64,000 nucleotides of DNA from NCBI GenBank assembly GCA_019055375.1, contig JAHQIW010007193.1, forward strand, positions 37,133 to 101,132, in the 5' to 3' direction. A model generated the notes under the pieces. The model ran no database searches and was not told where the DNA came from. It saw only the letters and a list, made by a program, of their open reading frames with translations. Made by a program: the position numbers and the translations under genes. This document shows, one piece after another, positions 1 to 64,000 of the stretch. Source of the stretch: Parelaphostrongylus tenuis. Taxonomy: Eukaryota > Nematoda > Chromadorea > Rhabditida > Metastrongylidae. The stretch's first letter is position 1; each line of letters begins with the position of its first letter.

Positions 1-153
1 ACTTCTGAACTCGCTTGTCAGAGCTTATCTGAAGACTTTTCTCTTATGGTTGTCATTGAAAGCATTACCCTCTGTTATTAAGTAACTTTAATCTTACTGT
101 ATGTTAGTACATTTCCTCTCCGGGTAGCCCTCTACGCACAACGGCGGCATAAA

Positions 154-643
154 TTAACCCATTGCTAGAATAATGCGTCTAACATAAACTTGATATTCTT
201 CTTTGTTAACCGCTTTTTTTAGGGGTAGCATGATGTTGTGAATATATTCAGTGATGTAGAGTGATGTGCAAAACTTCTGCTTCAGTTTGGACTCGAACCC
301 ATATCTCACTTCATGCCGGAGCGCGTGCTCTAACATGTAGCACTACTGACGCCCATTTAGCACACCACTCTTTCTACTCTAAAGCGCATCTATCTGTTAA
401 CCTCCAGCTGTTAAGCTGGGTGTCGGTGTCGATAGTGAGCCCCAATCACGCTGACAGATATTGGGCTTCGATGAGCAGACAAAATTCTTCTTTATTTGAA
501 GGCTTTTTTGGAGGTGGTATGATGTTATGAATATACCCACTGACTACCAGCAAGATCTTTAGAACATCTGATGCTAGTAATATTCTATGGCGCTTATGAA
601 AATGTGTGATTGTTTGTTCTTCCCTTGTGAGGGAAAATGACAA
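154..643 (-). repeat. pair of related exon-like segments around a tRNA-like core
   Basis: Two short minus-strand reading frames, about 290 bases apart, share the pattern YIHNI, then P, KK and NKEE (one near 190-260, one near 480-550). The DNA is also similar: both have a tgatgtt-gtgaatata block on the plus strand. They may be tandem copies of one exon or of one mobile-element end. Between them lies a tRNA-like promoter segment (284-345). I do not recognise the peptide. They lie downstream of srx copy A, so a lost terminal exon is possible but is not supported by any srx motif I know. Confidence 0.3.
284..345 (-). repeat. tRNA-derived SINE-like segment (A and B box)
   Basis: The minus strand has a perfect B box (gggttcgagtcc, 289-300) preceded by an A-box-like TGTTAGAGCAC at usual tRNA spacing. 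No complete acceptor stem can be folded, so this is more likely a SINE head or tRNA relic than a working tRNA. Confidence 0.35.
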
Positions 644-1899
644 TCACCTGTAAAAATTCAAGTGTTTACATATAAATAACACACCGTTAGGAAGCAGGAT
701 TATTGCTCCCAGTTGTTGAGAGCTACGATGCGGTAACCTTTGTTGGTGACTTCTCGACGCCTATTTCAGAGAGTCGAAAGTGCGACAGTGCAATCAAGCT
801 GAAAATCAAGTGACTATGCGCAATTTAGAAACATGCGCTGTTGAATTATTTACCAAAACAAGCAGCCTACCTAGTGTAAAAACGCAAACACATTCCAACG
901 AGGAAAAAAAATTTTGAACAGTACTCTTCTTCTCTATTTCCAGCTCTGCACAAAAAAATCAAACAAAAGCAACGATTGTTTTCGACTATGCAGTGGTCGA
1001 GACAAAATTTTCTAGCCAGTTCATTTTTTTTTTCATAGGAAAAAGTTTTCTGATATCGTTTTTACTGACTACGTACGACTTCTTTGATATAATTATTACT
1101 GGTGCAAAAGTGACGTACCTAGAAAATTCTACTCGAACTCGGTGAGAATAAGTAGAACGAAGAGCAGCCACAATAACATTTTGGAAGGACGAAAAATAGC
1201 CAGTTAAATTCATAAAGAGTTTCAGCGATCTCGCGGATTTTTGATGTCTCGCCACTATTCATTCTTCCTTTAAGCGAGAATTTATATTAATCATAATATA
1301 CCTTTTCTACTGAATGTGCCTCTAAGACAAATTATGAATTGAACCATTATTATGCTCACCCATCCAGTGCGTGAAGTAATTCCCTGGAAACATTTGGGTG
1401 AAGAATAGTGCCTATTTGTTCACAAGTAGGGCATGAATACAGTTGACAATAATTTGTGGGCAGATAAATACCGCATTTGACACAATGTCTGGAACAGATG
1501 TGAGAAAACTCTTTAGATCTTCGGACAGTTTGAGATATTTGAAAGTTACATAGGCATCTTGCCTGTTTGAAGAAGAGCACTTCCATTCGTTGCCTCTTTC
1601 GTCAGGCTGCATGTGGGTGGTCACCATCGGAATTATAAAAATTCTCTCCATTAAAACAAGAAGTTCTCTATTACATCAGACGTTTTAGACAAAAACTGCA
1701 GTCTCGTACACGATTGACTTTAATTTTGGCTCATTTAAAGAAAACCCATGATCCAGTGGAAAAACTGTTCTTCTTTTGATACAATTTCATTCCATCTCTA
1801 TGCTTCCACTGGTCAAAAAAAATTGATACTTTTCTATTATCTGAGCGCCATTTCGACACCTTGTAACAGAACGGTATTTTTTGGTCTTTTTCAGTGTTT

Positions 1900-2760
1900 A
1901 AATAATTGTTCGATAGCACAATTTAAAAGAATTTTTAATGGCTTCTCGCCGCTCAAAAAAACCTTCTTAGTGCGCTGAAAGAGCATAAATTATATTTTCT
2001 CCCTCATTGAAAGATTTCTTGCTGATCCAAGCTTCTCCTTCGGAGTTTTAGTAACCATTCGATAGACGAAATCTTAGGAGTTCCAATGAGTTAGTTGGTT
2101 TTTGTAATGGACTCAGTATTACACTGCAACAGCCAAAAGAAGATTGCGTTTCGCAAGAAAAGACTAACTAAACTACTCTCTCTTCACTTCGATCCATCGA
2201 GGAAGACGTATTTTTTGATCGTTCCTAATGTTTATATAATCAATCGATAGCTTGAATGGAAGAAATTTGAACGGTATATTTCATTTCCAAAAGCGCCTTG
2301 TTTTTGTGCTGAAAGAGCAATAGTAATTTGTTCCTCATTGAAAGATTGCTTGCTGACCAAAGCCTCTCTCTTATAGCTTCGGGAACCAAGCGACAGATCA
2401 AGTTTTAAAAATCCCAGCAATGCTTTTGATTTTTTAGACGAATTTCATAGCTCTTTATGAAAACGAAAAGAAAACTGGGTTTTGCACTCGATGCTTTTTT
2501 TTTACACCATTGCGAATACCACTATTCATTGGCTGTTACAACGTGATACGAGGCCAGCATTCAAAACCAAGTAGATCAGTGGATTTCTTGAGATTTGTTC
2601 TATCGATTGACTACCTAAGCTCTAGAGGAATAGCTTTGGTCAGCGAGAAATCTTCGAATGAGGAACAAAAATTAATTTTTTTTCAGCGCAATAACAAGGT
2701 CTTTTTGAGGATGAGGTATACCATTCAAATTCTTTTGACCTAAGCTATAGAATAATTATT
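1900..2760. repeat. cluster of related AT-rich repeat units in both orientations
   Basis: A unit containing 'gagcaaaaa...ttcctcattgaaagattgcttgctgaccaaagc' style text appears near 1980-2060 and 2325-2400 on one strand and inverted near 2630-2710 (cagcgagaaatcttcgaatgagg). Copies are about 75-85 per cent alike by eye. Related units recur near 8.98-9.12, 28.75-29.47, 31.44-31.65 and 39.08-39.6 kb. There is no protein coding; this looks like an old dispersed or fold-back repeat family. Confidence 0.5.
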
Positions 2761-2949
2761 TATTCGTCAAAAACAGGAGCAAAATAGGCTTTTTCTGACG
2801 GGTCGAAATGGCGCTCAGACAACGAAGAAGTACCAAAAATATTTCGTTGGACGATATCCCCAATAAAGGGTGATTGTTATCTAGCAATGGTTTACAATTA
2901 CCTTACTGTAAATGTCGGACTTGTATGCAGCTGGTGGTGGCCTACTATA

Positions 2950-3150
2950 TACCGAATTTCAAATTTCGTACTGAAGATTTTGAGAAGCGATGTAATGATC
3001 TGATTCAGCTGATATTCCAACTCCTAGAAGCGTTGATTGGCCATGGTGAGGTAAAAGAAACCACTTACAAAAGTGTCGCTACGCTCTTCGCCAACTGTTG
3101 ATATTGATACCAATTACTGTAGGTTGCACTATAGCCAGAAATCAGGACAT
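2950..3150. repeat. segmental duplicate of 51.08-51.28 kb
   Basis: The stretch ending in 'ttgatattgataccaattactgtaggttgcac' matches 51085-51260 ('tatattgataccggccagtgtaggttgtac') in the same orientation, with weaker similarity upstream (ttcagct.atattccaactc). Each copy lies beside a minus-strand srx TM6-TM7 exon (1.36 kb and 50.5 kb), so the srx exon and its flank were copied together. Confidence 0.55.
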
Positions 3151-3375
3151 AGTAGAAGAATGGAAATCTGGAAATCTGTATAATTAACTGGCTTAGGCCA
3201 CCACCCACGATAGTAATGAGTGACTTCGTCCGGTGAAAAGAGAATCGCTGTTCGGTGTTGGTATGTCAGAGCCTTACGTACGCTTCGGCGACATAGAAAG
3301 CTTCATCAGAGCCACGCGTTTCTCCATGCGCTACTACCACACGTTCAATTAAATAATTGCAAGAGTTTTGAGCGA

Positions 3376-3437
3376 AGGAGTCGAACCGGCACCTTACTAT
3401 CATCCTGCATTCTGATACAATGCATCACCAACCAATG
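3376..3437 (-). repeat. tRNA-like segment (SINE relic)
   Basis: The minus strand shows a B box (ggttcgactcc) with an A-box-like TTGGTTGGTGATGC upstream. There is no full cloverleaf. It is read as a tRNA-derived repeat. Confidence 0.3.
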
Positions 3438-3659
3438 TGCTAAATGAACAGTGTGGGAGGAGGATCGATGCTCATTCATCAGGAATCTGCGCTTTGCTCA
3501 TAAGAGCGATCTCGTAACACTAAGGGTGAACTAGGCGAAACGAATTTGGACGACTATTGCAAAGCTTGCGTAAGAATTAACAACCCACTACATTTGAGAT
3601 ATGTAGATGTTAGGGAAGACGGTTAGAGTTTGATAATCGTAGCAAGAAAAGTAATTTAG

Positions 3660-4550
3660 CAATGGCACTTCGGTGGCTGACGTTTCGGCTACCACGGCTT
3701 CTCGAGAGCCTGAACGTACGTTGTAGCAGACTAGTCGAAAGACTCTGTGGATTTGCGATATCTTGCGGTCTCGTAGGTCAGCTCGAGAGATTGAACATAA
3801 AAAAGTGTCAGCCACTTGGAGTTCAGCGGGAAGAATTAGACCCAAAGCACCTCACACCTAAATTAAGTCCCTTTAAACTACCCTATATATCAACACAGAG
3901 CTAGTAGCGTTATTAGAAGTTGCCTAAAAGATGTGGTCTTAAACATTCTGTGGCTGGCAGTTATAGAATTCTCACCTAACACCCTGCAGGATCATTTGGT
4001 TCATAATCGCCTCTGTGATAGTTTGTATCACTCACATAATTGTATAACCTGTCCTAATGGAAGAGAGGGGAATGTATGAATTTGCAAGCAATAAATTTAT
4101 TACTATTTGAATCATGTGAGAATGAATAGATTGGCGAAGCAAGCAGAATTTTTTCTGTACGCTTAAGAGAGCATCTGTATGGCAAATTTGGAATTCGGTA
4201 AAGTTAGTCGTCTAGCTACAAATACTGCACAAAGGCATATCAGCAATGATTTTGAAGTGGCTGTTAAGATCCTGGTGCAGAAGCCGTAAATTCAGAGCGC
4301 AACATTCGTAAACATTTTTAATAAATGTTAAGAATTCAAAAATGAACCCGAAGACGAATGAGTCACTATCACGTGAGACATGATATCTCTTCTCTGATTA
4401 ATCTTTTGAGCTGACGTGGTGGCCGGTGCTTAAAGCATAAAAATCCACTGAATCTCTCAAATACTTTAAAACAACGCACGCCCAGAATCTGAAGAAAGAG
4501 AGCCGAAACGTCAGCCACTGAACTATTGAGGTGCGAAAGTAATGGCGGTT
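3660..4550. mobile_element. fold-back element with hammerhead-like ends
   Basis: An inverted repeat of about 140 bases flanks roughly 600 bases of unique sequence. The left arm starts near 3665 (ggtggctgacgtttcggct) and the right arm ends near 4545 (agccgaaacgtcagccac). Both arms carry a decayed hammerhead-like motif: 3675-3710 on minus (core changed to CTCGAGA) and 4484-4516 on plus (CTGAAGA core kept, stem II lost). The elements at 9.13 and 57.06 kb share the motif. There is no coding capacity, so this is a non-autonomous element. Confidence 0.6.
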
Positions 4551-5394
4551 TATGCATTGTTGAAATCTGCTAATCGGCAACGAGATAAATTAAAAGCTAA
4601 ATCTGACCAAAATATATATTGTTTTACCACACATTTTTTGCTTTCAGTTGCAGTGCGGCGAAATTTTCCTTGTGACTTATTTTATCTACACTTTAGGCTA
4701 TCGAAAAAGTATTGGCCGGTGAAAAGTTATGACTACTCTAGATCTTGAATTAAAAATGGATTCCGAAGCAGTATTGACATCTTACAACACCAGGACATTT
4801 AGTCTATAAGCTGTTAATGAACGTGTACTGCAACGGTAGCACAAGAGGTTTCATAATAGTTGACGCCTTTCAATATTGCATGGAGAGCAGTTATTTTCAC
4901 CAACCTCACCAGTGTCGTTAGAAAGGCAATAATCGAACCTGATGCTCTCGAGTCTATGTAAAATAGTGAGAAAAAGCTCTGCAGGCGGTCAGTCTACTGG
5001 CGTTCCCCATTTGGAACAAATTAAGAGGATAAGATTGGTGCAAAAATAATTGCGCTTTTTCACAGCCTATCATCAACCACATGTCGCCACAATGAAGATT
5101 CCAAAAGTTCAACGAACTGAGCTGCGAGATTTTGCTTTAACCACCATATTTACAGACCCCGCGCTTACCGACTACCACTTATTCACAATTTTCGACAAGT
5201 TCTTACAAAGAAAACGCCTCTACAATCTGCAGGATGCAAAAAAAACTCTCTAAAACCTTGTTAAATCTCGAGTCACCACTTTCTATGCTACAGAAATAAG
5301 CAAACCCATTTCTTTTTACCAAAAATGTGTTTGCTGTAATGGTCCTTATTTTGATTAATAGAATATTTGTGAGCCCAGTTATAGTGATTTAAAA

Positions 5395-5970
5395 TTCACG
5401 AAACCGCAACCACCATCGTCTTTGTACCAGCGTAATACTATTAGTACCTTTCGTTACGAGTGTTTTCTCCAGACACTCTCGAATTTCAACACATCTCATA
5501 ATTCCTACCTGAGCCAACACGTCATGTAGTCTGTTACGAGGAAAACCTATAAAGCCCCATACACATGTTTCGACCTTGACAGTCTCATCAGTCGCGCGGT
5601 CCTTTTCGTCTTATGCCTCTCGGGGCGTTCAGTCCCCTATAGTAAGAGTTGGCGATGACGAACATTTTACACTGTCCATCAAGTGAAGTTATCATTGAAT
5701 GGACAGTGTTGTACATTTGATTGCTCTTGGCTCTCATCGTTGATATATGTTACCTTTTGCTTCGAGTGTTTTCCTAAAACTACCCTCAAATTTCAGTATA
5801 TTCATAACTATTATTTGAGCCAACATGTCATGTTAGAATTGGCAAAAGACGAAGGGCACCGCCCGGTTAATGAGACCGCCAAGGTTGAAGCACGTGAATG
5901 GGGTCTATAAGTTTGCCTAATATTAAACCACATGACATGTTGGCTCAAATAATATTTGAGAGATATGTCG
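5395..5970. repeat. hammerhead-bearing repeat with an internal inverted copy
   Basis: The segment carries the block 'tgagccaacatgtcatgt' twice in direct orientation (about 5511 and 5818) and once inverted (5930-5950). Between them lie a 'gtctcatcag' hammerhead core on the minus strand and a tail with 'cactgtccatcaagtgaag'. The same arrangement recurs near 46.2-46.8, 52.4-52.9 and 53.55-53.78 kb, which defines a family. The RTE copy starts immediately to the right (about 5965). Confidence 0.6.
5553..5599 (-). ncRNA. hammerhead-like ribozyme motif (type I)
   Basis: On the minus strand: CTGATGA, stem II GAC/GTC with a 7-base loop, GAAA, stem III ACA/TGT with a 2-base loop, then A at the cleavage position. 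Stem I is weak (several G-G contacts). The core is intact, but self-cleavage is doubtful because stem I barely pairs. Confidence 0.55.
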
Positions 5971-7662
5971 AACTCCGATACCCTGACGGGAAACTTACAG
6001 CTTCGAGAAGGGCTATGGAGAAAATCATCCACCAATACTACTCGGATCTCTTCGCTAACCTTGTCCTCTTACCGTCATATAAATTGAAAGAGGACGAATA
6101 TGTCGTCCACCGGCCCTCCCTTCCAAAATCCGACATGCTATATCGTCGGTGAAGAACAGAACAACACCCGGTCCAGACAGGATTAAACCAGAACATCTGA
6201 AGAATCTGCCGCCAGTTCTCATCAACACCCTGGCTCGGCTCTTCACTCGCTACCTGTTAGAATGCAGGTGCCTATTCAATGGAAAACCAGCAAGACCGTC
6301 TTGTTGTTCAAAAAGGGAGACCTTCACGACATAGGCAATTATCGCCCAATCTGCTTGCTGTCCGTTGTCTATAAACTCTTTACTCGAGTCATCCTAAACA
6401 GGATTGACAGAACACTGGACGAAGGACAGCCATGAGAACAAGCAGGGTTCCAAAGGATTTAGTACCATGGACCACATCCACACGATTACAAGACTCATCG
6501 AAGTTTCACGAGAGTACAAACAACCACTCTGCCTCACTTTCATCGATCTGAAGAAAGCCTTTGATTCAGTGGAAACAGAAGCGGTTATAGAGGCTCTGGA
6601 TAACCAGGGCTTCCCTACTCGGTACATAGTGATCCTTCGTGAGCTTTATAAAGATTTCACGACCAAAATATCTCCATTCTACAACAATATCACCATTGAC
6701 GTAAGAAGAGGGGTTCGACAAGGCGATACAATTTCGCCAAAACTATTCACTGCCACCCTACAAAACGTCATGCGAACATTAGAATGGGACGAAATGGGAG
6801 TGAAAATTGACGGTCGACAATTAAACCATCTTCGCTTTGCTGTCGTTCTCATAACACCAAGCATCAGCCATGCGAAACGAATGTTGACCGATTTCGATAA
6901 CGTCTGTGGAAAGATTGGTCTTCAACTGAATCTAACGAAAACAATGTTCATGAGGAACGGATGGGTTTCTAATGCCCTATTCACGCTCAACGGAACGACA
7001 ATCTCCGAATGCTCCAGTTACGTCTATCTAGGTCGTGAAATCAACATGATGAACGACCTAGCTCCAGAGTTGAGCAGGAGGAAACGAGCGGCTTGGGGAA
7101 CGTTTAAGAGCATCGAAGATGTAGTGAAGAGGACAAAGAACGTCCGACTCCGTGCCCACCTTTTCGACTCGACAATTATCCCTGCCCTGACGTATGCAGC
7201 AGAAACCTGGTCGCTACGTAAGCAGGATGAAAGATCACTTGCCGTTATCGAACGCGCAGTCGAAAGGTCGATGCTAGGAGCATCCCGTATCTCGCAAATA
7301 AGAGAAAGGATCCGAAGTTCCGACCTACGTCAACGATCGAAAATCAGAGACGCCGTTCTACACGCCAGGATATCGAAAATCAGGTGGGCCGGACACGTGA
7401 TGCGCTTCAACGACAACCGATGGACGAGAGCCGTTACCGACTGGATTCCTCGGGACGTCAACGCTCTAAAGGAAGACCGCTGACCCGTTGGTCCGATTTC
7501 TTCACGAAAGAGATGGAAGAAAGATATGATGCTCAGCGAATCCCTAGAGCGAGGAGGACCCACTGGGCTACTCTTGCACGCGATAGGGAAAAATGGAAGA
7601 GTTGCTGGTACCCGCTCGAGTCACTCGAAGATCAACGGGACGACAGGTGATGCAGGTGATGA
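5965..7662 (+). mobile_element. RTE-clade non-LTR retrotransposon, 5'-truncated
   Basis: This copy begins inside the open reading frame, in the linker before RT, with no endonuclease domain. It continues through reverse transcriptase to a characteristic 3' end (ggacgacaggtgatgcaggtgat, about 7640-7662). Pieces of the same family occur at 15.83, 25.67, 55.99 and 63.92 kb. The reading frame is broken near 6150 (stop after LYRR), near 6300 (frame change) and before 6435 (TGA). Truncation at the 5' side is usual for target-primed reverse transcription. It sits in an intron of srx copy A, in the opposite orientation to the gene. Confidence 0.9.
6404..7483 (+). pseudogene. RTE reverse transcriptase fragment with destroyed catalytic box
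   Basis: A 359-codon open stretch. Residues about 47-58 hold RT motif A (FIDLKKAFDSVE); about 105-120 hold motif B (RRGVRQGDTISPKLF). Motif C, expected as FADD about 145-152, reads FAVVLIT and is two residues short, so the paired catalytic aspartates are gone; a 6-base in-frame loss would explain this. The C-terminal part (IRWAGHVMRFNDNRWTRAV) is typical of the nematode RTE family. The same frame reads into 7483, and the rest of the C-terminus continues in another frame to about 7650. The element cannot encode active RT. Motif positions are estimated. Confidence 0.88.
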
Positions 7663-8483
7663 AAGATGGAAGACGCCGGTGCGCGTTAAAATATCGGGAG
7701 TCAGGTAGATTGGATAATTGATACATTCGAATGACAAGAGTTGAGCATTAGCCTCACTTAGTAGATTCATCGACATGGCATAGTTACCGCAGGAGCACCA
7801 CTGACCCGGAAGTCAGAATTGTTTTCCACGACCTTGGAATAATATACGATACTCAGCGAGTTTCTAGAAAGACCAGAAAACACCACGCTTCCTTTTTATG
7901 ACAGGGATAAGTGAAGAATTACAGACTCCCGTTTGAGTTACTCATTCATCATTGAAGAGATAGTTGATACTGGGTAATATGTTCACTTTATTTGTCACTA
8001 ACCTTCTGTCTAATTCTCAGAGAGATTAACGTGGTGCAGTCCAGTAGGGCAATTAAGATCACAATGGCTAGAATAACGTAGAAGTCAACGATACGGGAAG
8101 TGACACGACCGCATGTTGCTTTTGAGACCATCCACGTCCACTTCATAGAATTATAATACGCAAAACAGCGCCTTTCTAAAGGAAAGCCGATATTTATTGG
8201 ATAGCTGAACTTTTCAGCATTTCAACAGAGATCATTCTGCAACATATTCGGGGTCGAGCCACGCACATTCCGTGGCTCAATAAAATTTATCTGTTATACG
8301 ACGTAGTTTGTTATAAATTGTTTTTTAAGCAGTCACGCGGCCATTCTATAAGACAATTAAATTGATCACGTAAATATGTAAAAGGATGAATGTGAGCAAA
8401 GCAGTTTATGAAGATGCCCTTCAGCGTTCAATTGGTTTTTGGTTGGCAATAAGACCTAGCGAAGTACACCTTCTAAACGGGGT

Positions 8484-8882
8484 CTATATATGCTGCCACA
8501 GTTGCGCGAGGGGATGATTGATCATGGGTGGCCCTTCGCACGTGAGCGCTAAGTGGAGCGTGTGCTGGTGTCTTGGATTATCGGTATTCACTTTTAATAT
8601 CTTTTTCACTGGAAGAAGGCTGTTCACTATATGGAAACGCTGTTTTATAACAGTAAGGATAAAATTGCGTTTCAGACGCGGCACTCGTTTTGCGCGAGTA
8701 TTTCTGCTACTTATTCGAAAAATTATTGTGCCCCGAAAAAAATTTCGAGGTTTATTGTCAGATGTATGAAAAAAACTTTGTTTCATACTTTTGTGGGCCG
8801 AGCTTTTGATGTTCATTCTATATAGCCAAATTAATCCGCTAATAAGCCTAAGCTTGAAGCCTAACTTATGCAGAAAAAGCAT
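8484..8882 (-). other. unassigned 132-codon ORF
   Basis: A lysine/arginine-rich open frame without a recognised domain, in an intron of srx copy A. The lack of splice signals and of any known motif makes chance or repeat origin the likeliest explanation. Contains the short hairpin tatgaaa...tttcata near 8765-8790. Confidence 0.15.
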
Positions 8883-9187
8883 GTGAGCGAGTAGAGGATA
8901 TTTTTATACCACATGCGAGTCGTGCCCCTATCGATACACAGCCACCCACACACCTGAGCTACAGGAAATGCGTGCTGAGTGCAAAGTTTACCCTTCTATT
9001 GGCTGCTACAGTGCACTAAAAGTCTTTTTCAGGAACCATGTGGGCCATTAGAATTAGCGAAATAATCTCAACAATTCAAAAGTTCGACTTTCTATAAACC
9101 TCGGCATAATTAATTGTTATATGAAAAACGAGAAAAAACTTATCTTGATTAGCTGACGCGAGGTTGGTAAATTAGTCGTAGAAATTC

Positions 9188-9222
9188 GGCTGACGTTTCG
9201 GCGACCCGCCTTCTTCAGAGCC
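9188..9222 (-). ncRNA. hammerhead-like motif, minimal form
   Basis: Minus strand: stem I GGCT/AGCC (4 bp), CTGAAGA, one extra A, stem II GGC/GCC, GAAA, a very short ACGT stem III, cleavage site GTC. Penelope-like elements are known to carry minimal hammerheads with short stem III. The extra A before stem II is not canonical, so activity is uncertain. Confidence 0.5.
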
Positions 9223-9314
9223 TGGGCGTATGTAGTATTAGACTATTTGAATGATTTTCTTTATTTATTTGAATGACGAAAATCATTCAAATAGTCTATT
9301 ACTACATACGCCCA

Positions 9315-9349
9315 GGCTCTGAGGAAGGCGGGTCGCCGAAACGTCAGCC
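9315..9349 (+). ncRNA. hammerhead-like motif, minimal form (mirror copy)
   Basis: Mirror of 9188-9222 with CTGAGGA in place of CTGAAGA; stem I GGCT/AGCC, stem II GGC/GCC, GAAA and GTC are all kept. Confidence 0.5.
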
Positions 9350-10267
9350 GAATTTCTACGACTAATTTACCAACCTCGCGTCAGCTAGTCAAGACAAGTT
9401 TTTTTCTGAAAATTATCTCAGCTTTTTTCGTGATAATGAAAGTCTAGAAAAGCACTGTCCTGCAGAAAACGCACTGAATGCAAAGCATAATTTTATTTCT
9501 ACTGCTACAGAGCATCGAAGAGAAAGAGATCTTTCTAAGAATAAAGTACAGTGACAATGTGCTTATCACTCTCTAATTCATAGACGTCCAACCGATTGAT
9601 CAGAAGGAGCCTCTCATTTTTGAATTTGCTATCTGTGAACGGAACATTCATTCAAATGCAATGTGCATGCTTTCAGTGTAATTGCTGAGGGGGTCGCTAT
9701 ATTCGAACATTAATAATCCAGTGGATTGAGTTCAGCAAAACTCACCCTCTGAAATGCGGCAATGTATGAAGGATGCCCAGAAACCAACAGATCAAAACAG
9801 TCAAAGAGATGTTTCTCAAGGACAGTAAGCTGCCAACTCGTAGTGGAAACGTTATGGCGATAACTCTGTTCATGAAAATAGCGAGATGAGAGTAGATGGC
9901 TGCAAACCAGCACATCTCAATCACATTGCCGAACAGTCTCCCTATCGATTTGGCTGTTAAACCGCTACCGCTGAAAGTCATAAAGTATTGTATTCTACAA
10001 TGCAATATCTTCATAACCCGTAATTTCTTCTGAAAATTCATTTTCACCTTTTTCTCTCTAACTTCTGATACTGGGCTCTATTTTCAATGAGTAAAAAGAA
10101 TATGGAAGGAGTGAATCCTTGAAAAAAGTAGTTCATCTAAACGACGCTATTTATTCTTTTGTTTTTCACACTACAGTCAAGGATTTCACCACATTTTGCA
10201 AAAGGTCCCGCAATCCACTTTCAAGCTATCACGCACTAGTTGTCGGGAAGTAATGATATACTGCGTA

Positions 10268-10300
10268 GAATACAGAGCGTCCGAAAAGTTTTTTGCCAAT
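10268..10300. repeat. possible mariner terminal inverted repeat
   Basis: The text 'gcgtccgaaaagttttttgcc' resembles mariner-type ends and lies on the 3' side of the transposase relic at 11.0-12.0 kb. No matching inverted end was found on the other side, so the assignment is tentative. A second local inverted pair (gaaggcgacaaaattttga near 10355 and its complement near 10990) suggests nested debris. Confidence 0.3.
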
Positions 10301-11044
10301 TTCTTTATATAATTCACAATTCAACAAATTAAAATTCTGTGCACTTATATGTTAGAAGGCGACAAAATTTTGAATCGATCTCATCTACCTTTCATAGTAT
10401 CAGAATTTAAGTTTTATCTAAAGTTTCTGTCGATGAGTTGAAAAAATCTCATTTGGATAACGATATTTCAAACGCGATCGCTTGCTCCACCCTGCCCCAT
10501 TCTCTGGCTCCGTGAGTTAGCCGGTAAACAAAGTCGCCGAAAATGTTCATAGCTGAGCAAAATGTGAAGGGATGCTACAGAGAACGACTTGTTAGTAAGG
10601 TAATCGCCTGATCTACCGCGTTACAGTGATCTCCCTCATTATCCGTTAAAACTGCGGCAAGTATTGTTATTTTATTGAGGGCTTTTTTCACCGCATCGAC
10701 AAGAACTTTGAGTAGGAACGCATGATTCTGGCGATAAGGAAAATTCCCTACAAGGTGATATGCTCTTTGTGCCTCCTGCAATTTATACTCGTAAAAACGA
10801 AGGCGAAAGGCAAGCAAGAAACAAAATTCTATTTTGGATGCTGTAGCGTTAAAAGGGTTAATATTCTGGATGCTGTAGAGCTAAAAGAGGTTTGAAAAAC
10901 TGCCGACGTGGAGTTATAGCCGGAGACTTAAACTTTCGAATGATTGCTAACGTTTCCTATGAAAGGATCTTGCAGCGAATAAGATCGGCTCAAAATTTTG
11001 TCGCCGTCTGACATGTACGCACCAGTTTTGTATAAACAAATGAA

Positions 11045-12030
11045 TTCATTCAATTGAAGGAACTATTACCCTTCTAAAATCTAAAATGGCAACAATAAAG
11101 AATGAAGTTTGTACGAAAATTTCAAAAATGCCTCTGTTGGCCCCTATACATTTACAAAGTCGCTTGCGGAAATTTCCAACGATGCTCGCACACGTTTTCA
11201 CCGTAATTTCGCCCAGAACTCGTGTCAAAGTAGTTTTAAGCACGTCTACACTAGTGTAACAAGTAGCCGGGACATTTCCATCTAGTATGGACTACACAAA
11301 GCAGTCCATTTGGTTGAACTCCGGTGAGTTTGAAGGTCAAATATACTTGAGCAAAAAAGAATGGAAACTGCTCTTGAGAGATGGCAGTCGTTGAACGGCG
11401 CGAGAGCCCAGTCCTGCTAAAGCGTAATTCCGTCGGCGACAAACTGTTGAGTACTTTAAGATTCCAGTGCGCCTTGCATAACTTGCTGCTGATAGCTGAC
11501 AGCGTTGATTTTGACGTTTAGATTAATGAAAACCAACGGCGCCTTTGCGGTGGCGCAAATGCTAGCACGCACCATCACCCGGGTCTCAATATTGCTGCCG
11601 CCAATGGTTTTGGCACTGCGGAATTTGGATGATCCTTTTTGAGAAGTTGAAATCGATATTAAGCGATTATAAGGCTGGAGTGGCCTAAACGTGAATTTCT
11701 TCTTATTCGTAACTTCGGCAAACGAGCACTAGAGTTTAAATGGATCATTTGAAAAGCGTCTAGAAACTCTTCTTCTTTCATCTTTTTGTCTAAAGGGCGG
11801 ACGAGAATGATTTTGTGATAACTCAGCTTCAGCTTACTTTTGACTGTGTTTTGGAAGCTCCACTCGCTGTTTCTGAGCTTCCTGAGCCATCTTGGGCATC
11901 GAACGCTCCTAAATTCGTCGAACTTGGCAGCGATTCTTCTAGAAATTTTTCGGAGTAAACGAGGTGGTTGACGGTTTTTCTCGATAGCGGTTTTCAGTCC
12001 CTTAAGTCTCTCTGAAACGTTTAACCGCTT
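11045..12030 (-). pseudogene. mariner-family transposase relic
   Basis: Read on minus with several frame changes, the order of segments matches a mariner transposase: a basic helix-turn-helix part (near 11900-12010), a block 'MVRASICATAKAPLVFINL' (about 11510-11580; the usual form is VMVWAGV...KTPLVF), an 'FVADGITL-QDWALAP' block (about 11395-11445; the family has QQDWAPAH), and a C-terminal 'TSVDVLKTTLTRVLGEI' block followed by KRLCKCIGANRGIFE (11050-11250). Frameshifts and stops separate them. It lies in the intron of srx copy A and has long been inactive. Family assignment is from remembered mariner motifs. Confidence 0.72.
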
Positions 12031-12047
12031 TGTAGATTCTTGCTAGC

Positions 12048-12578
12048 TTGGAATCAGTCAATAGCAACAATATCAGTCGTTTTTATTCCCGTCTTGTGCA
12101 ACTCAACTACTGCGATACATCGACTTTCACTATCCGTGACTTACGCACAACTGAAAATGGACAAACAAGCAGATCAGATCCTAGAGCAAACCTAATCAAA
12201 GATTTTCAAACAATTAGGAATATTGACAAAATATTTTATATCAATGCTAAAACTAACAGAATACAAATTGACAGAACTTTTTACGCACTCTATATATATG
12301 TCTGTATATTACACAAAATCGGCTCCTCAGCTATATGTACTAAAAATTTCCGAATTTCTAGTCTGAAAAAAATTGGATTTCATTTGAGCTCTGTCTGCAG
12401 ATCATCTCATTTTGCACGAAAACATGCTTTCTGTGGCATAGGATTGTTAGAAAACCTACGAATTGAATCAAAGTTATTGCCTGTTATTCTACAAATCGGT
12501 GGCACGTCATGTCAGGACTTTGAGGGTGCCTATTTAACCTCCACCTACTGCGTTTTGACCGTCCTCCATGTCTGTTGA
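12048..12578 (+). other. unassigned 176-codon ORF
   Basis: Unusually long open frame for such AT-rich DNA, but it starts at a non-ATG codon and shows no domain I know. It lies between mariner debris and srx exon 1 on the opposite strand. It may be chance or a transposon remnant. Confidence 0.15.
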
Positions 12579-13091
12579 TATTTAGTAATTCACCGTAATC
12601 GTGACGGAATTCTGGTTTATGGGGGCCTTAGTTCATGAGTGCCACCACTGATTGTTAAAAAACTTCAAGACTAGAGGCACTGCATAGTTACGCTGTGTAA
12701 TCGGTGTCATGCAGAAGACGAATATGAACAGAAAAAACATATTGGCGATGTTGTGTGAGAGGCACAGTAGACCAAAAGAGTTTCGCAGCGTCGGATTGCG
12801 TCGGATGGCGAATATAGCAATGCCGTTCAAAGACAAAGGGAACAATTCTACCTGAAATACATTGATCTCGTTTCCCTTTTTAGTAATATAACGGCGCAGC
12901 TTTTTGTTAAATCTTCAGTTTGAAGCAGTTCTTCATTTTAGATTTTTGAGAAATAATCAGGAATTTCAATGAATCCTGAAGTCACTTGACAGCTAAGGAG
13001 AAACTTTATTATTTGGAAGGAGAGTTGAATTTCGTCAATTTTTGCAAGCGAGCAACAGGTTCATATAAGCGGGCTGCACAAAATGCGAAAT

Positions 13092-13544
13092 TTATGTGAA
13101 ATGCCTCCGAAGGCATTTTCGCATTCGTTTTAGTTTTTGAAGCATCTGCAACAAAGGAAGCTGTAAAAGTCCATAGAAAAGCAAGAAGTGTTGCGGTATA
13201 GATAATGAAATAGAGTTTCGTGATGGGCTACAACCACTGGAGTGTCGGCAGTGTGGAAAAATGTCAATCAATCGGCCGATATCCGCATGGGTGAGCCTCC
13301 CTGGCGATTCACTTTTTTGAAGTTTAGCTTTTGAAACATTGGAAAAAGGAATGCTTACATTAAGCCCTTTTGTATGTTCTGAATAGGTTGGGCATGTATA
13401 TGAATGTACCAAACCCGATTCAGCGCCGCGAAGAAAAACAAGGATTTCTGCTTTCTCATCTTCGGTAGAGGAATCGCTACAGCGAATTTCTAAAACCATA
13501 TCGCACTTTGCGTCGATAACAGTTCCATGGCTGTGATGATTCAA
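13092..13544 (-). other. unassigned 150-codon ORF
   Basis: Open frame starting at a non-ATG codon; the N-terminal half is acidic/polar (SDSSTEDEKAEILVFLRG), followed by a hydrophobic stretch near the C-terminus (HFLLFYGLLQLPLL). It sits upstream of srx copy A exon 1 on the same strand, but it carries no srx motif. It could be an exon of an unknown gene. Confidence 0.25.
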
Positions 13545-13649
13545 CCAGGTCTCAACTTATGTTTGAAAGTTTGTCGCATTATTTCTGTTTTGGGATGAAA
13601 ATTAGGCCGATGTGTTTTGTTAAAAGACATTTAGAACTATTTTGACAAG

Positions 13650-14400
13650 GGCTGGAACAAAGTTCTGGAGCACTTCTAAAAAATTGAAATTATGCAAGAG
13701 TTTCCAAGCAAAATCAATAAAAGCTATTTTTCAGAACAAAGACCATCGTTTTTTTCGGAGTTTCTGTCATCGGCTTCAAGTTTCGGACCTAGTCGACATA
13801 TCATTCCTTCGACTTCGAATCAAAGAACTAGTTGATTGCTGAGCAGCTGGCTGCATATATCGACTCTTTTTACGATTTGTGCTGCAGTGAACTTGTGCAG
13901 ATGTTGTCCTGAATTTTTTGGACAAAGTTCAGCTTATAGGGATGAGTTAGCACAGATGTATAAAAACACCAATTTTGGTTGCCTTCAGGCTAGCAACTGA
14001 CGAAGCTGTATCTCCTAAAGCAGCAATCATATCATCGCTGTACAACTATGTTGGACGTGTTGAACGAAATTTGTCTTTTAGATTAAGATCTGCGACATTA
14101 AAGCGTTGACATCAACTTCGATCAGCACATCTGCTTGTTGTGTCTTCCCGTTTATCTTTCCTTGTCGTTGATTTCATCTACTGCAGCTTGCTGTAAAATA
14201 CCCTTTCTCCAAAAATGACGCAGTGTAACACTAACTTTGCGGCATTGGACATGGCGGAAGCTTGTAGTAAAATGGAAACAAAGGCGATTATTTTCAAGCC
14301 TTTAGTGGGAAAATCCCCTTACAGTGAGCTGTAATATTCCTATGATATGCATGCTAGTTATCTTATGCTTAATAAAGTGCTCCAGAACTTTCCTTCCAAT
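13650..14400. mobile_element. short TIR element, non-autonomous
   Basis: The end 'aaagttctggagcactt' (about 13660) recurs inverted as 'aagtgctccagaacttt' (about 14376-14392), enclosing about 740 bases. The interior has no intact transposase. Size and ends fit a deleted Tc1/mariner-superfamily element. No clear target-site duplication was read. Confidence 0.6.
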
Positions 14401-15825
14401 CTAATAAATGAGCGAAATGGTGTGCGACGATGCGTACTAGCAAGCACTAAGGAGAACTATTCTTAATACATACGGAAAATTGTAAACTTTGTGTTAACTT
14501 TGGGACAAATTAACCTGTACATGAAGTATGTGCAACTCTGGACCATGTACATATTTTTGTTCATTGACAACTAGCTTTTCTCGTTAAGCAATAGTTGGTG
14601 GGGGTGCTTACAGGATTACAATAAATTTATGAAACGTCTATCATAGCCGAAGGAGACTGGCTCGTGATAAGGAGTAAAACAATGCACAAATTTAACACCA
14701 GAAGCTGATCACACAGTAGAATTTTTGAAGAGAACTATCACTTTGATAAGTTACGAAAACAACGTTTTAGACTCACCATTGCCATGATCGTCGACACCGC
14801 AGTGTTCGCGGGATGGACGTATAATGGAGTGGATGTGAGGTTTGACATTTGGAAATGTAACGATTTCGAAAAGATAAAGCTCTCCTTGTTGATCATTCAC
14901 TAAGGCATTGTTCCATGCAGTTGGTTTCTTGAATTTATATCTTCGCTTTAGGTGACTAAATACATAATTAGCCTCTGAGATGGCCTATCGATGTATTAAG
15001 CCGGTGTTGCTTATTCTCTCAAATAAGTCTGATATCGATTCATCGGCTGCGGAGAAATGAAGGGCTTGGTGAGCCTTAGCTGGAGATTGGACCATCGACC
15101 GATCAATCATGTGAGTAGCAGAACACCTCTAGCCTCTGAGCCGTAAGCCTTGTGTGTCGGTTCATATTGACTAAAATCAATGTACAATATAAAGTGCGGC
15201 GTGAAATGTCATTCTCATGCTTGTAGTCACTTGTTCGAGCATCGCATATGAAAATGTAGCATATATTCCATGATGTCGCCCCGACACCAGCAGCTTTCCA
15301 TAACGCCTGTGAAAGATTCACATTTTGCGCCTGTTTACACAGCATCGTTAATTGCAAATTCATGGGAATAACTCAAGAAAATCTCAATAAGAAACTCCCA
15401 AGGCAACGCTGGTTATTGTGTACCCAACATTAATTCGTAGATAGCGCGCGCTGTTTCAGCAAGACATGTCAAACGTAACACCGCAAAGGAGACTAAGGAA
15501 AAGTTCGATGAACTGAAGGGTGTCAAGGTTTACCGCACTCCAGTCTACACCACAGATGACGCGTCGTTTGAATATAGTCCGATTCCACTCACTGGAACAT
15601 CTCCTGCATGGACTGACTCGCAATCGATACATGTGATCAAGTTGAAAAGGGATATCAGAAATTTTTTGATTTGGGGCCCGAGGAACGGTTTTCTGAGTTC
15701 ATCAGATCCGGAAGCTTTTAGATCGTTGGCAGGACATTGTGGACAGTAATGGTTGTTATTCTGAAGAATTGCTGTTTTTAGCATTTTGAGTGCATACTGG
15801 CTGAATTCCTAGGGATATCAATCGC
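14400..15825. other. intergenic stretch without a supported gene
   Basis: Short open frames only (for example 15103-15363 minus and 15545-15784 minus). I see no domain, tRNA or repeat I can name. Confidence 0.4.
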
Positions 15826-16018
15826 TCTACGGGAAAACCCCTACCCGATGATCCGATTTCTTCGCGAAAAGACTAGAGAAAAATATGATGGTGAACGAAT
15901 TTCTAGAGCAAGGAGGACTCATTGAGCCACTCTTGCACGCGATAGGGAAAATGGAAATGTTGCTGGTGCCCGCTCGAGTCATTTGACAATCAACGGGACG
16001 ACAGGTGATACAGGTGAT
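15825..16018 (+). mobile_element. RTE 3'-end fragment
   Basis: Matches the last 190 bases of the RTE element at 7.47-7.66 kb (gatccgatttcttc..., gcacgcgatagggaaaa, caacgggacgacaggtgatacaggtgat) with frameshifts. It marks the outer edge of the left arm of the large inverted duplication. Confidence 0.85.
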
Positions 16019-18305
16019 TTTGGAAATAATTTTTGCTGCATTGATTAAATTTTTGTATGAACTTTGAATCTATTCAGAGAATGTTAGGGAACTTTTTTCT
16101 CATCCTATTATCATATTCATAGTGCTGACAATTTTCTAGCAAGAAACCAACTTACGACGCCGCGGTGCGCAGCGACCTAACTGATGTCAAAATATGACAA
16201 CTAACAGCAAAATTAGAATTCAAATAGGGAAAATGTAACGTTTTCAAAGCCTTTCATATGTGGAAGGCCTATAAAACCACTCTGACGGGTGACATTCTAG
16301 TAATGGGCCATCTCAATGATGCTCGGTAATTGATCGGGAAATGACAGACGTATACTCAGCATTGCATCATTTTTCCTGTTTTTACTCGATCATTCATTTG
16401 ATAAAGAGCACATTTTTTGGCAATGAAAGAGAAAAAATTGATCACACTTGCTTCGAAGTTTCGGAATTTTTGTGCAACAACTGGAAGGGCTAGAACTGTG
16501 AAACGGCCATAGGAAGCGTGACCCTGACTGGAGTGAAGAAGAGTCTTCTAAATGCAGTCTTAAGCTTAAGAGACACACAAGGAAGCAGTTATCACCATCT
16601 TGTAGTCAGCAACACATCAAATTGCTTATATATCCTTCTGACCTGGTATTTACATAGCATGTAATTGGCATAAACAATCGTTTTACATCCTTATCAGATT
16701 ATATCATTTTCAGCGGGTCTATGAAAAAGCGGTCGATGGAAGAGGTATAATTACATAGCATAAAATTATCTTCTTAGGAAGAGGACATAAGTGCAAGAAA
16801 AATGAAACATATGAAGTCCGTCATAAGAATTCTTATGTTCTTGCCCCTGCAAGTCATTTTCACATTCAACTATTTTTTTTGTTCAGGTAATGATTAAGTT
16901 AAAGTCAAATACTATCTCATACCACTATTGGTTAGACTTAGCTAATTGTTTTTTGATTGCGTCTCTGAAACTATGTAGTGGCCCGTGGATACGAGTTCAC
17001 GTTATATTACAGCCATTGTAAGAAGAACATCACCATTTTGTCATAAACTCAACAACATTACATAATTAATCAAACTCAGTCACTTCAGTGCTTTCGCAGT
17101 ACTAAGGTTCTGCACCTCATCAAACTTGTGCTTGCAAAACTCTCCTTATTTTAGCCAATAGTAGAATACAAGTGTTGTTATTTATAGGGGTCATTACATA
17201 GTTCCACAATTACTTCACATCAGTTTAAACTCACACTTGTAATCAATCACATTAAGTCTCTCTCACTAATGTGGTTCTATTTGAGGTGACCACAGGACTA
17301 CAAAGTCTGTTTCGTACGCTTACGATAAACTATTAAAATCACCACCATTACACAAGTGACTGCAATACAGTAGCATTAGCGCATAATGCAACGGGAATAA
17401 CGGGTTTGATTGGGAAATTGCGTTGAATCACATATCGTCGACACTAGTTGGTGTAATATCACAAAAGAGTTCTTTCTAGTAAGGAGAGCACCTATGCGTT
17501 GAAAATTTCCTATAATTCAACGAGGAAATTACATTCTTCTGAAAAAAGGACATACATCCGGTTGTTATCTAGCATTTTCGTTGCTTTATCTATGATTTTG
17601 CAGGTATTTGATAGCTTGATAGATATGGATTTGAAGATTTAGCATCGTTTGTGAAAAAACTATAAAGTACATTCTACTGACGCAAAGAAGATTAGATTTT
17701 GCCTATCGGCGATGTGGCATCGCATGCAGTTTGTAGCACTATTTTGTCAAACTATTCGCTCTATTGTAATTTTCAGCCACTATGGTGACCTTTCGGCATT
17801 GTATGAAATGAGGGAATACAAAATCAAAAGATTCATGTCTAATATTCAATTTTGAAAGGATATTTGTTTATTTGATTGCTTATTCATTTGCTGTAGTGTA
17901 TGAAAGTGAATTGCTGTTGACTTAATAAATAAAAGATAAATATGATTGAAATATGAGCAACATTAAATAAGCTGATATAAGGATGTTGAATAGCAGATCG
18001 AATTTGTCTTCTTGTAAGGAACTGATTTCACCCGCAAAGATGCAGTATTTTGGAAGAAGTATTCACGTTGTTTCTAGTACACACAACCCCGGTTTGGTTT
18101 TGCTATCACATTCTACTATTTGCTCACGACGTATTTTCCTTTGGTGACGACCAAAAGTTGATTTCATTAGGAACACTGTCACTGAAACGGAAACGTCGGT
18201 CAATCGCCAACGTGATGTGTACAAGGCGAAATAAAGCACAATTCTCAGCGTGTTAACGTCGAAGGACTCCGTTACTCACGTTCAACATCAAACCTAAACC
18301 CAAAA
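15830..18305 (+). repeat. left arm of a large inverted duplication
   Basis: This stretch matches the reverse complement of 61.6-64.0 kb along its whole length. Landmarks include the RTE tail, 'gatgtcaaaatatgacaact', 'gaagtttcggaatttttgtgc', 'gaggtgaccacaggactacaaagtctgtt', 'gatgtggcatcgcatgcagt' and 'aacgtcgaaggactccgttactcac'. Identity looks roughly 80-88 per cent by eye. It contains no intact coding sequence. Confidence 0.85.
17141..17370. repeat. fold-back arm paired with 19508-19732
   Basis: Runs from 'ctccttattttagccaatagtagaat' to 'tgactgcaatacag' and is inverted at 19508-19732. The same arm recurs at 62.56-62.79 kb, where it is followed by a further TIR-like part that is itself inverted at 61.47-61.60 kb. 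These are ends of one fold-back transposon family. Confidence 0.75.
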
Positions 18306-18453
18306 AAGGGAAAACCATTAATTTATTTCGAAGCTAGATAACCAAATGCTGTCAGTTTGAATGCGTTTACTGCCAGTATGGGAAGCCAGACCAAGGGCAG
18401 CTACGATAAATTCAAAAAAGAATGTGTTAAGCCTAAACGAGGTTGGTACGCCA

Positions 18454-18501
18454 GGGCCATACACCGCTGTTTCGGAGGTTCGTCCTCCTCGTCAGTGACC
18501 C
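18454..18501 (-). ncRNA. hammerhead ribozyme, type I, apparently intact
   Basis: Minus strand in order: stem I strand GGGTCA, core CTGACGA, stem II GGAGG/CCTCC (5 bp, 5-base loop), GAAA, stem III ACA/TGT around GCGG, cleavage A, stem I partner TGGCCC (6 bp including one G-U). All universally conserved core bases are present. Stem III differs from the mirror copy by one base that weakens the inner pairs. Confidence 0.85.
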
Positions 18502-18759
18502 GCGCCCCACATTAAGACCTGCATTCTAGCAAGTAGGGAGGCGTATGTGTAAGTGGTGATGGCATAGTGTACAATGACACTGGTCCATCACCTTAAGTTG
18601 ATGGAGGTTTCAAAAACAGTCGATTTAATGGATTCATTTTGGTCTATCAGCCAAATCCATAGCCTGAAGGTGATGGACCAGTGCCATTGTGCACTATGCC
18701 ATCACCACTTACACATACACCTCCCTCCTTGCTACAATGCAGCGCTTAATGTGGGGCGG

Positions 18760-18807
18760 GGGTCACTGACGAGGAGGATGAACCTCCGAAACACCGGTGT
18801 ATGGCCC
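18760..18807 (+). ncRNA. hammerhead ribozyme, type I, intact
   Basis: GGGTCA at 18760-18765, CTGACGA 18766-18772, stem II GGAGG 18773-18777 with CCTCC 18783-18787, GAAA 18788-18791, self-complementary stem III ACACCGGTGT 18791-18800 with no loop, predicted cleavage after A18801, then TGGCCC 18802-18807. Known naturally occurring hammerheads in retroelements share this layout, including the palindromic stem III that favours dimer cleavage. Confidence 0.88.
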
Positions 18808-19507
18808 TGGCGTACCAACCTCGTTTAGGCCTAAAACATTATTTTTTGAATTTATTTTGAATGTTTATCACGAGGTTTCAAAAGCAGTCGATTCAATGGA
18901 TTAATTTTGGTCTAGCAGCAACGATAGTTGATATCAAAAAAGGAAGGGTCACAATGAGTAGCCCGACGATGAAGTGGTAGCACGGGCCCCGATGTAGATA
19001 AAACGTGGGTTCATCTTCCATATGGGGTGGAACATTCTACATATCACTGAACAGTGCTTGAGAAGACTTGCATGAGTGCATTTGCAACGCTGAGTTAACA
19101 GTTTCATTTAAACCTCAGTTCCTGTGGTTTCATCTCTCATAGTACTTCGTGACAAAAAAAATAGGCGGTAAACAAAGTTAAAATATTGCACTTCATATTA
19201 TGCAAGCAAGCTAATTATTTGAAAATATTTTCAATATAAATCCACCTTACACAACTGTTTTCTATAATCGGTGGCATTTCGCTTATCGCCATTACCACTT
19301 TCCTAAATTCAATCTTTAAAAAATACTATCTGCTGAGATTCCACAGCAATTTCTCTTCCGTTGTTCTTTCTGTTTGGTGGACAATCTATGTCCACAATGT
19401 TGGCCCAGACATTCTTGATAGCGAAACACAAAAAAAAAGAAAAACACAGCAGAGAAAATGAAATTTATGAGCAACATGGCTAGTGGAAGATTACAATTTG
19501 TTTGGTA

Positions 19508-19732
19508 TCTGTATTGCAGTTACTTCAGCAATGATGGTGACGTTAATAGTTTCCCGTAAGCGTACAAAACAGACTTTGTAGTCCTGTGGCCACCTCAATA
19601 GAGCCAAATTAGTGAGAGAAACGTAAAGCGATTGATTACAAGTGTGAGTTCCAGCAGATGTGAAGTAATCGTGGAACTATGATGACCAATAACAACACTT
19701 ATGTTCTACCATTGGCTAAAATAAGGAGAAAA
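19508..19732. repeat. fold-back arm, partner of 17141-17370
   Basis: Begins 'ctgtattgcagttacttcagcaatg' and ends near 'ggctaaaataaggag'. It is the inverse of 17141-17370 and colinear with 62560-62790. The 2.1 kb between the two arms includes the ribozyme palindrome, which therefore appears to have inserted into an older fold-back element. Confidence 0.75.
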
Positions 19733-19762
19733 GCTCAGAAAAGTAATCTTTATTTGAAGCTT

Positions 19763-21475
19763 CACGAGGTTGGTATCTTTTTCCCAATCGATTGTTCTTC
19801 TTTCCGGCCGATAGGTTTCCGCGGTTGCTTGTGGCTGACGTTTCGGCAAATATGCCTTCTTCAGAGTTTGAACGTATTACTCGTTATAACTTTATTTATA
19901 TGACTATATAATGTGAGAAGAAAAAAAAACAAATAAATGGAAAATCTATGATATTGATAAATCTAGAGCCTACCTATGTTGTTAGCGCAGAGTGACGTAT
20001 AAACTCGCTCCTCATGTCAGCAGGTCAAGTTAATGATAGGTGAGACCCATGCTAGAAAATCAATCTGAGATAAGGTGCCATGTGGTTGGTTATTTTGAGG
20101 CACTCGCCCTTTTTGTTCATTTGCGGGTTTCTGAAATTTATCAAGAAAGCTCCATGGGTTTTTCTCGCCGATGTTTTTGATTCGTGCCTTAGGATTCTAA
20201 CTACTGCCTCAAAGACGTCATCGTTGTGCCTTTGTATCCTGTGTGTGCCTAAAGATTTACTTGAGTCTTTCTTTGGTTTTCCTTCTAGGTGTTTTTTCTA
20301 TGCGGATGTGAAGTGGTCTGCCTGTTTCGCCAATATATTCGGCACTACATGACTTACAAGAGATGAGACATATTGTACCTACGCTCATGCAATCGCTGTC
20401 TCTGCCGTTGTGACAAGTAACGCAGCACTTTGTAATACATAGACGGTCCTACAAGCGGTTCCGAACTAATTGACGACGCAGTGTTTTGGGAAGAATTTTT
20501 ATAATTCCTACAGAATAACGTAGACCACAGTTTTTTAGACACTTTACAATAGCGGTACTGACTTCGTCTGTTATGAAAGGTAGTATAAGAGGTACCTCAT
20601 TGTTTAGGTGTGGCGCCCTGTCGTTTCCCATTGCGAGGTTTTTCGCTCCTTTTGAGCCTAACGTTAGTCGTCGCTCTTTCTTTGTAAGCATTGGAAGTGG
20701 CTATTTTTTGCGTTAAGTCCAGTGATTCCCTTCTTTCATCGTCTCCCGTACAAACACTTACAGCTGTTCGATGCTTCGAAAAATTGCATTTTTAGTACGT
20801 GTGAAGGATGAAAAGAAAGGTAATGTATCGAAATGTTTTTGTTACTAGGCTTGCGATACCATTTTGTATTGTAACCACTTTCATTGAGTTGAACCTGAAC
20901 GTTCAAGAAGGGAAGGCAACTCTGTGAATGCTGTTGTTTTCGCGTCAACTTAATAAACTTTGACTGTCCGTTCAGAAATTCGAAACATTTATCCATCTAA
21001 TATTGTGTAGAGCAGATGACAAAACAATCGTCTATATATTGACTTTAGAGTATTGGACGCCGATGGAGAACTGGAGCTTCCAATTTTGACATGAAAGCGA
21101 TGGCTAAACTGGGTGCTAGTCTTTGTCCCATTGCCAACCCTCTAATCTGTGCAAATATTTTCCCGACCACCTAAATACCGAATAGCTTAGGCATGACTTA
21201 AGAAATGTGTTAGCTGTTGGACAGACAAGCCAAACATATCTATTCTCTCTATGTTTTCTACTAGTAATTCATGAGTGGCTTGTATTGCGACGTCATTTGA
21301 AACATTTGTATAGAACGCTGTAACATCAAACGACTCAATTACATACGTATGATTTGGACGCGCATTTTTAAGGTGCTCTGGAAAAATGTTGGTGTTTGGG
21401 AGATGGGTTGGTATGAACTTTAATAATTGCGACAATATAAGACCAGTTGAAGCAGATCGCCACATCGATTCTCTT
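19763..21475 (-). mobile_element. Penelope-like retroelement (RT + GIY-YIG), decayed
   Basis: Order on minus: RT segment with SFDVTAFYTNV (near 21300), 'GLAMGQRLAPSLAIAFMSKLE' split by the text near 21070-21150, the catalytic YIDD followed by CFVIC (21027-21038), 'CLPFLNVQVQLNE...YRKPSNKN' (20830-20930), then a GIY-YIG-type endonuclease part with ICLISCKSC and EYIGETGRPLHIR (20303-20370). The C-terminal region reads on to about 20040. Frameshifts and stops separate the blocks. The N-terminal part of RT is missing. The 3' flank contains a hammerhead motif (19833-19868) and ends at 'accaacctcgtg' (19763-19775), the terminus shared with the palindromic elements. GIY-YIG-bearing Penelope elements with hammerheads in their repeats are known. 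Confidence 0.88.
19833..19868 (-). ncRNA. hammerhead-like motif in the Penelope-like 3' region
   Basis: Minus strand: CTGAAGA, extra A, stem II GGCA/TGCC with a 4-base loop, GAAA, ACGT, GTC, then AGCC. Stem I is reduced to 2-3 pairs. It is placed about 170 bases after the last GIY-YIG-region codons. Confidence 0.5.
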
Positions 21476-21599
21476 AGGTCACCGTGTCATAGTGATAATA
21501 AGTTGTTTCTTACGCCATTTTGCAGTACACAAATCTAATTTCATGCTACTGTAAGCTATCACTAACTGAACTTACTTGGATACTTGAACTGTCCGTCTT

Positions 21600-22150
21600 C
21601 ATTAGTTGTGCGGACCCCCGCACATAATCCATAGGTGCCTGCAGCTCGACAGTCGTCCATAACGGAGGTCTAATTTGAGCATGACAGCTGCTGTGAGTGT
21701 CACACCGTGATCTGGAAGATATCGGGAGCTGCGAGTACAGCTCTTCAATTCTTTCAACGAACACGTACACCCCACGCGTAGGTGGTCATCATCGAAGACA
21801 TGTACATTGCCGTGTAATCCACTCTACAATTCTTTTCGTCCATCTGCCATCTGTTCTTCTCAGAATATGACCGGCCCATCTGTGTTTCCTTACAAATGTA
21901 TAGACCTCTGGGTCACGAAGACGGATGGACTTCGAAGATCTGAGCTAAGCAAGCTGGCCGGATATTGTGTGCGCCGACTAAATTTCAGAAGACATCGTTC
22001 AAGAGCTATGTGAGTTGCTCGTAGCAGTCTTGATGTAGTTGAAGTATCAGCCCACATCTCAACTGCGTAACAGAGCGCCGGGAGGACCGTTAAATCGTAA
22101 AGGTGAGCACGGAGTTTCGATCATTATCTGAAAAGATATGTAACATTCCA
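21600..22150 (-). mobile_element. second non-LTR (RTE-like) C-terminal fragment
   Basis: On minus, with frame changes: LRAHLYDLTVLPALCYAVE (about 22050-22110), 'RLLRATHIALERCLL', then 'RWAGHILRRTDGRWTKRIV' (about 21800-21870). These match the post-RT region of RTE-type proteins, but the sequence is clearly distinct from the 5.97-kb family, so it is a second lineage. Truncated and broken. Confidence 0.7.
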
Positions 22151-22204
22151 TTCGGAGGCGTTCAGCTGATTGTAAACAATTACCAACTATCATCACAGTT
22201 ATTG

Positions 22205-22375
22205 GCACCCTAAAGGATAAAGAATAAAGCTCTCAGCGTTGGTCAACCCTGAGGGATGCGCCATAAATTCGTCTTCAATTTTAAACTTGGTTTGAGGTGA
22301 TGGAATGCATATTTGGCCTATACAATGACTCGCGGTGGCCTCCCGCTGAAGCTGAAAGTATGGATATGAACAGAA
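22205..22375 (-). repeat. dispersed repeat, inverse of 26430-26592
   Basis: Contains 'ggataaagaataaagctctcagcgttg', 'gagggatgcgccataaattcg' and 'atgactcgcggtggcctcccgctgaa'. The same blocks occur inverted at 26440-26592. Each copy lies next to an RTE-type fragment, so it may be a retroelement end or a hitchhiking repeat. Confidence 0.65.
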
Positions 22376-22379
22376 ATAG

Positions 22380-24300
22380 ATCAAGATTTATCAGTGAATT
22401 TTGAAAAAAAAGTCATGTATGTCGGAGCGGACGCCGAAAAGGGTGTAGAACGGCATTCACATAAGAAAACTTTGCTGATGGTTGCTGTAGATGTTACCAC
22501 TAATAAAACTTCACTGAATTGGCGTAGATGCTGACTGTGTAGCACTAACTGACTCTATAAAGTTTTCATTTAAGTATAGCTTGGAAAAAAAATAAACAAG
22601 GACACCCGTCTGTAAGGAGTTTCAACTGCCAGAAACTGTCAGATACATGAAGTTGTTTTCGGAAAAGTTACAGCAATGCAGATAAAAAGCACTATATGAT
22701 GTAGCTGAAAATGCAGAGTTGTGATGAAATTCCTCGGAAAATCAAAAATTGTGCATTTTCTATGTCGGTCTTTCTGAAAGGAGTATAACTCCGTCAGAAA
22801 TACAACCTGGAAGTGATTAATGAATGAGCCTTTTTCAGTTTTCCTCTCGGTAACTTCAGCCATTCTACCATGCAATCAAGCCATGAAGAGAGTATCAATG
22901 TAGAATCTAAAAACACGGTCTACTTCCTTTGATGTTGCAAATCAAGAATTACTTTGAGTACTAGAAGTTGATATCAAAACAAATTTTTTGGAGCTAAACT
23001 CCGACTATTCGTCGACTCTATCACTCAATTTGTCTTTGATCAAATAAGCAGCACAGCTTTCGAATTATTGTCTGAACTGTTTAATGAACGTGCCCTGTGA
23101 ATTGTACAAGAACCATCACTTGTTTGCTTGTTGTACAGAAAGTGGAGAAAGTATAGCTAGCTGATGAAGTGACATCGTCATTGAACCGCTATCATATCTA
23201 GCTTTGTATCTAAAAATGTGAAACTTCCTCAGAAACGTGAGCTGCTAATCTTCATGTATACTGTCTGATACGAGGAGCCGTTTTGTGGTTGCAAAGTGCG
23301 CGTTGTGTTATCAACACTCGCAGATCAAGCTTATAACACCCTCTATTTTAGTAGTCAACCTTCGTTTGTAGTCCGAAAAACCTGCTCCCAAATTACTGAA
23401 TGTATGATTCAACACTTGACCGGGCCAAAGAGGAAGAAGAAGTAATTTGGTACACGCATGAGTGGCTTTGGTCGCGATGCTGAACAGAAGATGCAAGGTG
23501 CGAGCGAAATAGCATAGAATTTCAAATATTTATGTGGATTCGTGTTAATGGTGCCTTAACGCACACTTACAACCTATGCATATAGCAACCCCCTCCCCCT
23601 TTCCACAACCTGCCATCTCGAAGTGGCACGAAGGTAATCTTGGTGTTGTCTAGTGTTATAATCGAAGTTCATTTCTTCAGCAAAATTCCTCAAGCTGAAA
23701 TCGCGGCCAGCAATTCTATTCTGAGTAGCGGGTTAGAAGGAACTTCTAATAGCACAATAAAGAGACGTCTGAAAAGATTTCGTACCGAAGAAATTAGATA
23801 TCATAAAGAATAAAGTTGCAAAAGCAATCAGCAAGAAACCATCTGAAGGGAGTCATCAAAGCTGATCCTCAATTCTGCCTCAGTGTACATCAATTCAGAA
23901 TCTCTGCATTGAAACTGATCCATCGAGTATTTCTAATTTCGAATGAGATTTTAAGACAGAAAAATAGACACTAAATCGAGGAAATTCAGCAAAAAAAAGA
24001 CTCTCTAAATAATTTGATTTAGACAACAAAATTTTTTTATTGAACTGAGCTTCTCCAGGCTTCTAGTGTCTACTCTGCCCTTTTCGCAGTGTTATGATGC
24101 TTCATATAACTCAAGAGATTTAAGTGGTGGGCAAAAAAAACGACCTCCACTGCGAAAACACCAGTAGAAACACTAGAAATCTCGAGTATTACTTATCACA
24201 ATGGCTGCCAGCTCAGTTGGGTTTATAAACAGAAATAGCATACCCGACCAAACCTGTTAAAAGTCGATTGTTGACAGCTATCATAGAAATATTGAAGAAT
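22380..24300. other. intergenic stretch without a supported gene
   Basis: Only short open frames. No domain, RNA gene or repeat of known type was recognised. Confidence 0.4.
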
Positions 24301-24316
24301 GAATGGTGGCACGAAT

Positions 24317-24385
24317 GTACCTCGGTTATGTAGTGGTAGCACGCGTCACCGGTATGGATGAAACTCGGGTTCGACTCTCGTGAGC
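24317..24385 (+). repeat. tRNA-like segment (SINE head or tRNA relic)
   Basis: A-box-like TAGTGGTAGCACG and B box GGTTCGACTCT at tRNA spacing, but the acceptor and anticodon stems do not pair properly. A related, weaker copy is at 18960-19025. Confidence 0.35.
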
Positions 24386-24757
24386 TTGTATTTTTGCTCA
24401 CCACTCAATTCTCTCGATCTTCTTCAGTCTGCACAATTGACAGTCAACCGATAAAATTTAGAATTATCTACATATTTCCGGCAAGAATTCTAGATTTGCA
24501 GCTGAGCATAAGTTTCAGCTCGGTTCAAAATATTTCTTTAAGATAATCAAAACCATTATTCAGACGGAGAATCGCCTATTTGTACTGGCCCTCATTTACA
24601 AGCGATGGCTATGATGAATCTCTGAAGATTTCGTACCAGGACTCCTTTACACGTTATCCATGCTCTATGGCTTTTTGTAAATGATCGTACCAGACCTCAC
24701 CACCAAAGGGGTTGGCAGCCCCCCCCCCCTTCCAACACCCTCCCTCTTCCCTCTCAC

Positions 24758-24997
24758 CCCTCCCCAAAGTAATCCATCGCGTTGATCGATACGCATCTTC
24801 CTTGTGGCACGGCGGCCGCTGAATTCGAAGTACTGCCCACAAAGTTGAATTTCGCGCGTTAACATGTTCTTATCGAGTAAATCCTTCGTATCGACGAAGT
24901 TCGCGAAGCTTCCGGCGGTCGGCCGATCATTCGTCGACGTGCCGGCGCCGAGTGCGCTCCTCATCTGCGCGGATCCTGGTTCTCCCATTTTGCCCAT
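24758..24997 (-). CDS. probable first coding exon, unknown protein
   Basis: GC-rich, codon-like stretch in AT-rich surroundings: starts MGKMGEPGSAQ, continues with 'SFANFVDTKDLLDKNMLTRE' and 'LCGQYFEFSGRRATRKMRI', and ends at DGLLWGG before a donor-like gtgaga (24752-24757). Upstream on minus is a purine-rich stretch that could be a 5' UTR. A further piece, GGEVWYDHLQKAIEHG (about 24655-24710), may belong to the next exon but follows a poly-C run. I do not recognise the family. No other exons were found nearby, so the gene may be truncated. Confidence 0.45.
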
Positions 24998-25269
24998 TTG
25001 GTTCCTCTCATGGTTTTTTTTTTCGTTTTTGCTCCTTTTTTCTTTCTCTTCTGGAATGTTGTCTTTTCTTTTTTCCTATTCTTTATGGAAATCGCTGTCG
25101 TTTTCGATCCCTTGTATCACTTAAATTCGAATGTTACGATTGATTTTTATTGATATCTTTCGTTGATGTTCATGAGTGCTTGTTGATTTTGTTGTCGGTT
25201 GTATTTTTGATATCAGACACTTTCCTCATTGCTATATTTATACTATCACACATAAAGGCTCATTTATCA

Positions 25270-25560
25270 GTATTGCAAACTCATAGTGCAAACACTCATA
25301 GTGTTGACGTACGTTTCGGCTTGGATGTCGAGCCTCGTCAGTAAAACATGCCTTTCCGTTCAACCGAGCTCCTACTTATAAGAGAATCGACGTCTAACGT
25401 TTTACATTGCACGCCCGGCGAGAACATCACCTGAAATTGTAGTGACAGTCATTTGCTTGATGGCTGGTAAAGGAAAGGCATATGTTACCCATGAGGAGGC
25501 TTGACACAAAAGTCGAAACGTTCGTCTAGCATATCCGACTCATAACAGTGTCTATAAGTT
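25270..25560. repeat. fold-back repeat with two facing hammerhead motifs
   Basis: The segment 'cactcatagtgttgacgtacgtttcgg' (25293) is mirrored by 'cgaaacgttcgtctagcatatccgactcataacagtg' (25514-25551). The left motif keeps a full core; the right one is worn. About 130 bases lie between. Confidence 0.6.
25299..25350 (-). ncRNA. hammerhead-like ribozyme motif, GTC cleavage site
   Basis: Minus strand: CTGACGA (25335-25341), stem II GGCT/AGCC with a 9-base loop, GAAA (25314-25317), stem III ACGTACGT without loop, cleavage triplet GTC (25306-25308). Core and cleavage site are canonical. Stem I pairs only partly (a mismatch at the first position). Confidence 0.65.
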
Positions 25561-25593
25561 CTATATCTGACCTTATGAAATGCTTGAATTACG

Positions 25594-25594
<1 letters not shown>

Positions 25595-25644
<50 letters not shown>

Positions 25645-25668
25645 TATATATATTATATATATATATAA
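25595..25668. repeat. (TA)n microsatellite
   Basis: About 74 bases of near-pure TA, directly abutting the 3' end of the minus-strand RTE fragment. Two more TA runs (26360-26399, 26592-26637) bound the neighbouring segments. Confidence 0.97.
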
Positions 25669-26345
25669 CACCTGTCGTCCCGTTGATCGTCGAGTGACTC
25701 GAGCGGGTACCAGCAACTCTTCCATATTTCCTTGTCGCGTGCAAGAGTAGCCCAGTGGTTCCTCCTCGCTCTAGGGATTCGCTGAGCATCATATCTTTCT
25801 GCTATCGCTTTCGTGAAGAAATCGGACCAACGGGTCAGTGGTCTTCCTTTAGAGCGCTTGGCGTCCCAAATAATCCAGTCGGTAACGGCTCTCGTCCATC
25901 GGTTGTCGTTGAAGCGCATCACGTGTCCGGCCCACCTGATTTTCGATATCCTGGCGTGTAGAACGGCGTCTCTAATTTTCGATCGTTGACATGGGTCGGA
26001 ACTTCGGATCCTTTCTTCCATTTGCGAGATACGGGATACTCCTAGCATCGACCTTTCGACTGCGCGTTCGATAACTCCAAATGATCTTTCATTCTGCTCA
26101 CGTAGCGACCAGTTTCTGCTGCATACGTTAGGGCAGGGATAATTGTCGAGTCGAAAAGGTGGGCACGGAGTTGGATGTTTTGTCCTCTTCACTACATCTT
26201 CGATGCTTTTAAACGTTCCCCAAGCCGCTCGTTTCCTCCTGCTCAGCTCAGAAGCTAGGTCGTTCATCAAGTTGATTTCACGACCTAGATAGACGTAACT
26301 GGAGCATTCGGAGATTGTCGTTGCGTTGTGCGTGAATGGGGCATT
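25668..26345 (-). mobile_element. RTE-clade fragment (C-terminal part) between TA repeats
   Basis: Minus-strand reading frame of 205 codons (25653-26270): MMNDLASELSRRKRAAWGTF, IRWAGHVMRFNDNRWTRAV, RWSDFFTKAIAERYDAQRI; closely similar to the C-terminus of the 5.97-kb element. Truncated at 26345, where the TA run starts, and ending at the usual 3' motif. One frameshift around 26130-26160. Same family, better preserved here than most copies in the window. Confidence 0.9.
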
Positions 26346-26357
26346 CGAAACCCATCC

Positions 26358-26359
<2 letters not shown>

Positions 26360-26399
<40 letters not shown>
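26360..26399. repeat. (TA)n microsatellite
   Basis: Forty bases of TA between the RTE fragment and the dispersed repeat at 26.40-26.59 kb. Confidence 0.97.
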
Positions 26400-26402
<3 letters not shown>

Positions 26403-26592
26403 TGGTCTGGTACCAGACAGGTCTCAGACTTTTCTGGGAGGATAAGCAGCACTGACTCGGTTCAGCGGGAGGCCACCGCGAGTCATTGTAAAGGCCAGAT
26501 GTGCATTCAATCACCTCAAACGAAGTTAAAAATTGAAGTCGAATGCATGGCGCATCCCTCAGGGATTGATCAACGCCGAGAGCTTTATCCTT
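26400..26592 (+). repeat. dispersed repeat, inverse of 22205-22375
   Basis: Shares 'ggttcagcgggaggccaccgcgagtcattgta' and 'gcgcatccctcagggattgatcaacgc' with the inverse of 22.2-22.38 kb. Bounded on both sides by TA microsatellites. Confidence 0.7.

Positions 26593-26637
<45 letters not shown>
26592..26637. repeat. (TA)n microsatellite
   Basis: TA run with one CA interruption. Confidence 0.95.
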
Positions 26638-26639
<2 letters not shown>

Positions 26640-26641
<2 letters not shown>

Positions 26642-28740
26642 TTAGTTAATTTCCCCAAGGCGTTTCCCTGCACCTCCATGAAGTTCTAACCTATCAGCAT
26701 AATTCTGTGATTACATGCAGGTGGTTGTGGCCTTTCACGAGTAAGCCACAAACCTGGTAATCTCAGCTACTTCCCATGAGTGAGCTTCTCCACCTTCACT
26801 ACTTGGATACAAAGACTTTGCTGATTTCTACAAATCGTTCGCAGTTTATTTACGCAAGAAGGAGTCGAGATCTTTTGCATTACGGAAGAGCTCTATGCGA
26901 AAAACAACAGGCGCCTCTGAAAAATCTGTAAAATACTACATATATCACGCTTATTCATTGTTGTCCCTCGTTATTCAGTGTCTTAGGAGGCGAGCCTTCA
27001 AAAGCGGTTGTCGAAAGAGTTTGATAGCCAATTTGGCATTCCCAAGCTCCGAAGAAGAGCAAACTTTCGGAACTTCACCTATTATGGTGTCATACATTGT
27101 AGAAAATATGCACTACCACTTCTGATTCTAAAATTTGAATCAATTCATGAAGATGAAGTTCTCAAGTGGGTAGGTAGCTGAAGAGGACCTATTGATCAAT
27201 TTGTGGATTTGTTTCAAAATCTTCTAGAAGTCATTGCACTAGAACTCGCTCGTCACTTACAAGTTACCTATTTATGTATTTGGATGGCTCGTTTTCACAC
27301 GATATGTAGACCCCAGCGCGCATTTGATTCCTTCTTTTACAGTAATCGTCATTCAGAATAGTGGTATGATTCAAGAGAGACGAGCACGAGTTTCATGTCG
27401 AATCCACTGCACGTGAGTCATCCCGAGGACGCCTATCTACTAGTCGAGTCTAGACTACACTTCTACTCGTCCATTTGTCGTCCGTTCTTTTCAATAAACG
27501 CTCACCTATGTTTCGCTATCGATGTGAATATTCCTAGGTCTCAAGAAGATGTAGGTTGCATAGATCCAAGTAATGCATCATGACATTGCCTGAGTGCTCT
27601 TACAATAGTACATAGTATTCTCGAAGTGGCTGATATACCCGCTCACGTCTTTGTTGTATGACAGAGCACTGAGAGAAGTGTTGAATCAAAAGGTGAGCTT
27701 AGATTTTTGAGACTCATCGATGGTGGACTCCTTGAAAAGCTCAAAAAAGGCCCATAGCGCTCATCGTCTACAGTATAAATTTCCTTCAAGTTGTTTTACG
27801 TAAACAGTAGATGCCTAAAACTAACGTACGAGACGGACTGTGAACTCAATCAGTGTATGAGCTCAATCTTTTTTATTGCCATCGTGTCTCATTCGCTGGC
27901 ATTTCTCCGGAAATACTCATATGTCATCAGCAAAGCAAGGACTGAGTATGAAGTTTTTACTAGAACATATGCCTTTCTCGTCCCCATTGAGTGACTAAAG
28001 CATGCAGTGTGGCAATAAACACCAATAGCTTTCTCTCAGACATTTGGTAATCATTCAAAAGCTTGAATTTCTGCGATCGAAGATATGCTTGAACTTTTCA
28101 TTACATAGTAGCAGCGAAAATAAAAATATGTTCTACTCAATTTGCTTCATTTGCTCCTCTGGGCCTTCTGCATGGCTCGTCATCAGCGTATTGCACTCAT
28201 TTCTTGGTTCGAAATCCAACGGTTTTGGTAGTATTGGTTTTTTGAATAGTTATCATATTACGCTGTAAGGGAGTAAAAAATTGCATTTCGTGCCTAAGAT
28301 GTTACTCCGCCGTTCGAGCGTCATAGCTGGTTTATAGGTAATTGCAGGTAAAGTTGTTACGTCAGAGCTATTTTACCGTTAAATGAAGGATCGGATATCA
28401 CGAATGATCTTTTTATAAAGGTTTTTTCATATATAAAGCAACTAATTTTCTTGAAATAGTTATTTTTCAGAGGTAATATCACGTCCTGTATGGAAATAAG
28501 CAAACTTTCAACCATTATTGTGCATTTATATCATCTGCGAGAACGTAGCTTGAAAGCGCATCTTCATCAATAGCAGATAAAGGACTATAATAGAGTGCTT
28601 ACTACGTTGAGGTAATTGTAGTATGTAGCTAGAGTAAGTGAGCGTTTCTCATTGCAGAGAATACGGTACTTCTTCTATCAGCACCCATGATCAAAAACGT
28701 ATTTTTTTGCTCTTTCCAGGAATTCTTGTAGTCATTTCAT
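26640..28740. other. intergenic stretch without a supported gene
   Basis: Only short frames (for example 27395-27583, 27791-27994, 28044-28268, all plus) with no recognisable domain. Confidence 0.4.
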
Positions 28741-28749
28741 AGCTAACAT

Positions 28750-29470
28750 TTCGGAAATTTGAAAGTACATTTTACTTTTGAAGGTCCTCTATATTACGCT
28801 GTAACAGTGGAAGAAAATGTTCCACATTCAAAAAGTTTCGATGACCAAAGCTTGTCCTGAAAAACTTCAATGACTATTCATAGCACAAGTCGACGAATTT
28901 AACGCTGTTTTAGTTGGAAAAAAAAGCTTCCTATTGCACTGTAACATTATATGAAGATTGCATTTCACATGCGGTACCCTTCCACCAAAATGTGGATGAA
29001 CTTCGCAACATCAGCATCGAGCCATCGCCTTCAATCGCCTGAGAGAAAAGCTGTGTCTAGCGAAAAGTACCTAGATGTGTTACACAGTTCTATTTTTACA
29101 GCTACAGCGCGCTAAAAGTTTTTTTTTTTTCAAAAAGCATTCACTTCATTGAAATTATCGAGATTTAAGCCGTCGATCAGTTTTTGAAGGCGATGGCTTG
29201 ATGCTAATGTTGCGAAATTCATTTACATACCAGCACAAGTATGCGTGCCGTATGTGAAATGCAGTTTTGATTCCAATATTGCAGCGCAACAGAAAGTTTT
29301 TGCTGGAAAACACAAGCATTGTTAAGTTCATCGAAATTTATGCTAACGAATTATAGCTGGATTTCTTGGGAAAACCTTTGCTCAGCGAAAAATGCATGCG
29401 TGTGAAATGACATTCTTTTTTTTTTACCGTTATAGCGTAATATAAAAGCCATTCAATAAATAGAGTACAC
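28750..29470. repeat. cluster of fold-back repeats
   Basis: Repeated blocks 'gctacagcgcgctaaaag', 'attgcactgtaac', 'gcgtgtgaaat' mark several units of about 150-200 bases. Within it, 28945-29035 (catttcacatgcggtac...cgcaacatcagcatcgagccatcgcc) is inverted at 29180-29265, forming a stem-loop about 320 bases long. The family also appears near 1.9-2.76, 8.98-9.12, 31.44-31.65 and 39.08-39.6 kb. Confidence 0.6.
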
Positions 29471-29649
29471 CGTTCAAATTCTCTAGATTCAAACTATCGT
29501 AGATCTTGAAATGTCTAGGAAGGGCAAAAAACATCTTCTTGAATATGGGTGCGGACAAGGGAAAAGTATCGGAGCATAATGCCGATGTTTCAAGCCTTTT
29601 ATTCAAACACGATTGTCTCTCCACGCTCAGAATTCTTCCACTGTCCATA

Positions 29650-30828
29650 AGATCTTAACTCTTCGTCACATGCATCAACTCTAAATAATTAAAAAGCAAA
29701 TAAATGACTGATATAAACTTAGTTATAGTTTGAGTTATTGATGAACTCGCGTTGAATACAGCATGCATCATTATTTTTGGCAATTCACTTATTGTGTTTC
29801 AACTTTTATATATAATGATGGCTTTTGGACCTTGTAAAAAACCAGGGGTTATCAAAACTGCAGGTATTATTTGTAATACCTTTTTAATTCAAAACAGTTG
29901 ACTGATTGCCAAATTCAGCATGACTACTTAGTGAACCAGCGTTTTTCTCTAGACAAGGCACATGTATCTGGACCAAAAGCATATGAGCGCATAGAGGGAA
30001 TCTTGCTCTATCCAATTAACGCAAGAATTCCAAGAATTTTTGCAAAATAGAGAAAAAACCCCAATTAAACAACAGAAATTTGCAGTTCTCTCTGTGCGCA
30101 TCGATTTCTGTAGCCGTCCTTTAGGGGTTAATAGAGATCGAACTTGCTTTTCTATAGTCGCGGTAACACGTTATTTAAAAGTGTATTTGGTGCACTTTGA
30201 TGACAACATGGCAAAGCTCACATGTGAAGCATAAGCTTGTTGATCGACATTTACTGAAACCAATACATTTTTTTGACGGCAAAGACTGTTTTATTGTCAG
30301 CAAAAGTAACGAATAGAAATAGGTAACCTCTACAAACTTTTACGACCATCGAACTGTTTCGATGTGGTTCGCAGAGCGAAAATTTTGCGTAATCTTAATC
30401 CCTCAGCTGATTGTAGCGCCATTCAATAGCATTTGTGTAGAGCTTGTAAAACTTTAAAAGCATATCGGACAATAGTTCCAACCCTATTTTGGACTCTCTT
30501 CTTGGCAGTGTGCCAGTGCACGACTTTTTTTTACTCTTATAAGAATATCCTAATATGAGAGAACGATCTCTTACAAATCACGGAGAGTATTTGTAAAGTG
30601 TAGTCTATAGCGCCAACGAAGTAGGTGATGATAGTATCGGGTTTTCAAGCTTTGCTTTCTTTGCTTTCCATCTGAACTTGTACCAAGAAAGAAACCACTA
30701 GTAATTTCTTTTCGGTGTGGGTTCTAGGGTTGGTACGGGCGCTGTGAAACGGAAATGGTTGGTTACTTCCTCGTTGTCAATATCATATGATTGTCGGAGG
30801 GTTTGATAATCCCACCGTTGCAAAACAT
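29650..30828. other. intergenic stretch without a supported gene
   Basis: No feature recognised; one 64-codon plus frame at 30040-30234 without domain. Confidence 0.4.
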
Positions 30829-31288
30829 TCATTCGTACACATCGCAGCGACCATTCTCCGGCAGATTTTCTTGCAATGCTTTTAACAGTTTCCTACGCCT
30901 ATTCCGACGTAGAACCTTTTGCAAAGCTATTCTGAAGTAGCATTTGATAATATCCATGATCAGTCTACTGATGAGGATTATGGCGATGAGATTTGATCTC
31001 CCAATTTCAGAAGCTGACAGCGAGCTCGGCACTACTTTTTTGTCCTTCGACAGTAAGGTTGCGAGGTGGTGAAATCCTCTCTATCTGCCAGTGACATGTG
31101 AATACTCTCTGCTTGGGATGCATTATAAGCACACTGACTTTTTTCGTCCCGGCCCCATAACAGCTCACAACTTGGACGGATTTTCGCTTGAAGAAGACAT
31201 TAATCAGATCTAAACGAAGTGATGGAACTCTCGATGTGTTACAAGACATAAGTTTGTGTTTTTTGGTGTATGCTCGACCCCGCATCAT
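30829..31288 (-). other. possible exon pair of an unknown membrane protein
   Basis: Two overlapping minus frames: 31007-31288 (MMRGRAYTKKHKL..., ending near SSAELAVSF) and 30829-31032, with a hydrophobic stretch NLIAIILISRLIMDIIKCYF followed by a very basic tail KVLRRNRRRKLLK. The composition is more protein-like than neighbours, and the basic tail after a membrane segment fits a type I topology. No family recognised; no clear splice pair. Confidence 0.25.
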
Positions 31289-32881
31289 TGGCTGGCTCTA
31301 AGATAGACCGGAAGCCAGGAATGAACATCCATGGAAGAGGTGTGCAAAGGAGAGATGTCCTGCAAGACTGCCTCCGTTACCGTTTCTTCCTCTTAATCCA
31401 TAACATACGACATTTGCTTTGTTCGCCATCAACAAAAACGGGTGTTTGAAACACAGACGTTTTCTTTCTGTTTCAGCATAAATAAAAGAGGTTTTTTAAA
31501 GGACAGACAAGTTTTTTGAATTCACCGAGACTCGAGCTATCGAAAGATTATTGGTATAAGGAAAAGGCTTTGTCCCGCGAATTATAAGCGAAATAAAAAG
31601 AAAGCAGGTGGTGCGTGTGAAACATAATCTTTTTAGAAAAACGGCCATGCAGTGCAGTAGCTAGAGATTAGAGCTTCGGAATAATTAACAACACTCTTAT
31701 AGAAAGTTCTTTCCCAGTGAATGGCTTCGTTTTTCAATTGTCCCTGGATAACCGAAAAAACCGTACACTCATTACGACGGCTCAATATTCATGGTCTTCC
31801 AGTTTTCTGTAGGTATCAAGGGATCGCTCTCTCAACGCACTAGACATGCTTCCATGTATCACAAAATCCTTACGGAAATATCTTTTCCAAGACTATACAA
31901 GGATTAGCTATCTGTTTGCGCAAACATTTCTATTCATTTCTTCTTGTGTTACCACCTAGGTTTCACCTTCTCCGCTGAGTTGTGTTTCCTTATACCATTC
32001 GTTCCGTACATGCCTTCACAGTCCACCACGAAGTCGTCTCGTCCTACTTTCAATGGTCATCCTCATTATTTTCGCTGTTTCGAAGTATTCTTCCCATCTT
32101 TATGTTGTTCACACTACTTATATATTTACACCTCCAGTTACGCAATGTGAGGTCTGCCTCATCCGTACCGAGTTGCGAAACGTGTGCCTCAACACGTAGA
32201 AGATCCTCATGAAGGTCCTCTCCTTTTCCCTCCCTTTTTTTTCTTTCCATTTTAATTGATCATGAGTAGACAAATTTGTCCTGAGTAAGCTCCACAAAAA
32301 AGAGGCTAATTAATAACAAAGAATTATTTCATTGAATTGACGATACGTAGTCGTTAATGCACAATTTTTGGTTGTTATTATCAAACTGTAGCTACATCTA
32401 GACATTTTCGTGCTGGGCCGACACCCACTACAGTTTTCATTGTTCTCTTCAAAAGGAAGACGAAACCGGAATGAAACTATCTTGTGCCGGGCAAACGTTT
32501 CTATTGTCCGAAAATCCTTCGTCGTCAATAATGACAAACTCATATATCTCATTTTATCTAAACTATATCTCAGCACAGCATGCACAGTAATTCTGAATTT
32601 CTACGTATTTTCTTCTCTTTGATTAGATTTTGAGCTATTGAGTGACGAAATTGGCGTGATTCACTGTTTGTGTGACTCGTGCAGATCGCAAAGCGAATTG
32701 AGAATAGGTGAAGCAAAATCAAATCTGGAGTTTCTCGCATAAATCAGGTCAAAATATTTGTTTTACACCATATGATTTTATCTTACCTATCGCCTGGCTG
32801 GAGCAAAGTTTCTGACGATTGCTTTTCATTTGATATGAATTCAGAGTTTCCGCTTTTGTCAACCATTTACGCACATCATTT

Positions 32882-35800
32882 ATGGAAGGAAACAGTTCGT
32901 CATATGGAATGGCTGAGTTAGTAACAAATTTTGTCCTATTCTTCTCTTACATTTCTCAGATTGCATTGGTTTGCAGAGGTCCACTGTACGAGGTGGAGCG
33001 CATTCTAGATCGAATAATAAGTTGTTTGATTTTGCTCGTTTACTTTAATTAGAAATGTCTTTTGAACCTGGTAATCGTCTAATGCTATTTTTCGAAGGAC
33101 ATCTTGGGATCAGTTTTCAATCTTTGAGACTCTTATTAACTGCGTGCACATTGAAACAGTTCTCTCCTGTCATGCCAATTTGTACGAGAATTCGAGGTTT
33201 TGATCTTTAGCAACAATCAAAGGTCAGAGACGTTGTTGAGCATAATAGAATATCGAAAACTAAGTAAGACGATTTGCACAGGGACCGATGAGAATATCGC
33301 GTCATCGAATGAAATCCTCTGCATATCAAGGGTGCATTTCTTCTCCCAAAGAAGAACGATCTCTGTTAAGCCAGTCCCGTCAGCGAACTGAATCCAATGC
33401 GTTACTATTTAACGCAAAAATCAGTTTTTGTGCTTCTCGATTTACACCGTCTTTCTCTACGAAATAGTTGATGATTAGTAATGCTCGACATATTTAATCA
33501 AAGAGAGAAGTCATTGAGGTGGGAGAACCATTCTATCAGTCTTACAAGCAGTATGCCATGTGTAACTTTATACCAAAGAGTCTTGGAGATACACTAACCA
33601 AAATTTTTTAATGCCTCTTCTTATCAGAGGTTCAGAACTAGGCTCTGAGTCGTAGGTATCGGCTATATGATAAGTCCTACTTTGATTAATATCATACACT
33701 GCCTCCATATATCTACTTTTACAAGATAAGTGACGATGGGACGTACCTGTATCACGTCAAATGGCTTGGATATCCAATATCAAGTGATCCCGAATTCTTC
33801 GTGAACGAGGAAGACATATTAAAATTTCTAGCGTTTTTGAGAAAACGATTCACTGAATTTTATCTTCTCATGGTTTCCTTGAATTTAGATTGTTTTTCCG
33901 TGGCTTAGATAGTTGGTATTCGTTGTATCAGTGATGACTAACTTTACTTCTATTCCATTCAGAAATGTCTTGAGTTGATTAGACGGTTCAACTCATATGA
34001 GAAAGAAAAGCGAAAACGACTGTCGAAAAAAAATCAGCTAGGAAACAAGCGAAAGCGGCAGGGAAAATCCGTGGAGAGAAAACAGGTATCTCTTCTAAAC
34101 GTTATGTTAGTTATGATTCCTCTAATGTGGTCAAAATAGCTTGCGATGAGAAGATCTGCTATACAGAATGAAAGGAAAAATCAACCAATCGTGGGCGAGT
34201 CAGGGTATTGGTGGTAATGCCAGTAGATCGTAGTTGTTAGAAAATAAATTGAATGCGCTTTTCTCTAAATTATATGCCCTCACTTTGCAGGTGGCGAGTC
34301 CGAGAATTCCTAGAATGGAAAACAATGACGTATGTTCTACAACGTTTATATTTTATCTATCCAATCTGTTTTGATTTCCTATTTCTAGGTACTGGGCCAG
34401 ACTGAATCCGGTGAGATTTCGTGTGATCCATTTTTCATAGCTAAGTTTGATCTTGCATAATCCGTCTTCAAGAAAAGAATAGTGTTTTGTGCTGATTCTT
34501 TTTGATTAGGCAAACGTTGTCGCTGTGATCTAATGTCTTCGATTTATGAATTGTCGCGAATAGCCTGTGAAAATGACATTCCATGCAAGCTGTATTTCAG
34601 TCGAATGAGTTCACAGGATTGAAAAAACTGTATTCTGCGACTTACACTGTCATAAAAAAAGCGGTAGTACATTTCAAAAATTCACTTTTTTGTCAGTTTT
34701 ATACTCAAAGAGAAATCAGGTGTTAGTTGAGATCAGCCATGGTACGACGTTAAATGAGAATTTTCCTTACGCTCTTTCCCAGCAAATAGCTCTGTTGTAA
34801 GATTGCCTGATTAATATGGGAAATTGAAAGTGGAAAATGTGCTGGGGTCTGCACACTTTGTGATGATCAACCGTCCAGGAATCCAAGTGAGTAAGTATGT
34901 GAAAAAATTCTGCGTATAGGGCTATAGGCGTAGAAAGTCATGCAAGCGATCAGTAAACAAGGTAGAGGTTGGAGTACCACCTTCTCCTGCATTCACATAG
35001 AAACGTCTTGACTCGGTTATCTTCAAAGTTGAAAGAAGATTCAACATGACCAACATTCTATGACATTAAGAAGGAAGGGAGCTCCTCAGTCAACGACTGA
35101 AACGGCGGATCAGATGTGCGACAACGTTCGCGACGGTGATCTAGAGGAAGCAGAAAAGATACCAGACCTACCGGTACTCGTATCAGAAGATGTGACAGCA
35201 GGTAGGGAGACTTTAGCTGGCAAGAAATTTTCGAACTTTCTCGTTCTTGTTGATTATATGGATAACTTTTTGTTTTGCCATCGTTTACAGCATCTTCTTG
35301 CGGTTATTTTGATATGAAACACACATTCGTTTTTAGATGGAATTGTCGCGAGAGCAAAACAGTTGTTAATGCTACACGTGCATCGTTGCATGCTAAAGCA
35401 GCATTTGAAAATCATAGATACTCGTGTGGATTCAAGAATCGTTTTAGCAGTTGGAACAGTTGCATCTTGAGACAAATTTTTAGGTGGTGCGTATTAAAAT
35501 GACCGAGAAAAGCTGCTGCAAACGATTGCAGCATAAAAATTCAAATTCATTCAAAATAGGCAACAAAAACGGAAAAGTTTGGGGAATTTTCTGCCCAGTC
35601 AATATTACGGCTTGAATGATCGTAAATAGCTGCATTTGTGCACAGCATCGAAGTCTTACTGTCGTGCTATAAACAAACGTTAGAAAATCTTGTTAATGCC
35701 GTCAATCAATCAAGAAAGGTGAAATAGGAAGCGAATGAGACAAAACGTGAAAGAAGGGCATCCTGGCTTAGTGATTAGCTACGAAAACACCGTACCGATG

Positions 35801-37007
35801 TTTCCATCTGTGACAAGCAAATTAGCAAGACAAAAAGGTGCAAAATTTGCAAAAAGGGAATAGAAAAACTGAAGAAGAAAAAGCTTTGCAAATTAATGAC
35901 AAGTTTTTGGTCCCTCCAAACTCATCGTAAAGAAAGAAGGTGTGCCAAGCGATTTCACTGCAGGGCGGTCACGAATGTTTCAAATTTCTTAGATGCAGTA
36001 GGTAATCATGCAAACGCCTTTAAGAAACAGCAGTTATGTTTGTGAATAAAAATTTGAATATTCAGTAAGTTTCTAATCTCGTAGCGCTTCTGCATTTCCT
36101 TTTGTAACTGATATCATTAGAACGCTCTTTTTCTATTCATTTCTTGTCCTTTTAGCAAAAAGTTATTTCGACAGGCGAACAAAATTCGATTTATGTTCAT
36201 CTCAGTGATATAAATCAAAACTACTGTATGAGCTTGATGTATTCGTAGATTATTGTCTAAATTGAAGTGAAAGATGTCTTACAACAAGCAAAAATTATAG
36301 GTTACGTCGACCAAAGGCAAGAGAGAAACCACAGCCCAAGCAATGATGAAGTGGGTATAGCCGTTTCTTTGATTTTGTTCAACTTTTTCAAGCATATTTC
36401 TGCGCTAAATATGGTTATACTCTTTCTATCGCAATTACTTTATGAGGAAGATGATCCTTGGAGCCTATTCGAGTTCGTCTCTAGAGAATCAGACGGGTTC
36501 AAACGAGGATACAAGGTTTTGTCATATGTTAATTCTTTGTTTTCTTCCAGTCGGTTTTTCATTAGTACATTTTCAGTTCGTGGAAATAAACGCAGTGATA
36601 GAACATCCAGTGACTGGCCGAGTTCTTGGTCTTGTCGTCTTCGAACATCCACGTGATGGAAAACAATTTGCGCAATATATTCCATTACGAGAAGTTCATG
36701 ATAACGCACCGATGGTTTGTTTATTCTTCCATTATTGTAATCATCATGAGAAACTTTGCCGTCGCTTTTCAGAAAAAAAAAGAGTAAGCTGCGTAAGAAT
36801 ACACAGCACTTTTGTTCATTTACAAGCTATAAGGCACTGACAGCGTTTATCTTCAATTATGTTTACCTCCAAACTATCTTCACTTTCGTTACAATAACAA
36901 AATTTTCACAACTTTAGGAATTGTACGAGTACTTCTATCACGTTAAGGGCGAGAATCAATTTGAAATAGCCTTGACGTTAGTATTGAGGAAAACCAGGAA
37001 ATTTTGA
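32882..37007 (+). CDS. HP1-like protein: chromodomain plus chromo shadow domain
   Basis: Likely heterochromatin reader of the HP1 family, nuclear. Exons: 32882-32920 (ATG; MEGNSSSYGMAEL), 32960-33020 (PLYEVERILDRII), 33726-33821 (SDDGTYLYHVKWLGY... to EEDIL), 33963-34085 (KCLELIRRFNSYEKEKRKR...), 34291-34329, 34389-34410, hinge exons uncertain, 35071-35201, 36268-36350, 36447-36515, 36577-36714 and 36918-37007 (stop TGA). The chromodomain keeps the three cage aromatics expected for methyl-lysine binding (Y of LYEVE, W and Y of VKWLGY) and ends with the CLELI helix. The C-terminal exons (INAVIEHPVTG...LVVFEH...REVHDNAPMELYEYFYHV) fit a chromo shadow domain. Lysine/arginine-rich hinge follows the chromodomain. 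Most donors are gt and in phase; junctions on both sides of exon 3 lack an in-frame GT donor (see findings). Domain calls are by resemblance. Confidence 0.75.
34838..34905 (+). repeat. short repeat shared with 46495-46550
   Basis: 'aatgtgctggggtctgcacac...gtgagtaagtatg' resembles 'atatgtgctgggatccgcacaa...gtaagtatg' near 46.5 kb. It lies in the hinge region of the HP1-like gene, so it may be intronic transposon debris. Confidence 0.4.
35380..35640 (-). repeat. repeat paired with 40250-40480
   Basis: Shares 'ttgagacaaat...tattaaaatg.c...gaaaagctgc' with the second copy, in the same orientation. It lies in an intron of the HP1-like gene. On minus the second copy opens an ORF; here the frame is poor. 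Confidence 0.45.
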
Positions 37008-39080
37008 TCTGAGAATATTGTGTAAGGTTCAACTCTTGTATTAATGTATGAACTATAGTTGAGTTTTTTTTAACACTATTTTACTCCTTGTTTGTTCTCT
37101 AAAGTGCTGGTTAACTCGTTAAGATAAAAATTTCGTGCTCACAAAGTCTAGAGATTCAATTTGGATCATCTTACTTGTCATCAAGACTGATCTCCAGTTA
37201 GTCGAGCAGGAGACATGCTACCACATCTAACAATTTGACAGCTTCCATCATTGTGAATAAGTTGATAACATTTTCTATCTCGTTATCAGTGAATTGTGAT
37301 TTGTATTCACTGTCTACTTTTCTGCGCCAGGGTATTACCTGAAATATAACTTGTGCTGGGATATAAGTGGAATCCCCTGTGAATGTGAGTAGGCATTGCC
37401 GCCCAAAATGATTTGAGATTGAATAACTTTTTCTCTAAATGTTGCCTTTTTGAGCAGATTCAACTTCTCACCTCTTCTTTTAGAGTTATTGTGGTTTGTT
37501 TTCGCTTTGACAGGCTATTTATGTTTGATGTAATCAAAGATGCAGCAAAACATGACATAGATAATTCTAGAAATGGTAGTTGTTTATTGATTTCTACAGA
37601 GCAATCATGATATCAACTCTTTTTCTATGTCATACCCTTATTTTTTCGAAATTGTTCAAATTGGTTTGCTTCACAATTTTGAGTATGAGTCTCTTTGACG
37701 AAGAGAAAGTCTACGATTCAGTTTGATTTGTAACGTATATGAGTGGTGTAAAGAAAAACTTAGGGCGTTGTTTTCAAATAAACTTTTCTATAACTTTTAT
37801 CTACTTCTCACTTTTTTATGTCAGGACATGATTTGAAGTAGACTCACAAAGATGCTGGGATAGAACTGAAAACACCAGCGGTCTTAACTTGAAGGAAACG
37901 AGATTTTTATGCTTATTTAGTGTCTCAACTGCTAATTGTTTATTATATGGTATATTCTGTGATGCGAGATCGTTACCATCACTAAGTCGCTTGTTGAAAA
38001 AGAAAAGCAGCACAAATTGGTTTGCAAGATCGATAAAGCTCGAAATCATCGCATTTGTCTTGCCAGCAATGAATTACAGATAGCACCGAGTTCTTCATGA
38101 ATGATTTGATCCCTTATGCTTTAAGATAGCTTCAATCAGATCTAAAGTAATAATTTGTGCCTACTGCATGGTGATCGCCCGCCTCATGGCTTAGTATTCG
38201 CTAATGTAACATCATCTAATGTAACGCCAAGTCAAATAGTCGCACTGCAGTCAGCACCTGATTACTTGCAGAATTCAGCAAGGACTCGACAAGCAAATTT
38301 TTCAAGATTGTCGCTAAACTGAACTGCTACACTCATGAAGCATCGTTGAATGTGAACTGAACATCCGGCCTTTATAATGACTCACGGCAGTTTACCGTAT
38401 CATGTTGGTACTGTCATCGTATGCTTACCAAACATTGACCCGGAGGGTGTAGGGACTTTGTGAGCCTTCGATGCGTTGTCGATCCATTAGCCATGTGTGT
38501 GTCGCAGGGAATCTTCAACTTTCGCTCCATATGTGTCTCTTTAGCATATTCAAATTTGATTATTTTAGGTGAGTAACCTTTTTTTTAGACTTCAGTGGTT
38601 GGATCAGCCACTTGAGAACTGCCGTTAAAACCGTAGCTAGCGTTCAAATCCGCGCTCTTTATTTTTCGCATAATGGATTCTTTCTTTGTAGTTGATAAAG
38701 TTCAAGCGTTTTCCTTGTTGAAAACATGCTTTATGTTCGTCCACACAGCTCCGCCCTATCATGGTTTAAGACCACGTTTAACTCTTTGAAGAAAAAGCAC
38801 TCAATATAATCACGTAACTATTTCATTCGTTAACTTGCGATAAATGTAATTCCAAAATAAGCGCACGCACTTTTTGCAGAGCGAAGCTTTTCCCTTACAC
38901 TGCCGGCATTCGCTCGATAGTAGATCTCGCAAATTCCAAATCTGCGGTTGGCTTTTGATAAAGCTGTTGTAGCACTGCATCAGTGGAAACAGGATTGTGT
39001 TTCACACACGTCGCACGTTGTCGCGTAAATTTCCTTTAACTCATGAATTTTTCCTCCGTTTTATGGACATTCTAGATTCG
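37008..39080. other. intergenic stretch without a supported gene
   Basis: Short frames only, apart from the tRNA-like segment at 38589-38655. Confidence 0.4.
38589..38655 (+). repeat. tRNA-like segment (SINE relic)
   Basis: A-box-like TCAGTGGTTGGATCAG and B box GTTCAAATCC at tRNA spacing; no stable acceptor stem is visible. Confidence 0.35.
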
Positions 39081-39610
39081 CCGCACTAGAACTGTAGAAA
39101 AACTGTACTATCGTTCTATAGAAAGGCTTTTAGATCCCATTCAATATTGCCGAACAAACCGGCTGCTATGTCACAGCCTAAGCCGAAGCAGCCCAAGCGA
39201 TATGCACAAAAGCCATATAAATATGCAGAGAAAATCATAGGGCTTCACAGCCTAGCATTTTGTTTAGAAATGTTAACGAAGAAAATATTTACAAGCTATT
39301 CTACAACAATCTTGGGCCACATGTGAGTCGCGATGCACGATTAGCGATTGAATTATCAGTCCACACTCACACACCATAGCCGACAAGCAATGCGCAGTGT
39401 GTTAAAGCTCAGTTCTATCTTTTTTGTAACCGTGCGGTTAGACGGTCTTTTTGAAAAATTTACACAGTTTTGGAATCGCCAGAGCCTGACAAAACTTTGT
39501 TCTGCGAGAAATATGTGTATGTGAAACAGAGACCTATCTTCTCTGCTACGGAGTTGTCATATGATTTCTCTTTCGAAACAAAAATTTTATTTCGAAATAT
39601 CCGAGAATTT
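39080..39610. repeat. members of the fold-back repeat family
   Basis: Blocks such as 'agcgaaa/gcgagaaatatgtgtatgtgaaacag' and 'ctgctacggagttgtcat' recall the units at 28.75-29.47 kb. No coding sequence. Confidence 0.35.
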
Positions 39611-40025
39611 GATAACATCATAACATGTGTGTGCCTTTTATAGGATGTGGTGCGGCACTTGTGCAGTAAGAAACAGGCACACGTTTCTCCTTTCCAGACT
39701 CCTCAGTAGCATAATGCCTTCTGGTTGAGCCTATGGAGGCTGGAGAGGTCCACAAAAACAGCCCAGAGTAGAGCAGGATTCATTTTACCAGCCTCAAGTA
39801 CTCGACTGTGGTCACAGAAATGGCGGAGAATTTTTTCGCCTAACTTGAGGTGATCTATTAATCGGCGTCGAGTTCTGAATATGTAGACGGTGTGTCTCCA
39901 TGGGATCGGCTGAGCCTAAGGGCACTATTCTATTGAGGGCCTGGAAGGGTGAAACAGGCGCTTGTCTATTACTATGTAAGTGTCGTACCAGACTTTATAA
40001 CAGGCGCAGACATGATATCACGTTA

Positions 40026-40480
40026 TCAGATTCTATTGTTATGATCGAGGTCTATACAAACAGTCGAGAGTCGGCATCCGAGAACTATTAGAGTAAGAAA
40101 TTTCCCGCATTTTTCGTCTCTGCTGATTATTTTTCGAGTATTCAAGTTTTTCTTTATGTATTGTTTAGAGAAGCCTCTGGCAATTATTTTGCTATCTAAC
40201 ACCCATACTTTTGCATTAAGATGGACTCGCCCCGATTGTTGATGTTGACCAGTATCGTTTGAGTTAAAGTGTTGCTTTCTCACGCAACCAAACGCGTGCA
40301 TCAACAATCGTTTTTGCTCTTGAGACAAACCCATTTTAGAACAAATTCTTAAGTGTTATTTATTAAAATGGTCGCAAGAAGCTGCGCTAAACTATAGTAT
40401 CAAAAACTAAAATACATAAAAATATTCAACAAAGGCGAAGAGCTCCGGAGAATTTTTTTCCGACGTTATGAATGCCCTTC
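40026..40480 (-). repeat. repeat copy with a 102-codon minus ORF
   Basis: ORF 40026-40334 begins MGLSQEQKRLLMHAFGCV and contains 'HLNAKVWVLDSKIIARGF'. The ATG follows DNA shared with 35380-35640. It might be the start of a transposase, but I do not recognise the family. Confidence 0.3.
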
Positions 40481-40739
40481 GAACGTTCAAGGTACGAGCT
40501 TTGTACCGTGAGACATAGGTGCGTTATTGTGCGGCGGCTATGATACATATCTTTTTTAGTGTTACGACGCTATAAAAAGTTGTTCCTAGAAGCACGTAAA
40601 TTTTCTAAATCTCCGGATTAAAGTCTTGGAGTAATCTCTACTAGTTTGAAGAAAGATCTTTGTCCGACAAAGAATTCTCTTCTAAAGCCTCTTTTTGAAA
40701 AAGGAGAAGTACTTGATAGCATTTACTATCATCAAAAAA

Positions 40740-40765
40740 ATTATTCCTGCGTATAAATACATCGC
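40740..40765 (+). promoter_or_regulatory. possible TATA-type promoter
   Basis: 'gcgtataaataca' with 'ctcagcac' about 30 bases downstream. It precedes a 105-codon frame (40695-41012) of no known family; the frame starts before the TATA, so the two do not fit well together. Confidence 0.2.
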
Positions 40766-41759
40766 TGAGCGAACCTCTTCAACTCAGCACTGCCAAGCTG
40801 GAAAATTGATTCGATCGACAACGAAGACGAAAAGCACAACGAAGACCAACGACTGTAAGCAGTCGACTCAAAAATCACCTCTAGAGACGATGAAGGCGTC
40901 GAAATCAGTGCTCGAAGCAAAGAGTCATTTTGTTTTTGTTTTTCAAAGTCCTTTCTCCTTTCTCAGAGTTTTAAAGGTTGTATTCCACTTCGTATCCTGC
41001 TGTGCAGACTAGGTATTGAACGGAATATAAAATTCTGTTTTATTAGTTGAACAAACAGGCGAGGTTTTATATATTTTGGTATGAAATTGTCTAGTACAAT
41101 TTATTCCTACAACTGCTGCGGATCTCTTATTGTCATTTCCATTCTAAAGGAGACTCTGTCCTCTAACACTCGTCAACCAAACTTCTTTCACCTAGCTTCG
41201 TGTCGGTTGAATGATTGCACCCACTGTCTTTGTAATAACAAAGAACACGGTCGGTGAAAGGTATCGAATTTTTTAGTGCCTGAACAGTTTTCTGGAGTGG
41301 TCACTTAGTAACACCGTCTACTAACCTCAACCAAAACCAACTTCGTGCGAACGGCTGCCCCTCAACGAAGACTTGGTCATACGGAAGAACATGAAACAGC
41401 CGATCATTAGTGCTTTTCTAGTGGCAAACACAATCGTGAGGCAATGCGTGGTCATCAAAACAGCGTTGAAGTTCCATCGATGAGTAGAAGAAAAGCGAGA
41501 GTTTGCTATGGCCCTCACTAGGTACTGGCTATTAATGAAAGACTCGGTAACTGCTAAGCGACGCAGGGTAACACTTTAAGATTTTTTGGATTGCTTATAA
41601 CGAAATGACGTGATGTTCCAAGTCCACTAGGTGTAATGGGCGCTGGGTCCATGTTCACTCTTTGTTACATAGTGCCATAGAGCGCCATGAACTGTGTATG
41701 GTAAATACGCGAGGCCCATTGCATGATTCCAAACATGTTGCTGTCTACACATGAAGATG

Positions 41760-43560
41760 TTTGACGTCAACCATAAACACGTCTGCCCATCGTTTAACCG
41801 ACCTTCTAGAGGGGTGCATGCATTCTCTTGGAGTCTACTCCCCTGTTTTTTTTGTTCATGTGTTATTTGTTCTTCTTGTTATATGACTTGTCCATCTATG
41901 TTTTGCCATCAATCTAGGTATTTCTGGGTCATGGAGATGCGATAGTTTTCTGAGATCGGACAAGCCAGCTAGACATTGTGAGTGCTGACTGACTTTTAGA
42001 AGACTTCGCTCAGGCGCACTAAAAGTGGAACGCAGACTCCTTGACGAGGTTTTAGTATCAGCCCAGGTCTCTACTGCATCACAATGCGTTAAGAGGACTG
42101 TCGGATTGAGAATGTGGGCACGAAGACTGAAGTCCGCATTCTGGTCGGTGGAATGTTTGAGACTCGAGACTTAAGACTAGCACGCGGCCCATGTTGCTCT
42201 CCTTTTCCGTCTAGCTGCTCCTTAATGTTGTTCTCCATGTTAGTTGATCATTCAAGGTACACGTATGAAATGGTCCCCTTAATCAGAAAACCATCCAATC
42301 CAAGTTGCTCATCTTCGCACATGAGATCTCTAAGAACTGTGGCTTCGTCCTGTTTATGCGTAGCTCAACATATTTTTTCAGTTCGTTCAATCCATTGAAC
42401 ATCATCCCTGTTTCGCCGATAGCAGTCAACTAATTTTTGTAGATAGAACGGGTCTATGCCTTCATTGGCGAGCGCTGACAGGAATGCATTCGCTCTGATG
42501 TTGTCAAACGCTTTTCATAGTCTTTAAAATTGAAACAAAGGGCATAGATTATTTTCGACAGTCTTCTGGGTGATCCGTGGCACGGTATGAATGTGATTCG
42601 TTCAATAGTCCCTTTCAAAATGCTGCTCGCTCGATTGGATCCCTACCCAGGCTTTTCAATGCACACCAAAGGATGATCATCGTAAAAAGCTTGAAAAGCA
42701 CACTTAACAAGATATCGAACGACAGTTGCGAAGATCCTTCCATTACCCTTCCTAAGTAAATGGCTGCCCACAATATTGTCCGCTGGTCTGCTATGTCATT
42801 GTGTATTCATGAGGACATGCATGCTATAACCACCAGCCTAGGAAAATCGATAGTAATGTTATTAGGCTTGGGAGCCATGCGTCTCTTCATGTTTTCCACT
42901 GCAGCTGGAACTCCAAAGGCTAAAATCTTGGGTGATTCATCCAGTGAACATTTCGGGACTCGGGACTCAGCTGTGCAACGGAAATTCTGATATGGAATTC
43001 TTCAGCTGTTAATTGCATATCATGACAAGATGCAGTAACAACTTTATCTGTATTCATCAAGACGGAAAATGAAGCAAAGTAGTTGCAGAAATCACTGCGG
43101 CATTTATTTGGAGCAGATCGTTTTTGTGCTGCTTCTTATAACTTCCTTGCGCTTACTGATGTAAATACTCCTGCAAAGATTTTCTATAGTTCATAATTAT
43201 CACCAACCTAGTTATGTGTTGCAGTGAGATCGAGCCTCCTTTCCTTTCATTTTCGAAGAACTCCGCAGTGGTATAGGGGATGCTATCCGGACTTTTTATA
43301 TGTAATTTTGATGCTAGTTCGGAGCACGTTCTGTGTCAGTGACAAGCAGCTCTTAAACTTCTGTCAGGTTGCCCTTTTTCTGGCAGTCATCTAAGAAGGG
43401 GATTCTGGTGAGAGCTTCCTTGTCATACGCAACATGTTTCGCGATTTTTGGGCGATGATAGCACTTCTTTCAGCTAAGGCTGATCAAATTTTCGCGCCGA
43501 GAGGGCGGTTAACAGATCTTGTACAGAATCTCGGTACCACTGAACTATCGAAGCGGCCTC
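41760..43560 (-). mobile_element. decayed non-LTR retrotransposon, second or third lineage
   Basis: On minus, RT motif A region 'KAFDNIRANAFLSALANEG' followed by IDPFYLQKLVDCYR (about 42420-42520), then 'DVQWIERTEKICYA' (about 42360-42410). The order and spacing fit an RTE-like RT, but the sequence differs from the 5.97-kb family. The 3' part (41760-42130) is similar in layout to the C-terminal fragment at 21.6-22.15 kb ('cgatgg..gtgggca' text). The N-terminal side extends upward to about 43560 in broken frames. Confidence 0.65.
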
Positions 43561-43974
43561 ATCTTCTGTTTGTAAGTCTGTGATCGATCTCCGCTTGAGC
43601 CGTCCCGTTTGAAGACTTCCATGTCTATCAACAAACTTCTTTCATCACGAAAAATCAGTTTCCATGGAAGAGGCATGCTACTGATATGAGTCGCTGCAAA
43701 ATAGTCTTCGTTCTTTTTTTCACTAGCTCCATTCCAGATTTTCCTATACTGTGTTCATTTTTGCTGGCAACCTCCTGATCTGATAACGAAGTTTTCAACA
43801 ATAAATGTGTTAAAGGACTTTTCGCCGTGGATAACTTCTTCCAGCTTGCTATATACCGCTTCTATATCACTTTTGTCAACTCAAAAGAATAGGTCAAATT
43901 CAACCAATGAGACTATATGGGTAAAGTTCACACGGTGATGTAATCAATGTCAATCTCTGAAGAAGCAGTGAAAT

Positions 43975-44040
43975 TTGTGTGTATGTGTGTGTAGGTGTGT
44001 GGTGTGTGTGTGTGTGTATGTGTATGTATGTGTCTGGGTG
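43975..44040. repeat. (TG)n/(GT)n microsatellite
   Basis: Imperfect GT repeat of about 65 bases. Confidence 0.95.
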
Positions 44041-44322
44041 TACTACAGGCATGAAAATAAGGATTTTCTTATAGCCACTAGATTTTTTTCCGCTTAAGCT
44101 TTCGTGCCTTTCGGTCTTCTTCTTATAGAATAATTCTGATAGTGCATCATATCTAGGCTGATCGAGAATCATAAGGCTGCTCAAATGTGGATAGTGTCTA
44201 CTGCTTTCCTTAGCTTCTTTCCCGCGTACTTGTGGAACTAATCAATTCACAATTGGAATGCTGAGTTTTTCCTACTTTGAAAGAATTGGGACTGCGTAGG
44301 CCAATCAGAGTGAACCATTTGC

Positions 44323-44733
44323 ATGATGAAGCGGTTCTATCGAAAGTTTTCATTTTTTCTTTTACTCCTTTGCTTTTCAGCAAGACATTGGAGAACAATA
44401 TTGATAACGATTTCTAAGGAGATTTTAGTTATTTTCTCCAAAATAAGACATCCTGATGTATATGTTCGATCAGGTTTTCAGGATTTCAGAGGAGGTATTG
44501 GCATCAGTGGCCTCGAACTGTCCCTTATTGCTCATCCACTTATTCTTACGTTTTCCATAAATTTTTTACAATTTTGGGTCCTCTCTAAAAGCATTCTACC
44601 ATGTGAGAAATACATGAAGACGAGAAAAAAACCTAGATTCTTGAGTAAATCTTATACCATTCCTCCATCAGTGATCATACAACTGCTCCACTACTTAAAT
44701 CCTTGCTTAGATTTGTTGCGTTTCCCAGACTAG
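44323..44733 (+). other. unassigned 136-codon ORF with hydrophobic segments
   Basis: MMKRFYRKFSFFLLLLCF at the N-terminus could be a signal-anchor; a second hydrophobic stretch lies around residues 65-85. Another frame follows at 44741-44974. No family recognised and no srx motif seen. Confidence 0.2.
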
Positions 44734-44974
44734 AAGATTATTGAAAGCTCATAATCTCTTATTAGCAACTTCAATTATGCTCTTTGTCGACATGTTCTGT
44801 CCTCGGATAGCCCGCTGTGGTCTCGGCATAGCTCAACTCACTATTCGAATAATGTCCGCAACGGGATTTTGGTATTATTCGGAAGAGCGACCAGATAAAC
44901 CGTCTTCAGCTTTGAAAAGGCACTGGAATCACTGGAGGGCATCGTTTCAAATACGATTTCTTAAAAAGAGCTGA

Positions 44975-45800
44975 GTCACTTCAGCCTATGGACAGCTGAA
45001 ACTCCATATATTGCGAAAATAGCCTGAAATCACAAAGGTAAGAGATGGCACTTAATGGCAATTTTAGCGATTTTTAGTAATTTTACTGACTTTGCAGATT
45101 TAGTAGCTTCTATTTATCCTTATTATTGTTTCATATTCCTTTATTTTCAGGTCTTATTGATTTTCATTTCATCTCTTCTGACACTATCCTGCTTACTAGC
45201 CTCAAAAAACACTTTGTGATATTGACGATTTCGAATGAAAACGACTTTGCCGATGTGGGCATAAACGATAATGACGAGATATAAATCGGAAATAAAAGTT
45301 AAGTTAGTTGTTGCTTTCGTTGTTGTTTGATGTAAAGAAAATAAAAAAAACGCATGTTTGTTCAACCTTTATTTGCAAAAATTATATCTTTAATGTCTAT
45401 GGAGTCCAAAGGTATATCGTTCAAATGATACATGTCGAAACAATGCCATAGAATTTATAACAAACACGTTTCCATATTTGAAAAAGTGATTGAAGTATAA
45501 CATGGCGTTTCGCACCTCCACATTTACACATTTTGATCTCCACATTTATTTATATCAATGACTACCGCAAGATCATTCGGATATCAAACTTCTCGTCCGC
45601 TTCCTAATATATTCATACAGAGAACATTACACTGTCAACCATCATGGTCGCAGTGAGTTTAAGAGTGTTTACTATGACTTGTAAGAGTAGTAGTCTCTTC
45701 ATAAATTCAGTTAGTTTTCCAGCCACTAATGTTCTACTTATGCATTTCTACTTTGTATCGCTTTGAAAATTTCTTGTGTGAGATATGATAAGTTTCCATT
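44975..45800. other. intergenic stretch without a supported gene
   Basis: No recognisable feature beyond short frames. Confidence 0.35.
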
Positions 45801-45839
45801 AATTTATCGCATTTCTATATGAGAATGTTTGAAGCCTTA

Positions 45840-45935
45840 ACGAGGTTGCTACGTCAGGGCAATACAAGTGTATCGGAGGTCTTGCATACTCTATCAGTGG
45901 CCTACGCTCACGTTAAGCCCTGTTTTGCAGCGAAA
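45840..45935 (-). repeat. worn one-arm relative of the 18.43-kb palindrome
   Basis: 'ttaacgaggttgctacgtcagggcaatacaa...tcggaggt...ctatcagtggcc' aligns with the left arm at 18427-18520. The hammerhead core is worn: CTGATAGA and GATA in place of the conserved bases. Confidence 0.6.
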
Positions 45936-46199
45936 GGAGAGATGTATGATCATCACTGCTATTTTACTATATATTATCGCAGACGTGCGCTTTGTCCAGT
46001 TGAATGAGTATGAATCATACTTTTCATGCCATCCGCTGGTCAATTTTGTATTCAAAAAGAGGATCGCAATAAATCTACACTCGCGAATTCAAACCTCGTT
46101 GAAATGTCGAGGCCACGAAAAGGCTTGCGGATGACTGGGATCTGTGGATACATACGCTCGCTCAACTGTTCGATTTAATGTAGAGGAACTCTGTGTGAA

Positions 46200-46790
46200 T
46201 TACATCTTCTACTACGAGTGTTTTATTTGAAGACATATCTCATAATTATTATTTGAGCCGAATTCGGCTTCTACGTCAAACGCGAGATCGGCTGATTTTT
46301 TTTCCCTACTTCTGCTTTAGATTTCGGCTTAAAATCATTTCCGAGTCATTTAGTAGAAAGCGCGGTCGCGGATCCATCGCCAAAATCCATTCCTTGGCAA
46401 CGACACCGTGAAAACCTGAAGACTCGCTTGCAGGGTTACGTCAGAAAGTCAAGGAATACTATATGCACGACCAGCAATATGCTATTTGGAATATGTGCTG
46501 GGATCCGCACAATTAGTGAAGCACGGACCATCTAAGTAAGTATGAAAGAAGGATTTGAGCCAGAATGCCATGTGAACTGTTGAAGGGCTCTTGTACAGCC
46601 CGTTACACGTGTTTCGGCCTTACAGCCTCATCAGTCGGGCGGGCCCTTCGTCCTTAGCCGATTTCGGGGGCCCCTACATTTCCCTATATAGAGAATGCGT
46701 CGATTTACGCTTTCGTTGTCAAGTGAAAAACTCACTACATTGGCTCTGCGTAATTATGAACAAAATTTCAACAACATTGAAACGTAAACT
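46200..46790. repeat. hammerhead-bearing repeat copy
   Basis: Contains 'tactacgagtgttttatttgaagacatatctcataattattatttgagcc' (46212) and, separated by other sequence, 'ttgtacagcccgttacacgtgtttcggcc...cctcatcagtcgggcg' (46590-46640) with the tail 'ccctatatagagaatgcgtcg'. Same family as 5.4, 52.4 and 53.6 kb. Confidence 0.6.
46598..46640 (-). ncRNA. hammerhead ribozyme motif, full core
   Basis: Minus strand: GCCCGA, CTGATGA, stem II GGC/GCC with a 6-base loop, GAAA, self-complementary ACACGTGT, A, then ACGGGC. Stem I has 5 bp plus an A-A mismatch next to the core. Other core bases are canonical. Confidence 0.7.
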
Positions 46791-47262
46791 CTAATAAGAT
46801 TGGATAAACAGGAGGGCTCGTTAGGCAAATGCCTCACAACTTGAATGATTTTTTTCTTGATTGGCGACATTTTTATTATTGAAACAAACATATCATCATA
46901 TCATCAACCATACTCATGTAACCTTGTTTTTATAGGTTTTTCACGATTTCTTGCAAGGACTGCTTTGTGAATAAGGCGAGATCAGAAATGCCTTGAGCGG
47001 CTCCTTTAACACTTAGACACACGTTTTCATACAATCCGAATGCACGAACATGTTCCCCGCATGCAGAAAAAAGTGTATACTCCACGGAAACCTTTTTGAA
47101 ATGGTCAAAATTATCCAACGCTGTTTATTGGTTCCACAAGATGCAGATTAGGCATCTTCACCACTTTCCAGTCAATGTGGAATAATAAATTTTGTTAGAC
47201 TCGAAACCCAACAAGAAGTTATAGAGTCAAAGTTCTTCCAAGATAAACAGAAATTCACCAAA

Positions 47263-49035
47263 TATGGATTGCACTGCTGGTTCGGTCTTGGATACCACCT
47301 CTACATTTGCTGTCCGATACATCCGGTGTTGCGAAACTCTTTCGGTCTATTGTGCCTTTCGCACGGCATCGCCAAAGTGGGCCTCCTTCTTGTTTTCGTC
47401 TTATGGACCACACCACTTACATTGCTGTGAATTTTCATCGCCTTTAGTTTTTCTAATAATTTTTGGTAAGGAATTCTAATACGCGTGAACCATAATGCTC
47501 AGAGACAAGTTTCTGCCAGGGTTATGTATCACCTAGATGCCAACAGACATGAAAGATGATTGACAAATTAGACACCATTAGGTCGTTTCATGATAAGCGA
47601 TTGAGTGAGAGAATCACTGGTGATAACCCCACTGTAATTCGTGTTTTTCCAAAAAGAAGTTTTGTTGTTATAGAAAGACAATAAAATATATTTCTAAAAC
47701 CCTGATTTATGGGCGAAACTTGTAAAATTCGATTTCCCCACACTGGAAATGTGAATTTATTCATTGCTCAAATTAGACATGTGAAACAGATCTTTCTAAC
47801 AATGTTTTGAAAGTCACTTTGTGCTGTAGTGCATCACTGGTTGCTTGAACTACTTGCAAATTTTCTAATTGTGTTCTGCGCTCTTTTGCACGTAGTTTAA
47901 TGGAGCTCTTCGCAGTGGTGCAAAATGCAATGAAAATTATCCAGCTTCCTTCTTATGGGCCAACTTCTCCAGGAGGCTCTTTCTGTTCCTTTTTATTTTT
48001 ACATAGCTGAAAGAATAGCGTAAAACAATATGGGCTAGGTAAGAGAGGAAATTGCAAATGAATTTTCATAAGAAAATAGGATTTGTAAGGATAGTGTACA
48101 TACTTAATAACAAATCATATCTTTCAGCGATAGCTAATTAACGATCAGATTGGTAAGCAAACTGTCCTCCGTGGTGATCTCAAGGCTTTGGTTTGGGAGC
48201 ACGTACTCTCTCCTCGCCATTTATTTGAACAGAGTCATCGCCATTACATTACCTATACAAATCGGCAGCCTAATCTCTGTGAGAAGCACCTCTTTTATGC
48301 TTTTTATTTGCTGGGTTCTGAGTCTTTCATATAATGCCGAATTTTATTAGTCAGTCTTGCTATTTTGTGGCTTAGAAGACTTGCACATTTGAGTCCATTC
48401 ACACATTTTGTTCTAAATAAGGTGATGAGATTTAAGAGACTCCTTTAGATCACTCTACTGTACCTATATCGTGGGGCCGACTTCCCTGATCATAAACATA
48501 TGTATTGAATCTAGTTCGAAAGACCAGACACGTAGCGGATTGAGTTCCCTCAGACAATTTAGAAATCATTTATTGACTTTAGGTGAATGAGTTTTCAGTG
48601 GCTCTTGTCGCCAAACAATGACCATTGTTCACCGGGTATCTCCAGAGACTACATTATACACGCTCTATCCCTTTATTACTCACAATATTTATGAGCACAA
48701 CGAGTAACGAGTGTACATTCATGCAACCAACATTCATAAGAGGTAAGTCATATCAAAACTTTTTCGAGCTATGTAATGGTCTCTTATCAGAAAGAGATGG
48801 AGATTGATGTCGTTCAAATCTTCAGTTAGTTCGGCTCAACATCAATTGCTGGCTTTCTTTCAGCCGGAATGCCTCGTAATATTTAATACAAAGAAGTGGA
48901 TATGTATGATCTCTAATGTAACAATTTGCGATCAAAGCATTTATACCTATGTCGACTACTACACTATTCTAACCATTGTGATATTGGTTTTTCCACTCGA
49001 CTGCAAGAGTAATTTGCTTGCAAATTAAACACAAG
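47263..49035 (+). pseudogene. srx-like chemoreceptor, copy B (decayed)
   Basis: Three exons in order: 47263-47425 (TM1-TM2; NSFGLLCLSHGIAKVGLLLV in one frame after a 1-base deletion), 48128-48349 (TM3-TM4; AIYLNRVIAITLPIQIGSL), 48864-49035 (loop and TM5; CLVIFNTKKW, IYTYVDYYTILTIVILVF, LDC). Exon 1 has lost its acceptor AG, exon 2 carries TAA where copy A has glycine (DS-stop-LTI), and exon 3 has a 2-base deletion before the conserved donor gttagt. The TM6-TM7 exon was not found downstream. Nearest relative is copy C. Confidence 0.72.
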
Positions 49036-49369
49036 GTTAGTGGCAGCCGAGTAAAACTGCTCCCTTCTAATAGGTTGGAGAAAAATTTTGAGAAAATGCT
49101 TGTAAAACATTCATATATGCACCTATTACACCCGAACGAAGACAAAACTAATACATATATAATGTAATAATATATATGTCTCATCTATAATTTAATATAA
49201 ACTAATAAAAGCTAATATAATAAAGTTCGCTCAGACCCAGATTGATGCGTTCACTCGCCACCGTTGCATTTGAACCCAACAGACATTCGTGCATCATCAA
49301 CAACTAAATTTGCTCGCTTGTTAACTCCATCTTGGAATAAGTTGATAAATTATATGCCAATCAGTTCGG

Positions 49370-49620
49370 GAAAAGACGGGCTTTCAAATGGGCCAAAAAA
49401 CCCAAGAAATGGACAACACCCAAAAAAGTTACACTTGCAGATTGTGAGGTCTGTCTTACGCGGCAATGTCGATGCGCTACAATTGATAACGAAAGCTGAA
49501 AGTCAGAGTTTGTAAACGCGAATGATTGGCCTATGGAGACCGAATTTTCATGGGTCTCACAAATATTTGATTGTGTCAACAGCAAAGACGTCGATTATTG
49601 TTGTATCATCATATCGTGTT
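49370..49620 (+). other. broken coding-like fragment of unknown family
   Basis: One frame reads 'KWAKKPKKWTTPKKVTLADC' then EVCLTRQCRC, a stop at about 49500, and continues in frame as FVNANDWPMETEFSWVSQIFD. The composition is more protein-like than chance. A decayed gene or transposon protein; not recognised. Confidence 0.3.
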
Positions 49621-50493
49621 ATCAGTCAATGCTTACTATGCTTAATGCTTATTATTACAATTGACACTTGAAAACGCGCAAGTTTTTTCATCAACACGAA
49701 GTGTAATCATGGTTAAGAATAACGTTATATCAATAAGTTCCTCAATTTCTTGACCTACATTGGCGCCGCTACACGCTTTCCGCAAGTTCATGATTGCTTT
49801 TGCGTTTGCCCAAAAGGGATGATGGCTATCACCTGCAAACAGTATACTTCGGACTTACGGATTAGACACTAATGTAGTGTAAGGATTGTTGCGTTCAGCT
49901 TTCGACATAAGCGATTCAGCTACGTACCTTTGATAGTTTTGTAGCTGTCGTCTTGGGACCGATTTGAGAGAGTCGAGAGCGAAGCAGTGCAACGATGAGC
50001 CTGGAAATTAAACAGTTCTTTTTAAACTCAACCCTATGCTCAGTTACTCACTAAAGCGAATTATCCAGCTGATAAAGAAATGAATTTACAGAAAGAGTCG
50101 AGAACCTCAAATGCATCGTTTTTCTAGTATCTCCAAATCCCTATCGGTAAATTCAAACAAAAATAACGCTCGTTTTTGATTAAGCACTCGTGAAGTCGGA
50201 ATCTTCTAGCAATTTTCTACCTTTTTCGGCAGAGAGTTTTATGACACTAGTTTACTTAATTACATGCGTTTCCTTTCACTTAACTAACCCAGTACAAAAG
50301 ACGTATACGTGGAAAATTTTACTCAAAAGTGTTAATAAAGACCCGACAAGTAAGCGTTACAAATTATCAGTATAGTGAAAAATAGCCAATGAAATATTAT
50401 TCTTTCTCGCAGTAGGACTTTTGATAGATTATAAAACAACTTTTTCACTGTATTCATACAGAACGATGAAAGGTAGTCAGTATGATATATACC

Positions 50494-50750
50494 CGTCCAG
50501 GGCACGACATAATTTCCACGGAATTTTGAGTTAAGAATAGCGCCCATTTGTTCTCGAACAGAGGATGGATACAGAGGAAACTAATTTGTGTCCACATTAA
50601 TGTGACATTTTGGTACACTGTCTGCAATAAGGCGAGAACTCTTCAAAAATTATGCCCAATTTGAGTTATATAACAGCTATTTAAGTGTCTCACCTGTTTG
50701 AAGAAGCGCATTTCCATTTGATGCTTTCTTCGTTGAGCAACATTTGAGTG
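50494..50750 (-). pseudogene. srx-like chemoreceptor, copy D (TM6-TM7 exons only)
   Basis: Minus strand: 50694-50750 (HQMEMRFFKQ before donor gtgaga) and 50494-50621 (TVYQNVTLMWTQISFLCIHP then FENKWALFLTQNS) before a gtatat donor. The intron between them is short, as in copies A and C. A 1-base change shifts the frame after TQN. No other srx exons were found on this strand nearby, so it is an isolated exon pair copied together with its flank (see the 1.36-3.15 kb duplicate). Confidence 0.7.
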
Positions 50751-51079
50751 AATACCAACGTAGTTATTAGAATAGTTCATTAGAGACAAGTCTCATAAAC
50801 CAAATTTCTGCCGAAAACTGATTCTCGTTAACCATCAGTTTATTCCACCTTTCTTGAGTACTCATAAATCTACGATAAGCCGAGGAAAATCTTAGTGCAG
50901 CTTCATTTTACGCAAAAAAGTATATCATATGTAGCAGGGTGCCGAGAAACGGTGTTCATTCTTAACAGTTGCTTAGAATTGGTTGAGTGCTTTCAGAAAG
51001 AAATGTCGTACATCTGTGCAGTTGATGAAGCTTACTGTACCATGGACATCGATTTGTGTACTGCAAATTGACACAAGAA

Positions 51080-51280
51080 GCGGCCTTTCATGATGCTGAG
51101 ACGATAATCTATCAGAAACGACGTGGCGATATACTTCAGCTAATCCTTCAACTCAATATTGTATGATTGGCCACTGTAAGGTCAAAGGAAAGTAAGTTTC
51201 AAAAGTACTGACACGCTATTTACCTATTTATATTGATACCGGCCAGTGTAGGTTGTACTTTTGTCAAGACAGGATCGGCT
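51080..51280. repeat. segmental duplicate of 2.95-3.15 kb
   Basis: See partner entry; same orientation, both beside a minus-strand srx TM6-TM7 exon. Confidence 0.55.
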
Positions 51281-52051
51281 AATAGATCAAAATCACTACG
51301 ATATAAAGGTTCCCCTCTACTGAAGACACTTCGTTCTCATATGGTGCTCTACTTCAATCTATTCGACACGATGCGGCAACGAATACGTTCATGGCAAAAA
51401 CAGCTACTTACCTACCATCATCTTGGATCAGAATTGCTCTGACAAAAACGAGTATCTCGACTCCTTAGCATACTGAAGTTTTTTACTGCTAGCCTACTTC
51501 AATCCATCACAATAAGGTATTGATTGTTTGCCGCGATGAAAAAATTGGTTTCTGAAGTGCTTCGACTATTTCAGTAAAAGAACGTTTTTCAAACAGCTTT
51601 CTCATTTCTTGCCGTATGCCAGATGAAGTTATTAACCCTGCTCTTTTCTAAAAAGTAAACAATGGAACGTCACTGACGTTCAAAACAAATTCCGCGATAA
51701 TTGTGATATATAATATCAAACTCGGACCAAATAAGTTGGCATCGTGATAATGCATTTGTTGGAGACAACTTTCAGAATACTGACGATGTAGGTATGGGTA
51801 GGGGATGTTTTGAAAGATTTCTGGGCTACCGCAGTCTTCATCTATACAAAATTTATTCTGTTAGCTAAATACTAAAGGAATTCCAACCAAGTGACTGGAA
51901 ATGCAATGAATGCGGATAGGGGCTGCCTCCAGCAAGCAAGGTGTTCGTCTACAGTGCATGGTACTTAGAAACTGCTCTTCAAACATCTAGTCTATATGTT
52001 CAATAGAGCTTGTTAAACACTCACGTGTACATTCAGTTCGTTTCCTCGAGC

Positions 52052-52309
52052 TCATTCATCACTTAGGTTCTCATACTTTTCACATGTTGTTTCGATTACT
52101 GCATGAAAACAATGCCTTTTTCGTGAGCATCGTGGTATTCTGGTAGAGAGATTCACCTGAGATTTTAGATCACTTTTCAGTCGAATTACCTTTCCTGCTT
52201 TGTCTCGGGGTATCATCCAGATCACCAAGGAAACTATTATTAGTGTGGGGACTGGAGCACCCACAGAAATTAGCAAAAAGGCGAGAAAGGGTAACTGCCC
52301 GACTGACAA
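52052..52309 (-). other. unassigned ORF with hydrophobic start
   Basis: MSVGQLPFLAFLLISVGAPV... then a second hydrophobic run and a charged tail. Part of its DNA ('gtgtggggactggagcaccc', 52235-52255) is shared, inverted, with the repeat at 52.64 kb, so it is probably repeat-derived. Confidence 0.2.
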
Positions 52310-52439
52310 GATCGCAAGATCGAAACACGTGTATCGCGCTCAATAAGTCAACGCTGTTTAACAGACCACTGACGTGCGTGGCTCAAAAATGATTCCAAGG
52401 CATAATGAAATTTGAGCTGTGGTCTTAAGGAGACACTCG

Positions 52440-52930
52440 AAACGAAAGTTATTATTATACCGTTATTTTCGAGTGTTTTCTAAAGACCACGCTTAATTTT
52501 CAACATATCTCAAATTTGCTATCTGAGTCATTTGTCATGTGGTCTATTAAGTGGGCTCCTGTACAGCCCGATGTACGTGTTTCGACCTTACTCGTCGGGC
52601 GAGCAGAACCCTTCGTCTTTTGGCCAATCCTATGCGGGTGCTCCAGTCCCCACACCAAGAGTTAGCGAACGCGAACGATTTACACTGCTGCACTACTGTC
52701 AAGTGAAGATCACTGGAACAGCAGTTTTTACCCTCGATTTCTCTTGGCTGGTATTTGGAAATATATGATACCGTTACTTTCACGTGTTTTATTTAGATCA
52801 CGCTCAGATTTCAGCATATCTCATAATTACTATCTGAACCAACTTGTTATATGGTCTGCTAAACGGGCTTTATTAGAGCCCATTCAACAGACCATATGAC
52901 AAGTTGGCTCAGATAGCAATTATGAAGCTA
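52440..52930. repeat. composite hammerhead-bearing repeat with hairpin
   Basis: Two partial direct copies ('cgagtgttttctaaagaccacgc...', 52470 and 'cacgtgttttatttagatcacgc...', 52780) followed by an inverted one: 52822-52870 is mirrored at 52876-52924 (cataattactatctgaaccaac... / ...gttggctcagatagcaattatg). The first copy contains a hammerhead relic. Confidence 0.7.
52566..52600 (-). ncRNA. hammerhead relic with perfect stem I
   Basis: Minus strand: stem I GCCCGA/TCGGGC (6 bp), but the CTGATGA core has lost bases (reads CGAG); GAAA and ACACGTACA remain. Predicted inactive. Confidence 0.5.
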
Positions 52931-53406
52931 TTATTGATTGCTAATGATAAGGTTAAAGAAGAGTTGGTTCACAAAACTCTTCGATTTGCTGATAGCAACG
53001 CTCTTGTAACACCAACTAGCAACTGTGCAAAAGTCGAAATTGACAACGTTTGTGAAGAAAATAGACAGAACTTCCTTCCTTACCGTCTGTTTCGGAATTC
53101 TGGTAGGCAACGGAATAATGAACCACCACGCGTTATAAAACACACGGGCGATAGTACAATGCTGAGAGTCTAGCGTACCAAGCAACGATACGAAAGCTTA
53201 ATATGCGCCACCACACTAATTGGATGACTTTTTTAGACGCTGCCGACACTTGAGAAACTGAAACAGGTAGGTTACGACGTTTTCATCAGCCATGCTCGCG
53301 ACACCTCTTCCTTTATTGCAGACTTCTTACAGCTTTCTTTGTCAGAGAAGCTTCAAATCAAGAGCTTGGTTGAGGGCAAAAATGTTTTCATCGACTTCTT
53401 CAACGC
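52925..53406 (+). pseudogene. TIR-domain-like relic
   Basis: First part (52925-53166): ...ENRQNFLPYRLFRNSGRQ, then NNEPPRVIKH; second part (about 53240-53406): LPTLEKLKQVGYDVFISHARD, then ...LVEGKNVFIDFFNA and a stop. DVFIS and VFID are hallmark strands of TIR domains; the rest of the domain, including the later helices, is absent. The nearest known nematode TIR protein with a similar arrangement is the TIR-1/SARM1 type, but this link is inference. It starts right at the end of a repeat hairpin, which suggests a captured or broken gene piece. Confidence 0.4.
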
Positions 53407-53559
53407 CTAAACTGCCCATCTTTGCGCAAACGAATGCATAATTTTGTTCATCCTATGCAAAAAGTGTAAAGTCTGAAGAATAATCTAAATAATAGCGAAT
53501 ATCATACCATTCGCTTCTGATGTTTCTTGATCTATGCTCAAATATCGGTATGCCTGACG

Positions 53560-53775
53560 ATTATTTTAAGCCACGCATGTGGTCTGTTATGGCACTTACA
53601 AAGTGCAATACAAGTGTTTCGACCTCGCAGTCTCGTGAGTTGCACAGTGCCTTTCGCTTCAGTCAGTTCCACGGCAGAAGTATACCCTGTGAAAAGGAGC
53701 CGACGCCGTACGTCTTACCCGGCCCATCAAGTGAAAGAGCTATCAAATGCGTGGTGTTGTACACTTGATAGATTT
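53560..53775. repeat. hammerhead-bearing repeat copy
   Basis: Contains 'agccacgcatgtggtctgttatggcac', the hammerhead relic, and a tail '...catcaagtgaaagagctatcaaatgcgtggtgttgtacact', matching 5.55-5.72 kb in order. Confidence 0.6.
53603..53645 (-). ncRNA. hammerhead relic with covarying stem I
   Basis: Minus strand: stem I GTGCAA/TTGCAC (6 bp, a different sequence from all other copies), core worn to CTCACGA, stem II GAC/GTC, GAAA, stem III ACA/TGT. Pairing was kept while sequence changed, which supports a once-functional ribozyme. Confidence 0.6.
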
Positions 53776-55136
53776 GGAATGTAATGTTGAAATATCATGC
53801 CAGCAAATAATCTTGTGCTGGAATTGAGCTTTGGGAAACAGGTGAAAATTTTTCACTAATTTGCAAATTTCTATGAAGAAAAGCAAATATTAATGAAATT
53901 TAGATAGGATTGTTCGGTTTGTTCTCCAACATCGCTGGTATATTTACCGTCCGATACAATCGGCATTGCGGAGCTCTTTTGCTCTATTGTGTCTCTCACA
54001 TAACATGGCCAATATGGGTTGTCTGTTCATATTCGTTTTCTGGATCACACCGACTACATTGTTGTAAGTGATCATAACTTCTAAAGTCAACAAATTTGAG
54101 TCAATCATTTCCTAGATTTCCTTCAGGGTTACGGCAACTTTCTAGACACCAATAGACATGGCAAACGATTAAGCATAGTGAGTGAATGCAGAATAAACAC
54201 TGTCACAGGCATGTCTTGACAAGCAACCGAGTAGTAGAATTTTTTAAAAAGATTTTGCTGATACAGAAAGGTATCAGATTTCATTAAATCAAATGACGTA
54301 CCTTAGAGATAAAATTTGAATATTTCCAGTGAAGCTGGAAGTCTGAAAATATTCATTGCATATTCTAGTTACAAAGCCGATTTATCTAACAAAGCGTAGA
54401 AAGTCATGTTGTGATTTGGTGGTACACGTTGACTACCTGCAGTAACAAAGGAATAGATTTATAATAGATCATGGTCCTCTTTGCCAAAGTGGAATAAAAC
54501 TCCTAACTATATGCGAAGAGCAGAGAGAAGCAACAATTTTTGCCTAAGTGTGAGCATCTTTTCTATAAGTTTTGTCTTTTCGTACTAACCTTACACATTC
54601 AGAAGAATCGTGTATAGCACAATGAGTGAAAAAAAAGAGTAACTGCGGATAATTTCCCAAAAGCGAGCATGGTATATATTGAAATAACACATTTTATAAC
54701 CTTTAGCAGCAACGAACTATCGACCAGATTGGTAGATAAACTGATCTCCAGGGCGGTCGCCTTGTTCTGGTTTGTATATGTCTACTCTCACCTAGCTATT
54801 TCCTTGTACAGAGTCATGGCCATCACGCTTCCTCTGCAAGCTGTCAGCTTATTAGCCCTAAGAAACACCTCTTTCATGGTACTAATCTGTTGGATTCTGG
54901 GTTTCCTTCATTCAATACCGACTTTTTAAGTGAGCTTTTGACGCCAGTGGAGAGTTGTGGTCCTTTCAAGTTTTTATATGGGTTATGCTTAAGCCTACGG
55001 CTTTTTCTTCAAAAATTGATGAAACCACCAACTCTTCACAAGGGCCGAGTTTTTCTATGTGGTAATTATTGAGAATAGCGATTTCTAAGAGCACCAGAAC
55101 TCACTGTGATAACAGTAAAAAATATGCACCTTGAAC

Positions 55137-55265
55137 CTCATTTCACGAATTTCGGTCTAGCAAGGTAAACTAACAAGTTAAGCGGTTCTTTTCCAATCAA
55201 TAATAGAACAAGATATCGTTTCCAAAAAAAGAGCACGAGTTCGAATCCGCTGAGCAAACTCATGT
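55137..55265 (+). repeat. weak tRNA-like segment
   Basis: A B box 'gagttcgaatcc' (about 55228) follows 'ggtctagcaag', but the spacing is long and no stems form. Possibly a SINE relic. Confidence 0.2.
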
Positions 55266-55989
55266 AATCAGTTAAGATATACTTTCGAGGGCCATCGCCA
55301 GTGCCAGCTGTGTTTATTCCTTCTAATAGCATTAGTAACACCTATGAATACCGGGAAGATCTAATGCCTAATAATCTTTGGAGGCACTCAAAAACCTTGT
55401 GTGCGCGTCCCGAAAAACCACACTATACACGCTCGTTCTTTTTCCACGGAGTAATAAATTTTTTTTCAACATTAAGAGGCATAAAGTTGGTCGTACATAA
55501 CAAATTCCCATAACAAACTGCGTCATATCAAAAATTCTCTTTCAGAGTCATGTTTTTCTATTTCATACATGGTATAGATTGATGTCTCTTCATTCTTTTG
55601 AAAAATTTTCGCTACACAAAATACCAACTTTCTTTCAGTCCGCACTTGTGTCGTGATCTTTAATACGGTGAAATGGAAGTGGATGAGCTTGAATGCGACG
55701 TGCAGTCATTCTGTCTATGTCGGCAGCTTCACTATTTTAGCCGCTGTGATCCTAATTTTCATAATCAACTGCTCGATATTAATCTGTTAATGTTAGTGAC
55801 AAATATGGCAACAATTGATGAAAATTCCACTTATTCATGTCGGGTTAAAGAGTAGCTCAGTAACTCCGCTCGTTGTAGAAAGTCTCCAAGTTCTGTTGAT
55901 TTTTTCAGAATCACAGAAAACAACTCTTATATCAATGTCAGAGACGTTCCTGCGGTGTATTTGAAATGCCAAGAAAATTAGTTGGCAGC

Positions 55990-56460
55990 AGCTTGTGTCT
56001 ATCGGTTGTCATTCACATGCATCACGCGTTCGGCACACCTGATTTTGAACGCTTATGCGTGCATAGAGGCGTCTCCAGTATTAATCATTGTCGTAAGAGG
56101 CATATTTTATTCTCTTCCTTAATATCGTGATACGTCAAACTCCTAGCATTGATCTGTCGTTTGTCGATTTCTTATGCAAGTGATCTTTTATTCTCTTCAC
56201 GTACCTGCCTCGTTTGCGAGGCGTACGATGAGGCAAGAAGCTCTGTGAAAATAAAAGGTAAACACGAGGTTACGTGTTCTTGTTCCTGTTTACTACACAA
56301 TCTATCCTTCGTAAAACTCTCAATTCCTCATGTTTATTCCATAGCTAGTCCGTCAATCATATTGAGTTTTCGCCTTTGGCAAGCACAGATGGAGCATTCC
56401 GAAATATTCCCTCCGGTGAGCGCAAGTGAGGTTGGACATTATAAAGTTAGTGGAAGTTAG
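55990..56460 (-). mobile_element. RTE-clade fragment, worn
   Basis: Aligns with 25.91-26.31 kb on the same strand ('tatcggttgtcattc..catgcatcacgcgt.cggc.cacctgatttt', 'ctcctagcattgatctgtcg', 'agatggagcattccgaaat'). Heavily mutated; lies in an intron of srx copy C. Confidence 0.75.
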
Positions 56461-57049
56461 TTCATCCAGAGGCGCTGTCAGATTCGGTCACATACATTTT
56501 TCTTAGCTAATACTTGGCGTTACAAGAGCACTCTCATCGAGAACCGAAGATTGTTTATTTGTCGGCTCTTCACTTTCACTCTCATATCGTCCAGTTTAGG
56601 ACATTGGTTAGTGATGCAGTGAGTCAAAAGGCAAGAGCAAGACACTGATCCAATTTTCTCACCTAGTGCTTTCTCACAATCATTCAACTGAGCACATAAA
56701 AAAGCCTTAGCTCGGCTACCTCAAGATTCCAGGGGAATTCGTTTTGACCAGAAGTCTATAATATTCATGAAGAAGACCAAGTACTCAAGCAGAAACTTAA
56801 GCAACACGTGAAATGTTCAAAGACTTATGTGAAGGATGAATGCGAGAGAACGTGTCAGTCGCAAGTGCTGAGATTTGTAGAGTGAGATGTGATAACTAAT
56901 TCTGTAAGACGAAATGAATAATTAGAACTATTTAGTTTGTCACCTTAGTCCTTACTGATTTATGTAGCTCAAAACAGATCTAAATTAAAAAGTCCGATTT
57001 CCTATATAATTCGGCTTTATTAACTGCTATATGGAAATCGAGAAAAGTT

Positions 57050-57165
57050 ATCTTGATTAGTTGATGCGAGGTTGGTCAAGTAGTCGTAGTAGTAATTCGG
57101 CTGACGTTTCGGCGATCCACCCTTCAGAGCGTGAACGTATGTATTATCAGTCTATCTCTAAATTA
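57050..57165 (-). repeat. one-arm copy of the 9.13-kb palindrome
   Basis: 'ttgattagttgatgcgaggttggtcaagtagtcgtag...attcggctgacgtttcggcgatccacccttcagagcgtgaacgta' matches the left arm of 9130-9250. No mirrored arm follows. Confidence 0.75.
57099..57131 (-). ncRNA. hammerhead-like relic
   Basis: Minus strand: CTGAAG with the following GA lost, stem II GG..CC worn, GAAACGTC kept. Predicted inactive. Confidence 0.4.
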
Positions 57166-58519
57166 GCTCATTGTGGTTCAGATCGATGAAGTTCACTTAC
57201 TTTTCTGGTATAAATTTTGATGCCCATAAATGATCTAGTGAGCCGCTGAACGTGTGCCGCATATTTAGAGGGCAGCTACCAATGTCTCGCACTGTAGATG
57301 AACACTTTGCTTGTTAGAGGCGACTCTTAGCTATGTTTTGGCGTTCGCAAGCTTCCTCAGTACCACATGCCTTTGCGGTAACCTCTATAGTACCAGTAGT
57401 AGTGGCGTCGAAGATATATCAATCTAGACGAAGAATAAAGGTCACTTGAGGTTGCCGTCTGAACCGATTATCAGTCGATGGCCTACGGCGGGTAGCAAAG
57501 CATATAGCAATACCTTTTTTTCGATTGTGTTTGAGACCTCGCTTACGATTTAATATAGTCTGATAGTATTTTATACCAGTCTTTTCAGGAAATAGCCACT
57601 GCTAGTGAAAATTCAATCGTGCCACACTGAATCCTAAGCGAGGCCTTCGACTGGATTGTACTGCTGTATGCCTTGTTACCGGTGTTATCCATCGACTAAA
57701 AATCAGTTTAGACCGCCCTATGAAGTGATTTTTTATTCTGTCCAGCTTGGTACATCCTCGGAGCCACTGATATCTGTTGTAGGAATAAAGCGAAAGCTAT
57801 GTGATACTGATGAGGCGTGAGAGAACTCCAAAACTTACGCATAGCACTCAAGATGTATACCGGATCTCTGAAAGGCTTAAGAAAAAAATTCTATTAACCC
57901 CGAAAAGGTTGCAAAAGGTTATGAGAATTTCGATTTTCCAAGGCAAGGTTTTCAATTAACAGTCGAATCATGAACGATTGCTTTGCTTTGTCATCGCTTA
58001 TTGGCTCATTGGGAACCTAATATCCGTGGAAGAAAATTTTCCATTCAGATAAAAGTCAGGGGAAAAGTCAGAGGTGAAATAAGTAAGGACAAGACCTGAC
58101 TAGGTGTCTCATAACATTACATGTTGTCCTTGAAAGAGATAGAAGGAAGAAATATCGTCTGCGAGAAGTCAATTCCTGCTTGAAAAGTTTGGTGCCATAA
58201 AGGGTTCTATGTTCCTAAGAAGCCAATTTTCATAGTTTCGTCGGCATCCGCTCAGGTGTTGCTCAGCAAAAGAGGCATCGAATGGAAGTGCTTTTCTTCA
58301 AACAGGTAGGAGCTCAGATAACTGGCGAATAACCCAATTTTTCCTAAACGCCTAAGGAGTTTCTTCATAATTATTACAGACATTGTGCCAAAATGCCTTA
58401 TTTATTTGGACGCAAACTAGCTTTTACTGCATTTTTCCTTTATTTCCAAAATAAATGGGGGCTATTCTTCACTGAAACATTCTCATGGGAAATGTGCCAT
58501 GCACTGGTTGGGTGAGTAT

Positions 58520-61020
58520 ATAATATTCATCCATCTTCTAACATACCTTATGGATATATTTCGTTAGAAAGGTAAATTATAATCTATAGAAAGTAATTTA
58601 TGAAAAAGATCCATTAGGTTGACAATATGAACAGTCAGTAAGAAGACTGGAATCTGAATGAGTTTCATTGTTTATCTTTCTCTCTCTAACAAGTTGTCAC
58701 GGTTGTTCGTCACCTTAGTTATTCTCACCACTTTGCAGAAAAATTCTATAAGAACCCTGCAAAACTTTCGAATGATTGAATGAAGCCGTTCGTATGAATT
58801 CAGTAGAACTGATATAACAAAACCGCTCTTGTTATTCCCTAGAGGATTTCGCCTCCACAAATGCGCAATCAGAAACTAGCATTGCTCTTGTTTGATTTTT
58901 CGTTGGTGGTGGGTTAGAAATAATTGAAAAACAGTGTTTTTGGAGTTCTCTCCCCCTCCTAGAGGTGTATTTTTTTATCAACCTGATAATTCACACTGAT
59001 AAATAATTGCGCATGGTTTGTGAGCTCCTCTACACAGACCTGATTAGTTTGCAGCCTTATCATTGCTCTGTTCCACTTTCACCTCTTTCTAATCTGTGTC
59101 AAGACGTCATTTATGAAGTCTCCAAACGTAAGAAGTTTTTCCTTACAACTATTAGTAATAACCCTCACATCGTAACGCGTCCTCATTGATATATTTATAG
59201 CAGATTGTTTACAGGTGATAGCCATCATTCCTCTTAAGGAAATGAACAAGCATTCATAGACCTACGGAACGCGTGCTGCAGCGGGAATGTTGATGAGGAA
59301 AATAAGAAATTCTTCATATTGATGACACTCGCATTCAGTGAGCTTTTGACTGTATTTTGATGGGTCATGTTCTGTTGATGAAAATCTCAACTGGAAAAGG
59401 TGCGAAAAGAAAATACACAAGTTATAGCTTCATTCAGAAATTCTTCGCTATGGGGCAGTGATTGATGAGAATGTCAACAGTGATCGACATTTTGCTGTCA
59501 TCATTAGACATTTGATAAATCGGCCTTGAATTCGACATCAATGGAGAAATTCTTTTGTTTATACGAGCTCTTCTTTCTAAACTAAAAATAGCTTCAATTT
59601 TTGAAAGATGACTCCTCGGTGACTTTTCTGTATTCAAAAGCATCCTAGAATCTCTATGAGAAGGTGGATCACGCACTCAAATTTGTTTTTTGTATTCTTC
59701 TTCAACAAAAAATAAAAACGAATGCACTTTGTTTTGAAACTTATACGTATTGCAAACATATTGTAAGATACAGTTTGATTCAAGCTGCGCAAGATAGTGA
59801 AACATTTTTTCGGGATACATAATGAACATTAGAATCATACTCAAAGCACCAGAGATATGGAGTTTGGTGAGCAAGTATCTATTGAATAACTTTATCATCG
59901 CCTTTGGTCGTGACTGCAACTCAAAAAATCAGCGTTGTATTTTCGTTTATTCTATGGGATTTTGCTTACGAGAGCACATTACTTACAGTATGCGTTATCA
60001 CATTTACTGCGCGTATACCCGGACGTTGAGCATTCAATTCTGTTCTTCACATTAATCATCCCAAAGGCCCTCAAACATTAAGCGCATTGTTTCGGCTTCT
60101 GCATGAGGATTTAGTCTCCTTCATGAGTGTCGCAGAATACTGAGTGAGTAATTATTTTAATTGATGAAACATTAGTGAAGATTAGGTTGGATTTTGGTCT
60201 GAGGCAGCAATGAACATTAGTTTTGAATGATTTCTTGTCATAATCTGATGTGAATGACTGCTGGTTCGCAACTGCTGAAGATACTATTTCCTCATAATGA
60301 TTCGTCATCGAGCAATTTACCATCATTTAAGGTTAAACTAGTTCCCAGCTATGTAGAGAAATGAAAAGCATTAGATGTTCTCCGAACTTTATCCTAATCA
60401 AATTGCTCATTTTGATAACACCCTTTTATCTAGATCTAAAACTCCTTCGTGCTTATGAGAACAGCACATATGTAAGAAAATCGTTCAATACTACTTAATT
60501 TTACAGAAGCTTATAGAGCATTTTGAACTTCTTATAGAACATGAGGATGAATTAACTATTAATGTTAAATTATCGAAAATCTTGTGGGCATCTTAGGAGA
60601 CTGTCTTAAGGTTTTGGGAATTAGTTGCAAAAGAATTGTTTGCCTACTACACATAAAAGCAAACGCAAGAGCATATTGAAATTGTTCCAAAAGTGAGTTA
60701 CTATATATTATCGAGGGCATGCCATATCATGCAGATTCCCTTCCTGCATACGATTTTTCATATTTAGTTCATTGAATCGCAGTTTATGTGTCGATGACAA
60801 AGAAAACATGTAGTTAAATCAATGCAGCGGACAATATCGACCGACCAGTGGTATTTGTCATTCTGCCATCATTTTAGGTTGAGCCATTCCTCAACCATGT
60901 AGGCGACTGGATATAATAGCAAGACTTCTTTATCTTACTGAGTTATCGCACTATTACCTTCGCACGATTGTTTTGATCAGTTTATCTGAAAGCATATCTT
61001 GAGCTTCTTATGCAGCTGTG
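58520..61020. other. intergenic stretch without a supported gene
   Basis: Several short frames (58672-58860 minus, 59434-59676 minus, 59822-60055 plus, 60111-60326 minus). No domain recognised; a missing last srx exon of copy C could be here but was not found. Confidence 0.35.
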
Positions 61021-61380
61021 ATGGTACTTATATAGCGCTAGAGATGTAGTCACACCTTACAGCTTCATTAGCTAGACGGTGCCTCTCATTTCAGCCAATC
61101 CCTGAAGGAAGACATACCTCCTACATTTGAAGGAATCGACGCCGAAAAAATTTATAAGTCATCACATGTCAGGTGATAAAGTTTCCCAATATTGCAGCAA
61201 CCAACACTTCACCGCTTAAGGCTAGTAAAATGAATCATGCTCTTATATTCGACTGTTTTTTATGTAAAGGGTATTTTCCCCTGCAAGGGACTGATCGAAC
61301 GAAAAGGCTCCGCGTTACTGATGAAGCTGTAAAGCGACGTGTCTAGCGCAATTAAGCGCCATAACAGATCTCATAAAAAG
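61020..61380. repeat. hammerhead-bearing repeat, two facing worn motifs
   Basis: A worn minus-strand motif (61033-61076, CTAATGA core) and a plus-strand motif (61312-61349) face each other about 240 bases apart. The intervening text 'gaaggaatcgacgccgaaaaaa...catcacatgtcaggtgataaag' recalls the tails of the 46.6 and 53.7 kb copies. Confidence 0.5.
61312..61349 (+). ncRNA. hammerhead relic with covarying stem I
   Basis: GCGTTA, CTGATGA, stem II AGC/AGC-like and worn, GAAA reduced to GA, cleavage GTC, then TAGCGC. Stem I pairs over 6 bp with one G-U. Sequence differs from other copies while pairing is kept; predicted inactive because of the lost GAAA. Confidence 0.5.
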
Positions 61381-61464
61381 CTCACGATATGTTATCAGAT
61401 TATATATCGTCTCGGACGCAGTCTATAATGGCAGTCGAATGCAGAGTTATGATTTGTTTAACCA

Positions 61465-61600
61465 ACCAAGAACAGCAGCATTAGCGCGTATTGCGATGGG
61501 AATAAGGGGTTTAATTGGCGAATTGCGTTCAATTATACATCGTCGCCACTAATTGGTGTAATGTCACAAAAGAGTTTTGGTTATGTAAGGTCGGAATAAA
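61465..61600. repeat. fold-back TIR, inverted at 62440-62575
   Basis: 'cagcattagcgcgtattgcgatggg...ggtgtaatgtcacaaaagag' is mirrored at 62465-62575 and is colinear with 17365-17490. It bounds the inner edge of the right duplication arm. Confidence 0.75.
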
Positions 61601-64000
61601 TCAATGGTTCTACTGCTTTTTCAAAGGATAAGGTTTCGTGTTGGAAGTGAGTAACGGAGTTCATCGGCGTTAGCACGTTGAGGACCGTGCTGATATTTCG
61701 CCTTGTATACAACGTGTTGCCGATTAACCGGCGTACTCCACTGAGGCTGTTTCCTTATGAAATCAGCTTTTGATCGTCACTAATAGAAAATACGTAGTGA
61801 CCAAACGGTAGAATATGAGTGAAAAGACCACAGTAAGGTCTTAGGTACTAGAAACAACGTGAGTACTTCTTCCCTGCATCTTTGCGGGTGAAATCAATCC
61901 CATACTGAAAGAGAAATTCAATCTGTTATTCAACATTCATATATCAGCATATTTGATGTTGCTCATAATTCATTCATATTCATCTTTAATTTATTGAATC
62001 AGCAGCAATTTACTTTCATACATTACAGCAGATGGATAAGCAATCAAATAAAAAATTACATTATCTTCTGTCCTTCCGAAATTAAATATTACAACATAAA
62101 TCCTTTGGTATTGTATTCTCTCATTTCATACAATGCCGAAAAGCCGCCATAGTAGCTGAAAATTGCAATACAGCGAATAATTTGACAAAATAATGCTACA
62201 CACTGCATGCGATGCCACATCACCGATAAGCAAAACATAATCTTCTTTTCGTCAGTAGAATGTACTTTGAAGGATTTTCCGCAAGACGATGCTAAATATC
62301 AAAGTCTACATCTATCAAACTATCAAATGCCAGCAAAATCATAGATAAAACAATAAAAAATGCTAGATGACAACCGGATGTATGTTCTCAAAAGGATGTC
62401 ATTTCCTCGTAAGATTATAGGAATTTTTTGACGCATAGGTGTTCTCTTCACTAGAAAAAGCTCTTTTGTGATATTACACCAGTTAGTGACGACAATATGT
62501 AATTAAATGCAATTTACCAATTGATCCCCTTATTCCCATTGCAATACCTCTAATGTTACTGTATTGCTGTCACTTCAGTAATGGTGGTGACGTGAACAGT
62601 TTACCGTAAGCGTACGGAACAGACTTTGTAGTCCTGTGGTCACCTCAAATAGAACCAAATTAGTGAGAGAAACGTATAGCGATTGATTACAAGTGTGAGT
62701 GTCAGCGGATGTGAAGTAATCGTGGAACTATGTAATGACCAATAACGACACTTTCATTCTACCATTGGCTGAAATAAGGAGAATTTTGCAAGGACAAGCT
62801 TGATCAGGTGCAGAACCTTAGCGAAATGCTGCGAAAGTAGTGAACTGAGCGAGTTTAATTGATTGTATAATGTTGTTGAGTGTTTATGACAAAATGGTAA
62901 TGTTCTTCTCACGGTGGCTGTAATACAACGTGAACTCGTATATACGGGTCATTACATAGTGTCAAAGCCGCAATTAAAAGTAATTAGTTAAGTTTAACCA
63001 CTAGTGGTATGAAATAGTGTTCGCCACTTTAACTTAATCACTACATGAATAAGAAATAGTTCAATACGAAAATGTCTCACAGGGGCGCGAGCATTAAAAA
63101 TTCTTGAAACGAATTTAACTTCATGTGTTTCATTTTTCTTGCACTTCTGTCCTCTTCCTAAGACGATAGTCTTATGCTATGTAATTGTACCTCCTCTATC
63201 GTCTGCTTTTTATAGACCCGTTCAAAATGATATAATCTGATAAGGATACAATAAGTTTATGTAAGCTAATTACATGCTACATCATTAAAAGGGTTAGAAG
63301 AAGATAAAAGCAATTTGATGTGTCTCTGACTAGAAGACGGTGATAACTGCTTCTGTGTGTCTCTTGAGCACTGCATTATGAAAAGTCATCCGTTCACTCC
63401 AGCCACCGTCACGCTTCCTATGCTCGTTTCACAATTCTAGCCCTTCCAATTGTTGTACAGGAATCTCGAAACTTCAAAGTGAGTGTGATCAATTTTCTTC
63501 TCTTTCATTGTCAGAAGAAGTACTTTTTAACAAATACAAGATCGAGTAAGAACAGCAGAAAAATGATACACTGCTGAATATACGTCTGTCGTTTTCCGAT
63601 CAATTACCGAGCATCATAGAGATGGCCCATACTAAAATGACATGCGTCAGAGTGGTTTTGTAGGCCTTCCGCATATGAAGAGCATTGGAAACATTACACT
63701 TCCCCTTTGCTGAACTCTAATTTTACTCCCAGTTGTCATATTTTGGCGTCAGTTGGGTTGCTGCGCACTGCGGCGTCATAAGTTATCTTAATGCTAGAAA
63801 AAGTCAGCACTATGAATATGATATTACGCTGAGAAAAAAGTTCCCTAACATTTGCTGAATAAATTTGAACTTTATACTCAAATCCAATCAAAAGCAACAA
63901 TAATTATTTACCAAAATCCCTGTATCACCTGTCGTCCCGTTGATCGTCGAGTGATTCGAGCAGGTGCCAGCAACACTTACATTTTTCCCTATCGCGTACA
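61600..64000 (-). repeat. right arm of the large inverted duplication (runs off the window)
   Basis: Reverse complement of 15.83-18.305 kb, with the order of landmarks mirrored. The RTE tail at 63923 matches the one at 16018, so the RTE was present before the duplication or both arms are copies of one composite element. Confidence 0.85.
63923..64000 (-). mobile_element. RTE 3'-end fragment cut by the window edge
   Basis: 'atcacctgtcgtcccgttgatcgtcgag' is the inverse of the RTE 3' end. Continues outside the window. Confidence 0.88.

What the first reader, a model, noticed from the sequence alone, without database searches (positions are those of the whole stretch)
18427..18835. Palindromic mobile element carrying two facing, apparently intact type I hammerhead ribozymes
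Seen directly: both arms carry CTGACGA, stem II GGAGG/CCTCC, GAAA, a short stem III and a 6-bp stem I (GGGTCA/TGGCCC). The plus-strand copy has a perfectly self-complementary stem III (ACACCGGTGT). Retroelement hammerheads with a short or loopless stem III are known to work best as dimers, and two facing copies in one transcript is an unusual layout. Whichever strand is transcribed, one active ribozyme would be made.
Basis: partly seen in the sequence, partly recalled or inferred. Interest (0 to 1): 0.88.

Follow-up and report, generated by a model that had tools for sequence, protein, structure and literature searches.

The report
Penelope-style palindromic hammerhead retrozyme insertion
This is one copy of a short mobile element, with no long reading frame and its motif present thousands of times in what is very likely a roundworm genome, that carries a predicted self-cutting RNA motif, and its mirror-image shape is most likely the footprint of a Penelope-type retrotransposon's enzymes copying RNA into both sides of one DNA break.

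Summary
In detail: two outward-facing type I hammerhead motifs lie in a 200-nt inverted repeat. But positions 18409-18914 are one 506-bp insertion with a 12-bp target duplication (11/12), absent from four related genomic places (two probably one place in two contigs). The repeat unit is 268 nt, and the palindrome is the family's commonest form: 45 of 58 distinct copies are head-to-head, none tail-to-tail. In 38 of 44 head-to-head copies one end runs about 41 nt further than the other. These features match published Penelope-like insertions, and this genome holds many Penelope elements, often head-to-head. Best reading: a metazoan-type retrozyme inserted by Penelope machinery; the palindrome is an integration scar. 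Rfam does not recognise this variant; a hammerhead model trained only on another family of this genome finds both arms (E about 1e-5). Cleavage, circular RNA and the enzyme's role are untested; sequence similarity to Penelope tails is only suggestive.

The parts
18397..18408 (.). left target-site duplication GCAGCTACGATA
   Evidence: read; one search found the 6-nt exact core; 11 of 12 identical to the right copy; one uninterrupted, near-identical stretch in the paralogous places L100-L103
18409..18914 (.). the inserted element (506 bp)
   Evidence: bounded by the target duplication; absent from four related places
18409..18603 (-). inverted, truncated copy of the unit (left arm); outer end at unit position about 252 (B end)
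18604..18871 (+). full 268-nt repeat unit (right copy)
   Evidence: hammerheads of the family recur in tandem at 267-278 nt elsewhere in the genome
18872..18914 (+). start of a second unit: the 'tail' that makes the right end longer than the left (A end)
18760..18807 (+). type I hammerhead; predicted cleavage after A 18801
   Evidence: model R1 27.0 bits, E 1.2e-5
18454..18501 (-). type I hammerhead; predicted cleavage between 18460 and 18459
   Evidence: model R1 25.8 bits, E 2.6e-5
18817..18824 (+). 5' strand AACCTCGT of a hairpin predicted around the B priming site
18870..18877 (+). 3' strand ACGAGGTT of that hairpin, running into the tail; a similar CGAGGTT motif lies in the tails of two Penelope families
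18915..18926 (.). right target-site duplication GCAGCAACGATA
   Evidence: as for the left copy

Best explanation
Positions 18409-18914 are one insertion, flanked by a 12-bp target duplication with one mismatch, of a 268-nt repeat unit with a hammerhead motif and no long reading frame (retrozyme-like), and its palindromic shape was most likely made when a Penelope-type reverse transcriptase/GIY-YIG endonuclease cut both DNA strands and started copying RNA at each end of the break, from two start sites about 41 nt apart. Shown here: the single insertion (target duplication, empty sites); the head-to-head rule across the family; the two preferred outer ends (A at unit about 20-50 of a following copy, B at unit about 241-265); inner junctions scattered as if two incomplete cDNAs met 5' to 5'; tandem same-strand units; and Penelope elements with the same head-to-head layout in the same genome. 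Inferred: the template is a multimeric or circular RNA made by hammerhead cleavage of tandem copies (best as a dimer); the Penelope protein recognises a hairpin (AACCTCGT/ACGAGGTT) around the start sites; palindromic copies are largely end products, because their own transcripts would bury the ribozyme in a rod.
For: Layout: 45 of 58 distinct copies head-to-head, 13 one-strand, 0 tail-to-tail or mixed; in the set fetched with a one-strand query, 23 of 31. In an architecture-blind list of 100 exact motif places (the first 100 of 2,938), neighbours within 1 kb are 18 tandem (267-278 nt), 9 head-to-head (217-461 nt) and 1 tail-to-tail at 989 nt. Ends: 38 of the 44 head-to-head copies with both ends available have one A and one B end, median 41 nt apart, range 26-56 (A ends are capped by the query's end, so these are minima). 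Inner ends of the two arms lie >50 nt apart in 27 of 45 and <=20 nt in 8 of 45, as for independent stops. Target duplications of 9 nt or more in 33 of 56 copies tested (2 of 58 not testable) against 3.4% of shuffled pairings; two of the 33 are internal repeats, leaving 31 of mean 11.5 bp with a weak, roughly symmetrical preference. Empty sites for the window element (4 places) and L097 (2 places). Penelope: 150 GIY-YIG places scored of 1,723 candidates, open frames up to 902 aa; neighbours within 6 kb are 20 head-to-head, 2 tandem, 0 tail-to-tail. L084 has an 892-aa ORF with RVT_1 (1.1e-11) and GIY-YIG (2.4e-7), an inverted copy at 99.3% and ends that differ by about 35 nt. Published Penelope traits: inverted pLTRs, head-to-head the most frequent; 8-10-bp duplications; a 31-bp tail on one inverted pLTR (PMC3846280, passages); both strands cut and extended, two adjacent internal start sites bounding the tail (PMC11167929, section 3 read). 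Hammerhead: covariation; a B-trained model finds A; 2,938 and 8,387 exact motif places against 0 for reversed patterns. Recent activity: inverted arms of L094 98.6-99.6% alike in register.
Against: No long ORF in the element, so the enzyme is inferred. The retrozyme-Penelope sequence match is short and weak by itself: 280 and 129 of 20,000 resamplings reach the two scores against the family-2 tail; against the family-1 tail 742-764 of 20,000 for one part and 18,893 of 20,000 (no similarity) for the other. Neither Penelope tail was predicted to form the retrozyme's hairpin, and the retrozyme's tail fold is no better than shuffles overall (z -0.63, 46 of 200). The authors of PMC3846280 explain head-to-head palindromes by self-priming on an antisense template, not by two-ended priming, and one of their families has mostly direct pLTRs. 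In the window copy the two arms are no more alike than arms of other copies (rank 39 of 74), and 9 of 44 copies rank first, so both arms need not come from one RNA molecule. 6 of 44 break the A/B rule. 13 of 58 copies are one-strand; target duplications of 9 nt or more were found in 3 of 12 of these, two of the three being artefacts. Rfam does not see this family, and the B-trained model did not find the minimal Penelope hammerheads of L084 and L086 at E<=1. A single unit is not predicted to fold as a hammerhead. In the lizard Penelope assay hammerhead mutants did not affect insertion (PMC11167929), so the ribozyme may be dispensable for integration.
Confidence: 0.78

Rival explanations
1. Penelope-type insertion, but the palindrome comes from self-priming (snap-back) of one cDNA, on an antisense transcript, rather than from priming at both ends of the break.
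For: This is the reading preferred by the authors of PMC3846280 for rotifer Penelope palindromes (passage).
Against: Snap-back should give the same inner unit position in both arms; here the inner ends lie more than 50 nt apart in 27 of 45 head-to-head copies, about what independent stops would give. The lizard protein cuts and extends both strands (PMC11167929).
Confidence: 0.15
2. Twin priming by an ordinary LINE of the genome, such as the one at 6398-7483 (RTE-like by recall), rather than by Penelope.
For: LINE twin priming also gives inversions with target duplications (recalled); a reverse transcriptase frame lies in the window.
Against: LINE twin priming is, as I recall, a minority outcome, whereas here it is the majority; the short tail on one of two inverted ends is the published Penelope signature. 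A shared 3' end with LINEs of this genome was not tested systematically.
Confidence: 0.08
3. A foldback or MITE-type DNA transposon whose long terminal inverted repeats happen to contain hammerhead motifs.
For: Long inverted repeat and target duplication.
Against: The two outer ends differ (A and B) in 38 of 44 copies, inner junctions are scattered and partial tandem units are common; none of this fits cut-and-paste of fixed termini.
Confidence: 0.04
4. The palindrome is a functional rod-like, viroid-like RNA gene: both strands are transcribed, fold as rods and are processed by a hammerhead of each polarity.
For: The fold is extreme (z -34), and each strand has a hammerhead.
Against: Junction positions and arm lengths vary from copy to copy, and the hammerheads are predicted to be sequestered.
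Confidence: 0.04

Closest known systems
Metazoan non-LTR retrozymes (Cervera and de la Pena 2020, PMC7229834; abstract, passages and discussion seen)
   Same: Type I hammerhead with weak stem III; 268-nt unit (published 150-450 bp); tandem copies; GC 46% (published below 50%); target duplications longer than 4 bp; no long ORF.
   Different: Mostly head-to-head palindromes here; the passages seen describe direct tandem repeats. The paper names Penelope elements as a strong candidate for mobilisation but does not show it; here the insertion signature points to them. Nematodes are not mentioned in its main text (0 occurrences).
Endonuclease-containing Penelope-like elements with pLTRs (PMC3846280, passages; PMC11167929, main text)
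   Same: Head-to-head inverted copies, short target duplications, a 30-40-bp tail on one inverted end, AT-rich targets, hammerhead in the repeat (PMC11167929), partial tandems.
   Different: This element has no RT/GIY-YIG ORF; its hammerhead is fuller (6-bp stem I, 5-bp stem II) than the minimal motif read by pattern in the Penelope copies L084-L089 and L091-L093.
Dimeric hammerheads of newt satellite and Penelope variants (Forster 1988, Lunse 2017; seen only as references in PMC7761336 and PMC6155905)
   Same: Self-complementary short stem III, predicted to pair better as a same-strand dimer.
   Different: In the palindrome the second copy is antisense and cannot serve as dimer partner in cis.

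Membership tests
Type I hammerhead ribozyme | CUGANGA...GAAA core, three stems, stem I open, cleavage after NUH (as recalled) | tested here: met
   among 95 copies compared, 68 keep the core by a strict pattern, 49 also all stems, 27 fail the pattern
Type I hammerhead ribozyme | scores above Rfam gathering cut-off | tested here: not met
   for family A; family B copy L085:202-244 reaches 31.6 bits (cut-off 34), E 7.3e-5
Type I hammerhead ribozyme | self-cleavage | not testable with these tools
   needs in vitro transcription
Metazoan non-LTR retrozyme | 150-450-nt unit, GC below 50%, type I hammerhead, tandem copies | tested here: met
   268 nt, GC 0.46; tandem spacing 267-278 nt
Metazoan non-LTR retrozyme | no coding capacity, LTR, PBS or PPT | tested here: inconclusive
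   no ORF of 120 aa or more overlaps the element; PBS and PPT were not searched for
Metazoan non-LTR retrozyme | abundant circular RNA | not testable with these tools
   no RNA data
Penelope-type integration | head-to-head inverted copies, short target duplication, tail on one end | tested here: met
Penelope-type integration | insertion carried out by a Penelope RT/GIY-YIG protein | not testable with these tools
   such frames are frequent in the genome, but action on this RNA is inferred
Penelope-like element (autonomous) | ORF with RT and GIY-YIG | tested here: not met
   no ORF of 120 aa or more in 18409-18914
Foldback/MITE DNA transposon | identical inverted termini at both ends | tested here: not met
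   outer ends differ by a median of 41 nt in 38 of 44 copies

The most novel reading that the evidence does not exclude
A nematode genome carries more than 11,000 hammerhead motifs of two retrozyme families; at least the one studied here parasitises Penelope elements by mimicking their reverse-transcription start region, and each insertion is made by priming at both ends of one staggered cut from two start sites on tandem or circular ribozyme RNA. This would settle how animal retrozymes move and explain why they end up as palindromes.
Probability: 0.55. Interest if true: 0.76.

Novelty: new variant of a known kind. Interest (0 to 1): 0.62.

Why it matters
How animal retrozymes are mobilised is open: the 2020 retrozyme paper (discussion read) offers Penelope elements as a strong candidate without showing it. 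Here the insertion scars themselves (two outer ends, tail, head-to-head arms, target duplications, empty sites) tie a hammerhead retrozyme to Penelope-type integration, in a genome that holds both partners and a copy (L094) whose inverted arms are 98.6-99.6% alike. That makes the question directly testable with a purified protein and a 268-nt RNA. It also explains a puzzling palindrome as an integration product rather than a two-ribozyme device.

Tried and rejected
Rfam scans of the window and motif gave no hammerhead. MAFFT of both hammerhead families together misaligned them, and one of my references (L075) was mis-placed; I compared them in hand-set columns instead. My hand-written dimer structure could not be scored; the figure quoted is the program's own minimum-energy dimer, which has the double-hammerhead pairing. 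A DNA-transposon reading was rejected because the ends differ. A test that both arms come from one RNA molecule was inconclusive. Direct sequence similarity between retrozyme and Penelope tails is suggestive only. Papers by Lunse 2017, Cervera 2014 and Arkhipova 2017 are not held (one search used a wrong DOI).

Full report
What was claimed and what is there. The window holds an inverted repeat 18406-18605 / 18656-18855, 92% complementary with 50 nt between. Each arm has a type I hammerhead core pointing outward: + at 18760-18807 and - at 18454-18501. The left arm's stem III departs from the perfect palindrome by one base. A descriptor requiring core and all three stems found these two sites plus one probable chance match at 12918, against 2 hits in 40 Markov resamplings of the window.

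Is it really a hammerhead? Rfam 15 does not say so. The genome contains a second hammerhead family (B) with other stems (GCCCGA/TCGGGC, stem III ACACGTGT). One intact B copy, L085:202-244, scores 31.6 bits with Rfam Hammerhead_1 (cut-off 34, E 7.3e-5). Five B sequences, two of which carry a core change and one an A-A at the foot of stem I, show double-sided changes at 5 of 12 pairs; 1 of 500 shuffles does as well. In 98 of the 100 listed B places the second pair of stem II is A-U 52, U-A 18, G-C 11 times, G-U 4 and unpaired 13 times. A covariance model built from B alone finds both family-A arms at E 1.2e-5 and 2.6e-5. Of its 27 matches at E<=1 in 12 other loci, 25 are family-A units; it did not find the minimal Penelope hammerheads of L084 and L086, which were in that set. 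Exact patterns occur 2,938 (A) and 8,387 (B) times in the 481.5-Mb assembly, with 0 for the reversed patterns; allelic contigs may inflate these counts. The assembly has 102 exact copies of the nematode SL1 leader (pattern recalled), many in a 568-nt tandem array, so it is very likely a nematode.

What the element is. Searching the own genome with the palindrome gave 2,409 candidate places, of which 40 were scored. A one-strand 116-nt query gave 147 candidates, 40 scored. After removing overlaps, and copies judged the same by position or shared flanks, I had 58 distinct copies. They resolve into a 268-nt unit, window 18604-18871. 45 copies are head-to-head, 13 lie on one strand, none are tail-to-tail. 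In the set from the one-strand query it is 23 of 31. In the first 100 of 2,938 exact motif places, neighbours within 1 kb are 18 tandem at 267-278 nt, 9 head-to-head and 1 tail-to-tail at 989 nt.

One insertion. Exact matches of 9 nt or more between left and right flanks occur in 33 of 56 testable copies but in 3.4% of shuffled pairings. Two of the 33 are internal repeats; the other 31 average 11.5 bp, and the site weakly resembles AAC|TA...TA|GTT on both strands (strongest column 22 of 31). The window element itself showed only 6 exact nt in that search; by eye it is GCAGCTACGATA at 18397-18408 and GCAGCAACGATA at 18915-18926, 11 of 12. Its joined flanks match four uninterrupted places (C4871:13082-13358, C4872, C5025, C294; identity 0.72-0.81 over the joined flanks), which read GCAGCAACGATA, GCAGCATCAACGATA, ACAGCTACGATA and GCACCTACAATA at the site, with a further gap of about 20 nt in the left flank shortly before it. 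C4871 and C4872 are probably the same place in two contigs. L097 likewise has two empty places. The palindrome therefore most simply arrived in one event.

How it was made. The outer ends are not identical. In 38 of 44 head-to-head copies one end is at unit about 20-30 or beyond of a following copy (A) and the other at unit about 241-265 (B), median 41 nt apart (individual A ends reach unit 25-50). Inner junctions are scattered, and the two arms stop more than 50 nt apart in 27 of 45 copies. This fits two cDNAs primed at the two ends of one staggered cut, from two start sites, meeting 5' to 5'. It does not fit a simple snap-back, the explanation that the authors of PMC3846280 prefer for rotifer Penelope palindromes. 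Published Penelope traits otherwise match: inverted pLTRs, head-to-head the most frequent, 8-10-bp duplications and a 31-bp tail on one of the two (PMC3846280, passages seen); and a purified Penelope protein that cuts and extends both strands and starts at two internal sites that bound the tail (PMC11167929, main-text section read).

The likely partner is present. 150 GIY-YIG places were scored (of 1,723 candidates), with open frames up to 902 aa; neighbours within 6 kb are 20 head-to-head, 2 tandem and 0 tail-to-tail. L084 carries an 892-aa ORF with RVT_1 and GIY-YIG, an inverted copy 99.3% alike and ends differing by about 35 nt. L085 is a 3-kb Penelope palindrome, 99.5% alike. A hairpin AACCTCGT/ACGAGGTT is predicted around the B end, though the whole tail folds no better than shuffles. 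In 69 unit segments (those with a gap on either strand set aside) it keeps its pairs well, with U-A changed to C-G in 8, mostly one subfamily and so perhaps one event. The Penelope tails share TACCAA-CTCGT and CGAGGTTTCAA (family 2) or CGAGGTT (family 1) at corresponding places relative to the ends. Each match alone is modest (280 and 129 of 20,000 resamplings for family 2; 742 of 20,000 for family 1, whose other half shows no similarity), and neither Penelope tail was predicted to fold the same way. Mimicry is suggested, not shown.

What the ribozyme does in a palindrome. Two sense 48-mers are predicted to pair as a double hammerhead (-47.1 kcal/mol against 2 x -15.9), whereas a single 48-mer prefers a non-hammerhead fold. 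In the full transcript of either strand all hammerhead pairs have probability 0.00, because sense pairs with antisense. In one unit alone, linear or circular, stem II forms (0.97) but stems I and III do not (0.00); in the right half alone stem I reaches 0.04-0.12. So tandem copies are the more plausible source of active RNA, and palindromes are mostly products; whole tandem transcripts were not folded, and co-transcriptional folding was not modelled.

Results against. Arms within a copy rank first in similarity in only 9 of 44 copies, and the window copy ranks 39 of 74, so both arms need not stem from one RNA molecule (mean identity within 0.938, between 0.916). Six of 44 head-to-head copies break the A/B rule. 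Hammerhead cores fail the strict pattern in 27 of 95 copies. In the lizard assay hammerhead mutants did not affect insertion (PMC11167929).

In print? Ten literature searches were run. No title or abstract start in their listings reports nematode retrozymes with this layout; most listed papers were not opened, and most subscription papers are not held. One listed paper (PMC7960049, listing only) mentions Penelope in a nematode.

Noticed in passing
window 46598-46640 (-), 52297-52339 (+), 53603-53645 (-), 5554-5597 (-), 5861-5904 (+), 52566-52600 (-): Further hammerheads of family B in the same window (the first four are in the model; the last two were found by it at E 2.7e-7 and 0.0015); 5554/5861 form another head-to-head pair, while 52297/52566 face each other.
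   Followed up: partly
window 9133-9404: A 272-nt palindrome (arms 133 nt, 95%) containing CTGAGGAAGGC...GCCGAAACGTCAG, like the minimal motif of the Penelope copies L084-L093; perhaps a solo Penelope repeat pair.
   Followed up: no
window 25303-25347 (-) and 45857-45902 (-): Marginal hammerhead hits (E 0.017 and 0.039); the second lies in a 75% relative of the palindrome arm.
   Followed up: no
window 18551-18709 (-): Rfam mir-4887 match below cut-off (42.7 of 70 bits, E 1.3e-6) on the palindrome: similar hairpins may have been annotated as microRNAs.
   Followed up: no
window 15934-18346 and 61576-64000: A 2.4-kb inverted duplicate (81.5%) that begins near reverse-transcriptase-like sequence and ends about 60 nt before the element.
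   Followed up: no
L094-L097: Younger subfamily with CTGATGA core and arrays of about 270-nt units; inverted arms of L094 98.6-99.6% alike; target duplications of about 10-12 bp read by eye in L094, L095 and L097. Good copies for tests of activity.
   Followed up: partly
L085:202-244 (+): A complete family-B hammerhead directly beside a 3-kb Penelope palindrome.
   Followed up: partly
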